Source: Entophlyctis helioformis
Taxonomy: Eukaryota > Chytridiomycota > Chytridiomycetes > Chytridiales > Chytriomycetaceae
DNA length: 64,000 bases
Direction of reading: 5' to 3'
Assembly: GCA_025526915.1 (NCBI GenBank)
Contig: JAHLKH010000029.1
Coordinates: forward strand, 124,001-188,000
This document shows, one piece after another, positions 1 through 64,000 of the stretch (within the stretch, counting starts at the first letter, position 1; each line of letters starts with the position of its first letter). The notes under the pieces were generated by a model. It was not told the origin of the DNA. It was given only the letters and a program-made list of their open reading frames with translations, and did not search any database. A program made the position numbers and the translations under genes.

Positions 1-42
1 CACCAACGAGCCGACCGGCCGGCCGCGCCAATCACCGTGACC

Positions 43-1946
43 ATGCCAAGCTCCAGCGGCCTCGATGCCACCACATCACCAGCACCACAACCTGCGCCTG
101 CACCTGCTGCTGCCGCCGCCGCCTTGGCTGCTGGCGGCCAGACTTCTCCATCCGCCAACCGGCGCTCGATCACGGCCCATGCGATGCCAGCATCAGGAGC
201 AGGAGCGTCGGGCCTGCAGCCGTCCGTGTACACACCCTCACCGGCCGCGCCATCGGGCCGTCCCGGATCTGCCTCGTCAACACCGCTGCCGTCATCGTCC
301 ATCTCCGCATCAGCAGGCCACGCCGATCCGGCTGTCTCGCCCTCCCCCTCCCCCTCCCCCTCGTCGTCGTCGCAACAACGCTCGTCCGTCACGTCGCCTG
401 CTACCCAACAGCGATCGCCTACACTCGATCGCCGCTCGCCCGACACGCTGCAACGGCCTGCCAGTCCGTCGTCGGGTATTGGCATGGGTCCGCCCACGCC
501 TGGTGCACCGCTGCAACCGTCGCCCATGCTATCGCCACTCCTGTCGACACCCAAGAAACGTATTGTGGATACCACCCAGACGCCCCTGTCGGCTCCGATC
601 CCCGTTGTCGCGCCGGCTGCCAAGCCCAAGAAACCTATGGGCTCTGCTGCTGCTGCTGGCAAGATGCCGTCGTCGTCAGCATCAGCATCAGCGTCGACAT
701 CGGTGTCAGCATCGACATCAGCATCGGTAGGCAAACACGCGACCGCGACAAGCACACGCGCGAAGCTTGCGGCTCCTGCATCCACTTGGGGTATCTCGTC
801 ATCCACTGCATCGCACCACCAGCAACAGCAGCAGGGATTGAGACCGCGTACAACGCCTGGTGCGCTCGAGTACTCGTTGATGACGACACTCAATGGTGAA
901 CCGCTACATCCGGATAGCACGACGCATGGGTTGTCGTACCCGCGCAAGACGGGCGTTGGCGGGAGTGGTGGCGGGAGTGGTGGTGGTGGGAGTGGTGGCG
1001 GGCTTGCTGTTCCTGGCAGCAGCGGAAGTGTTGGCAGCGCGCTGGCTGGCGCTGTGACCGATGATCGCGCTTACAGCATGCCCGTGTATCCTGGCGAGCA
1101 TGGCGAGAGTGGCGGGTCGCCGGGCAGTGGCCGCAAGGGCATGTCGACCTCTGCCACGCAATCTGTACGTTGATATCGTTTTTGTTGTCATACTGGCTAT
1201 CGTGTGCGAGTGAGATGTGCTGGCACTTATCATGGTTGTATGGACAGAGCATCCGGACCTTGTCTGACGGGAGTTCGGTAAACGATGCCGTGTGATGCAT
1301 GTCGCGTGGTGTGGTTAGTGGGATGAGTGTACTAACCACAACTATTCTACGCAGAGAGTCTCGTCCGTGTCGCGGCCACGGGGCGGCAACCTCAACGGCA
1401 GCCAAGACAGCCCACAATCCATGAGCGCAGCAGCAGCCGCCGCAGCAGACGATCTCCTCATCCGCAGCCTCAAAGACACCAACACGACGCTCGCGCACGA
1501 AAAGAAGGAGCTCCTCGGCACGGTCGTGTCGCTCACGGAAAAGCTGTCGCAGTACGAGAAGCGCATCAAGGTGCTCGAGGCACGCGAAGCGCATCTCGCC
1601 AAGGAGAAAGAACTCGCCGTCCGCGACCTGGACAACCATCGTCGCGCTGGTGTCGGCGAGCGTGTCAATGTCGATGGCCTGCGTGCGCAGATTGCCGAAG
1701 AGCATGCACAGAACGCGTCCTTGATTGTGCACAACAGGTGTGTTGTGTGTCTCATCGTGTACTATTGCACTCGTGGCGTGTTTGGGAGAGTGTGACCGAC
1801 GGATGGACTGACGGACGGACGGACGTGGGGACAGGTCCCTCAAAACACAAATCTGCGAGTTGGAGGCGGTCATTGAGACGCTGCTGCCCACTGCACCTCC
1901 TGATACGGCACGGCACGCTCTCGCGATCCTCAGGGGACATGCCTGA
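43..1946 (+). CDS. Ser/Pro-rich coiled-coil protein (possibly 5'-partial)
   Basis: I do not recognise the family. Three exons fit with consistent phases: 43-1164, 1355-1737 and 1835-1946 (538 residues from the ATG at 43). The frame is open back to base 1, so the true start may lie outside the window. Residues 1-375 are low complexity: Ser/Pro/Ala tracts and a Gly-Ser run near residue 310. Residues about 390-520 are a Lys/Glu/Leu-rich heptad region typical of a coiled coil, continuing across the last intron (ICELEAVIETLL). Both introns are GT-AG; the second separates two parts of the coiled coil in phase 2. A disordered scaffold with a C-terminal dimerisation segment is the most I can say. It ends tail-to-tail with the gene stopping at 2331. 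Confidence 0.6.
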
Positions 1947-2006
1947 CACCCCCGCATCCCTCTCCTCTCCCCTCCTATACATAAACGTGTGCAATTGTCG
2001 AGTAGT

Positions 2007-2008
<2 letters not shown>

Positions 2009-2053
<45 letters not shown>
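2009..2053. repeat. (TC)n microsatellite
   Basis: About 45 bases of alternating TC lie in the short space between two convergent genes. Reading frames through it are artefacts of the repeat. Confidence 0.95.
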
Positions 2054-2057
<4 letters not shown>

Positions 2058-2330
2058 ATGCGTGTGCGTGTATTGGAAGGGGATTGGAATGCGTGGTATG
2101 CGTGTGCTAGCCGACCACCGAGCTGATGGCCTCGGGCCGCGACTGCACAAAAAGGAACCGCTGGACGGGCGGCAGGGTTTCGTTTGCGAGCGGCGATCGG
2201 AGCATCCTGACTGCGTTGATGGATATCTTCCTGTTGTTGGTGTGCGTGTGCGTGTTTGTGTGTTGGTGAGAGTCTGGTGTGCATGCACTGATGAGGTGGA
2301 AGGAGAGTGGGAGGAGGGAGAGAAGGGGGC

Positions 2331-4605
2331 TTACTTGCGGCGGAAGGTGGCGGAGCCGGGTCGGCTGGACGCGGTGGCCGCCAGCTGCGGGCCGCCCATG
2401 TCGTCGTCCATGCGGTACGTGAACGCGGGTGTCGGTAGTCGCGCGTTGCCTGCCAGCCCAGACGTCGGTCTGCTTGCCCCGCCGCCGCTGCGATTCATGG
2501 CGCCTGGACTGCCGTGCCCGTGCGGATGGCTGCTGCCGGCGGATCTGTTGGATGCCGACGAGCCCGGCCGTGGTTGGAGCATGGGCGGATGCAGCTGGTC
2601 GGCCGGATGGCGCGTGGCTTGCGAGTGGAGCCGTGCGTGTCCATGCCCGTGGCCGATCGGCGGGCCCCACTGACCCACGCCGCCCATCCGCACGGGCTTG
2701 CCGCCACGGCCGCCGCTGGTGGTGCCTGCGCTGCTGCTGCTTCCTGCTGACCGGCCGCGCGGCTGGTGCTGATGCGTGCCGCTGACGGCACTCGCGAAGC
2801 CGCCCATCGTGCCTGCCATGGACGATCCCATCCATCCGGACCGGTCAGTCTGTCCCATCCCACCGCCCCCACTCCCACCCCCACCGCTGTTGGCTGCCAC
2901 CCATGCCATCATGCCTGCTGTCCCGCTCGACCCTCCGCCGCCACTGCCGCCGCCAGCATGGTCCATCTGCCTGTGATGCTGCGCGCGCAGCTGCTGCTGG
3001 TACAGCGATGCAATAAACTGTGCTTGGATCGGGTCCACGACGTCCTGCTTTGTCTCGGTCGAAAACAGATGCGACCGGAACAGCCGCTTGAGCTCGTAGT
3101 CGATCACCTGCGACAGCGAGTGCGCTTGCAGGATCACCTTGACCACGTCCATGACGATCGTGTACATGCCCTGTATGCCGCCGCGCACACCGCATATGCG
3201 TGCATGCATCACATGTCGTCAGAGTCAGTCAGTACGCGCCGGTGTGGACACGAGGGAGACGAGCAGAGCGACAATGGAGCCACCTCGAAATGATACCGTT
3301 CCTTGGCCGGTGCGCGCGAATGCCGCGAGTTGAACAGCAGCATGTGGCAGTAGGCAAACGAGAAGTCATGGAGCGACGATTCCGTCTCGTCGCGTGCCTG
3401 CGCCATCGAGATCCTGTCTGTCCCGAAAAACTCTTGTCTGCCCCCCCAACCATCGCGTTCGTTGGTGCGAGCGAGCGTGCGTGCAGTCAGTGTTAGTCGA
3501 CGCCCCCGTCTCGTGCACACAACCGAGTGGCAGGACCACGCACTTTGCGATTTCGTTGACTTGACGGAGGAATGCCGGCGGCACGTCCATCCAGGATTTG
3601 GCGGCACGGTCTTGTGTGCGGATGAGCTGCTCGCGAATGAATGCGCGCGTGTAGACCACGGCGTGCTTGAGAAAGTTGTCAAACTCGGTCGAGCCGAGGA
3701 TGTTCTCAAACTCCTTGTTGAGCTTGATGGTGTTTTTCGCAACCGAGTCGCCTGTCGTCAGTGCGGTCAGTGCAGTGGATGGGGATGCCATTGTTGTTGG
3801 CGTTGGGATCGGCTGGCGAGGTGGGGTAGGTGTGGACGTACGAATGAGCTGGTCAATGTCGAACTGGATCTGATCGAGCACAAAGAACCTCGTGGGGCGT
3901 CTGCCGATGCGCACGACACGCCGTGTATGGGCGGTTGGCAGACGGTCCAGACCCGCAGACCGGACCGGACCGGACCAGGCCACGCCACGCCACGCCAGTG
4001 TTGGGCAACGCCAGAAACACCAGCGACCATTCGGTGCAGTGAATGACGCATCGGGTGGAGCATCCCCCAGTCAGCAACCGGATCGCCAATCAGACTTTGG
4101 CAGTGATGAGATGCTTGGTTGTGCACCGGCACACCGCACCCACTTTTCTTCGAGCAGCATCGGCGCAAACATGCTTTCCTTGCCGCCCGCACCCTGCCCG
4201 ACGGACGTATCAATGCGCTGCAGTTCCGCAAAGGCCATCACCGACGCCGACGCATTGAGGGCCGCCAGCATGCTGCTCGATCGCCCAACGGCCGCCAACC
4301 GTCGCGGTTTCATTATACAGGCGTCAGATCAACAAACAACGAGATACAGACAGATGCAGACAGTGGCACGGACGACGCTACCTGTCGCCAAAGCCAACGC
4401 CAACGGTGCTGCGCCGTGCACCGCCAGACAATGACATGCGTGTGGCACCCAGCACGGGTGGACCGCCGCCGCCGCCATTGCCATTGCCCTGCGACGTGGA
4501 GCCCTTGCGCAGCGACTGGCTCGTATGCGAATCGCCCAGCGAAAACGACGATGTGGACGACGACGTGTGGTGCGGAGTGGGCAGCACAAACGACGTTCGG
4601 CGCAT
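2331..4605 (-). CDS. PPP1R36-like protein (protein phosphatase 1 regulatory subunit 36 family)
   Basis: Read on the minus strand. Exons with matched phases are 3751-3524, 3417-3284 and 3170-2331. Earlier exons are probably 4605-4382, one beginning at 4272, and one ending at 3842; their junctions are less certain. The conserved part runs NEIAKCVVLPL, then HDFSFAYCHMLLFNS, then MYTIVMDVVKVIL and ELKRLFRSHLFSTE. This follows the order and spacing I know for PPP1R36, a phosphatase-1 partner linked to flagellated cells. The C-terminal 200 residues are Gly/Ser/His-rich and unlike the animal protein. One intron near 4100 has no clean AG acceptor in the needed frame, so a frameshift or unusual splice site is possible. 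The family call rests on recalled similarity and needs a profile search. Confidence 0.5.
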
Positions 4606-5506
4606 GGTGAGCGCGACAGGAACTCGCGGCTGTTGGGGTTTCCGGCCTACCAAGAATGTGAATGCGCGCAGGAGATGGTTGCCGTCGATTGGCTGCGATT
4701 GTGTGGATGGAGACAATGAGTCGGAAAGTGGTCGAGACGCGCTGCTGGCTGGATTGGGGGGCGAGTGGCAGATCTGGCAGCGTGTCTTGTGCGCGTGTCT
4801 TGTGCATGTCGTCATGGCGTCATGGTGTCTGCACGTCGCCGTCATGCCGTCATGCCGTCATGGCTGGCTGTGGCGCGCGTCTTGTGTGTGCTGGCAGCGT
4901 GTCTTGTGTGTGCGTCAGTCTGGCGAGCCGCAAGCGGCCGCATTCAGCCACACGAGTGGCACCGGTGGGGCTCGTCAAGCCACGTGAGAGCCACACATGC
5001 ATCTTGCCAATGGGCCGCACGCCACTGGCCATGAGCGCATTCTGGTGTGGCGCGGCCCATTCATTGCCAGGGTGGCTGAGGGACAGCGGTCGGGTGGCAC
5101 CTGCGGCACGATAAGCACGCTGGCTGCATTGTGGTTTGCGCGGTTGGATGTCTGTGCACACGGACGCATGGCAAGTGGCTGGCTCTTTGCGGCAAGTGGC
5201 TGGCTGGCTTCATTGGGCAATCTTCTTCAAGCGGCAAGTGTCCATGAGGAGAGGGAGGGATAATATTACGAGGTGTTGGAGGTGGAACGTGTGACAACGA
5301 GGCGTGGTGGAAGGTGGAAGGCGGACAGCAGAGACGCAGGGCAGACAGCCAAACGAAGAAGACGAAGAAGAAGACGAGCAAGTGGAAGGAACAAATGTGT
5401 ACAGGGGCGAAAGAACAACAGGCCATGGCTGGCGTCAGGCATCCCAAGCGTGCCATGTCTTGACTTGGGTTGTGGGGAATCAGATCAGACCAGGCTGGGG
5501 ATGCTC
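4606..5506. other. intergenic, no gene seen
   Basis: Nine hundred bases between two minus-strand genes: the promoter of the PPP1R36-like gene and the 3' side of the SH3-PX gene. Short imperfect repeats of GTCATGCC occur near 4,800-4,865. Open frames here are short or antisense and show no recognisable domain. Confidence 0.6.
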
Positions 5507-6814
5507 TTAGAACGCAGATGTGGTGTGGCTGGAGGTGCTCGTGCTTGTGCTCGTGCTGGAGCCAAACAGGTGCGAGAAGAACTCGGATGCAACGGAGCGC
5601 TTGCGCGTCGACGTGTTGCTGGACGGCTGCAGCTGTTGCTGCTGCTGCTGGAAGCTGGCGGGCTTGGACGACAAGCCCATGTTGATCTGGAACTGGTGCT
5701 GCTGGTGGGGCTGGGGCTGCGGCACGACGGCCTGCTCGGTCCACGGGCACACGTCCTTGAGGTTGGGGTGCGAGCGTGCCGGTGCGATGGGAGCGCGGTT
5801 GTTCATGATGGACGAGCTGGACGCGGTCAGGGCCGAGGCGGGCTGCTTGACCTGCGTGGCGTGCACGCCGCTGCTGGGGTCTGAGAAGCCCGAGTCGCGG
5901 CGGATGCTGCCCGTGTAGGCCGAGAGCTCGCTCTCCTTGCCGTTGCGCGGCTGGAAGAAGGTGGCGAGCGAAGCGGGCAGGCGGCGATCGGTGGCCGAGC
6001 GGGTCCACGAGTGCGAGGCGAGGGCGTTGAGGTACAGGTCGGTGCGCTGGGCCTTGGTGGCCATGTCGTCTGCGAGCGCGCTGCCGGCATGGGTGGGCGA
6101 TGTGACGGACAGCGACGACGAGGTCGACGAGGTCATGGACAGCGGGAACTCGGGCAGCGACGAGGCGGCGTACGAGAGCATCATGGAGCGGTGCAGGGAG
6201 ACCAGGTCTGCGGTGGAGCGCACGATGGTGTGGGCCGAGGCGCCACGCACCACGCGGATGCGGAACTCGTCCGAGCCGGGCGAGGCGCCACGCGACACGG
6301 CGACCTCTGCGATGGCAATGGCCTGCTGCGACTGCATGAGCAGGGCCCACTCGGGCGAGAGCTGGAAGGGGGCGGTGTGCTCCGTGACGGGCGTGGGCTG
6401 CTGCTGCTGCTGCTGCTGTTGGGTGTTCTGGCTGTAAAGGGCGGCGGCGGTTGCGCGTGCCTCTTGGGGAGCAGGGCGGGTGGCTGGCTGAGCGGCGTCA
6501 CGGGCGGGGGCGACCTGTGCATTGGCGTGTGCAGCGGCGGCGGCGGCAGCAGCACCGACGTTTGTCGAGGGCGGGGCATTGTCCTTGCTCATGAGGTCGA
6601 CCTCGACAAAGTAGCGCAGGGGCACGAGGCCCGAGACGGCGTTGCGGGCAAAGGGCGTGGCGAACTGGGTCGACACAAAGTAGACGCCGCGCTCGTAGTC
6701 GGCGGCGAGGGCGTAGAACGGCTGGCCCTTGCGGAACGAGAGCAGGTGCGGCGACGGCGAGATGTAGTCTGCGATGGCCTTGATCTTGAAGATGGTGGAG
6801 GCGACGGACGGCAT
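5507..6814 (-). CDS. SH3-PX domain protein (Bem1/Scd2-like scaffold)
   Basis: A single uninterrupted frame of 435 residues. Residues about 8-72 form an SH3 domain: an ADYISPSPHLLSF start, the FRKGQPF turn, and a GLVPLRYFVEV end. Residues about 165-280 match a PX phosphoinositide-binding domain: FRIRVVRG, then a Ser/Leu-rich loop with LPEFP, then RRLPASLATFFQPR. The rest is Gln- and Ser-rich. SH3-PX order recalls yeast Bem1 and Scd2, which link Cdc42 to polarity at the membrane. This protein has only one SH3 and no PB1 domain that I can see, so it is a relative rather than a strict orthologue. Its start faces a 1.3-kb divergent promoter region shared with the GH5 gene. Confidence 0.75.
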   Translation of the reverse strand: MPSVASTIFKIKAIADYISPSPHLLSFRKGQPFYALAADYERGVYFVSTQFATPFARNAVSGLVPLRYFVEVDLMSKDNAPPSTNVGAAAAAAAAHANAQVAPARDAAQPATRPAPQEARATAAALYSQNTQQQQQQQQPTPVTEHTAPFQLSPEWALLMQSQQAIAIAEVAVSRGASPGSDEFRIRVVRGASAHTIVRSTADLVSLHRSMMLSYAASSLPEFPLSMTSSTSSSLSVTSPTHAGSALADDMATKAQRTDLYLNALASHSWTRSATDRRLPASLATFFQPRNGKESELSAYTGSIRRDSGFSDPSSGVHATQVKQPASALTASSSSIMNNRAPIAPARSHPNLKDVCPWTEQAVVPQPQPHQQHQFQINMGLSSKPASFQQQQQQLQPSSNTSTRKRSVASEFFSHLFGSSTSTSTSTSSHTTSAF

Positions 6815-8135
6815 CGTGTGTCGAGTGTGTCGAGTGTGTGTGTAGAGAGAGAGTCGAGTGTGTGTGGGTGTAGAAGGGGCTTTTGAACACGGGGGCGGCG
6901 GGCTTTACAGGAGGACTGAAAGGTACAGAGTGTACAGAGTCTGAACGGCGGGTGCGTGAATGGGCTGGCTGCGGGCGAGGGGCGGCGGGAGCGCGGCGGG
7001 CTTTTAAAGGCTCGGTGGGTGGGTGAGGGCGGGGGCGGGAGTGGGAGGGCGGGAGCGAAGGAGTGAGAGGGAGGCGCAAGGGCGTGTCAAGTGCGTGTGT
7101 CGGTGTGTCGAGTGTGTGTCGAGTGCGTGTTTCGTGTTGCCGGTGCCACTGGGCTGCCACTGGGCTGCCACTGGGCTGCCACTGGGCTGCCACTGGGCTG
7201 CCACTGGCTGCTGCAGTGCCAGAGTGCGCCCGTTCGTTTGGGCTTTGCCCAATGTTCGGCGTGCGGCGAGTGAACGTGCGGCGTTTGGGTGTGCGGCGCG
7301 TGTGCCTTGTGCGCGTGTGTTTCAAGGCGCGCCACTGGCTGAGCTTGCGGCCAGACTGAGCTTGGACTGGCTGCGGCCTCACAGCGGCCTCACAGCGGCC
7401 TCACAGCGGCCACGCAGATCCGAAACACTCGCGCTGGTGCACTCCCGCCGTGTGCACTCCCGCCGTGTGCGTGCGTTTCTGCCATTCTGCCGCTTGCTTC
7501 GTCGAGTCTGCCCGTCGAGTCTGTTGGTTGAGTCTGTGCGGCGTCTTGTTGCTCTCTCTGTCAGATAGCCACTCTGGCACACACAGGCACACACACACAC
7601 ACACACACAGGCACTCTGGCACACACAGACACACACAGGCACTCTCTCTCTCACACTCCTCGATCCAGCCACTTGCACGTCCGGCTCTTCCGCCGGCTGA
7701 TCAAGCCTCGCTCAGCCGTGCCGTCTCGAGAGAGCGTGTGTGTGTTTGCAGCCACAATGACGCGCTGGCTGGCTGGCTCTCTCTCTCTCTGGCTCTCTCG
7801 CTGGCTGGCTCTCTCGCTCCAACGCCACCACCGCCACCCACCAGGTTCCGCCCGGCCCTGATGCCACCACCACCACCACCACTGGCCTCCCTTGGGTCGC
7901 TCGTCATGGCCCATCCCTCGGACACTCGAGTGACAGATATGGATGGACAAGTGTCCGAATGACATCACCGCATGTCCCCTTCGTGCTCGCCAAGTCACGC
8001 CAAGACACGCCAAGTCACGCCGAACCAACCAACCAGTGGACTTCCAGAGCGACATCTCTGTCCAGACGTGATCTGACGCATCGAATCTCGCTCTTGCCCG
8101 CCAGCTGCCAAAACAGTCCTCTGCGATCATAGAAG
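6815..8135. promoter_or_regulatory. divergent intergenic region between SH3-PX and GH5 genes
   Basis: 1.3 kb without a supportable gene. It carries pyrimidine/purine tracts, a direct tandem repeat at 7142-7208 and CA repeats near 7580-7640, as expected of a promoter zone. A TTTTAAAG motif near 7003 could be a TATA-like element for the minus-strand gene, but this is weak. Confidence 0.5.
7142..7208. repeat. 11-bp tandem repeat, about six copies
   Basis: The unit CTGCCACTGGG is repeated about six times without interruption, in the divergent promoter region. Confidence 0.9.
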
Positions 8136-11100
8136 ATGGGTGCGACGACAGAGCCACCACAAGCCAAGCCCGGCAGCGTCGTGCCTGCTGCATCGTCAGT
8201 GTCGCTCATGCTGGCTGGCCCTTTGCAGCAGCAGCAACTAGAGCAACAGCAACAGCAGCAGCAGACGAGCCGGCCGCAGACCCAGCAGTCGCAGCTGCCT
8301 GCGCCAGACATTGCCGCCACGGGGCCGCTGCTCGCTGCCGACTCGCGCTTCTTCAGAGACGCCCGCACGGGCCGCACGATCCTGCTGCGCGGCGTCAACC
8401 TGTCCGGCAGCACCAAGCAGCCGTTCTCGCCCAAGCTGCCGTCGCACGAGCCGTCGGGCTTCTTTGAGCACACGGACGTCTCGTTTGTCGGCCGCCCGTT
8501 CCCGCTCGACGAGGCCGACGAGCACTTTAGCCGGCTGGCGTCGTGGGGATTCAACTTTCTGAGATTCAATATCACCTGGGAGGCCATCGAGCACGCCGGC
8601 CCGTAAGTGATCTCTCTCTGTCTGTGTGTGCTCTGTGTGCTCTGTGTGTGTGCTCTGTGTAATCTGTGTGTGTGATCTGTGTGTGTGTGTGTGCTGTCTC
8701 GCTGTCACTATGGCCACGACGGACTGCATCACCAAATGCATCACCAAATGCACATGCATATCCATATGAATGGATATCCATCCATATGTATGATATCCAC
8801 AATCCACAGGCACGACTGACTCACGCCTGCTCTGCTCTCTGCTTCTCTGCCCTGCCCTGCCCTGCCCCTGCCCTGCCCTGCCCTGCCCTGTCTCAAACAC
8901 ACACACACAGCGGCATCTACGACCAGGCGTACATTGCCTATGTCATCAGATCCTGCTCAAGGCCAAAGAGTACGGCTTCCGCGTCTTTATCGATCCCCAC
9001 CAAGACGTGGTACGTTGCCTGGTGTCTCACGCTGCCTCTTGCCTGGTGTCTCACGCTGTCTCTTGTCTTGTCTCTTGCCTTGTCTCTCGCTGTCTCGTAT
9101 GGCCTTGTCTCGTATGGCCTGGCCCGTGTCTCACTGCCCTTCTCCACATAACATCCCTGCTCGCGTCCAGTGGTCGCGTCTGTCCGGCGGCTCAGGTGCG
9201 CCCGGCTGGACCCTCGACGTGGTCGGCTTTGAGCCGCGCAACTTTGCCCCAACCAACGCCGCCCTCGTGCAGAACACGTACGCGGACCCAAAGCACTTCC
9301 CCAAGATGATCTGGTCCACAAACTACTTCAAGCTCGCCACAGCCACCATGTTCACGCTCTTCTTTGCTGGCCGCACCTTTGCCCCAAAGTGCACCGTCGG
9401 CGGCGTCAACATCCAGGACTACCTGCAGCAGCACTACGCCAACGCCGTGGCTGCCCTGGCCCGTGCCATCCACAGCACGCCTGGCCTCGAAAACGACGTG
9501 GTCCTTGGCTACGACACCTTGAACGAGCCGTCGGGCGGGTACATTGACTGCAAGGACATCAACGTCCTGCTGCACGAGCAGGAGATGCGCAATGGCCTCA
9601 CACCAACGCCGCTGCAAGGCATGATCCTGGGCGAAGGCAAGGCGTGTCCTGACGTGCAGGTCTGGGAAGTGACGGGATTCGGCCCGCAGCGCGTCGGCTC
9701 GCAGACGGTCGACCCGGCCGGCGTCCGTGCCTGGAAAGACGGCGTCCAGTGCATCTGGGCGACGCATGGCGTGTGGGATCCGCAGACGGGCAAGGCACTC
9801 ATCATGGACTATTTTAGCAAAGACCCGTCCACATCCAAGCCGTTTGACTTTTTGGCAGACGGCTGGCAGCCGTTTGTGCGCTTCTTTTCAAAGACGCTGC
9901 GCGCCATCCACAGCGATGCCGTCATCTTTGTCGAGCCGCCCGTCAACGTCTATCCGCCAAAGTTTGACGTGGGCAAGGGCGACCCGTCTGGCCCGCTTTG
10001 CTACGCACCCCACTGGTACGACGGCCTGACGCTGGTGACCAAGACATTCAACACGTGGTACAATGTCGACTACATTGGATTCAAGCGTGGCAAGTACAGC
10101 AGCATTGCCTTTGCGATCCGGCTGGGCGAGGCAGGCATTCGCTCGGCCTTCAAGTCGCAGCTCAACATGATCCGCCAAGAGGGGGTGCAGCAGATGGGTC
10201 TGTACCCGTGTGTGATTGGCGAGATTGGCATCCCGTACGACATGGACGACAAGAAGGCGTACCTCACGGGCGATTACGCGTCCCAGACCAAGGCCATGGA
10301 CGCCAACATGTCTGCCCTTGAGCGCAACCTGCTCAATTTCACGCTCTGGAACTACTGCTCCGACAACTCGAACCTGTGGGGCGACCAGTGGAACGGCGAG
10401 GATCTGAGTCTGTGGTCGCCGCCTGTTGCGTCGGTGGTTGCCAAGGAGCTCGGCATGGGCGGCACTGGCAACGGCACTGGCACGGATGGATCTGGCACTC
10501 GCAGCAGCTACGAGTCTGGCGACACGCTTTCCAACGATCCAGTCGGCGCCGGCGGCGTCAAGGCTAGCTCGGGGATCGTCAGCCGGCGCAAGAACGTTCC
10601 AGCGGATCTGAATCAGGGGGCACGCGCGCTGGAAGCGTTTGTGCGGCCCTTTCCCGTGCTCACTCCAGGCACGCCGGTCGCGCTGGCATTTGACCTGGAC
10701 CAGGTGCTCTTCACATACACGTTCTCGCACAGCGTTAATGCCGACACAGGTCTCTGGCACCTCGACTCGAGCAGCAGCGACGCACTCTACACCGGCCCAG
10801 ACGGCAGCCAAGTGCCGCTTGGATCCGTCACGGAGCTGTACATCCCACATGTGCATTTCCCGACGGGATCCATGCTGCAGGTATGGGTGTCGGACGGCAC
10901 CTGGCGACTCTATGGCGACCTGCAGCGGTGTGTGTGGAAATGCGCGTGCCGCTTAGCACCGCAGGGCGGCCAGGGTCATGCCCATGGCCACGATGCGACC
11001 CAGGGCCGCAGCGGATCGTTTTCAGTTGCCGGACCGGGCGATATCCCCATGTCGCCGACGTCTGGCGGTGCAGGCGGTGTGAGTGGCGCGAGTGGGCCCG

Positions 11101-11231
11101 AGTCAGCAATGGATCAGTGCGGCCCGCGACCACGTCCATCCAGCACACGATTCGCATCCGCGCGATCAAGGCGGCAGATGCAAGCGCGGCATCGGCGTCG
11201 GGCACAGGCGTGGTGTCGACAGCGGGCATGA
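8136..11231 (+). CDS. GH5 steryl-/ceramide-beta-glucosidase (EGCrP/Sgl1 type), one-base frameshift
   Basis: Glycoside hydrolase family 5 of the endoglycoceramidase-related type, which in fungi splits glucosylceramide or steryl glucoside. Exon 1 (8136-8602) carries the (R/K)GVNLSG motif. Exon 2 (8911-9009) encodes [11 protein letters not shown] and [11 protein letters not shown]. Exon 3 (9171-10927) encodes the acid/base glutamate in DTLNEPSGG, the nucleophile in CVIGEIGIP, and the C-terminal beta-sandwich ([16 protein letters not shown]). Exon 2 is 99 nt, one base short of what the phases need: the frame of its first half differs from that of FIDPHQDV, with the break near 8947. One base seems lost (AATCAAGAT-like to ATCAGAT), by sequencing error or mutation. 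The last exon after 10928 is uncertain; [14 protein letters not shown] near 11,130 looks like its end. Confidence 0.85.
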
Positions 11232-11626
11232 TTGTCGTGGCGAGCGCGAGTGCAGGAGGCGTGGGCAGCGGCCCGACGGATGGATCGGCGACAGGAGCCA
11301 GCCTCGCACCGGTGCGTGGGTCCGACGAAGACGAGGTGGTTGGGGCCGTATGCCCCAGTGCACGGTCATGTGATGGGAGGGTGGCGAGACGAGGGAATGA
11401 AGACGCAAGGGATGTACGATGGATGGATGGATGGATGGATGGATGGATGGATGATATGGTGTTTATGAGAGGGGGACGGCGGGACGGATTATGGGTCAGG
11501 ATGAGAGGGAAAGCGAGGGATACATGCACAACGGAGGGGATGGGACGCGAGGGGGACGCGAAAGATGCGAGATGCGAGATGCGAGGGAGAGATACAAAGA
11601 TGACGAGAGAGACGAGACAGAGACCA
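11232..11626. other. intergenic with (GATG)n repeat
   Basis: About 400 bases between convergent genes. It contains a GGAT/GATG tetranucleotide run at about 11,418-11,452 and purine-rich sequence. The 3' end of the GH5 gene may extend into it. Confidence 0.5.
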
Positions 11627-13613
11627 TCAGCGCATCTGGACATAGTTGCCCGGAAAGTCGCCCTTGCGGCCGTTGCACTCGCCTTGCCACCAGCCGTCGG
11701 CGGTGTCGGTGCGCTTGGTGACAGTGATGATGTCGCCGGTGGAGAAGCTCAGGTCGGTCGGGGTCTCGCCGACGAAATCGTACAGCGCCACGGCGCGGGC
11801 GGTCTGCGAGGGGCGGCCGGGCGGCAGGGGCGGCGGCGTGCGGCGCACCGACGCGTTTGCAGTGGAAGTGGTGGTATTGGAGGCCGCGGACAAAACGGAC
11901 GCGCGATTCAAGACGTTGCCAATGCCGCCGGTGGATGATGCGGATAGCGGCGGGGATGAAGAGGAAGAGTGTGTGGAGGAAGGGGGAGCAGCGGCGGGCG
12001 GCTTGTACGACGGCGCACGGCCAAAGCTGTTCATGGCGGCAGCAAACGACGACGGCCGCGCTCCTTGTCCCAGCTGCGACGCACCACCACCATTCTGGGC
12101 ACCATTCTCTGCTGCGCCACCTGCACCAGCACCACCACCGACAAGAGAAGCCGACTGCACGCGGCGGTCGAGCGCACGGTACAGCACGCCAGCCGCGGCA
12201 GGCTTCTCGACGGCACCGCTCAGAATCTGCTTGGCGCTCACGCGCTCATTGTAAAACGCGGCATTCGTCTCCTTGCGCTCGAGAATGACGGAGCCCTCAA
12301 TGGAGATGCCCGCAAACAGGCCCTTGGTCTTGGAGTACGAGTACACGGCCGCCAGGTGGCCCAGCGTGCCCGACGCCTCGGCGTTGCGGCCGTACGGCCC
12401 CGCCGCGACGCTCAGGTTGCCGCCCAGCGTCACGTTGCCGCCCTTCGAGAAGGCGCGCACGGCTTCGTCCGTGTTGAGGATAATGACAAAGTCGGTGATC
12501 TCGGCACCGATCTGGCCGCCGACGCCCTGGGATGCGCGGAGTGCAGCAGGGAGGGATGTGAAAGGGAGGGGTGTCAAAGGGAGGTCAAAGTTAGCTGCTG
12601 CTGCTGCTGCTGCAGGGAGGGGGCATGGGAGGGTAAAAGGGACGGATCTGCGGAGCGTGCAAGTACCATTCCGGCGGTGCCCTGTGAGCGGAGAAATGCT
12701 GGGGGTCAGCGGATGACGTGCGGACAGGACATATGATTGGAGCCCGGTCGGACTTACAATGGCCGAGGGAGCGGACCAGGCTGGAGGTGGGGTGACGAAG
12801 AGGGGCCGATAGGCGAGCGGGCGAGCGGGTGAGGCGAGGCAAGGCAAGGCGAGGCGACAGGCCAAGCAGACAGACAGAGCGGGACAGAGCGACGGGTCAG
12901 CATGTGACGATGCAGTGGCGATGCCGCGGCCGAGATGCTTTTGTGCAACGGGCCGACGATGCAGCAGCAGCAGCAGTTTCTGCTTGGCTGTGCCGCGGGC
13001 CGACAGCGACAATGGCAGCAGCGATGGCAGCAGGGATGGCAGCAGGCAGGCAGGAAGGCAGGCAGACAAGCCACGTACATCCATCAGGCAGTCTGTCGGG
13101 CGAGGTGTGCACCGCAGGCAGGCGTGCACGGCAGGCAGGCGTGCACGGCAATAGTGCGGGTCAGCGAGAAGCGTCGATGGGCGACCATGGCAGAGGCAGG
13201 GGCATGGGCAATGGCAAGGGGACGCACCGAGCAACAACAAGGCCGGACCCGCCGCGGCCCGAGAACAGAAAGCCCGCCTTGATGACGGTGAGCACGGCGA
13301 CGCCCTTGGCGTTGACTGACGTCCGCGCGGTTGTTGTTAGTCGTCGTTGTAGTCGTTAGTATGCGTGCACGGCGTTGAAGGGCATCCAAGGCAAGGGCCA
13401 CCACCACACGACGACGACCAGCAATGCAACCACCACTGCACGACAACGACAACGGCCAAGGCGGGCGGGCTTACGCAGAATGTGCGGCGGGATGAGCTGA
13501 TCGGGGCCGCGGCCCTTCTCGGGCTTGACAAAGTGGTTGAGGATGTCGGCGCACTTGGCGCACTCGGAGCCGACGTCGGACGGCAGCGGGCTGTTGACGG
13601 CAAAGTTGACCAT
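11627..13613 (-). CDS. YSC84: Ysc84/SH3YL1 protein: SYLF domain plus SH3
   Basis: Actin-patch and membrane-binding protein of the Ysc84/Lsb3 (SH3YL1) family. Six exons fit exactly: 13613-13475, 13315-13228, 13092-13079, 12780-12758, 12682-12668 and 12526-11627, giving 392 residues. The SYLF domain (residues about 1-215) shows AKGVAVLTVIKAGF, FSGRGGSGLVVARLPDG, WSAPSAIGTAGMGVGGQIG and TDFVIILNT. A Ser/Pro-rich linker follows. The C-terminal 60 residues are a complete SH3 (ALYDFVGE...GDFPGNYV). The third, fourth and fifth exons are only 14, 23 and 15 nt, and without them the hallmark LPDGSWSAPSAIGTAGM is lost. The SYLF domain binds lipids and F-actin in yeast; localisation here is inferred. Confidence 0.93.
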
Positions 13614-13637
13614 CGCGGGCTTTGGCTTCGTGAGTGA

Positions 13638-15795
<2,158 letters not shown>

Positions 15796-15962
15796 GCGGT
15801 CTTTCTCTCCCTCTGTCCCTCTGTCGGTTCCTCTGGATTCTTGGCCAACGTAATGTGAATGAAAATGTCTTGTGCACAGTCGATTGGGAGTGCTGGACAC
15901 TGCAGCAAGACAGGGGCGACACAGATGCGACACAGTGGCGGCACAGGCGGTCGAGAGCCGCG

Positions 15963-16178
15963 TCAGATGGCGCCCATGTCGCGCATCCGCCGCCGCACGG
16001 CCGCCATCTTCTTGTCCACGACATCCAGCTGCGACTCGAGCTCGGCCAAACGCTGGCGGTTCTTGCCGCCGCTCGCCGGCACCCTGCTCAGCTCAAACGA
16101 CAGCTGCGCCGTCCACAGCCGCGCGTGTCAGCCCAACACGCGCTTACAAGCACGCTTACAAGCACGCACGCATCGTTC

Positions 16179-16211
<33 letters not shown>

Positions 16212-19200
16212 GCCGTACCTGCGACTTTTCGTCCGACAGGACCCGCAACTGCGCGTCGAGCGCCTCGCGTCGCTGTAAATGGTCGCCGCCGTCATCGCTT
16301 GTCCATCCGTGTACGTCTTCTCCACGCCGCTCGTCGGCCACTGCGTACGAGACTGTCTGCCCGCGTGCATGGTGTGCTCCTCCTGCTCCTGCTCCTGGCC
16401 CTGTTGCTCCCATTGCTGCTGCTGCGTTTAGGGACCCGTGTCGTGCCTGCACACCGCTGGTACTCTGGCTGCGATGATGTGCATGCGCATGGTCATCGTA
16501 CTGCACGCCAAGCGACGACGTCATCATGGAAAGCGGCCGCACACCAACGGGCGACGTGCCCGTTAGCGACGCTGCTGCCGGTGGTGGTGGCGATAGCATG
16601 GCTCCCATCGAAACGGGCCGTGGAGACTGCAGCTCGTCGAGTCCCATCACAGAGTCCGCGGCCCGGGCTGATAGCAGCGTGTCGCCCGCTTCAGACACGC
16701 GTCGACGCTCCAGCAGCCGCCCGCGCACCGACGACGATGGCGGGCGGCCCGCAGCGTCCATGCCAACACTGCCAACACTGCCGCCTGTCACGATCGAGTC
16801 GCGCCGCATGCCGAGCGGCGTGCCATGGGTCAGTCCCGGCGTGCCCGGCGTTGTCGCGCGCTGCAGGCCGTCGACCTCGCTGCGCAGATCCTTGACCATC
16901 ATGTGCAGCGACTCGTTGTCGTACAGCGCTTGGTCCAGCCGGCCGCGCATCACGTCGCTTGTCTCGTACTGCATCTTCTGTGCACTCCGGTCGGCCGCGC
17001 CATGCCGCGTGTCAGCTTGTGTATCAACCACCAGACACACAAACACACACACACACACTCACCCTCACAAGTTTCTTGAGCGCGTCATTCTCAAGCGCGA
17101 GATCCTCAACGCGATGTCCAAGCACCCGCCCACGCTCAACAGCACCCCGCATCTCATCCTCGGCACGCACACGCGCCGCCGCCTCGTCCTCGAGCCGATC
17201 GGCCAGCGCATCCATCTGCGCATGCACCGCCCGCACCTCGTCCGTCGCCAGCCGCACCTGCACCGCAAGCTCCTGGTTCGCCAGCCGCAGCGCGCGGTTG
17301 TCGCCCGCGAGCCGCGCCGCCTCGTCTGTCGCCGACGCCAGCGACGCGCGTGCCTCGCTCAGATGGAAGTGGAGGTCGGATACGATCGAGGCGTGCTCGG
17401 ACTGCTGCACGCGCGCTCGCTGCTCGTACTGCTCGCGCACCTGTCGCAGCTGCGCGTGGTGTGGGTGATCGCCGGCGTACGTGTTCATGCTCATGCTCGT
17501 GTTCATACTCGTTTCAGCTGCCTGCCATGTCGTCTCTGTCCATGCCGTTTCGGTCGTCCGCGGTCCCTGTGACGCTCGCATCCCGTCGCTAAAGGCAGCC
17601 ACTGCTACCGCTGCTTCTCGCGACGTGTTGGCGTGTGTGTAGAAACTCGTCGGGCCGTGGTCGGCTGTGCTGCGGCCCTGCCTGCCTGTGGGCGATGTGG
17701 CCCACCTGCATAGACGGCGACAGACGGTGCAGTGCCATGCCCGCGGTCGCTAAAGGAGCCATGTGGTGCACGGAGAGGCACTGCCGACGACGATCTTTGA
17801 TCGGTGTGCATCGGCGGCTCGTACTGCTTGTGCTGCTGGTCATGCTGTTCATGCTGGCCATGCTGCTCGTGATGCTCGTGATGCTCGTGTGGCGATTGAC
17901 GAGGATGGTGCTGATGCTGGTAATCTGGCACGGCACTGCCCATCATCTCGTGCCGAACAGCATGCACCGGCGACTGGCGCTGCTGTTCATGCTGCAGCGC
18001 GTGCCGACCAGGCGACTCGCGAGGTCCGTCTGGCTCGTCGACCTGCTCAAACTGTGCCTGGTGTGCCGTCAGATCAGCCGTCGAATGGATCACAACATAC
18101 TGCTCCTGCTGGCGGTGCTGCTGATGCTGCTGATGCTGATGCTGCTGGACAGGCGAGTGGCGGCCATGGCTGCCGGGTCGCTGGACCGGATAGTCTGACT
18201 CGGGCGTGTCGCGGCCCATGGCAGATGCGAGGTACACGACAGACGACGGCGGGCCGGCACCCATCTGGGCTTTGGACGTCTTGCCGCGCAGCGGCGATCG
18301 CGAGACGGGCGATGGCGACCGCGACCGTGTTGGCGAGGCCGACTGCGGTCGGCTGTCTGCCTGCTGTTGCTGGATGGGCTGGATGGGCTGGACAGGTTGG
18401 ACAGGTTGCAGAGGCTGGAGGGTTGGCGGTGTCGGAGGAGGCGGCGACCGTGCCAGTGTCCGTCGTGGACTGAACGGCAGCTCGGCTGCGAGCACGCCTG
18501 CATCGTCGTGGTGCGGCACTTTGATCGCGAGACTGGTCTGCACGGGCTGCACGGGCTGCGACTGCGACAGGTCGCTTGCGTGGCCGGCACTTGCGGTTGC
18601 ATGCGGAAACAGCGTCTTGCGCATCACGTCCGACTGCTGCTGCTGCTGCTGCTGCGGCTGGATCTGGTGCACGCGGTCGACGGGCGGCCTGGCTCGGCAG
18701 CATCAGCACAACGTCGCGGCTCGCACCACAGAGCGGCATGACTTACCTGGGCAGCGAGACCGCCGTCGTGCCGCTCAGCGTGGCGGCATCGTCGTCGGCC
18801 TCGTCGTGCTGGAACACCTTGGCCTCGCACACTACGTCCTTGAACTGGACTGCCGCAACCGCCGTCGTCGCTTCGGCCGTCGCTGCTGCTGCTGCTACTG
18901 CTGCTGCTAATGTTCTGTCGCTGCTCGGCTTGGCCTTGCCGCTGTCCGCCACTGGCTCGTCCCGGCTGGTGCTCGCACTCGAGCTGCTCGAGCTCGACGA
19001 CGACCCAAGCGACCCAAGCTTGAGCCCAAACAGCCAAGGACGGCCGCCGCTACTGCTGCTGCCGCCACCGCCCGGTCCGGCCGATGCAAACGACTGGCGC
19101 TTCTTGAGCAGCGGCGACGCCCCCGACGACGTGCCTGGCAGCTTGCTTGTCGGCGACAGCGGCGATGCGCTCGTCTTGCTGGTGCCTGCCGTCGAGGCGG

Positions 19201-19249
19201 CCGTCTGCGCCAACTGCGGGGCCGACTTTTTCGGAGTCAGTCGCTGCAT
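15963..19249 (-). CDS. large coiled-coil protein with Gln/Ser/His-rich N-terminus
   Basis: Not recognised. Read on the minus strand from MQRLTPKK at 19249 (an in-frame ATG at 19279 is also possible). The first exon ends at 18747 and joins 18688 in phase 2. The next 350 residues are Gln/His/Pro-rich with many SP motifs. A long coiled coil follows (about 17,590-17,070, HLSEARASLASATDEAARLA), continuing at 16,980-16,210 with a Ser/Pro-rich insertion. The end at about 16,100-15,963 is again coiled coil (AELESQLDVVDKKMAAVR). The junction near 17,610 needs either an intron of only about 20 nt or an unseen upstream donor, so one frameshift or mis-split is possible. A cytoskeletal or centrosomal scaffold would fit, but nothing proves it. 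Confidence 0.6.
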
Positions 19250-19551
19250 GGTGCGGGGGTAACACTCGTTATGAAACACGCCGCGCTATAACAGCAGCCA
19301 CCGTCTCTGGTGGTCACTCTGCCACTGTATCGTGCACCAGAAGAGATCGCAGCTCAGCCTGTTGATCGACTTCATTGGAGACAGCCCGATGGGAAGCAAG
19401 CAAGCACAGAGATTGCCGCTCTGCCGGGTTTTGGCGGTTGGCGGGCTTCAACGGTAGCTAACAGAATCCTTGTTGGCATACTTCTCCACTTCGCTGACCC
19501 AGGCAGCACTCAGGATCATGACGAGCGACACGTCCACGTTGGGGGCAATGG

Positions 19552-20136
19552 TCACGACCAGCTCGGGCAGGCGTGCTTGATGAACATCTTGCCATCGACA
19601 TCTCCTGTTAGTCTGCGCAGATGGGCAACAAGTACCGATCCCTCTTCGCCGGGCTTGCCCAGGAATATGCCGCCCTGCGACTTGATCGACTTGACGTACA
19701 TGGTCGTGTCCGTCGTCTGCGAGGCACTGCCCTTGCTCGGCAGATTGGCCGATTGGAGCGGAAGCACAGCCTTGAGATTGATACCGCTTGCACGGAACTT
19801 GACCTCGACGCTGCTGCTCTTGCCCTTGGCGACATCAACCAGCTTGTACGCCGAGCTGAACAGCTTGGGTCGCTCAAGCCGCAGCAGCTTGACTCCGTCC
19901 ATGTCGACCAAGGTTTTCGACAGCTTGCGTGCACCTGGCTCGTAGATGGAGAACCACTCCTGGCCGGCAGCATCGAAAACAGAGTACGTCGTCTCTGGCG
20001 TGGACGTCGACGATGGCGATACGAGCAGCCGCAGCGTCGTGGCGGTCGGGAAGACGAACCGCTGCTCAGTGAGGAGGAGCGAGTGAGGCGGCGCGGCAAC
20101 GTTGACGACTGAAATGTCGAACTTGGTCAGAGTCAT
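19552..20136 (-). pseudogene. LOR/Tubby-C2-like protein, copy 1, C-terminus frameshifted
   Basis: First member of a tandem array of LURP-one-related (LOR, Tubby C-terminal-like fold) proteins. It starts at MTLTKFDIS and shows the family pattern: YSVFDAAGQEWFSIYEPG, then SKTLVDMDGVKLLRL. The protein stops after 194 residues, whereas copies 2 and 3 have 230. The cause is visible: near 19,565 this copy has three Gs (CTCGGGCAGG) where the fourth, partial copy has four, and restoring the frame would bring back PELVVTIAPNVDVSLVM. It may be a pseudogene, a truncated but used protein, or an assembly error. A TATA box lies upstream at 20185-20192. Confidence 0.6.
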
Positions 20137-20184
20137 GGCGGATATGAGGTCGTTGGATGGAAAGTTTGTCAGGATACAGCATGG

Positions 20185-20192
20185 CTTTTATA
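20185..20192 (-). promoter_or_regulatory. TATA box of LOR copy 1
   Basis: TATAAAAG on the minus strand, about 50 bases upstream of the ATG at 20136. The same octamer is kept at the same distance in the other two full copies. Confidence 0.6.
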
Positions 20193-20279
20193 CATTGCAA
20201 GCCAAGCACTTGAAGGCCAAGCACTGCCTGGCAAGCACACGCAGCACGAGCCGTTTCCGTTCCTTCTGGTTGGCTGGCT

Positions 20280-20519
20280 TTGGACGTCAAGCGGAAGCTC
20301 CGCCGTCAGCAGATCGACGCATCAGGCTCAGCACGGTCGGAGCTGTTCGGATTCATGCAACTGGTCCCGACCGGGTCGACATGGACAGTACAAGCAGCCC
20401 CTTTGGCCAATGTTCCGCACGGGCAGAAGTGGCACCGTTCGCCCTTGCACGTCGTGGACATCATCAAGCGCAACGCGGCCAACTACGAGACCGTTTATCA
20501 GAAGGTTGAGCTCGACTAA
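20280..20519 (+). other. conserved small open frame in LOR spacer, unit 1
   Basis: A plus-strand frame of 79 codons lies between LOR genes and recurs at 21685-21924 and, in part, at about 23,150-23,326. The last 54 codons (from MQLVPTGSTW to YQKVELD) are intact in all three units, although unit 3 has lost two bases just upstream, which destroys the longer frame. I recognise no domain. It could be a real small gene, the last exon of a gene caught in the duplication, or chance. Confidence 0.25.
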
Positions 20520-20848
20520 GGCGTGCCTGGCGTTGCGTGTTCCCTTTCTTCCCCTCCTTAGACTCGCAGGCCGCGCACTTCCTTACCAATGCCTCCCTGT
20601 CGCCTAATCGCCAATCCATCGACCGTCACTGTCCCAGGCGCGACTTGCACCATCCATCCATCCACCAATCCATCCATCTATCCCACTCTGTTGCGTATCG
20701 CCCGACCGTCTGGATTCCATCACCCAATGAACGGGGTCATCGCCTTGCTTCGATTCTGCTTTACAGGTGTCAAGCGCATCGAGAATGGTTCCAAACAAAT
20801 GAGATGGGTTTCATTGGTGCAAACGTATTGCCTGGTGGCGTGGCATGT

Positions 20849-21541
20849 TCATTCCAGCATCATCCCCATGCCTGTGTTGGCATTCGCCTCGAGCTCGCTG
20901 ACCCAGGCAGCGCACAGGATCATGACGAGCGACACGTCCACGTTGGGGGCAATGGTCACGACCAGCTCGGGACACAGATACTTAATAAGCGCCTTGCCAT
21001 CGATATCTCCCGCCTTTCTGAGCAGATGCGCAACAAGTACCGATCCCTCTTCGCCGGGCTTGCCCAGGAATATGCCGCCCTGCGACTGGATCGACTTGAC
21101 ATACAGGGTCGTGTCCGTCGTCTGCGAGACACTGCCCTTGCTCGGCAGATTGGCCGATTGGAGCGGAAGCACAGCCTTGAGATTGATACCGCTTGCACGG
21201 AACTTGACCTCGACGCTGCTGCTCTTGCCCTTGGCGACATCAACCAGCTTGTACGCCGAGCTGAACAGCTTGGGTCGCTCAAGCCGCAGCAGCTTGACTC
21301 CGTCGATGTCGACCAAGGTTTTCGACAGCTTGCGTGCACCTGGCTCGTAGATGGAGAACCACTCCTGGCCGGCAGCATCGAAAACAGAGTACGTCGTCTC
21401 TGGCGTGGACGTCGACGATGGCGATGCGAGCAGCCGCAGCGTCGTGGCGGTCGGGAAGACGAACCGCTGCTCAGTGAGGAGGAGCGAGTGAGGCGGCGCG
21501 GCAACGTTGGCGACTGAAATGTCGAACTTGGTCAGTGTCAT
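20849..21541 (-). CDS. LOR/Tubby-C2-like protein, copy 2
   Basis: A 230-residue, single-exon protein of the LURP-one-related family, which has the Tubby C-terminal beta-barrel fold. Members in plants and fungi are small, mostly uncharacterised and may bind membrane lipids. Family landmarks are the repeated pattern of an aspartate turn followed by two beta-strands: TTYSVFDAAGQEWFSIYE, KTLVDIDGVKLLRLERP, and the C-terminal helix region TIAPNVDVSLVMILCAAWV. The end SELEANANTGMGMMLE differs from the inferred end of copy 1. A TATA box lies at 21590-21597. It is nearly identical to copy 3. Confidence 0.7.
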   Translation of the reverse strand: MTLTKFDISVANVAAPPHSLLLTEQRFVFPTATTLRLLASPSSTSTPETTYSVFDAAGQEWFSIYEPGARKLSKTLVDIDGVKLLRLERPKLFSSAYKLVDVAKGKSSSVEVKFRASGINLKAVLPLQSANLPSKGSVSQTTDTTLYVKSIQSQGGIFLGKPGEEGSVLVAHLLRKAGDIDGKALIKYLCPELVVTIAPNVDVSLVMILCAAWVSELEANANTGMGMMLE

Positions 21542-21589
21542 GGCGGATATGGGGTCGTTGGATGGAAAGTTTGTCAGGATACAGCATGG

Positions 21590-21597
21590 CTTTTATA
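21590..21597 (-). promoter_or_regulatory. TATA box of LOR copy 2
   Basis: TATAAAAG on the minus strand, about 49 bases upstream of the ATG at 21541, conserved with copies 1 and 3. Confidence 0.6.
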
Positions 21598-22253
21598 CAT
21601 TGCAAGCCAAGCACTTGAAGGCCAAGCACTGCCTGGCAAGCACACGCAGCACGAGCCGTTTCCGTTCCTTCTGGTTGGCTGGCTTTGGACGTCAAGCGGA
21701 AGCTCCGCCGTCAGCAGATCGACGCATCAGGCTCAGCACGGTCGGAGCTGTTCGGATTCATGCAACTGGTCCCGACCGGGTCGACATGGACAGTACAAGC
21801 AGCCCCTTTGGCCAATGTTCCGCACGGGCAGAAGTGGCACCGTTCGCCCTTGCACGTCGTGGACATCATCAAGCGCAACGCGGCCAACTACGAGACCGTT
21901 TATCAGAAGGTTGAGCTCGACTAAGGCGTGCCTGGCGTTGCGTGTTCCCTTTCTTCCCCTCCTTAGACTCGCAGGCCGCGCACTTCCTTACCAATGCCTC
22001 CCTGTCGCCTAATCGCCAATCCATCGACCGTCACTGTCCCAGGCGCGACTTGCACCATCCATCCATCCACCAATCCATCCATCTATCCCACTCTGTTGCG
22101 TATCGCCCGACCGTCTGGATTCCATCACCCAATGAACGGGGTCATCGCCTTGCTTCGATTCTGCTTTACAGGTGTCAAGCGCATCGAGAATGGTTCCAAA
22201 CAAATGAGATGGGTTTCATTGGTGCAAACGTATTGCCTGGTGGCGTGGCATGT

Positions 22254-22946
22254 TCATTCCAGCATCATCCCCATGCCTGTGTTGGCATTCGCCTCGAGCT
22301 CGCTGACCCAGGCAGCGCACAGGATCATGACGAGCGACACGTCCACGTTGGGGGCAATGGTCACGACCAGCTCGGGACACAGATACTTAATAAGCGCCTT
22401 GCCATCGATATCTCCCGCCTTTCTGAGCAGATGGGCAACAAGTACCGATCCCTCTTCGCCGGGCTTGCCCAGGAATATGCCGCCCTGCGACTGGATCGAC
22501 TTGACATACAGGGTCGTGTCCGTCGTCTGCGAGACACTGCCCTTGCTCGGCAGATTGGCCGATTGGAGCGGAAGCACAGCCTTGAGATTGATACCGCTTG
22601 CACGGAACTTGACCTCGACGCTGCTGCTCTTGCCCTTGGCGACATCAACCAGCTTGTACGCCGAGCTGAACAGCTTGGGTCGCTCAAGCCGCAGCAGCTT
22701 GACTCCGTCGATGTCGACCAAGGTTTTCGACAGCTTGCGTGCACCTGGCTCGTAGATGGAGAACCACTCCTGGCCGGCAGCATCGAAAACAGAGTACGTC
22801 GTCTCTGGCGTGGACGTTGACGATGGCGATGCGAGCAGCCGCAGCGTCGTGGCGGTCGGGAAGACGAACCGCTGCTCAGTGAGGAGGAGCGAGTGAGGCG
22901 GCGCGGCAACGTTGGCGACTGAAATGTCGAACTTGGTCAGTGTCAT
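22254..22946 (-). CDS. LOR/Tubby-C2-like protein, copy 3
   Basis: A 230-residue protein almost identical to copy 2; the differences seen are mainly synonymous or in the 5' flank. The start at 22946 was chosen because it matches the other copies. The frame is open further upstream in this copy only, through small indels in the leader, so a longer N-terminus is unlikely. The fold and possible role are as for copy 2. Its promoter keeps the TATA box (22994-23001). Confidence 0.7.
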   Translation of the reverse strand: MTLTKFDISVANVAAPPHSLLLTEQRFVFPTATTLRLLASPSSTSTPETTYSVFDAAGQEWFSIYEPGARKLSKTLVDIDGVKLLRLERPKLFSSAYKLVDVAKGKSSSVEVKFRASGINLKAVLPLQSANLPSKGSVSQTTDTTLYVKSIQSQGGIFLGKPGEEGSVLVAHLLRKAGDIDGKALIKYLCPELVVTIAPNVDVSLVMILCAAWVSELEANANTGMGMMLE

Positions 22947-22993
22947 GGCGGATATGGGGTCGTTGGATGGAAGTTTGTCGGGATAAGGCATGG

Positions 22994-23001
22994 CTTTTAT
23001 A
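22994..23001 (-). promoter_or_regulatory. TATA box of LOR copy 3
   Basis: TATAAAAG on the minus strand at the same distance from the start codon as in copies 1 and 2, although the leader between has lost bases. Confidence 0.6.
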
Positions 23002-23648
23002 CATTGCAAGCCAAGCACTTGAAGGCCAAGCACTGCCTGGCAAGCACACGCAGCACGAGCCGTTTCCGTTCCTTCTGGTTGGCTGGCTTTGGACGTCAAG
23101 CGGAAGCTCCGCCGTCAGCAGATCGACGCATCAGGCTCAGCACGTCGGAGCTGTCGGATTCATGCAACTGGTCCCGACCGGGTCGACATGGACAGTACAA
23201 GCAGCCCCTTTGGCCAATGTTCCGCACGGGCAGAAGTGGCACCGTTCGCCCTTGCACGTCGTGGACATCATCAAGCGCAACGCGGCCAACTACGAGACCG
23301 TTTATCAGAAGGTTGAGCTCGACTAAGGCGTGCCTGGCGTTGCGTGTTCCCTTTCTTCCCCTCCTTAGACTCGCAGGCCGCGCACTTCCTTACCAATGCC
23401 TCCCTGTCGCCTAATCGCCATCCATCGACCGTCACTGTCCCAGGCGCGACTTGCACCATCCATCCATCCACCAATCCATCCATCAATCCCACTCTGTTGC
23501 GTATCGCCCGACCGTCTGGATTCCATCACCCAATGAACGGGGTCATCGCCTTGCTTCGATTCTGCTTTACAGGTGTCAAGCGCATCGAGAATGGTTCCAA
23601 GGATGTGATGGGGAGTTTACTGCGCGCAGCAACAGATCCAACGCCAGA

Positions 23649-23876
23649 TCAGCGAGGAGCAGGTCGCAACTCCATCTCAGTGACCCAGGCAGCACACATG
23701 ATCATGGCGAGCGACATGTCCACGTTGGGGGCAATGGTCACGACCAGCTCGGGGCAGGCGTGCTTGATGAACATCTTGCCACGAACAAATCCCGCCTTTC
23801 TGAGCAGCGTCACCATAACCTTGCCATCGCAGATGGGATGTGCCCTTTGATCTCGATGCTGATTGGCCGGGCTTTG
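23649..23876 (-). pseudogene. LOR gene fragment, copy 4 (C-terminal part)
   Basis: The minus-strand frame contains LLRKAGFVRGKMFIKHACPE and then PNVDMSLAMIMCAAWV, which match the last 55 residues of LOR copies 2 and 3. Upstream of about 23,830 the similarity stops and the frame reads into unrelated sequence with no LOR N-terminus. It is either a relic at the edge of the array or the last exon of a diverged gene. It keeps the full-length reading of the site where copy 1 lost a base. Confidence 0.5.
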
Positions 23877-24072
23877 AGTGTTTGTAACAAAAACGATATC
23901 GTCGCCCCTTGCCCAAACGCTCAACAATTGCAAGAGATCTCGGCCACACTTTCGTTACTGAAATCCGAGACGCAACCGTCAGCAAACGCAGCCTGATCTG
24001 CCCCGCACTCAACCGCACACACACACGCACGCCCCGCGCATACACATTGTCGCACAGCAGTGTCTCGCAGCA

Positions 24073-25256
24073 ATGGACATTGCAGACGGCCGTGTGTCGC
24101 TGTTTGCGTTCTTTGCAGCGTTTGTCATATCGCTGGCCAGCTACATCTTTATCGAGGTGCGTTCCCAGCCGGCTTCATTCCGATCGCATTCCAATGCATT
24201 GGCGCATTGGCATGTGATGGCGATATCGCGGCACGCCTAATCTTGGCAGCGTCTGCCTGCCCAAACATTGCCGTGGCGCTCTGATGGCCAACCTTTTCGG
24301 TTTCTTATCGCTGACACGATGATACCATCCCGCGCGCTGTGCCTCCTTCACAGACATGCCAAAGCCTATATGAGAAGGGCGAATTGAGCGAGTCCTGGAT
24401 CCCGTATCTCCGCTTCTACTTACGCGACCCCAAACCAGCACCTGTTCCCACACCACAGCAGCCTGTACCCACACACACCACCACATCGCGCGCCACATCG
24501 CCTCTCGCGTTTGTGTCGCGGGTGTTCTGGTCCGAGGCTGCCGTTTCGTCTCCGTCCTCAACACAGACACCATCGTCATCGGCGCCTAGATCCTCTACAC
24601 CGCAGCCGGCCAAACACGTTAGTTTTTCCCAAGGGAGACTCGACAAGCACGCGGGATACGCTGACAAAACACCGGCATTCTCACCGCAACCCGCACCGCC
24701 AGGCACAGCATCGAATATCCGCGTCGCGCATATCAACGTCCCCACACCGGTCATTGACATTCCCGGCGGGCTTGCCACCTCGACACGGCCACAGTCGTCG
24801 TCGTCGGCCTCCCAGCAGCCCCTATCCACTGCCGGCATCAAACCGTCCAGCACAGCCGCCCTCGCAACGCTCGCCTCGCTTGCCTCTCTTCACCAGCAGC
24901 CTTCCGCCCCACACGCCGACATACACGCATCCGATCCCGCCGCGTCGCCAACCGATCTCCAAGCCTCGCCCACACACAAACCAGCGCTCTTCAAACGCAA
25001 GCAGCCACCGTCATCGCCACCGCCCGTTGTCATCACCCCAGAAAACGTCCTCGACCACATGCCCTTTATCGTTGCCCTGCCGTTCAGGGTCGCCGACACC
25101 GCCTGGGACATGGGCGTGTGCACGACGGCTCGCGCTATCAATATCGGTCTCGCGCCGGCCCGCTTCACGTCGCGCATCGTCGGCTACAATGTGGCGGCTG
25201 TCGCGGCTGTCGTTCGTGGTGGCATCAACCGCGTCTCGGCTGCCACGTCGCGCTAG
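24073..25256 (+). CDS. single-pass membrane protein, Ser/Pro-rich, unknown function
   Basis: Not recognised. Two exons (24073-24156 and 24354-25256, phase 0) give 328 residues. The first exon is a hydrophobic N-terminal segment, VSLFAFFAAFVISLASYIF, that reads as a signal anchor. The second begins TCQSLYEKGELSESW and continues as a disordered Ser/Pro/Thr-rich stretch of about 220 residues. The last 70 residues look folded and amphipathic: LDHMPFIVALPFRVADTAWD, then ARAINIGLAPARF and NVAAVAAVVRGG. The intron has a clean GT-AG and removes 197 bases. Topology suggests a small membrane-anchored protein of the secretory pathway or an organelle. Confidence 0.65.
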
Positions 25257-25839
25257 TCCCTGTTTCTCTGTCTCTCGTGCGATGTGTGTTTATGTGTGCC
25301 ATTCTCTCGCTCCCCCCCTTTTTACTTGCTTTTGCCTGATCCTTGTCGGCTTGTCGTTTTGCGTGCATCCGTAGCACACCCACGATCGCAACAACAAGCC
25401 CTCCACGTGTCTGCCGTTCTTCCGGCTCTCCAGCCTCCACATTCATGGCATGCGAGTCGTGTCTTTAGTCAACAAAAACGTCAAAAAAAGTAACACAAAG
25501 GGCATGCACGCCATTATGTTATGCGATGGTGTGGAAGAGTAGGAAGAAGAAAAAGTAGAAGAATAAGGGTGGCTGGAATGCGAGGTGGATCAAGCAGATC
25601 AAGGGGTGAGGGGGATCAATGTCAAGCTTCGGGAAGAGAACGGAGCCGAGCAAGAAAGTGGGGAGGAATGCCAAGACTAGTGCGCTCAGATACGAGAGCA
25701 AAGAGCGAAAGGAAAGCGATACTGGGAATGGTGTAGGACGGACAGGTGCTGTAGAGCCGTGCTTCTTGAGTCGGTGTAGTGTGTCTGGTGGGCTGCTATG
25801 GATCCGGCGAGGGGGCGGTTGAAAGGGACAGGCCTTGAA
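25257..25839. other. convergent intergenic region, no gene seen
   Basis: 580 bases between two converging genes, locally AT-richer than the surroundings, with A-rich stretches near 25,480 and 25,545. It probably holds both 3' untranslated regions. I see no structured RNA or reading frame worth calling. Confidence 0.5.
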
Positions 25840-26414
25840 TTAGTAGATGGGCATGGGCGGGTAGTCGGACGGCGGAAGACCAGCAGACTGCGGCGTCGAC
25901 GGAGAATCGGAGCCTGCGCCAGAGACGGACGTGCCAGGGGCCGCATCGTCCATGTTGCAGTCCTCGCCCATGTCAGCGCTGCCTCGTCTGTCCATGGCAA
26001 GTTGGGTCGCCGCACCGGCGCCAGCCAGCTGCTGCTCCTGGCGCTTGCGCTCGAGCAGCCCTCTCAAGCAGGCAATAACCTTGGACTCGATCGTGTCGAC
26101 GGTCGTGTGGATGAAGCCCTGCGTCTGGTCGAGCTGGGTCTCGAGCGCCTTTGTCTTTTCGTTGAACGCGCCGAGGACAATGTCTGGCGTTTGGTGGCAG
26201 GCGGCCAGCTTCTCGTACCGCTCCTGCGTCAGCGACAGGTCCTGGCGGAAGTTTTCAATCCAGCTGCTGTAGTTGGCCACGCGACGCCGTTGCTCCTCAA
26301 AGCTCTTGACCTCGCGTTGGATGCGCTGCTCGTCGGTCAGGGGGACGTATGGGGCAGGGCGGGACGACTGAGCGGCCGATGATGCCGAAGAGGTTGACAG
26401 CAGGGGCACACCAA

Positions 26415-26451
<37 letters not shown>

Positions 26452-28922
26452 GGACTCCAAGTCGGTGCTCGCGCGAGGGCCGCGCGACACGGGCTTGGGT
26501 GGAGCAGGCTCGGCAATGGCAGTGCGGCGTGCACGCTTCCCCGTGTCGATGGGCTGCGACAGCTTGCGCTTCTGGCCGGGTCTGGCCGTATCCGCAAAGG
26601 GCGACGTTGCTGACGACGGAGAGGGGAGGGGCGGCAGGTTGGACGACACGCGACGCTGCTGGTGCGGGGGCAAGGAGGCGCGGGCGGCCGACTCGTCCGA
26701 GGCGTCGACGGGCGGAGGCTGGAACAGCACCTGCGGCTCGTTCTCGTCGATCAGGTAGCGCTCAAAGTGCGAGGCCTCCTGGTCTTTGGTGACGTCGATG
26801 TCGATGGGTCTGAAGGTGCGGCCGTGGCGGGTGCGGCCGTGGGCGAGGCAGTTGGATCGGACGGCGAAGCGGTGGCCGCAGCCCTTGATGGGGCACTGCG
26901 GGGCAGACGGGGGGCGAGGCGTGTGAGACATGGCATGGCATGGCATGGCATGGCATGGCATGGCATGGCATGCGGGGCGTGCTGTGAGACATGCGGGGCG
27001 AGGCAGACGAGGGCACACGCACCATGAACGGCTTCTCGAGGGTATGTGCACGCATGTGCTCGAGCATGCGCTGCTGGTACTGGAACGACTGCACGTTCCA
27101 GCAGCCTTCCCAGCGGCAGCGCAGCGCAGACTCGCGGCCCGACCTGTGGTGTTGCGTGTGTGCGTAGTTGTGTGCGTAGTTGTGTGCGTAGTTGTGTGTG
27201 TCAGTGGCGGCTGGATGTGCGGCGTGTGGCTGCAGCACGTCTGAAGCAGGCGGCACCACCACCACGCAGGCACCACCATGCAGGCATCACGCGTTCGCAG
27301 ATCTGCACAGCGACACAAGGCCGACGCCTCCTTGGCTGCTCGGCTGCTCGGCTGGTCGGCTGGCGGGTCGGCTGGCGCACTGCATCAATCACATGGCGCA
27401 TTCGGCGCATTGGACGAATGCGATGCCTGCGATGCCTGCGATGGGCAGATGGGCAGATGGGCAGATAGGCAGACAGACATAGACACAGACACAGACACAG
27501 ATAGACACAGACGCTTACTTGGCAGTCCATGGCAGGTCCTGCAGATGGGCATTGGCGTGCAGCACCAGGTTCTTCTGCGACCCGCAGTCGATGCCGCAGT
27601 TGCCCCAATGGCACACAAAGTCGACGGGCGGCCCTGCAGGCGTGCTGGGCGTCGAGCCAGATGCAGGTGCAGATGCAGAAGCAGACGGTCCGGGCGTGCC
27701 CGTTGGCGAGCTGGCTGCAATGGCGGCCGTCGGAGGCTCGGCGGCGCTTGCATCGGCAGCAGCGTCAGAGGCAGGCTGCTGGCGCTGTTTTGCGTGCAGC
27801 AGCAGCGACGAATGGTCGTTGAGCGACAGGCCGTGCGGGTGCGGGTGCGGTGCCAGATGCGCCGGGTGGGGCGGCAGGTGGGCTGGCGTGGGCGTGGGCG
27901 TGGGCGGGGGCGTGGGAATGGGCGTGCTGGACGGCCTGGGCATGCGGGACGTCCCCGTCGAGGCCGCCCGTGTGGTGCTGGTGCGGGCTCTCTGCAGCAG
28001 GCGCAACCGACAGCGCTGTCCCGCTCAGAACGTCTGGATCAGCAGCCATTCCGCCTGGGCCCGCAATGGCTGCCGCCGACGCTGGCGTGGCCGCCGTTGA
28101 AGTGGCGGCGGAGAGCGACGGGGCCGATTCGAGCGGGTGGGGCGGGGGCGGGCCGTGCATGGCGACGGTGTGGGTATGGCCCGCAGATGCATGCGCCGAG
28201 GATGCAGACGACGATGACGACGGCGACGGGGTCGCAATGGCAGATGCCTGCTGCTGGTGCTGCTGGTGCTGCTGCTGCTGCATTCGGCCCTTTGTCGGGG
28301 CAATCGTCGGTGGTGTGGTCAGATGCACGTCGTCATCGCTGGTGCTCAAGGGCGGCATCGCAGATGGGCGAGAACTCGAGGAAGAACCGCGTGCGGGTGG
28401 GTCGTGCTGGCCGGCGGCCATTGCAGACGCCATTGGAGGGCTGGCGTTCAACTGCGTCTGTTGCGAAGACGACGACGACGACGAGGACGACGAGGACGAG
28501 GACGACAACGACGACGCATTCAACGGCTGCGACGGCTGCACATTGCTGCCGGCAGCAGCACCGCATGCGCCTGGCCCACCTGCCAGCACACCACCGCTGC
28601 TGCTGACACGCAGATGGTCCGCCACGTCAGATAAAGGCGACACGGGGTCTCCAAGGGCATTCGCTGCATTGGCAGAGCCGTCCGAACCGGCCGCAGCAGA
28701 GCCAGCCGCCGAACCGCCTCGGGAGAGCGACACGGCCGCGACAGCCAATGCAGGCGCCAGCACGGGCGACGAGACTGTGGCCGCGCTCGCAGATGCATTG
28801 GCACTGGCGTCGGGCGAAATGGCGCTTGCAGGGGCCATTGCAATGTCGCTGACGCCAGCTGCAACGGCCGTCATTGTTGTTGGGTGTGACTGACTCGACG
28901 TGTGGTTGAGATTGCCGAGCAT
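25840..28922 (-). CDS. C2H2 zinc-finger transcription factor (three fingers)
   Basis: A probable DNA-binding regulator, read on the minus strand. The first exon (start near 28922 or 28874) is a long Ser/Ala/Gln/His-rich region typical of fungal activation domains. Three C2H2 fingers follow, each on its own exon: CHWGNCG...HANAH near 27,600; CRWEGCW...HMRAH near 27,080; CPIKGCGHRF...HGRTRH near 26,890. All have four residues between the cysteines, as in GLI/ZIC-type fingers. After the fingers come a basic KRKLSQPIDTGKRARR stretch (possible nuclear signal), a poly-Asn run (AAC repeats at about 26,413-26,451) and a coiled coil (DEQRIQREVKSFEEQRRRV). The frame changes between about 28,040 and 27,990, probably by an intron of about 40 nt. 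No orthologue is named. Confidence 0.75.
26929..26972. repeat. (TGGCA)n pentanucleotide repeat
   Basis: Nine or so uninterrupted copies of the pentamer lie in the intron between the second and third zinc-finger exons. A similar GCATGG repeat occurs at about 29,085-29,120. Confidence 0.9.
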
Positions 28923-29169
28923 GTTCGATGCGATGGGGAAAGCCAGATCTGAATGTGCCCAAACGACTTTATTGTGGCATCTGGCATGCCGATGGCGTGT
29001 CGATGGCATGGCATGGCAGCATGTGGACGGCAGCATGTGGACGGCAGCATGTGGACAGCGACTGGCCGGCGACTGGCCGGCGACATGTGCATGGCATGTG
29101 CATGGCATGTGCATGGCATGCAGATCAAGCAACACGCAGCACAGGTGGGTATGTACAGGATCGCGACGG

Positions 29170-29726
29170 TCAGCGTGGCCGAGACGACGCTTGGTGCAGC
29201 AGCTGGTGTTGCTGTTGCTGGACAATGCCCTCCAGCCACGCAAGCCGGCTCTTGATAGCTTGCCTTGCATCGCAGCCGTTGGCGATCGCCGTGCGAATCA
29301 GTCCCATGAGCACACACACACAGCCGTTCAACAGGCAGATCTACTCGGCCATCGGCAATGCACTCACAGCTGGCTGGCCAGTCGCTGCACCGTCTCCATA
29401 TCCTCCATCACATCGTCGACATGCTGCACAAGCTGCGACGTCCGAAACACATTCTCGTCCACCGCCTCGCACAGCCTGTCGACGGCATACGCATGCACTT
29501 GCACGCTCTCGAGCGTATGGCCAGCCACGTCGTGCAGCTGCGTCTGCAGGCGCTTGACCAGCTGCGCAAGCTCGGTGCCTATCGTCTCGGCCTGCCGCTC
29601 AATCTCGTCCAGCAGCGACGGGTCGAGCGGCACGCTGAAGATGCGGTCCTTGAGCACGGGCGTCGACAGGCCAACGGCCGACGCTGGCGACGATGCCGAC
29701 GAGCCAAATGACAGCGAGAATGACAT
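29170..29726 (-). CDS. BORCS6: BORC complex subunit 6 (BORCS6/lyspersin) homologue
   Basis: A subunit of BORC, which in animals recruits Arl8 to lysosomes and drives their movement. Two exons (29726-29368 and 29263-29170, phase 2) give 150 residues. The conserved helical part is clear: ERQAETIGTELAQLVKRLQT, then HTLESVQVHAYAVDRLCEAV, then EDMETVQRLASQLQAIKSRL. It ends in a Gln/His-rich tail. Length and helical layout match the conserved domain of the family, lacking the long animal N-terminus. I chose MSFSLSFG at 29726 as the start, because the frame upstream overlaps the region before the attractin-like gene. The fungal function is inferred. Confidence 0.8.
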
Positions 29727-29816
29727 GGGCCGGGAAACCCGCCGATCGCTCGGTTTTGAGCGCACCCCAGCGGCATCGCAACTTGCCCAGCCAGCCAATC
29801 TGCCAACTGCTCGTCC

Positions 29817-32800
29817 ATGTCTGCATCACGCCTCCCACCTGCCCTGCTGCAGAGCCATCGGGCAGCCGGCCCTTCTCAGAGTCGTCCTTGGCAAGATGCC
29901 GCCACCACTGCCCGAAAGCAAGCAGGCGCAGGCGCAGCCGCGACAAGACCCACACGCTCGCACGCGTCCATCTGGTGCCAGCCAAGCGCCGCGTCGTCGT
30001 GGCTCTTGGTCGCTCTTGTCGTCGCAATGTCCGCCCACATTGCCCAGTCGGCTGCAGCTGTCCCCCAGAGCGTCCTTGCCCTGCCATGGTGGCCGTCGCG
30101 CTCGCCGGCAGCTCCTTGCTCGGGCACTTACAACATCACGGCCACAGGCTCAGGCGTCATTGCCCATTCGTCCGCCCTTGGATCTCCGTACGCTAATGGC
30201 CAGGTCTGCGAATGGACCATCTCGACATCGCTGCCCAACCATCGCATCAAGGCGCGTCTCTCCTTCTCTCCCCCTCTCTCTCCCCTCCCATCTTTTTACC
30301 TGCCGTGCCTGCCTGCATGCATGCATGCTTGTACATCAAAGGCCGCTGACACGCCGCTTGGCACGACCACAACAGCTTGTCTTTAACCTCTTTGCCACAG
30401 AGTGTGGGTGCGTTCTCGCGTGCCGTGTGGACAAGCACCCACGATCATGCCTGCAGGCTGACTGTACATCCCCACGCGTGCGTGTCTGGCACCAGATGGG
30501 ACTATCTCTACATCTTTGACGGACCGACAACCTCATCCCCGCTCACTGCCACTCTGTGCGGCAACCGATCAACCGACTATGGATACGACGACCTCTTTGT
30601 CTCGTCATCCGCATCGCTGACCGTCAAGTTTGTCGCCGACTCGCTTGTCTTTTCTGACGGATTCATTGGCATCTTCACGGCATTTGGTATGCCTGGCTGT
30701 CTTGTATTCGGCGGCTGGCACGCATGCTAACTCGCGTGGTCGCAGATACAAGCTCGAGCTGCACCGTCGACTCTGATTGCAAGAATGGCGGCTCCTGCTC
30801 TGGCAGTGTTTGCGTCTGCGGCCCATCGTACACGGGCGACTTTTGCCAGACACGTGAGCACACCATCCCGTTTGCTGCGTGGGCTGGCTTTGGTGCTGAC
30901 ACGCTGGGCTGGCGTCCTATCAATGCAGAGTCGAATGGCGTGACGTTCAGTCCCCGCGAGCGGCATAGCGTTGCATACGACGCAACGGCTGACGTAAGCG
31001 CAATCCATCGGATATGAGGGTGCACATTGCCACTCGGCTGATCGTGTCTGCTGTAGGTCATGTACCTGACGTTTGGACGCACTTTTGCGGTCGTCACGTG
31101 GCCTGAGCTGGGGGACTTTTGGAGCTACAACTTTGGTTCGTCGCACACTCCTGCTGATCAGACTCGCCTTGGCCACTGACCACATCCAATCCGTCTGCAC
31201 ATCCAGCGACGCAGGCTTGGTCGCTACTCACGCCTACCAACAGCGCCAATGCGCGTCCTGCTGCAAGGCGAGTCATGGCCAGACAGCCATGCACATGTGC
31301 CTTGGTCCTGACAGACGGTTGTTGCATTTATGCTGCAGGAGTGGCCATTATTCATGGGTATCGAATGGCTTGCTGTACATCTATGGCGGCGTGGTTCGAA
31401 ACAGCGCTGTCCGCGACATGTGGCGATACAGTCCAAGTAGGAACAGCACCATCGTGATCCATGCGCTGGCAATCCGTGTGGGCCACTGGCCACTGACTCA
31501 TCTTTGTGTACGGGCAGTCACCAATGCTTGGACACAGCTGTTGCCGCGTACAAGTGTGGTGCCGCCATTGTCGCAGGACGCGACGTACGTTGTGACGCCG
31601 GGATCCACGCCGTCGTCGTTCAAGCTCTACGCCATGGGTGGCTATGTCGACTCAAGCAGCTACACTCGTTCGCTCTACGTCTTTGACTCGGGTGCGTGCT
31701 GGCATGTACGCCAATCACATGCCAGCCACAGAGCCACTGACACTGCCGTGATCTCTCTCTCTCTCTTTCTGCAGACTCCATGTCGTGGACGCTGCTGTCG
31801 CCATGCCCCTCTGGCATTGGAGGCGGTGCCGCCGTCTACCACCCGGCCACGCAGACCATCCAGATCGTGACTGGATACCCCATCACGTACTCGCCCAGCC
31901 TCGCGGCCAACATCCAGCTCGTGTACCAGTACTCGATCCCCTCCGACTCGTGGGCAACGTGGTCGTCGCAGGCTCTGTCGCACAACCGATACAGGTCGCA
32001 GGCCGTGTATGTCGCGCCAGACTACGCGCTCGTGTTTGGCGGGCTGGAGAAGGGGTGGGACGAGACGCGACTGGGCAACGATTGTGTGTCGGGCGAGCTG
32101 CAGCTGCTTGATCTGGGTAAGTCGCCCGTTCTGGCACACCAGTGCCATGTGTGCACATTCAAAAGACTATCTGCTGACTGTACCGTGAACTGTATGGCTA
32201 GCATGTGGATCGTGGTCGCACTACAGCGAGCCGGCCATCAGAAAGTTCCGTCGCAGCGGGTTTGGCATGCTGGTTCGCAACCAGATGCAGCTCGTACTGG
32301 TGGGCGGATACGACGGCCAGCTGCACAACGATCTTGTGCAGATCGATCTATCCCTTCTGCCCGCGCCGTCCGTTGCGCCACCGGCATCCAACGAGTGCGG
32401 GCTTGTATCGAGCAGCCTGTCGTTCCCAGCTGGATGCACAGCGACCAAGAACCGCGACCAGTGCAGAGGTATGTATGCGACATGACCAAAGCAAGCCACT
32501 CCCACTGACCGCTTTGGCGCGATGTAAATCAACAGCGTCCACCTACTGCTCGTTTGGCACTACGTGTTCAACATGCACGCTGCAGCCCAACTGCAACTGG
32601 TGCAACTATGCTTGTGGATACGACAACTCGACTGCGCCACTGCCTGGCCTCCAGTTCCCCATGAACTCGCCGTCCACGCCCGTGTCGTCTGGATCAACCT
32701 GGTTCGGCCTGTGTCCTGCAAACATTCCAGTTGTCGCCAGCGCGGCATTGTGCCCAGCCGTGCCACAGCTTGCGCCTGCGATTCCGATGGTGGAAAGCGT

Positions 32801-34107
32801 TGCGTATGGCGGGTTCACAGACTTTGTCTTTCGCATCGACCAGCCGTACATGGGTCAGTTTGTCACGACAGCCGTCACGACGCACTTGGTTCGACGGCAG
32901 ATGGATCGCTGACACACTGCCACGCAAACTGCACTTGCAGATCTGAACATTATGCTGTCGTCTGTCACGCCGCGCGACGCACAACTCCGAGTCACGCTTC
33001 TCTCTGTGCGTCCCTACACGCCAACATCGGTTAACGGCACACTTGTCCAGAAGGCGTCCGACCCCACACGCATCCTCGGCACACAAACCATTCGCGTCTC
33101 TTGGCTCAACAACCAAGGCGTCCTCTTTTCCCAGTCGTCGTCACCACCACCGTTTCCGGCCATCTCTCCCACTGATCCGCAGTACGGCACCACAGCAGAC
33201 TTTACCATCCTTGCCATGTACTCGATGCCGCTCTCTGACGGCACCACCATCTCCAACAACTTCAAGCTCGCCGACCTGTTCAACCTGTTCCTCATCTTTG
33301 GCTTCTCCGTCTTCGTCACGGTTGCGGTCGCTCAGATCCTGTCGCGTGTGCGTCGGCACAACCATGTCCACGACCTTGTCATGCTCGAGACGCGTGCACT
33401 CGCAAACTTGCCGAGCGAGCCTCCGACGCTCTACACTGTCAAGCTGGATCTGAGTGGTATTGCCAAGCCGACCACGCGACTGACGAGCGTGACCAGCCTG
33501 ATGAGCGTGGGAAGTGGTAGTGGCGGTGGCGGTGGCGGCATGCACTGGCGAGCCTCGGCGCGAAAGAGTATTGTTGATGCGTGGAACAGTGCTCGTGGTA
33601 GCGGCTCGGCGATCCTGCGATCAGCGTCCATGGCCCTGGGGTTCACACCACACCGCTACGTGAGTGGTCATCTCTTGTCATCAGTGCGACCCTTGTCTGT
33701 GCATTGACTCGCACTGACTTGGCGCTACCCCAAACCAGCCGATTGCTGCCGAGCAGTTGGCCGGGTTCCGACGGCCGCTCGACCCGGTCACCCCCGTCGC
33801 TGTGGTATGCACCACGTACCTTGTGGTGCATCCTGGTGCTGAGCGATACGTGCATTCGGGCGACCTCCCGCCCATGTCATTCGCGACACGCATCGTCCAC
33901 AGCGGTGCCCCTGACCGCCATCCGCAGATGCGCAAGTCCGTGGCCGACAACGCGACCTTCAAGACCGCCGGCAGACACTCGTCGACGGCGCAAGTCCGCC
34001 GCCAGCCGTCGTGGCTCGCGGCTGGGCTCGAGCGTGCGGCGTCGTGGTTGCCTGGACAACAACGCGCGTCACACACCGACCGGTTGCCCATGACGCAAAT
34101 CTACTGA
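29817..34107 (+). CDS. attractin-like membrane receptor: CUB, EGF, kelch, PSI, TM
   Basis: A multi-exon type I membrane protein. The N-terminus has a hydrophobic signal-like segment (SSWLLVALVVAMSAHIAQSA). A CUB domain follows (CSGTYNITATGSG... CEWTI, then GWDYLYIFDGP across an intron at about 30,407-30,492). An EGF-like module sits near 30,770-30,850 (CKNGGSCSGSVCVCGPSYTG). Kelch-type repeats run from about 30,950 to 32,360 (GGVVRNSAVRDMW, YAMGGYVDSSSY, LVLVGGYDGQLHNDLVQ). A PSI module is near 32,550 (CSTCTLQPNCNWCNYACG). One membrane span lies near 33,275-33,345 (LFNLFLIFGFSVFVTVAVA), with a 250-residue cytoplasmic tail ending MTQIY. This order is that of attractin and MEGF8, which act in cell-surface signalling in animals. 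Some exon joins, mainly around 30,250-30,400, are not resolved. Confidence 0.82.
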
Positions 34108-34538
34108 GCATCCCCACATGTCACCTGTACCATGCCCACCTTGCCAACCCACACACCTTCCCGCCTCTGACTGTCTGTTCTTTTGATGGATCGTGTAATA
34201 GATGTCTTCATTGAAGCGTGGTGGGTCGATTGCACGGCGTCGCTGTCGACCTGTTGGCCAGGTGTGCCAGCAGGACATGCCCGGTCCAGCTCCGAGTGGA
34301 AAGACAGACAGTCGAGTGACAGAGGAGACAGAGTGATAGAGAGAAGGAGAGAGAGAAGGAGAGAGAGAGAAAATAACAAAAGTGTGTGAACAAGTGACGG
34401 TCATGGGGCGGTGGACGCAGCGGGCACGAGGCAAGGCAGACTGAGCGTGGTGGGGAGTCGGGTTGGATCGGAACCGGGTCAGACGACGAGCATGATGGTA
34501 CATGGAGGGGTACGCGGGGGGGCCACGAGCGATGGTGA
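34108..34538. other. convergent intergenic region with GA-rich tract
   Basis: About 430 bases between the 3' ends of the attractin-like gene and PACRG. It contains a GAGA-rich tract at about 34,320-34,375. No gene is seen. Confidence 0.5.
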
Positions 34539-35019
34539 TCAGACACGCGACAGGACACTCTCGTATGTGGGCACCATGTACTTGATGTTGATGAACGCGT
34601 CCTCGCCGCCCGTGAGCTCAAACTTTTCGAGAGTCTCTTGTATCAGGTCGCCAATGTTTTCACGCTTTTGTTGCGAGTAGTAGATGCCGTCGCCAATGTT
34701 GACTAGCAGATCCGGCGGGCGGTCACCAGCCATTCACGCAGGCGTCAGCGTTGGAGACAGCCGGCAGCGCACGGATTCATGGAGAATGGTGGCAAGGGAA
34801 ACCCACCGTTCTTGTTCTTGAAGAGGTTGAAGATGGGCAGGATCTGGCGGTAGTAAGGGACGAGTGCCTCGCCCACCATGTCTGCAGACTCGACCAGATG
34901 CTGGAGCACCTTGAGCGTCGTTGTGATCACCTGGATGTTGCGTGTGTTGAGCGCCTCTGCATCCACCCCAGACCAGCACGCGCAGCCGTTGTTGCCATCA
35001 TGTCAGTGATTGCTCCACA

Positions 35020-35058
<39 letters not shown>

Positions 35059-36296
35059 ATTGTACAGCAGCCCGCATACGAAACAAACTCACTCTTGATT
35101 GGGATGATGAGCTGGGGCACGACCGGCAAGATCTTGTTGCCGCCCTTGTCAAGCAGGTCGTGGATGCCCTGTCTCGCCAGAAACGCAAACGGCTCTTCGG
35201 TCTCGCACAGGCCCGAAAAGAACAGGGGCAGGTAGTGGTGGTAGTCGAGCTTCTCGATATCGACCTGCGATCGCACGAGTGTGGATGGGTTGTCAAGGAA
35301 ACCGGCCAAATGCATGTCAGTCGGGGTGAACGTGGCACGATTGACGAGAGACGACGTCGTGCCTTCCAGTTGATCTTGTTGCCCTTGGCGTCATGGTTCA
35401 CCGAGATGGGGAAATCGCCGCGGTCGTACAGCTTGCGGAAGCCTGTTGGCCAGGGACGATTGCAGCGCGTCAGTTTAGTGTCACATTTCTCGAGCGAGTC
35501 ATGTGAGACGGAACAGCTCCACAAAACACGGCCGGTGATGCATTGGATGCATGGCATGCATGGCGGCGCGAGATGGATGGCGGGTGAATGAGGGTGTTTG
35601 CATGGCAACGAGAACATACTCGTCTTCTCCTTGTGCTTCTCGCTGAACGGATCCTCTGTTGACCGACGACGGCCCAGATGCAGGCGGAGGGGCCAGGCAG
35701 GCAGACACACGGGGGCGGAGATTGCGAGAAAATGCGGACATTTTGACGAGTGGCAGAACGCGGCGCGTCGTGTTGGAGTGGCGGATTCGCGTGTTTTTGG
35801 GCATGGCAGCGAGCCGGTTTGGAAAGCGGCGACGGGGCAAAACGTGCAGCGAGACAAGCAGCGGCATGGGGCGTGCCAAGGGTCAGTCATGAGCAAGAGG
35901 AGCAGGCAGGCGGAGCGGCAAAGACAGCAGAGCTGCTGAAGAGCATGGCAAGAGGGGTGGCCACGCAGAGATTGCACCGAACGGACAAGACGGGAAGTCG
36001 GCAAGAGGGCGGGGAGGGACACGGCGGATAAGAAAATACAACTTACGTGGCTTGCTGGGCTGTACAGCCGTCTTCCGAGGCAGGAAAGCGCCGGCCTTTG
36101 GCGGGCTGGACCCTGGCGGGGCAAAGTACCCGCCGGCACCGGCAATCTTGCGGTTGCCCGCCCGCTTGCTGGCATCGGGGCTCTGGGCGCCAGGAATGTC
36201 GCGCGGCGCAGACCGGCTTGGCTTGCCATGGGCGTCGCTCGCGCCACCGGCGTCGTGGTCAAGGTGCTGTGGGTGCTGTGTGTGGACCTGCATCAT
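34539..36296 (-). CDS. PACRG: parkin co-regulated gene protein, axonemal inner-junction protein
   Basis: PACRG joins the A and B tubules of axonemal doublets, so this gene implies a flagellated stage. Six exons give 283 residues with matched phases: 36296-36047, 35655-35620, 35442-35363, 35264-35093, 34956-34807 and 34702-34539. Family landmarks in order: [113 protein letters not shown], ending [13 protein letters not shown]. The first 90 residues are a variable Pro/Ser-rich head. The third intron starts with GC (35362-35361) rather than GT; no nearby GT keeps the frame. A CA repeat (about 35,019-35,055) lies in the fourth intron. An in-frame Met pair begins the protein. Confidence 0.96.
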
Positions 36297-37144
36297 GCTG
36301 GGCGTGCTACTGTGTATGCTGGCGACGCGAGGGGTTTGGGCTGATTTGCTTGCGTATCTGTCTGTGTGTCTGTCTATCAGTCTGTCTGTCTGGATGCCTG
36401 CTGCTGCGTTGCGATGCCGCTCGTCCACAAGATTCGTATCGGGGCAAGTTGCCTGAAAATGGCCACATCGCACTGACTTGCCGCGCATTTCGATTTCGCG
36501 TGCTCACTGAGGTGTGTGAACGATACCCATTCGAGACGCACTGACAGACTGCGCAGCGGCAGGCGGCTGGACGGAAGGGCGGGCAGGCGGGCATGCACCT
36601 GCGCAGTGGGCGGCAGGCTTGGCGGCGGGATGGCAGGCACGCAGGCTGTGCGGACCGCCTGGCCGTCTTGCCCGCTGCCTGCACGACCCTCGCTGCCGCT
36701 TCCACGGCCCCATTCTTCCACGGCAACGTGCGAGCGTGCGAGCGAGCGTGCTTTCGAAGGGCTGCCGGGCTGTGTCAGTGCCGATGACGCTGTCGGTGCC
36801 TGGCAGTTGGCGTGGGCGGTGGTGTGGCAGCAGCAGCAGCACACTGCCAGCCGCCATGCTCAGCCTATCGGTCATCCATCCATCCATCCATCCATCCATG
36901 CCGCCCAGCATGCTTGCAGCGCATCTCCGCAAGCAACGTGGCAACGGTCGCTCATCGATGCTTGGCTTCGGCTGCCAGGGTTGGGCAGCGCACGGCGCTT
37001 GTTCCGCGGCCCAATAGTCTGCCGCCTGCCGCCTGCCGCCGATGCTGATATGACGACTGGCTGACTGACGAATGACGATCTGCCAGGCAGTCACACCACA
37101 CACCACACACCACACAACACCACACAACACCACACAACACCAAC
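36297..37144. promoter_or_regulatory. divergent promoter region PACRG / RAB5
   Basis: About 850 bases between the divergent starts. It includes CATC tetranucleotide repeats (about 36,876-36,898) and a CACAACAC repeat right before the RAB5 ATG (37,095-37,142), which would form its 5' leader. No TATA box is evident. Confidence 0.5.
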
Positions 37145-38164
37145 ATGAGCGCATCTGGAGCTTCCTCTGCAGCCGGTGGTGCAGCTGCCGCAGCCGCCGC
37201 ACAGGCCAACATCAAGCCCATCCAAGTCAAGCTGGTGCTGCTCGGCGAGGCAGCCGTCGGCAAGTCGTCGCTCGTGCTGCGCTTTGTCAACAACGAGTTC
37301 CAGGAGAACAAGGAGCCCACGATCGGCGCTGCGTTCCTGACCCAAAAGTGCAAGCTGGACGACAAGATCATCAAGTTTGAGATCTGGGACACGGCTGGCC
37401 AAGAGCGCTTCCACTCGCTCGCACCCATGTACTACCGCAACGCCCAGGCTGCCGTCGTTGCTTACGACATCACCAAGCCCGTACGTGCCGGCCTGCGATC
37501 ATCCCTATTGCATCGCATTTGCATCGCATTTGCATGGCAGGCTGACTGACTGACTGACTGACTGACTGACTGGCTTGCTGTCGTATGACGTTGCCATGAC
37601 AATCGCCATCAACCTTGCATGCCATCGTGATTGACTGACGGCCGGATCTGCCCGCTCACAGGCATCACTCGACAAGGCCAAGGCGTGGGTCAAGGAGCTC
37701 CAGCGCCAGGCAAACCCGAACATTGTCATTGCCCTGGTTGGCAACAAACTGGATCTGGCCGCCACTTCGCGCAGCGTCTCGACCGAGGAAGCACAAGCAT
37801 ATGCCAACGAGGGCGGTCTGCTCTTCCTCGAGGCATCCGCCAAGACGGGCGAGTTTGTCATGGACATTTTCACAGAGATTGGTGAGTGGGGTTGTGGGCC
37901 CGGCAACCTGATCTCGCCGCTTGGCTGTCTGACAAACACGGTTGCAATCCATCCATCGGCTCATCCATCGGCTCATCCATCCATCCATCCATCCATCCAT
38001 CCATCCATCCACTAGCCAAGAAAATCCCGTTGGAATCGCTGGCTGCTGCACGCTCGCGGACGGGTCTGACCAACGGCGGAGCAGGCGGTGCTGCCGCCGG
38101 CGGACGTGTCGATCTCAACCAGAACCCGGCGAATGCACAGACGTCCGAGCCATGCGCTTGCTAG
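37145..38164 (+). CDS. RAB5: Rab5-type small GTPase (Vps21/Ypt51 family)
   Basis: Early-endosome GTPase. Three exons (37145-37480, 37662-37881, 38016-38164) give 234 residues. All G motifs are present: the P-loop [11 protein letters not shown], switch I with [10 protein letters not shown], switch [22 protein letters not shown], the guanine-specificity NKLDL, and EASAKTG. The hypervariable tail ends CAC, a double-geranylgeranylation signal that attaches the protein to endosomal membranes. AAFLTQ and SLAPMYYR are typical of Rab5 rather than other Rabs. The Ala-rich N-terminus is about ten residues longer than usual. The second intron ends in a CATC repeat (37,972-38,012) immediately before the acceptor. 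Confidence 0.96.
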
Positions 38165-38533
38165 ACGCCGACACGCAACCCCCATTCTCATTTTCCTGTG
38201 TGTGGTTGGTGGTCTCTATCATGGACAGCCAACTCGACTCTCGACATGCATTCAATATTCTCTTCCGCCCCCCTGCCTGTGCTGTCCATGACATACATGA
38301 TCATGAACACCGTCATCGCAATACACCATCGCCCGCCTTTATCTGTCAGTCTGCTTGCGTCTCTTTCAGCCAAGTGCCGCACGCCGCATGTTGTCCACGG
38401 GCTGTGCACGGCTGCAGATTATGGCTTGCGCAGTCTGGCTTGGGCCAGATGGCAGGGTCGTTTCTTCGAGCGCGTCGAACGGCTCGAAACAATGGCACAA
38501 TGGCGCTGAGTCGGCCGTGGAGGACACGATCTG
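38165..38533. other. intergenic, no gene seen
   Basis: About 370 bases between RAB5 and the phosphodiesterase gene on the same strand. It probably holds the RAB5 3' region and the next promoter. Nothing else is recognised. Confidence 0.4.
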
Positions 38534-41500
38534 TTGTTCTCCGCGTCGCCGTCCCGAAGAAAATGCAGACTGCTTATTGCCCGCAGGCTCTGGTCTGACA
38601 AACAATTGAATTCCTGTGTCAGCTCGATACAAGGGTTGGTGATCAGCTGTATCGGCAGGTTGACTAAAGGATTTGCCAGTGAAAGCAGCCGGCTCCTTTC
38701 GGCACACACACGCCACTCTCTCAAGGTGCTCTCTCTTGCCCTGGCAGGACACACGGGCGAAACAGCGAGGATCTCGCGCAACCCGCAGCCAGCATTGCCA
38801 CTGTCTGGCCAACAGCAGCAGCAGCAGCAGCAGCACCAACAACACCAACAACAACAAATCTCTGCGATTCAGCGGCAGACATCGAGATCGAGGTCGCCAC
38901 ACAAATCACCGTCAGTGCCACAGCCACCGGCTCTGCTTGCACCGCTTTTGCACACGCCTGCTGCACCGCCAACGCCGACGGCCATTGCCAACCACCAGCA
39001 GCAGCAGCAGCAGCAGCACCACCAGCAGCAGCAATCCAAAGCATCTAGCCCGTCGCCCGCTGCTTCATTGTCCACGGCTGCTTCGGCCAATCCCATCAGC
39101 ACTTCCAGCCCGTTGGTGAGTTGCCACTCTGCGTGGGTATCATGATTGTTTGGGCTCGCTTCGTTTAGCTTCAAAGCGGCTTGGCATCCCATGCGCTCGA
39201 ATCGCGTATCCTCCCCGTCTCGCCTGGTGGCTGGCTACTGCGGCATGCGAAGCGGCGCTGGCTCGCAAGCCGCTTGTTGCCTTGTCACGCGTTTGGAACT
39301 AACCAGTCGCTTGTGCTCTTGCATCAATGGTGCTCTTGCATACACAAACGAATTGGAATGGGTCGCAAACCCATGGTGCGACGTCACCCTTTCCTTTCTG
39401 TCGAAACCACGCTCGCAATCACCCTTGCCCTCCCGCTCGCGGTCGGAATATCTGCTGTTTATGCGATTGTTGACCAACTTGCCGGCCGTCGCCTTCCCGC
39501 CTTCTCCCACCTGACAAACACGCTCCATTCCCCTGCCGATTCGCAGTGGCCGCAACCGTTTCCGCTGCAGATCCAGGCACAGTTCCAGCACCAGCTCGAC
39601 CTCCAGCACCACCAGCAGCAGGCCCAGCACCACCAGCAGCATCCGCAACAGCAGCAGCTGCATCTGCCCCACCCGCCGTCCCTACAGCCGATTCTGGGAT
39701 CGTTTGTGCCTCTTCACGACCAGACCCAAGCCAGTCAACAGACTGTAACAAGCCCAGCTTCAGCCAAGCACCTGCCGGCTGACTCACTCGCGCGATCGCA
39801 CCAGCACCAGCAGCTTGTGATCGCACCGGACACCAGCAGTTCGTCGCACCGTCTCTCACCCGGTTCTCTCTCGCCGTCCGTCTCGACCTCTGCGTCGCTC
39901 CTCTCGCCAATCTCGCCGACCTCGGCTTCATCGCAACAACAGCAACAACAGGGCCGCATCGCCTTTTTCACACCACTACCGCCGCTCGAAAGTCGCGCTC
40001 AAACACCAGCGGTTTCCGAGGCTGAATCATCCCAGCTCCACCAACACAGGCCATCCTCACAGCTCCTAATGTCTGCGACACCTGCAGGCCCTGTCGGAGC
40101 GCCAGCTGGCTCATTGCGCCAACAGCCGCCACAGCAGCAAACAACACATGCCCCACTGCCCGGGATCTCGACGTCGCCTGCAAATGGTGCCAAGGCGGGC
40201 GGCCTGCCTGATCTGCCGGCCAAATCGCCCGCATCGGCAGCAACCGCGAGGCGCCTGTCGTCTGTAAACCAAGGCAATGCTCCCGACGGCAACGGCAACG
40301 GCAATGGCGCCACGCGCACAAGCATCGCTGCGCGCACAAGCGTCACCTCTGCGGTTCCCGGGCCAGGTATCCTCCGGTCGACCATGGCGGCCACGTCTGT
40401 CACGCCCACTCCCCAGACGGCTGAGCCGTCGAGTATGAATACCAGTGGCGGTGGCGGTGGTGGCGGATCGCGATCTGCACGACAGAGCGTATCATCGTCG
40501 GCTGCTGCGGCCTCGGCACAGTCGGCCATGCGCACTGTCTATATCCGTGTGCCATCCATCGGCCGATCGACGTCAGACGACTCCCTGGCAGGCGACCGTG
40601 CAGGCGGCAGCACTGCTGGTGGTGGCGGTGGGGCGGCGGTGGCGCATCATCCTGCAGTCTCCTTCGACGGACGGGCCACAGGGCACGCGGTCGTCGTGCT
40701 CGGGCTCGGCTGGCGACTCGGTTGACGCGATTGAGGCGTTCCAGATCTCGAACGAAATGACGACCGACGACCTCAAGGCCGCCCTGCTTGTTGCGGCCGG
40801 GTTCTCCGAGCTTGATCTCGACTATGCGTTCCTGTGGCTGGCGCGGCTCGATGGCGGGCATCTGCCTGTTGACGCCCGTGCACTTCCTGCCAACACCCTC
40901 GAGGATCCGTATATCCTCCAGATCTCGAAGCCCCCGACGATGCCGAGTGAGTGCTTGGCTGTGCCACCATCTGCCTGTGAAACGGGGGCACGCAGCTGAC
41001 CGACCCTGACTGATTTGCCGTGCCCTGATGGATGCGCAGAGGAAGTGCCGCCGCCGTCGATCGAGGAGATTGCTGGACAGTTGAAGCCGCTGAACGATCT
41101 GTCGGCCAAGGTGGACGACGTCAATGTGCTCATGGTCAATCTGCAGAACCTGCGACGCAAGCTCGAGCGCATGGTACGCGACTGGCTCTTTGTGTTCACA
41201 CGAGCCAGCCGACTGCGTGCTAACCTTGCGCCATTTGATGCGCACACGCCACACGCCACACGCCACACCCCATACAAAGGATGTCGACAAGCTCACGTTT
41301 GGCAAGCCGTTTGGCATGCTCTCCAAGTTCCCCAAACGGCTCGACGTGTTTGACAAGCGCTACCTCGACGAGCCGCGGTACACGTTTGGCGAGTCGACCA
41401 AAGCGTGGCTGCGGTCGCCCACGTTTGACAACTGGCAGTGGGACGACAACGAGCTGCTCGGCCTGTTTGAACTCATTTTCGACGAGCTGGGGCTGATTGC

Positions 41501-43013
41501 GGAGTACAGCATCAAGCGGGTTGTCCTGCGCAAGTTTCTGCTCACGATCCGCGAGAACTATAACAATAATGTATGTGGTGTTTGGCTGAGTGTTGTGTGG
41601 CTGTTTGTGTGCCGGGTGCTGACGCTGTGTGTGATGGCCAGCCGTTCCATAACTTTAAACACTCGTTTTGCGTGACTCAGATGGTGGGTTGCCCAGGTAG
41701 TTGATGGGTGCTGGCGCAGTGGCTGACTGACGCGCTGTGCACAGATGTACGGAATCATCAACGTGACGGGGTTGATCGACAAGCTCAAGCCGCTCGAGAA
41801 ACTCATACTCACGGTCGCATGCATTGGGCACGGTGAGATGCCACTGGCTTTCTGGCTGGCTGGCTGTGTGCACACGCCTCTGACTCTGATGCGGTGCAGA
41901 TTTGGATCATCCTGGATACAACAATGCGTACCAAATCAATGGTGAGATGGAGTGGCGTCCATGCTGTTGTGGCAGGAACGATACTGATATGCGATCCGCG
42001 CGCACCAGCCAAAACCGAGCTTGCAATCATATACAACGACAATGCACCACTCGAGATGCACCATGCAGGTAGCTCGCACATGCACTGGCACCTCCCAAAT
42101 GCAGTGGCCGCGAATGCACACTCACGACATGCTTGACTGTACGATGCGATGCGATGCTGTGATACAGCGTGTCTGTTTGGGATCCTCAAGCACCGCGACT
42201 GCAACATCCTGGAAACGTTGTCCGACACGGTGTACCGCGAGGCACGCAAGGGAATCATTCGGTGCATCCTCTCGACCGACATGGCACGCCACGGCGAGAT
42301 CCTGACGCAGTTCAAGAAAGTTGCTGATGGATTCAACTACGACGATGCCGAGAGCCGGGCTCTGGTAAGCAGTCTTGCCCTGTCTGGCTGCCAGTGCTGC
42401 TGTCGCGTGATGGGCTGATTGTGTCGCGTGTGCATAGCTGCTGTCCATGGTCATCAAGTGCTCAGACATCTCCAACGAAGGTGCGTGCATTGCGTGGTGT
42501 GGTGTGGTGTGTGGCGCGGGTTGGACACGCATGGTCCCTGACACTCTGTTCTTCCACAGTGCGGCCAGCCGATGTTGCAGGTATACGCATGCAAACACGC
42601 GATGCCGCTGTCTGGCTACTGCGGCACGCGGCAGCACACTAACCCCCAAGCGTCGACAGAACCGTGGGTCAACTGTCTGCTCGAGGAATTCTTTTCGCAG
42701 TCGGACAGGGAAAAGGCCGAGGGCTTGCCGACCGCGCCGTTCATGGACCGCGAAAAGGTCACCAAACCCTCTGCGCAGATCGGGTGAGTCGATGCACTGT
42801 CACGTTGCTGGACGTGCATGCCCGCACACTCACACACATACTCACACTCACACACTCCCGCGTGCGTGCGGTGCCAGGTTCATTGGATACGTCATGATCC
42901 CACTGTACGAGCTCATGGGCAAGGTGCTGCCCAACATGGACCAGTACATTATCAGTCCCATCAAAGAGTCACTCGCGTACTACAAGGACCTGCTCGAAAA
43001 AGAAAAGTGCTGA
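38534..43013 (+). CDS. PDE9-type 3',5'-cyclic nucleotide phosphodiesterase with Gln-rich N-terminus
   Basis: Hydrolyses cyclic nucleotides; PDE9 enzymes prefer cGMP, and zoosporic fungi use cGMP in zoospore signalling. The N-terminus (38,534-39,115 and about 39,545-40,550) is Gln/Ser/Pro-rich; its start is uncertain. A small ubiquitin-like segment follows ([20 protein letters not shown]), then a coiled coil ([20 protein letters not shown]). The catalytic domain is split over many exons from about 41,280: [18 protein letters not shown], the metal-binding [11 protein letters not shown] (split at 41,835/41,901), [49 protein letters not shown], and the end near 43,013. All histidines and aspartates of the metal site are present. 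The match to PDE9A beyond the metal site (DISNEVRP...[21 protein letters not shown]) supports the subtype. No membrane or GAF domain is seen. Confidence 0.88.
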
Positions 43014-43259
43014 CCCGGCCCGAGTCTCTTGCTCCAGGAGACACCGGGTGCGATGTGGCCGTAGGAGATTACCACTATAAACACACATGTTGTTGACCTA
43101 TTTGCCGGTTGGCCCCGATGCCCTCACTGTTCATTCATCATCGTCAGAATCATCAGAAAAGGAGGGGACAAGCCAGGCAGGATCGAGCTGGCAACGTTAA
43201 CAGGTTTCAGACAACACGCCCGGCTGCCACGGCCACGGTCGACGCCATCTCAGCCAGTA

Positions 43260-46200
43260 TCAAGTCGGACCGCGCTTGCTGCTGCTGCTGCCGCCACCGC
43301 CACTACCAAGGCCAATGCCAGCCGATCCAGACCCAGAAGGCGTTGCGTTGCTTGAGACGAGACCGCCAACAGCAGGAGTGCCAAGCGTACGCCCCGACGC
43401 TGCGCCTGTCACCGACTTGACAGCGCTGGTCGTCCCCGTAGCACCAGACGCGTAGGACGACATGCTGCCTTTGGCTGGCGTCATGAAACGGTTGACAATA
43501 GGCCCGACTGCGACAGTGTCTGCGAGCTCAAGAGCGCGGCCGCCAATGTACAGCATCCTGCCATGCGACGGCGGCGTTAGCCAATGGCCAGCACGTGTGG
43601 TGGCAACATGGCGTCCGTGTCCTACCCAATGTATCCGGAAGAGGCAGACTTGATGTAGAAGACAAAGAGCGCGAGCGTGTGGAACAGATTGTTACGGTCC
43701 TGCAATGATTGAAGGCAAGAGTGTGAGTGCGACCATGTGCGGCAATGTGCACAGCAAGAGAGGCGCAGGAGCGCCGAGGTACAAGACATACAGGGTATAT
43801 GTCCCAAATCGCATTCTCAAACACAAGTTGGTAGTGGGCCGGCCACTTTGCCTGTTCACGGATCATGATGGACGACATGGATGCAGCTGTACAAGCCGAG
43901 CGAGAATGGGCGGGGGGTCAGTGCCGCCCCCCAGCCACGAGCCATCTGAACAAGGCGATCATCGGCACTCACGGGGCTTGGCGCCAGACGGCAAAAAGTG
44001 CTTGTCGGTGAAGCCAGACTTTTTGTGCGGCTCGAGGATGCGGATGTGCTCGTCGAGGTATTTGCAAAAGAGGCCCATGACCAGCTCGGCATCGGAAGGA
44101 AAGCTCTCGTGGGTCCACGGCTTGCCCTTCCATGCCTGGCCGCTGTTCCACTGGAACTGGGCGAGACAGCTGCCCTTGGCGAGAACTACACGGTTGCCAA
44201 AACAAAAGCCCGTCAGCCTACCAAGACGGAGTGAGCAGAGGGATGGATCGGACGGCGCAGCAGCCTCACCCTTGATACGGTCAATGACATAGTCGCGGTT
44301 GGCAAACTGCTCGAGGTATCTTTCAAGCGTGACGCGCTCAGCAACAAGCGGTTCCTTGGCTCAAAGGTCAGCCGTGTGGGACGATCGAGACCCAAAAAAC
44401 AGGACGCGGTACCTTTGGCATGCAGTCTGCAAGTTCTTGGAGTGTTTGCATAGATACCTTTGGGGTGGTAGCAGCGGCCACCGAGCCAAATCCGCCAAAC
44501 GACTGTGCATGCTGCCAAACAGACCTGAGGGCCGCGCTGGCGAGATGTTGACGGCAGGCTTAGTGGCAGCGGCCATGCGGATCTGGACACCTTCTGCTGA
44601 TGCGGCAAAGCTGCAACCCAGATGTTGAAGCTGCAGGGCTGCGAGCTTTTCGTCTGTCTCCTGGATGCGGCGAACAAGGGGGTCGAGAAGACGCGTTGCT
44701 AGCCACTGCGAGTCGACGTTAGCGATCAAGCAACCCGGTTTCCAAAGCAGGCTGACCACGCAGCCTGACCAGACCCACTTTGCGCATTGATTCGGCCCAT
44801 TCGTCCATGTACGGCTCAGTCTTCCACTCATCGAGCAGTTTGGCGGCATCCTTGACGGGCAGGCCGTCTTCAATGACTTCCTTGGCAACAAGCGTGGCTG
44901 TGGGTTTGATGGCCGGCTGAAAGCGAGGAATAGATGGCGTCGAAGCAGCAAGCGAACCAAACGTGTTGGCAAACGGATCCTTGCTGGCTGATCCTGGGGC
45001 AGGCAGACTTTGGCCTTGAGTTGCCAGAAACGCGCAAGGACAGGCCAGCCGGACTCACCATTGACGGGCTCGAGCTGCTCTAAGCGCCGGTCTGTTTCTC
45101 CAAGGAAGCGGGTGAGGTCCTGTCTGTCGTTGATCATGGGCACGTCCTTTCGCACTGTCGGACGAGCGAGACGGGTCAGTCGGATGAAAAAGTGCAGAGG
45201 GAGATGCACGCAATGCAGCACGTACTGGGCGAGCCTCTGAGGAGAAACTTGGGGATCTTTGCCATAGAAGCGCGGACAGACGGCGAGAATGGCGACTGCC
45301 GATCGTCAAGAGACACATTCGCAGCTCCAGATCGCTGTTGCTGCTGCTGCTGTTGCTGTTGCTGGAGACGTTTCTGCTGCTGCCGGTCGGGAGAGAACAG
45401 GCCGTAGGACTCGTCTGGCGATGCTTTGACTGGCATTGCAAACGAATATGCTGTTAGTGTGGGCGAGTGACGAGCGGCGCTGACAGAGAGACTGCGAACC
45501 TGGAGACCAGGCGGCACCACGAGATTCGATGGGTGTCGGGGATGCGGCCAGTTTCCCGCCCGACGAAGCCTGGATGATCTTGGCAGAGCGAGGATAGATG
45601 AATCTGAAGGTGATGGTGAGAAGGTTGAAGGTGCAGAGGATCGACAGACCGGACGCGACTGCAAGAGAGGGTCAGTGATTCAGGCTGACGCGTTGGACTG
45701 CACGACAGCAACCAGGCGAGCGGTGGATGTCAAACATACTCAGCGTCAGGTACGAGGGCGGCCAGACGAGCAGCTTGACGCCACTGTGGAGCCAGCATGT
45801 CAGCACGAGCGAGAGAGTGTGAGCAACATGAGCGATCGACGGACGAGGGAGAGAGAGAGGGAGAGGGAGAGAGAGAGAGGAGGCACTTGCCTGACGGACA
45901 GCAGGACGAGCAAGGCCAGCGACAGCGACAGCAGCTTTGCGTTTGTTGAAAAGACGGTGCGATCGCTCTCGGACAGGACCAGGAGCGAGCGCTGACTGAG
46001 CAGGTCAAACAGCGACGGCTCGAGCAGCAGCTGGGCGGCAGCCGAGTCCGCCGAGCCAGAGCCGCCGGATCGGGAGTCACGCCCGCCTCGACGTGCAGGG
46101 CCGGCAGAGGCCGAGGCGGGCGATGCCCAGCCAGAGTCGCCAGCGAGCGGGTATCCAGCGGCCGAGTAGCCGGCAGCGGGGGAAGAGGCGGCGGGAGGGG

Positions 46201-46327
46201 CGAAGCCGGGCGAGGCGGGACTGGCACCGGACGACGAGGTCGGACGACGCTTGATGGGCGTCATGCTCGGCGTGGAGGGCGGCGGAGGGTGGTCGGCGGA
46301 CAGGAGGCCCAGGGCAGACTGGCGCAT
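43260..46327 (-). CDS. TMEM209: TMEM209-family nuclear envelope protein
   Basis: A homologue of animal TMEM209 (the domain is misleadingly called cytochrome b561 N-terminal), an inner nuclear envelope protein that binds Nup205. Read on the minus strand from MRQSALGLL at 46327, with many exons. The N-terminus is Ser/Pro/Gly-rich. Two hydrophobic segments follow (LLSLSLALLVLLSV near 45,910; a second near 45,620). A Gln-rich and Ser/Pro-rich middle precedes the conserved C-terminus: RIQETDEKLAALQLQHLGCS, LERYLEQFANRDYVIDRIKG, FQWNSGQAWKGKPW, FCKYLDEHIRI, HYQLVFENAIWDIYP, RNNLFHTLALFVFYIKSASS, GMLYIGGRALEL. Order and spacing match TMEM209 closely. The Gly/Ser tail after the conserved block is lineage-specific. 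Confidence 0.88.
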
Positions 46328-46697
46328 GTGCAGGGACTGCTGGAGCGTGGTCTGCGCGGTCTGGGTCTGTGACGGGGACGGGGACTGTGCGGTCTGGGTC
46401 TGCGAGTGGGGAGGCAGGCCGGGACTGTGGCTGGAGCAGCAGCGGCCGTGCCCTGCCCGGGGCGTGGGCGTGCGCAGCGTTGGAGGCGATCATGGCGCGC
46501 GGCTGGGCAAGTGATCTCCCTTTGTCTGTCTGTCCCGAGTTCAAGGTGCGAGGCTCTGGTCTGCACACTTTGGTCTGCACTCCTCTCTGGTCTGACTGAC
46601 CACAGACCCAACAGACCCAACAGACCCCAACTGACAGACCCAACTGACAGACCCACAGACCCGACAGACCCGAAAGACCCCGCACAGACCCACAGCC
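46328..46697. promoter_or_regulatory. divergent promoter region TMEM209 / YOS1
   Basis: About 370 bases between divergent starts, with degenerate repeats of ACAGACCCAAC at about 46,600-46,690 directly upstream of the YOS1 ATG. Confidence 0.5.
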
Positions 46698-47120
46698 ATG
46701 GTCGCATTCATGTTTGGCTTTGGCACGCTGTTCTACGTGTCGCTGCTGCTGGTCAACGCCATCGCCGTGCTGCACGAGGAGCGCTTTCTGGCTCGCAGTT
46801 GAGTGTCTGGCGGGCCGGTGTCTGGCGTGCGAGGGCCGTGCTGCTCTGCCACCACTCTGCCACTCGCTCCACCACTCTGCCACTCCCCAACGCACTCACG
46901 CAACCCCTCTCACGCCTCTCACGCCTCTCACGCCTCTCGCTCGCCGGCAGTCGGCCTGTCGCAGACCGGCTTCCAAATGCAGCCCGGCGGCGTCGATCCA
47001 ACGTCCATCAAGCACAAGCTCATCAACCTGATCTCGGCCGTGCGCACGCTGCTGCGCTTCCCGCTCGTGCTGCTCAACATTGTCGTCATCGTCTACGAGC
47101 TCATCCTGGGCGGCTCGTGA
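46698..47120 (+). CDS. YOS1: Yos1 / IER3IP1 ER-Golgi transport protein
   Basis: A small membrane protein of the Yip1-Yif1-Yos1 complex needed for COPII vesicle fusion. Two exons (46698-46797 and 46951-47120, phase 1) give 89 residues, the usual length. The first membrane segment is FGFGTLFYVSLLLVNAIAVL; the conserved EERFLARIGL straddles the intron. The second half shows IKHKLINLISAVRTLLRFPL and LLNIVVIVYELILG, the second membrane segment. All family hallmarks are present. It is divergent from TMEM209. Confidence 0.96.
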
Positions 47121-47448
47121 CGGCCTGCCTGCTCGAGCATCTGCTCTCTCTCTCTCCCATCTCTCGCCCTCTCCTCGCACTCTCTCTCTATAAAAACGCC
47201 CTGTCCACCATCTGCAATGCCATCTGCAATGCCATCTGCAGTGCCTCGCGCCACTGTTCACCCGTCGCTCACGCCACTCACACACCTCACTCTCTCTGTC
47301 TCGAATGACTCGCGCAGCTCACCGCGTTCATCTCCCTTGCTCGGCGCGGGTCCTGCTGTGCCACGTCCTGCCACGCAACCCGCCCGTTCGCCTATAAAAT
47401 GGGCGGCCTTGCACTCGTCGCCAGCCCACAACTCCTCTGCCCAGTCCA
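47121..47448. promoter_or_regulatory. intergenic with TATA box of the VWA-Hint gene
   Basis: About 330 bases on the same strand. A clear TATAAAAT lies at 47393-47400, about 50 bases before the ATG at 47449. A second TATAAAAAC at about 47,190 is farther upstream. Confidence 0.6.
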
Positions 47449-49757
47449 ATGATCCACGCCGACCCCACAGACTCGCCCGCGCCGCCCCCGTACTCGCCCA
47501 ACGACAGCGTCTCTGCCAGCATCCACGTGGCCCGTTGTCCGTCGTCTGACACGCCAGACACGGACCCCACCGAGCACCTGCTCGTGCGTCTTGCGTCCGC
47601 CTCCAAGGGCATCGCTGCGTCCGTCAACCTCGTCTGCGTCATTGACGTCTCGGGCTCCATGGGCGAGGCTGCCACCATCCGCAACGAGCAGAACACCATG
47701 GAGGACGCCGGCATGGCTGTTCTCGATGTCATCAAGCACGCCATGCTCACCATCATCAACGCCCTCAAGCCGTCCGACTCGCTCGCCATCGTCACCTTCA
47801 CCAACGACTCTGCCGTTGTCCTGCCGCTGACGCCCATGGACGCTGCTGGCCAGGCCCTGGCTTCAAGTGCCGTCGCCGCCCTCAGACCGCTGAGCATGAC
47901 GAATCTGTGGGCGGGTCTCGAGCGCGGTCTCGAGCTGCTGCGCTCCACCAAGACCACCAACAACAAGCTCAGCAGCATCTTCCTCTTCACCGACGGCGTC
48001 CGCAACATGGGCCCTGTAAGTTGCCGCACTGCTCCTGCCGTCCCAGCGACCGATTCATCGCAGTCTGCATTGGTCGTGCACAGCAGCAACCAACTGACAC
48101 AGCCACACCATTCATGCACGCTGCCATCCACGGCGCCACCAAACAGGCCAAGGGCGACGTTGCTGCTCTGAGCGACTACAAGCGCACCCACGAGGGTCTC
48201 CCCGCTGTCATCAGCACGTTTGGCTTTGGAAACAGCCTCGAGTCGGCAGACCTTGCTGCCATGGCCCGCATCGGCTGCGGCTCGTTTTCATACATCCCCG
48301 ACTCTGGCTTCACCGGCACCGTCTTTGTCAACGCGCTCGCCAACCTGCTCTCGACGACGACAAAGAACGCCATTCTCGAGCTCAAGCCTCGTCCTGGTGC
48401 ACAGATTGGCCTCAACCCAGACACCACGCTTCCAGGCGGCTTCCAGATCATCAACGGCGACACGATCATGACAGACTCTGACCAATCTAGCCAGATCGTC
48501 TGGACTGGCGCGTCTGTTCTGGTCAGCATCCCCAACCTGCGTGTTGACCAGCCGTTTGACATGATCATTCCAATGCGCGGCGTCACCACGAGCGGCTCTG
48601 ATCCGTCCCCCTTTCTCGAAGCGACGCTGTCCTACCAGCCGTGGTACTCGGACGAGTCTGCGGTTGCTCATGTCGACGTGACCGGCATGCTTGTGGACCA
48701 ATCAGACATTCCGCGCAAGGAGGTCGGCAAGCACGTCCAGCGTCTGCTCTTTGTCGACGAGGTCCGCTCCTGTCTCACCGATGCGCTCCTTGGCGCCAAG
48801 CAGCCCGAACTTGATGGCCGCATCGACGCTCTCATTCCCAAGATTGACCGCAACATGCACAAGGATCTGCTGGTTGATCTGCGCGGCGAGGCGCGTCTTG
48901 CCCTCAGAGGAGACAACCTTCGTCGCTGGGGCCGCCACTATATTCTGAGCCTGACGAGTGCTCACGCCCTCCAGATCTGCGCCAACTTCAAAGACCCGGG
49001 TCTGCAGTCGTACGGCGGCCAACTATTCCGCACTCTGCGCGATTCCTTTGATGCCATCTTCATAACGCTGCCGCCGCCCAAGCCAAGTCGTAAGGGCCAG
49101 CGTCCTGCAACGGGCACTACGTCGGTTGGTGCTCCCCACACAATGATGTACTACCACAGCAGCTCTCGGCCTTGCTTTGCTGGCAACACGCTTGTCCTCA
49201 TGGCCAATGGATCGCAGCGCCGCATCTCGGATCTGGCTCGTGGCGATGTGGTGGCAACCAATGCGTCTCTGAGCAGCACTGCCCGCGTTTGCTGTCTTGT
49301 CAAGACACCCTGCCCTTCGGGCATGGCCAATCTTGTCACGCTCGAAGGTGGCCTGCGCATCACACCGTACCATCCAGTCCAGCAGTCTGGCAAGTGGGCT
49401 TTCCCGTGCAGCATTGCCGAGCCTGCATCAGTGCCATGCGACGCAGTCTACAACCTTGTTCTGGACAGCAACCACACGATCATTGCCAACGGCCACTCGA
49501 CTGTCACGCTTGGGCACGGCGTGGCGAACGACCCTGTTGCATCGCACCAGTACTTTGGCACTCGCGCCGTGGTTGACGATCTTGAGTGCATGCGCGGCTG
49601 GTCAAGTGGCACGGTTGTCCTGGCTGGAATGTGGCGCGACGGTCTCACTGGTCTTGTCTGCGGTCTGTGCGAGGCTGAGCAGGACCATGACAACCACCAG
49701 GCAGATGCCCTCTCTGCTGTTTCCTCTGCCTCTGCAGCTGCCGTTGTTGTTTGCTGA
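47449..49757 (+). CDS. VWA-Hint protein (von Willebrand A, Vwaint, Hint domains)
   Basis: Two exons (47449-48015 and 48147-49757, phase 0) give 725 residues. The N-terminal VWA domain has a full metal-ion site: DVSGSMGE, the Thr in MTNLW, and FLFTDGV. It continues as STFGFGNSLESADLAAMARI and a beta-rich segment. A helical Vwaint region (about residues 400-530) contains HVQRLLFVDEVRSCL. The last 210 residues are a Hint module starting with the nucleophilic cysteine of CFAGNTLVLMANGSQRRISD, with the histidine in LRITPYHPV. Hint modules fold like inteins and hedgehog C-termini and can self-cleave; whether this one does is unknown. There is no signal peptide, so an intracellular protein is likely. 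A minus-strand integrase frame runs into its 3' end. Confidence 0.9.
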
Positions 49758-51190
49758 GTGATGTTTGCCTGTCACTGGCTTGCCCTTGTGAATGAAGTGA
49801 TTTATGGATGTGATCTGAGGGACTTCGTGATACTTGTGATTGGAAACAGAGGCGTTGCGATCCACTGGAGCAGGCATGTGGCGTGTTGGTTGAGGTGTGG
49901 GTGGGCGGGCATCCAACAAAGCAGCCAAGTACTGGTCCAGCAGATCAGCCTCTGAGCGGTACTTGCTGTGCTGTGGGCCGTGGCCGAGGTACGAGACCAC
50001 AAACGAGTGATGGCCGTTGCGAGCGACCTTGTGTCCAACAATCGCGTCAATCTCCCATTCAGCTGCTGCAGGGTCATCAGCAAAGGCGACTGCAGGCGGC
50101 TGAGCAGGCAGTGGCCGGCCTGGGAAAGCAGCGGCCGGATCGCGGTATGGCTTCAGCAGACGGACGTGGAACCACGGATGCAGACGATGCATGGTCGGGT
50201 GCAGAGCCAGCTTGCAGTTGAGACCATCCAGTGCGGCATTGACCTCTGTGATCGGGAATGGACCCAGCCAGTTGGGCAGGAACGCATTGGGGCGATGCGT
50301 GTCGGTGGGCCACCCAATGCCGGCGGCTTGCAGCATGACCATGTCGCCGACAGCATAGGCAGGAGCATCACGGCGGTGGCGGTCAGTGTTGCACTTCTGC
50401 TGTTCCTGTGCCTTGACCAGGTTGGCTGTGGCATCCACGCGAGCCTTGTCAATGGCAGCGAGCAGGTCGCGGACAGCAGGCGGCGACGATGCTGCCGGCT
50501 CGTGTGGCAGCGTGCGAGGCTCGAGACCAAAGGCGAGGAAGTACGGAGCATAGCCAGTCGATGCACTTGGAGCAGAGTTGAGGGCGTGGACAGCCGCATC
50601 GAGCATGTGCTCCCAGTTGCTGCCGCAGTGGTTGGCGTACTTGGACAGCAGGTCCTTGAGCGTGCGGATGGTGCGTTCGGACTGGCCGTCGGTCTCCTGG
50701 TGGCGGGCCGTTGCCATGACCTGCTCAATGTCCAGCGCCGCACAGAGCGCCGTCCAGAAGGCAGACAGGAAGCGAGCGTCGCGGTCCGACACGATAGACG
50801 ACGGCAGGCCGTGGCCAGCAAGCACCCATCGGTTGAGGAACAGCGCGGCAAGATCCTCGGCAGTCGCATCGCGTCGCGTCGGCACGCACTTGACAAGCTT
50901 TGTCAGGCGATCCACAATCACAAACACAGCGTCGTTGCCCTCGTCCGACATGGGCATGAAGGCAATGTCGCACGCCACAGACTGGAAGCGGTCGGCAGGG
51001 ATGGGCAGCGGGTGCAGCAGACCGGCAGGCGCCTGCGTCGACGAGTTGAACCGCTGGCAGGCGTCGCACGAGCCCACAAAGCGGCCGACCGACGCAGCCA
51101 TGTCCGGCCAGTAGTAGTGCGCACGCAGACGGCGAGCAGTACGAGCTTGTCCCTGGTGGCCAGCATGAGGCGAGCCGCACCACCACCGCC
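49758..51190 (-). mobile_element. chromovirus (Ty3/Gypsy) integrase relic with chromodomain
   Basis: The 3' part of an LTR-retrotransposon pol gene, truncated upstream: no protease, reverse transcriptase or RNase H is present. From the 5' side (about 51,170) it has the zinc motif HAGHQG...CDACQRF, then the integrase core with the catalytic acids in ACDIAFM, DRDARF and TDGQSERTIRTLKDLL. The GPFPITEVN region follows, and a chromodomain-like end (EWEIDAIVGHKVA, SFVVSYLGHGPQHSKYR) that marks chromoviruses. The frame is intact for about 1.4 kb, suggesting a fairly recent insertion or constraint. The open frame continues to 49,602, antisense to the end of the VWA-Hint gene. I see no LTRs. Confidence 0.85.
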
Positions 51191-51250
51191 TGGATCTGGC
51201 TCAACGTCGCTTTCCAGCCACCGCGTCCATCTTGCCCAACAGCACAACAA

Positions 51251-52140
51251 CCGCAATGTCTGCCAACAGCAGCACAGGCAGCAGCAAGGACAGTGAGCCA
51301 AACCTGTCTGGCAGCAGTCTCTGGACCAGCGTGCCTGCAGATGTCCAGCCAGCGACTCTCTCGGCGTCAGGCTCCTTTGCTCTGTTTGTCAATGGCATGC
51401 TCGACAGCGACAGCCGCCTGCTCGACGACGTCGTCCGTGTGCTGTGGCGAGACGCCATCACACTCGACTGGCAGGGCGACCTGCAGCTGCTGCCGGACGC
51501 ATGGCTCGGTTCTGACAGCCACGGCGGCTTGCTGCTCGTCAAGACACGCTCCATGTACCACCGTCTGCGAGCACGGTTGCCAGAGCAGGACAGCGACCAG
51601 CGCGAGTTCCTTGAGAGCATCAACTGCTACTCGGCCGGCGAGTTCAACACGCTGCCCATGGACGGCTGCCTCCTCCATGCTGCCCATGTGCAACGGCTGG
51701 TGGGATCTGCTCGACTGTCAGCATGCGTGCTCTTGGCTGGATGGCTATTGCTCATGGCTACACCGGCCTGCTGTGCCACCTTGTCAAGGAGCACGGCGTC
51801 GACCTTGAGCAGCACGACACTGTTGATGACTATGCGGCAATGGACAAGGCGGCTTGCAACGGCCATCTTGCCATTGCCAGATGCTGCACGAGGCAGGAAG
51901 CGCTGCCTGCACCACACGGCCATGGACCATGCTGCTGCCTGTGGGCATCTGGATGTGATCGTGTGGCTGCATCGGCACAGGACGGAAGGCTGCACTTGGC
52001 AGGCGATGGCGAATGCTGCCAAGCATGGCCATCTCGCGGTCGTTGAGTTCCTGCATCTCAACCTCGTGAAGGCGATGCTGACAGAGCGGCTTCGTGGGCG
52101 AGGAAGAAGGGCCACGCCACATTGCCGGCTGGCTGCATGA
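51251..52140 (+). pseudogene. ankyrin-repeat gene, broken by frameshifts
   Basis: Translation begins well (MSANSSTGSSKDS, then an F-box-like or N-terminal region with LWRDAITLDWQGDL). Ankyrin-like segments then appear in different frames: LGWMAIAHGYTGLLCHLVKE and DKAACNGHLAIA in one, TAMDHAAACGHLDVIVWLH and MANAAKHGHLAVVEFLHL in another. At least two one-base changes are needed to join them, one near 51,710 and one near 51,890, where TGCTGCACGAGG probably lost a C. No GT-AG introns explain both jumps. Divergent ankyrin proteins with this GHLxVxxWLH repeat form large families in chytrids and oomycetes. It is flanked by a retroelement relic and the pseudokinase gene. Confidence 0.6.
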
Positions 52141-52487
52141 GCATCCTCGCCATGAGCAGATCTGACGCAGGCGGCTGACAATACACTTGCAGTGCCGATC
52201 TGCCTGCCCACTTGCCAGCCAGAAGTGCATCTGGCAGTGGCTGTCCACCAATGCTCGCAGCAGACAGCCACACAGCCCCATCAGCAACGCGGGACCATCA
52301 GACTTGTGATGCGGCATGTGTTGCCGATGACCACTGGCTTGGACCGGCGGACTGAGTTGCCTTTGAAGACAACAACCAAACGCCTGGTGAGCGGCCGAGC
52401 TGTGTGGCATCTGGCGTCTGCAGGTTGCTGACGGTGCACTGGAGCAAGCCTTCACCAAGAGACCAAGAGATAGACCCAAGGACGACT
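52141..52487. other. spacer upstream of the pseudokinase-LRR gene, nothing recognised
   Basis: About 350 bases between the ankyrin pseudogene and the next start. No TATA box, repeat or gene stands out. Confidence 0.4.
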
Positions 52488-55400
52488 ATGACCGTCAGCC
52501 CCAACAACAGCCCGCCAGACGGACCGACGCCGCCAGCGTCGTCTCGTCCCAGCACTGCTCCAAGTGTGGTCGCCATCACCACGCCGCCTCGAGCCATCGC
52601 TGCTCCAAGTGTGGCCGCCAGCAGCAGCAAGAGCAAGCTGAGCAAGTGGTACGACCGCCTCGCTTGCGGCAGTGAGCTCGACATTGGCCAGCAGGCGGCT
52701 CCTGCCAAGAGCGCCTCGTCCTCTGTCTTGGCCGTTGAAGATGACGAGCAGCGATCCGCTCCTCCAAGAGGTGTGCCAATCAGCAGTGCCGTTGTGGCTG
52801 CAAGCGATTCCAACAAGGTGTGGCCGTGCACACACTGCTGCCGCTGCTGCTGCTGCTGCTGCTGCTGTCTTGCGACCCACACAGACTGACAATGCTGACG
52901 ATCCCTGCAGTTCCAGCGCCAGTTGCTCATGATCCTAAGGAACGAGATGCAGTCGGTCGAGTCGATGGATCTTTCCAAGCCGACGATCTGGTCAGTGCCA
53001 TCAACGGCATGCCAGCAGGCTGTTCGAGCTGCAGAGCCAGATCCTCGAGGAAGCCCGTTCTGCTGCCGCCGTCGCTGAAGACGACTCGCAGGCCCAGGCT
53101 GCCAAGTCAGCCATGGCAGATGCCGCCTTTGAAGAGCTCAAGAGCGTTCTCGGATCGGCACTTGAGGGCCATGAGGCACTCACGACCGCCTGCAACTCGT
53201 TCCTCAAGAAAGTTGGCGAGGACGAGGTTGCCTTTGACACGGCCACCGTCTCCAACATCGCCACGCTGTCGTCGTCCGTCGTCGAGTTTGTCGACATGAT
53301 CCGCAAGGCTCCCAAGAAGACCGACGGCAGCAGCGTCAAGGCCGTCACGCGCTTCCTCGCCACCAACGGTCTCGAAGTCGCCTCGACCGTCATCTCTGCT
53401 GCCAAGGCTGCATCGCACTTTGTGCCGATCCCAGGCATTGCTGTCGCCATTGGCATCATCGACAACATCCTCGCCAACGTCAAGGACGGCATGGACAGCA
53501 TTGGCGGTCTGAAGAGCTTCCTGGCCGACCTCAAGGAACTTAAGGCGATCCTTGCACCCATGGCCAACCAGTGGTTCTCTGCCGATGTGCGCGGCAAGTG
53601 CGCCGAGCTGGTGGATCTGCTCAAGCAAGTTCAGGCATCTATCGAGGTTGGCACCAGCACAACGGGCAGCTGGTTCGAGTTTTTGACTGGATCCAAGAGG
53701 GCCGAGGTCGAAGCCCAGATGGCTGGATACAGGAGCCGTCTTGCCAAGATCAAGGAGGTGTGTGACGATCGCTTTGCTCTCATGGATCTGTGCACTTGGC
53801 TGACTGACACACTTCACCCACCAGCTGATCTCGCTCGCCATGCAAGTGGACTCTGCTGTCATGCTCATGCACACGGCCAAGAAACTCAACCTGATCGACA
53901 CCAAGACGGACAAGATCCTGCAGTGCGTGTTGCTGCCAGTGGCTGCCACCACCACACCATGCCCATCCACTGACACGCGACGCACTGCAGATTCCTGCGT
54001 CCACGTGCTCTCCACCTTCGCCACAACGACTTTCTCATCTCAGCCGTCCCTGAAGACTCCAAGGGCACATTCATGGTGTACAAGGCCAAGATGGATGGCA
54101 GCGAGATCATCGTCAAGGAGTTCAAGCACAGCCTAGACGATGCTTTGTGCACCACTATCGAGCACGAGGCACGCCAGTGGTTCAAGCTCAGTCACGCCAA
54201 CCTGCTGCCCATCACAGGCATCTGTCTCAAGGGCAAGGACGACAGGAAGCCATTCATTGCCATGCCATACATGGACTGCGATCTCGAGTCGTACTTGGCT
54301 GCCCATCCTGATCTTAGTGTACACGAGCGTTTACTCATTCTGGCTTGTATTGCGCGTGGCCTCAAGTACCTGCACGTGTACGCACCTGGCGCACCTGTTG
54401 TCCACTGCAGTCTCTCCATGAGCCGCATCCATCTCGGTCAGTCGACCGTCTTTCTGTTGCTGCTGATGCCAACTGGCAGGTTACTCACACAAAGTCTTGA
54501 TGACAGACTCCAAGGGCATCAAGGTCAAGATCAGTGTCGGCATGCAGTCTATTCGCGCCTTGGCTGGATCCATCCACAGCACCAGTGATGCCAAGTACAT
54601 GGCACCTGAAGCCAAAGCAAGAGGAATTGGACAAGGCAACAATACCAGCATCGGCAACCCTCAAGACCAGTCAATGGACAAGGCGGATGAACAGCAGAGG
54701 CTTCAACCGTCAGTTGATGTCTATTCGTTTGGCGTCCTTGCTCAGGATGTCTTGGCACAGGCAGCCAACCAACTCCAGCGACCAGACAACACCAGTGCCG
54801 ATGTGTGGCAGAGTCTGCAGGATACTCTCAAGACCTGCTGCAACATCAAGCCTGCTGATCGCCCTGACATTTTCACAATTGTCAAGGCATTGGCCATGGC
54901 AACCAGGCCAGTTGATGGTATGCCATTGTTCATGCTCTGTTCATCCACTAGCAGTCTGCTCACTTTTTTGTGTTCAAATGACAGGTGGTGCTGTCAAGTT
55001 GGAAGATGGAGCATCTGATCTCGAAATCCTGTGTGCCATCTTCCCAGAGTGGGCCAAGGACAGTGAGATCACAGTCAACTCTGAGCGTCCAACAGGCGAG
55101 CTGATGAACCTCTATGATACACATGCCAAACGCATCACTCCAAAGTGGCAGCTGGAGTGGGATGAGCAGCATAACTTGACTGCCCTGTAAGTATTGCTGT
55201 CTGCATGCTGGTTGACAAGTGACTGATGCACCAAACATTGCTATGGGCAAACAGGCGGTTGACTGGTTGCAGTCTGTCTGGCAACATTCCCAAGGACATT
55301 GGACGCCTGAGGATGCTCAAGGAGCTGTGGCTTGACCAGAATGAGCTTGATGGTGAAATCCCACCAAGCATCTGCCAGCTGACCAAGTTGACATCATTGT

Positions 55401-58365
55401 GAGCATGCATCTTGATGGCCAGCTGGATGTGGCATCCTGGCTGACATTGAGCAACAGGCGGCTTGGACAAAACAACCTGCAAGGATCTGTGCCACACTTT
55501 ATCTTCAAGCTGGAACATCTTGATGAGCTGTGAGTTGTGTGTGCCTATGGCTGCTGTGGTGAAAGTGACTGACATTGAGTGCAATCCATAGTGACATTGC
55601 TGATAACCAGATCACAAAGTTGCCAGCATCCATTAGCAGACTCACTCAACTCAAAACACTGTGAGTACCATGCATTGTCTGGCTTGAACTGGCAATCACT
55701 GATATCCTCAAAGCAATGTGTACAACAACCAGATCTCAGAGCTCCCAGAGACCATTGCCAATCTAACCAGTCTGACAAAGCTGTAAGGATTGTGCTGCTC
55801 TGCCTTGGTTGGCTTGATATGAACATGGCTGACCCTGATTGGACAGGCTGATTGGAGGCAAGGCAATTGGTGACATCTCTGCCATTGGCAAGATGATCAA
55901 TCTGACAGAGCTGTATGTTGACTTTCATTTACTGCAGATGAATGTGGCAGCTGACAGACAGTCACTTGTAGGAGGATTACAAAGAGCCAGCTTGCAATGC
56001 TTCCAGGAACCATTGGTGATCTGGCTGACTTGGAAATACTGTGAGTTGGTTGTGACTATTGTAACATGGGTTGATTCTGATGCTTGATATGATGGGAAAC
56101 AGAGACCTTTCAGGAAATCAACTGAAGGAGGTGCCAAGCTGCATTTACAAGCTGAGGAATCTGACAAGGCTGTAAGTACTGTATTGTCTCTTGTACCTAT
56201 TTGCAGGTAGACTGACTTGATGGATGCAGGAACATGTCCAACAACCAGCTGTCAGGAAGCATTCCAAGTGAACTTGGCAATCTGGCCAATCTGACTCAGC
56301 TGTAAGCATTGTACAGTCTCATGTGACTGCTTGCAGATTGACTGACATGTTGATGATTGCAGGGCTCTTCACAACAACAAACTGGAGGGACTTTTTCCAC
56401 CTGAACTGGGCAATCTCGTCAATCTGATTGGACTGTAAGCATTGCACTGTCTTGTGTGACTGCCTACAGATGGGCTGACTTGATGATTGCAGGGGTCTTT
56501 CCAAAAACCAGTTGTCAGGAAGCATTCCAGCTGAGCTTGGTAATCTTATCAGCCTTACTTATTTGTAAGTCATTGCATTTTCTGATGTATCTGTTTGCAG
56601 ATGGACTGACTTGCTGGTTGCAGGAATCTATACAACAACCGGCTGTCAGGAGGAATACCTGCTGAGCTGGGCAATCTGATCAATCTGACTCAGCTGTTAG
56701 TATTGCTTGGTAGTTATGTGTGACATTTCAGATGGACTGACTTGATGATTTCAGGCGTCTCAACAAAAACCAGTTGTCAGGAAGCATCCCAGCTGAGCTT
56801 GGCAATCTGGTCAATCTGGTGTATTTGTAAGTCATTCCACTGCCTCATGTACCTGCTTGCAGACAGACTGACTTGATGAATGCAGGGGTATTGCTGAAAA
56901 TCAACTGTCAGGAAGCATTCCAACTGAGCTGGGCAAACTAGTCAATCTGACTGAGTTGTAAGCATTGCATTGACTTGTGTGAATGTTTGCAGATGGACTG
57001 ACCAAATGATTGTAGGAATCTTTCCAAAAACCAACTGGAAGGAAACATCCCAACTGAACTGGGCAATCTGATGAATCTGAATCAGCTGTAAGCATTGCAT
57101 TGTCTCATGTATCTGTTTGCAGATGGACTGACTTGATGAATGCAGGAATCTCTACAACAACCAGTTGTCAGGAAGCATCCCAGCTGAGCTTGGCAATCTG
57201 GTCAATCTGACTTTTTTGTAAGCATTTCACTGTCTTGTGTGTCTGCTTGCAGATAGACTGACTTGATGATTGCAGGGGCCTATGGAATAACCAACTGAAG
57301 GGAAGCATTCCAACCAGGCTGGACAATCTGGTCAATCTGACAAACCTGTAAGCATCCTGTTGGCTTGCATGACTGCCTGCAGATGCACTGACTTGATGAT
57401 TGAAGGGGGCTTTCCAAAAACCAGCTGAAAGGCAAGATTCCAGTTGAACTGGGCAATCTTGTCAACCTGACTTATTTGTAAGTCACTGCATTGCTATGTG
57501 AACAGTTTCAGATGGACTGAATCAATGATGGAAGGAACCTCTACAAGAACCAGCTTTCAGGAGGCATCCCAACTGAACTTGGCAAACTGGTCAATCTGAC
57601 TCATTTGTAAGTCATTTCACTTTCTCATGTGCCTGTTTGCAGATGAACTGACATGGTTATTGCAGGCGTCTTGACAACAACCAGCTGTCAGGAGGCATCC
57701 CAACTGAACTTGGCAAACTGGTCAATCTGACCCATCTGTAAGTCATTGCACTGTCATGTATTTGCTTGCAGATGGACTGACTTGTTGATTGCAGGTGTCT
57801 CAACAAAAACCAGCTGTCAGGAGGCATCCCAACTGAACTTGGCAAACTGGTCAATTTGACTGAGCTGTAAGTATGTTAGCATCTCATGTGACTGCCTGCA
57901 GATGGGCTTACCAAATGATTGCAGGAGTCTTTCCAAAAACCAGCTTTCAGGAAGCATCCCACCAGAAATGGGCAATCTGGTCAATTTGACTGAGCTGTAA
58001 GTATGTTAGCATCTCATGTGACTGCCTGCAGATGGGCTTACCAAATGATTGCAGGAGTCTTTCCAAAAACCAGTTGTCAGGAAGCATCCCACCAGAAATG
58101 GGCAATCTGGTCAATTTGACTGAGTTGTAAGAATTGCATTATCTCATGTGCCTGATTGCAGATTGACTGACTTGATGATTGCAGGGGTCTCAACAACAAT
58201 CAACTGTCAGGAAGCATTCCAACTGAGCTTGGCAACCTGGTCAATCTGACTGAGCTGTAAGGGTACATGATCTCATGCGACAACCAGCATATGGACTAAA
58301 TCAATGATTGCAGGGGTATTGCTGAAAACCAACTGTCAGGAAGCATTCCAACTGAGCTGGTGTAG
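52488..58365 (+). CDS. HeLo/MLKL-like helical domain - pseudokinase - leucine-rich repeat protein
   Basis: 31 exons join in phase to 1,359 residues. Exons 1-8: 52488-52817, 52911-52990, 53019-53757, 53825-53922, 53991-54436, 54495-54917, 54985-55186, 55255-55398. Residues 1-110 are Ser/Pro-rich. Residues about 150-410 are helical with a hydrophobic core (FVPIPGIAVAIGIIDNIL), resembling the HeLo/MLKL N-terminal bundle found before kinases in fungi. Residues about 417-715 are kinase-like: the VAIK lysine is kept (IIVKEF), but HRD reads HCS (VVHCSLSMSRI) and DFG is lost (KVKISVGM), so it is a pseudokinase; YMAPE is kept. After a linker, 24 plant-type LRRs of 22-24 residues follow, with a truncated 25th ending ELV and a stop. 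The second intron would be only 25-28 nt. No signal peptide or membrane span is seen, so the protein is probably intracellular. Confidence 0.82.
55255..58365 (+). repeat. tandem LRR exon-intron array
   Basis: One exon of 144 nt (two LRRs) is followed by single-LRR exons: one of 72 nt (55458-55529), five of 66-69 nt, then sixteen of 72 nt from 56230 to about 58,257. A partial exon (58314-58365) ends the array. All introns are phase 2 (they split a leucine codon CT|G or TT|G), so units can be gained or lost without frameshift. From 56,230 on the units repeat every 127-133 bases. The introns, about 57-60 nt, are also alike, usually ending in a form of ACTTGATGATTGCAG. The protein consensus is LxxNQLSGSIPTELGNLVNLT, the plant-type LRR. 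Confidence 0.93.
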
Positions 58366-58859
58366 GGACCCAGCGTAGGTTGCATGATTGCCTATTGATG
58401 TCAATCTGCCTTTCCTGCACAAGGTTTCACCAGCTCTCCTCAACCTTCTGTGCAGGTGGGTCCAAATCCATCCCCTCTGATGCCAATGAACTCATCCTCT
58501 GTGCAGTCTTACCTGCTACCAACCCACTACCCTTTCAGGAGAGAGCTGCACCCAAGACGGTTGTTGTAATGTTGCTCTGCTGAAAGGGTAGTGGGTCAGA
58601 AGCAGGTAAGACTGCACAGAATGAAAGTACCAGAACAAGGGCTGATAGTAAGGGGTTTTTCAATCATTGAGTTAAGATTTGAAAGGGAAGAGAGTCGGTG
58701 GCAGATAAGACTGCACAGATGGTTGAGTTCATTGGGGTACCAGTGGGATGGAGGAGGCACAGACCTGCACAGATGGTTGAGGAGAGCTGGGGAAACCTTG
58801 TGCAGGAAAGGCAGATTGGTGTCAATGGGCAATCATGTGACCCAGACTTGATCCTTACA
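58361..58859. mobile_element. 0.5-kb foldback/MITE-like inverted-repeat element
   Basis: The two ends are inverted copies of each other: TGTAGGGACCCAG at 58361 and, read on the other strand from 58859, TGTAAGGATC. Beyond this the arms match closely for about 85 bases (ATTGCC..., CAATCTGCCTTTCCTGCACA, AGCTCTCCTCAACC) and again around GTGCAGTCTTACCTGC. A shorter internal copy of part of the arm lies near 58,586-58,630. No transposase is encoded. I see no obvious target-site duplication. It interrupts the last LRR exon and supplies that gene's TAG stop (58363-58365). Confidence 0.75.
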
Positions 58860-59256
58860 AGATTCAAGTAAAACACCAAAACGCCATAAGAACCTAATGA
58901 AAGTTCCAGAACAAGGGCTGGTAGTAATAGATTTCAATCGTTAAGTTAAGATCCTAGTAAAACACCAAAATGCCATAAGAACCCAACGACCGTGGATACA
59001 GGCCGTTGACACTTCCTGTAACTGTCCTCGTCGAGAGCGGCTGGCCGTCTGGTGGCAGAGGGGCAGTGAGTATACAGGCTTACGGCTGGATACAACTTCA
59101 TTGAGACTCAGGCACAGACCTGGTGGCAGAGGGGCAGTGAGTATACAGGCTTACAGCTGGATACAACTACAACAACAGGGCCAAGCCAAGTCCGGGCGAG
59201 GCGCGTCCAGATCAATGCCAGCAGGTCACGTGACCACGGGACTGCGGCGGCATCCG
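58860..59256. repeat. short direct repeats between mobile elements
   Basis: Two direct duplications are visible. AAAACACCAAAACGCCATAA occurs at about 58,869 and again, with one change, at about 58,962. A 47-bp block starting GGTGGCAGAGGGGCAGTGAG occurs at about 59,051 and 59,119. No gene is seen. These may be remnants of element ends. Confidence 0.6.
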
Positions 59257-60275
59257 TTACACTCCCCCCAGCGTAGACAGCCACTTATAAGAAAGAAGAG
59301 TGGATGAACAGCGACTAGGAGGATGCAGGGGCGTTGCACACACGAGAGGCAGAAGTGCGGGCAACAATGGACGCATAGGACACAGGACGGGGAACCGTGC
59401 GCTCAGAGCAACGAGGTGGGGCGGGATGGTTGAGAGGGGGAAGAGAAGAGAGAGAGAAGGAAGGAGGAGAAGAGGGAGGAGGGAGAGGAGGGAAGGATGG
59501 AGAGAGAGAGAGGGAGATGCAGGTGCAGCAGGTGCGATCGGCTTGTCAGCCGGAGCAGGTGCCGCGGGCGTGGCTGCAGACGGAGCAGGGGCCACTGGTG
59601 CAGGAGCAGGCGCAGTGCGCTTGCGGCGAGAGGGCTTGGATGCCTTGGGCTGCGTGGGAGCAGGCGCCGCGGCTGGAGCAGGAGCAGCCGGTGCAGGAGC
59701 AGCCGGAGCAGGAGCCGCGCGCGTGGGCTGAGCCGGTTTGGACGCCTTGCCCTTAGGCGCCTTGGTCGGCCGAGCATGGAACGCCTTGACGAGGTCCTGG
59801 GCCTTGTGCATGTCGGCGGCTGGGACCCATGTGTTGTCGTCGGCTGGATAACCGACCCACTTGACCAGATACTCGATCTTGCCGCAATAAGTGCGCGAGT
59901 CAACGATCCGCTCGACCTCGTAGTTGTCCGACGTGCCGTCGTCGGCGTGGTACTCGGGGTCAGGCCGGGAGGGCACATCCTTGCGGCCGGTGGGCGCAGA
60001 CAGGGGGTCGACATATGGGCAGATCCGGTCGGCATGGAACACGTTGTGGACGCGGTGCAGCGAGGCAGGCAGCGCAAGCGTGTAGTTGAGGCCAAATTCA
60101 CCAGAGTCCAGGCTGGTGATGGCAAAGGGGCCGAGCCACTTGGCGGCCGTGAGCGGCGGGCGGTGCAAGTCCGCCGGCCAGGAGATGCCCTCAGCGTTGA
60201 GGAGCACCATGTCGCCGACCTTGTACGCAGGGTGACGGCAGCGACGCTTGTTTGCCTGAAACCATTGGGCCCAGT
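59257..60275 (-). mobile_element. second chromovirus integrase relic, C-terminal part with chromodomain
   Basis: The 5'-truncated end of a Ty3/Gypsy pol gene. From about 60,270 on the minus strand: NKRRCRHPAYKVGDMVLLNA (post-core GPY/F-like region), KWLGPFAITSLDSGEFGLNY, HNVFHADRICPYVDPL, and then a good chromodomain (YEVERIVDSRTYCGKIEYLV, KWVGYPADDNTWVPAADM). A Pro/Ala repeat tail follows. The catalytic core is absent. It belongs to a different chromovirus lineage from the relic at 49.8-51.2 kb: the chromodomain is canonical here and degenerate there. Confidence 0.85.
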
Positions 60276-60593
60276 GACGCCCCCAAATCCACACAATCAT
60301 CCCAGTTGGAATCACTCGAAAAATCACTCCAAAAATCATCTGAGATCTGTGCAATCATTCCAAAAATCACTCGAGTTTTGCTCTGCTTGAACTGCGACTT
60401 CCTGCAACCCACACACTGGCTGTTAGGGACAGTTAGGGACAAGGACGTGGGAACGCACAGCACCAGTACTGTTAGGGCCGTCTACCAATGCTCTTTCTGG
60501 TGCACAAAGTCTCATCTTGCTGCCTTGCCTACAAACGTCGCTGTCCCAAGCCAAACTGGAGGCCTTGGCCGTCGCCATCTGTTCTGCACTTCA

Positions 60594-60896
60594 GTCGAGT
60601 GATTCAGTCGAGTGATGGGATCATCCCAATCTCGAGTGATTCAGTCGAGTGATGGATCATCCCAATCTCGAGTGATTCAGTCGAGTGATGGATCATCCCA
60701 ATCTCGAGTGATTCAGTCGAGTGATGGGATCATCCCAATCTCGAGTGATTCAGTCGAGTGATGGACCATCCCAATCTCGAGTGATTCAGTCGAGTGATGG
60801 ATCATCCCAATCTCGAGTGATTCAGTCGAGTGATGGATCATCCCAATCTCGAGTGATTCAGTCGAGTGATGGATCATCCCAATCTCGAGTGATTCC
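60594..60896. repeat. 36-bp minisatellite, about eight copies
   Basis: A unit of 36-37 bases beginning TCGAGTGATTCAGTCGAGTG and ending ATCATCCCAATC is repeated about eight times with almost no change; a few copies have one extra G. It begins where single-copy sequence ends near 60,590. The continuous frame through it is a by-product. Confidence 0.93.
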
Positions 60897-60969
60897 AGCC
60901 ATCCCTCGAGATTGGGGCGGTCATTCATGCGAGTTTCCCCTCATTGAACCAACCTACCTGCTTGCTCCA

Positions 60970-61702
60970 TCTGCATCAGAACCAGCAGCCGACCGTCGCT
61001 CTGCTGACAGTCGCTCTGATGCTGTGTGTGCACTGACGGCTGCCACTGCTGACAGATGCACAGCACGCACTCACCCACAGCCGCTCCAACCAGCTGCTTC
61101 TCTCGTCGCCCAACAACAACAACGAACGACAGAATTGCGGCCGTCGTTTCCATCGGAGCCAGCAGTCGCTCCCCCTGCTGACAGTCGCTCTGATGCTGTG
61201 TGTGCACTGACGGCTGCCACTTCTGACAGATGCACAGCACGCACTCACCCACAGCCGCACCACCCACAGCCAGCCGTTCCAACCAGCTGCTTCTCTCGTC
61301 GCCCAACAACAACGACGAACGACAGAATCGCGGTCTCGATCTTGCCAGCCTCCAGCCAGCCGTCGCTCTGCTGACTGCCGCTCTGATGCTGCTGTGTGTG
61401 CACCGACGGCTGCCACTGCTGACAGACTTACTGCACGCACCCACTCACAGCCGCACCACCCACAGCCAGCCGCACCAACCAGCTGCTTCTCTTGTCGCCC
61501 AACAACAACGACGAACGACAGAATCGCGGCTGTCATTTCCATCGGAGCCAGCAGCCGACCGTCGCTCTGCTGACAGTCGCTCTGATGCTGCTGTGTGTGC
61601 ACTGACGGCTGCCGCTGCTGACAGATGCACAGCACGCACTCGCCCACAGCCGCACCACCCACAGCCAGCCGCACCAACCAGCTGCTTCTCTTGTCGCCCA
61701 AC
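60970..61702. repeat. about 200-bp tandem repeat, four imperfect copies
   Basis: A unit containing GACAGTCGCTCTGATGCTG, GCACTGACGGCTGCCACTGC, CAGCACGCACTCACCCACAG and GCTTCTCTCGTCGCCCAACA recurs four times with small indels. The repeat has no coding logic of its own. It ends exactly where the first LINE copy's 3' tail begins, so it was the insertion site. Confidence 0.85.
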
Positions 61703-62764
61703 AACAGGGTTAGGAGATAAGAGTCGTTTATTGAGGCATTGTTGTGACACCACCAATAGTGTCCCAGCCTATTCTCCACCAACTAGACCGATGATCCGGT
61801 CTGTGATGGTTTTGAAAGCGTTGAACTTTCGTCTGTTGAGCAGATAGTCGAGGACAGTGAACCACTGGCCGTACATGCTATCCGCTGGTAAGTCAGGGTG
61901 AGCTGCTCTGTACCATTCTCTGTGCTCGTCTCTTGCACGCGCAAATGCCGTGCTGGACAAGAGTGCCTGGAACTGCTCGTCGTCCGGGAGGATGTTGCAG
62001 TTGTTGATGTGGAATCTGGTGAGTGGAGCATTGGGGTGCTGTGGGCAGCGGGCAGGGCCAATTGCAAACAGCGTGCCAGAGCGCCACTTGATAGCGCGGT
62101 GTCGCAGCTTCTTGTCTCGGATGTGGACCACAGGATCCACCTTGGACTTGGACAGCTTGAAGCCGTGCAGATATCCTGGGAGTGGACCGCCGCGACGAAG
62201 AATCGCCTGGCGTCGGTCTTGGAGCCATGATTTCCAGTCTGGTCGCTGGCCCTGCTGTTGTCGCTGAGCTGCGGCCATCCCGTTGAACTCTTGGCAGATG
62301 GGTGGCTCGTCGAGCAAGCCTGGATGTGCTGATCCACCCGCTGGCCGGTGGAGAAGGTGGCGACCCGTCCGCTCGGCTTGGCCGTGTGGAGTGAGGGTGC
62401 TGGCTGTGAAGAGTGGATGCTGTGGTGCAGTGTCCTGCAGCCGTTGTGCCTGCATGAAGAATGTCCCACGGACTTGCTCGCCAAAAGCGTCTGGCCGCGG
62501 TATGCTTGCCATCAGGTGGTGCACATTTGGCCTGTTGCGGACGCCGAACACCCATGCCAGTGCCTTGGAGACAATCTGGCTGCGGGTGGTCATGAACATA
62601 TTGCGTCTCTGCATCTCGCCGTGGACAGCAAGGCTGATCCACTGCGAGCATGCCTCCCAGCAGTAGTTCATCTTGGGCAGAATGAACGTCTTGAGGACAG
62701 TGAGCCGCGTGGATGTCGACCATTGGCGTCTAGTCGCCATGCAGTATCGCAGCAGTCTGTCTTA
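61703..62764 (-). mobile_element. 5'-truncated LINE (non-LTR retrotransposon), copy 1
   Basis: On the minus strand it encodes about 320 residues of the end of a non-LTR reverse transcriptase ORF: TSTRLTVLKTFILPKMNYCW, MQRRNMFMTTRSQIVSKALA, then a zinc-knuckle-like end (CPQHPNAPLTRFHINNC) and KFNAFKTITDRIIGLVGGE, with a stop at 61769. The 3' tail is AATAAACGACTCTTATCTCC followed by TAACCC, which abuts the 200-bp repeat. The 5' end is cut at about 62,764, inside the reverse transcriptase thumb region, exactly where the tail of copy 2 starts. Confidence 0.85.
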
Positions 62765-64000
62765 GGGTTAGGAGATAAGAGTCGTTTATTGAGGCATTGT
62801 TGTGACACCACCAATAGTGTCCCAGCCTATTCTCCACCAACTAGACCGATGATCCGGTCTGTGATGGTTTTGAAAGTGTTGAACTTTCGTCTGTTGAGCA
62901 GATAGTCGAGGACAGTGAACCACTGGCCATATGTGCTATCCGCTGGTAAGTCGGGGTGAGCCGCTCTGTACCATTCTCTGTGCTCGTCTCTTGCACGCGC
63001 AAATGCCGTGCTGGACAAGAGTGCCTGGAACTGCTCGTCGTCCGGGAGGATGTTGCAGTTGTTGATGTGGAATCTGGTGAGTGGAGCATTGGGGTGCTGT
63101 GGGCAGCGGGCAGGGCCAATTGCAAACAGCGTGCCAGAGCGCCACTTGATAGCGCGGTGTCGCAGCTTCTTGTCTCGGATGTGGACCACAGGATCCACCT
63201 TGGACTTGGACAGCTTGAAGCCGTGCAGATATCCTGGGAGTGGACCGCCGCGACGAAGAATCGCCTGGCGTCGGTCTCGGAGCCATGACTTCCAGTCTGG
63301 TCGCTGGCCCTGCTGTTGTCGCTGAGCTGCGGCCATCCCGTTGAACTCTTGGCAGATGGGTGGCTCGTCGAGCAAGCCTGGATGTGCTGATCCACCCGCT
63401 GGCCGGTGGAGAAGGTGGCGACCCGTCCGCTCGGCTTGACCGTGTGGAGTGAGGGTGCTGGCTGTGAAGAGTGGATGCTGTGGTGCAGTGTCCTGCAGCC
63501 GTTGTACCTGCATGAAGAATGTCCCACGGACTTGCTCGCCAAAAGCGTCTGGCCGCGGTATGCTTGCCATCAGGTGGTGCACATTGGGTCTGTTGCTGAC
63601 GCCGAACACCCATGCCAGTGCCTTGGAGACAATCTGGCTGCGGGTGGTCATGAACATATTGCGTCTCTGCATCTCGCCGCGGACAGCAAGGCTGATCCAC
63701 TGTGAGCATGCCTCCCAGCAGTAGTTCATCTTGGGCAGAATGAACGTCTTGAGGACAGTGAGCCGCGTGGATGTCGACCATTGGCGTCCAGTCGCCATGC
63801 AGTATCGCAGCAGTCCGTCTGTGCTCGTGTGCTGTGCTGTCATGAGCTTGTCCCACTGTGCGCCGTCACGCTTGAAGGGCACGCCCAGATACGTGTACTC
63901 GGATGGGGTGGGCAGCAGGGTGCCGCCAATGTGGAACCGGTCGCCAATGGATGTGCCGAGGACGCCCGACTTGGCTGGATTCCACTGCATCCCGTTGTCT
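62765..64000 (-). mobile_element. LINE copy 2, continues beyond the window
   Basis: Nearly identical to copy 1 and in the same direction, offset by 1,058 bases; stop at 62827. It reaches further 5' than copy 1 and shows the non-LTR reverse transcriptase motif YTYLGVPFKRDG near 63,880, with PAKSGVLG before it. The window ends within the ORF, so the catalytic YxDD motif is not visible. Its 3' tail ends CTCCTAACCCTAA, nearly two CCCTAA repeats, directly joined to the truncated 5' end of copy 1. Confidence 0.85.

Follow-up and report, generated by a model that had tools for sequence, protein, structure and literature searches.

Chytrid proteins that probably join an MLKL_N-type helical domain, a (pseudo)kinase and a leucine-rich repeat array on one chain

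Near one end of a contig of the chytrid Entophlyctis helioformis lies a gene whose product appears to combine, on a single chain, a helical domain resembling that of MLKL, a kinase fold lacking its catalytic aspartates and a long array of leucine-rich repeats (LRRs). The locus raises the questions of whether these parts truly form one protein, whether the helical domain is related to MLKL_N and what a protein of this composition would do. Here, we address them in a 64,000-nt stretch of contig C29 (hereafter, the window), together with the relatives of the gene in the same genome and in public proteins. The starting point was a sequence-only reading, which had proposed that the gene encodes a sensor controlling cell death.

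An independent gene model, built from the sequence, spans 52488–58365 on the plus strand and comprises 31 exons, separated by 30 introns that are all GT–AG, with a 4,095-nt coding sequence for 1,364 residues (Table 1). It reproduces the coordinates, strand and exon number of the sequence-only reading, and the gene is real. That reading had also described one phase-consistent gene of 1,359 residues; the model is indeed open, but it has 1,364 residues and one of its introns, only 28 nt long, is probably false. The encoded domains follow in the order N-terminal extension, helical domain, pseudokinase and 24 LRRs plus a truncated 25th, which bears out the 24 repeats counted earlier and adds the last one. 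GenBank holds a counterpart, BC831DRAFT_434710, of 1,095 amino acids, which starts at an internal methionine (residue 230 of our model) and whose C terminus stops short of the end of the 1,364-residue model. Because further loci and a second species have the identical order, the comparison supports a single-chain protein. Contig C29 terminates in a TTAGGG tract (188815–189060, past the window end) and the gene ends at C29:182,365, which leaves about 6.4 kb between gene and telomere. We do not conclude that the family is subtelomeric in general: C29 has the TTAGGG end, whereas the tract is absent at the five other contig ends inspected. Such tracts also occur on C54, C110 and C246, among the matches listed.

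Table 1 Features of the gene and its 3′ flank, in window coordinates
Feature	Position	Strand	Basis
Exons 1–2: low-complexity N-terminal tail, then start of helical extension	52488-52817, 52911-52990	+	Gene model; C165 paralogue protein P0015 begins with nearly the same residues
28-nt stretch modelled as an intron; the likelier reading is an assembly error or a broken frame in this copy	52991..53018	+	Paralogue comparison
First part of exon 3: helical extension before the MLKL-like domain, up to residue 269	53019..53415	+	Gene model
MLKL_N-like helical domain, from residue 270, starts HFVPIPGIAVAIGIIDN	53416..53757	+	hhalign; PF22215 in relatives; PDB profile matches
Exon 4: brace/linker segment LISLAMQVDSAVMLMHTAKKLNLIDTKTDKIL, many invariant columns	53825..53922	+	Family alignment; shared phase-0 intron before exon 4
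Pseudokinase, exons 53991-54436 and 54480-54917	53991..54917	+	Gly loop absent, VAIK Lys kept, HCS for HRD, SVGM for DFG, APE kept
Linker with motif ASDLEILCAIFPEWAKD	54985..55186	+	Own-genome matches; similar segments in sister open reading frames
LRR array: 24 exon-encoded repeats and a truncated 25th; exon–intron units of about 130 nt	55255..58365	+	Gene model; repeat comparison
Inverted-repeat element, arms of 97 nt, 86% complementary, beginning at the stop codon	58361..58859	+	Arm comparison; genome search

The kinase-like domain is present in the model as had been read from the letters, without catalytic aspartates (HCS at residues 554–556, SVGM at residues 583–586) and with the VAIK lysine (K458). 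Pfam assigns the region to PK_Tyr_Ser-Thr (6.1e-15), and SymRK is its best sequence match in the PDB. The catalytic aspartate is absent and the lysine kept at all 16 genome loci that have the kinase part (15 with HGS, the window copy with HCS) and in 16 of 16 public family proteins, some of which are two models of one gene. The pseudokinase exon is under purifying selection: the median dN/dS of exon 5 is 0.41, with none of 95 pairs above 1, compared with a median of 0.58 and 4 of 63 pairs above 1 for exon 3 (pairs with dS >= 1.2 omitted, 10 of 105 and 3 of 66, respectively; the stop-bearing copies C68 and C96 included). A tree of 37 kinase domains, from which three near-duplicate and five distant proteins had been removed beforehand and in which three rows are poorly filled, places the pseudokinases on one side of a branch with support of 100/97; the long moss branch joins the pseudokinase branch, a point on which the program gives a warning. 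As the pseudokinases form one clade in this tree, catalysis was, by this comparison, lost once in the family, before the members of E. helioformis and Polyrhizophydium stewartii split, unless the root lies inside the pseudokinases.

The gene has many relatives. Searching the E. helioformis genome with exon 3 returned 30 pieces at about 20 loci, the paralogues being 34–95% identical. Sixteen of these loci matched the kinase part as well, and at 16 loci the family kinase or helical part is followed by the linker or the LRR start; C27 and C318 are in the second list and not the first, C242 and C382 the reverse. The genome search for paralogues of the same order, which the sequence-only reading had suggested, thus finds that order at further loci, and the order, which is thus not peculiar to this gene, recurs in the sister group as well. 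No species other than E. helioformis and P. stewartii has public proteins of the family among the matches up to E=10, in a search with the N-terminal region of the P. stewartii protein P0007 for which 7,994 candidates were scored.

The sister group retains what the window family has lost. The nearest kinases of the same genome, on C153, C223 and C36, carry GxGxxG, VAVK or VAIK, HGDLKANN and DFG; the sister on C2 has degenerate motifs (HGNLNARN and a degenerate DFG), which, judged by these residues, is a separate loss of the catalytic motifs. Both C153 and C2 encode an N-terminal helical domain and a kinase followed by an FPxW linker and LRRs. We also note that G000:C2:314842-315755 and G000:C64:112635-113547 score equally for one part, as in a duplication or two haplotypes. 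With C153 as the query, 29 proteins were obtained at E<=1e-40, from E. helioformis, P. stewartii, Batrachochytrium dendrobatidis, B. salamandrivorans and ‘Hompol1’, which we take to be Homolaphlyctis polyrhiza; the weaker matches that follow include moss and basidiomycete proteins. Among these matches are 23 chytrid sisters, HGD being kept in 22 and DFG in 19 of the 23 rows, so an active kinase is likely to be the ancestral output. Pfam scans of 19 of the 23 detected the kinase in all 19 and LRRs in 17. MLKL_N lies above the curated cut-off in four of them (P0023, P0028, P0032 and P0035) and below it in four more, and the remaining 11 have no listed MLKL_N match at limits of 0.1 and 0.01. P0032 and P0035 are without LRRs, and P0035 has a weak RPW8 match as well; sisters such as P0028 carry the helical domain at the N terminus. 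The same domain order is therefore found in mostly catalytic-looking sisters, B. dendrobatidis included. Some public names or models in this group look wrong: P0021 is a COQ9 fused to a kinase–LRR protein, and MLKL_N–kinase or kinase–LRR proteins are named ‘U1 snRNP protein’ (wrong-looking names among P0023, P0026 and P0035).

It is through these sisters that the helical domain can be connected to MLKL. For the first 416 residues of the model Pfam gives just DUF1611_N at 0.04, below its cut-off, and for the window domain alone no PF22215 (MLKL_N) match is listed. Within the window family, PF22215 matches at E<=1 in 7 of 15 members; that of P0009 has 4.5e-5 and 23.4 bits, below the cut-off of 27. 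When the window-family domain was aligned by hhalign with the sister MLKL_N domain, 126 columns matched with a score of 41.8 (P 3.6e-6), the 100 shuffles reaching 26.8 at most and the reversed control 21.3; the extension upstream of residue 242, represented by nine paralogues, had no hhalign match to the sister MLKL_N alignment. A phase-0 intron occupies the same aligned site in the window and in all three sister loci examined (C153, C2 and C223, the site and phase in C223 being deduced from the open frame only). A profile of six sisters, three of whose domains exceed the Pfam MLKL_N cut-off, matched seven different MLKL sequences among PDB entries, covering 118–122 of its 161 positions at 2e-5 to 5e-4. 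The other listed matches at E<=1 were five designed helical proteins (two of them presumably so), one of them at 1.4e-4 over a short stretch. With three window-family domains added to the six sisters, MLKL was matched at 5e-5 to 9e-4, beneath one designed protein. When eight window-family domains made up the profile by themselves, the PDB yielded no MLKL match, and hhalign of either group against the moss protein P0042, which has MLKL_N, gave no convincing match, so the MLKL link depends on the sisters. A PF22215 search of the genome gave no match, but its control was also silent. The MLKL-like N-terminal domain of the sequence-only reading is thus supported through the sister intermediates (the hhalign match, the shared intron and the sister matches to PF22215 and the PDB), and by these comparisons we judge it likely that the N-terminal domain of the window family is homologous to MLKL_N, through intermediates.

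Structure prediction was of limited use for this domain. AlphaFold modelled window exon 3 with a pLDDT of 46.9, a low confidence, and the paralogue P0004 with a pLDDT of 56.7, the kinase fold being the only usable part. When the P0004 model was compared with known structures (Foldseek and VIA-align), MLKL was not among the best 50 rows of each list, the lists being filled by one domain. The helix order predicted for P0004, at low confidence, is an extra helix, h1, h2, h3, a short helix, h4 and the brace; in the available text of PMC9815663, basidiomycete MLKL-like domains have the same order, including the additional helix ahead of h1 and the short helix that separates h3 from h4. Hydrophobicity along the protein, taken over 19 residues, is highest in the first helix of the MLKL_N-like domain, and the family proteins are probably soluble. 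The helical core is internal, following about 240–270 residues in the window family and about 40 in the GenBank form; it begins at residue 270 of the model, or about 41 of the GenBank form, and thus not at the extreme N terminus. HeLo-type domains act through an N-terminal helix, according to the available part of PMC10197012, and the part of PMC9815663 at hand calls for experiments before N-terminally extended (Goodbye-like) forms are credited with killing. The long stretch ahead of the bundle speaks against a simple copy of MLKL.

At the other end of the protein, the repeats show what a sensor might look like. Pfam detects LRRs in the model; the exons that encode them are mostly 72 nt long and in phase 2, with introns of 53–68 nt, and the count of 24 arises from two repeats in the first LRR exon and 22 more at one per exon. 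The repeats have a plant-like consensus. Sixteen LRR exons recur as units with introns of 57–61 nt, at a median identity of 0.78 for the introns and 0.76 for the exons. Two adjoining exons (57925-58126) encode an identical 23 residues, and one pair among 15 LRR introns is identical, which points to recent duplications of LRR units; the GenBank model contains just one of the twin exons. The LRR intron distance is 0.22–0.24. By the usual geometry of LRRs, the concave positions are those of xxLxLxx. Across 16 window repeats, these positions have a pN of 0.43 and a pN/pS of 1.09, compared with 0.13 and 0.32 at the other positions, and 7 of 3,000 random five-position sets attain the pN of the concave ones; six framework positions have silent changes only. 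At the protein level, exposed positions have a higher entropy than other non-anchor positions in all 11 proteins with enough units (2 of the 13 compared had too few), the excess being weak in P0011 and P0024. The concave positions are therefore hypervariable, and this pattern fits a fast-changing binding surface, as would be expected for recognition receptors. Positive selection on the LRRs is not concluded, as repeats of one gene, such as those compared, may recombine, and structural sites are among the other positions.

Both ends of the window copy may be damaged. Around 52991-53018, the window differs from each of the eight paralogues compared by two or more single-base differences in length, and P0015, the protein of C165, reads straight across the region. 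The 28-nt ‘intron’ is thus probably no real intron, and these observations would mean that the first roughly 135 residues are out of frame or that the assembly contains errors; the MLKL-like core downstream is open under either reading. The inverted-repeat element that begins at the stop codon is present in multiple copies, with 29 matching pieces (its own included) on 10 contigs and relatives on C357, C89, C240, C177, C274 and others. With the stop codon at the start of such an element, the LRR end is probably truncated, the last LRR having probably been cut by its insertion. Given the frame break and the probably truncated end, the window copy may be decaying. Remains of retroelements flank the gene on the minus strand, upstream (49605-51200) with an integrase (H2C2; rve and a Tf2-1-like SH3 below the cut-off) and downstream (59260-60354) with a chromodomain and a weak Tf2-1-like SH3. 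A frame with weak ankyrin repeats (51169-52137, plus strand) adjoins the gene upstream and probably belongs to a broken or intron-bearing gene.

What would such a protein do? By analogy, we propose that the chytrid family consists of all-in-one sensor-effectors, in which an MLKL_N-type four-helix effector with its brace, a pseudokinase switch and an LRR sensor act together; we hold this to be about evenly balanced between right and wrong. The LRR array would bind, inside the cell, a ligand of non-self or damage origin. The pseudokinase would then change shape, as in MLKL, and the brace, which together with the pseudokinase would hold the helix bundle, would let go of it; the analogy comes from the restraint of the bundle by brace and pseudokinase in MLKL, as described in the available text of PMC12881547. 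The released bundles would oligomerise at the membrane and permeabilise it, with the death of the cell or thallus, or signalling, as the outcome. The parasite or self/non-self sensor controlling death that the sequence-only reading had envisaged would be one form of this proposal; the hypervariable LRRs, the expansion of the family and the subtelomeric position of the window copy agree with a death sensor, without showing one.

The main rival is that the family signals and does not kill. MLKL_N would then serve self-association, and the pseudokinase–LRR proteins would be scaffolds, decoys or allosteric partners of their catalytic sisters, for example in zoospore settlement or substrate sensing. 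The motifs HGD and DFG kept by most sisters, the abundance of the sister group in P. stewartii and the internal position of the helical domain in the window family all lend weight to such a role, which we nevertheless regard as unlikely: the MLKL, HeLo and ZAR1 examples of the superfamily attack membranes (PMC12881547, in the part available), and LRR hypervariability suggests the recognition of changing ligands.

Two further readings bear on parts of the proposal. The window copy could be a decaying subtelomeric relic, its 5′ part out of frame and its 3′ end cut by the inverted-repeat element, of a family that works elsewhere in the genome. The single-base differences near its start in all eight paralogues compared and the repeat element from the stop codon onward would be expected of a relic, and in-frame stops do occur in family pieces at other loci (C328, C286, C96, C68 and C111). 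The remainder of the model is open, however, dN/dS of the window copy is 0.34 against C165 (exon 3) and 0.22 against C242 (exon 5), and a shorter protein from Met 230, the GenBank form, would retain the MLKL_N core, the pseudokinase and the LRRs, all of which makes a mere relic improbable. Still less probable, to the point of being very unlikely, is that the helical domain is not MLKL-like and resembles MLKL_N only as any alanine-rich helical protein would. Neither the window sequence by itself nor the family-only profile has an MLKL match, and a designed protein heads the list of the mixed profile, with another inside the MLKL score range in the sister-only list. A chance likeness would nonetheless have to produce the long colinear alignment with its controls and the shared intron site, as well as MLKL_N matches above the cut-off in sisters of the same or shorter architecture; moreover, no chain other than MLKL in the sister-only list is matched along most of the domain at E<0.01.

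MLKL itself is among the nearest counterparts. Like animal and plant MLKL, the window protein has a kinase fold that lacks the catalytic aspartate and keeps the VAIK lysine, preceded by a probable helix bundle and brace; MLKL, too, replaces HRD (by HGK). In MLKL, however, MLKL_N is at the N terminus, from about residue 4 on, whereas in the window family, which has also undergone a large lineage-specific expansion, it lies within the chain; MLKL is not known to have an LRR array. Fungal HeLo/HELL domains, basidiomycete MLKL-like proteins and the MLKL homologues of Glomeromycotina belong to the same domain superfamily. Among early-diverging fungi, MLKL homologues have been found exclusively in Glomeromycotina, with Sel1 repeats, as far as the available text of PMC8778642 goes, and HELL domains have been found joined to kinase or pseudokinase domains (PMC12881547, same portion). 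Unlike HeLo/HELL proteins and the Sel1-repeat homologues, the window family has an LRR array as its sensor and a chytrid as its host.

The LRR part has its own precedents. LRR receptors are almost absent from fungi according to the available passages of PMC2939053 (Soanes and Talbot 2010), which also describe four B. dendrobatidis genes with LRRs and a kinase and no evidence of transmembrane regions. P0028 and P0036, with kinase and LRRs, resemble these genes by description; the same passages mention no N-terminal MLKL-like domain or pseudokinase branch, unlike the chytrid family here. Plant LRR receptor kinases share the LRRs and a related kinase domain (SymRK being the best PDB match), but in the window family the order is reversed, with the kinase before the LRRs, an MLKL_N-like domain is added and the most hydrophobic 19-residue stretch is within the helical domain and not between kinase and LRRs. 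A description of the MLKL_N–(pseudo)kinase–LRR architecture was not found in the open full-text literature searched (subscription papers and preprints being outside its scope), nor in the available part of PMC5005798. The window family is thus an MLKL-type protein with an LRR sensor that is undescribed in that literature, so far as its accessible text goes.

The organization resembles that of plant NLRs (CC/RPW8–NB-ARC–LRR), in which a helix-bundle effector, a central switch and an LRR sensor also share one chain; in the window family, a (pseudo)kinase occupies the position of the NOD. The absence of NB-ARC noted in the sequence-only reading extends from protein to genome: among the matches listed, neither residues 1–896 of the model nor 15 relatives have NB-ARC or NACHT, and no NB-ARC was found in the E. 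helioformis genome in a search whose control was positive in 6 of 14 genomes. One NACHT match was reported in the genome (G000:C17:90946-91446, minus strand), in an open frame of 1,043 amino acids. The available text of PMC4986451 (Dyrka et al. 2014) reports that NLRs were not found in the chytrids analysed, nor LRRs in the NLRs of fungi. It is tempting, though a doubtful extension, to suppose that chytrids of this group use the MLKL_N–(pseudo)kinase–LRR family in place of NLRs. Fungi would then have, in its members, their first LRR-based intracellular death receptors, in which a dead kinase would be the switch in place of the NOD of other receptors, and the catalytic sisters and pseudokinases would form a RIPK3/MLKL-like pair of one architecture. 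The series from catalytic kinase to pseudokinase would allow the study of how an MLKL-type pseudokinase switch arises. An MLKL-type effector that shares a chain with a (pseudo)kinase and a quickly changing array of LRRs would represent another route to an all-in-one sensor-effector, and the family may, by analogy, serve the chytrid as immune receptors serve plants.
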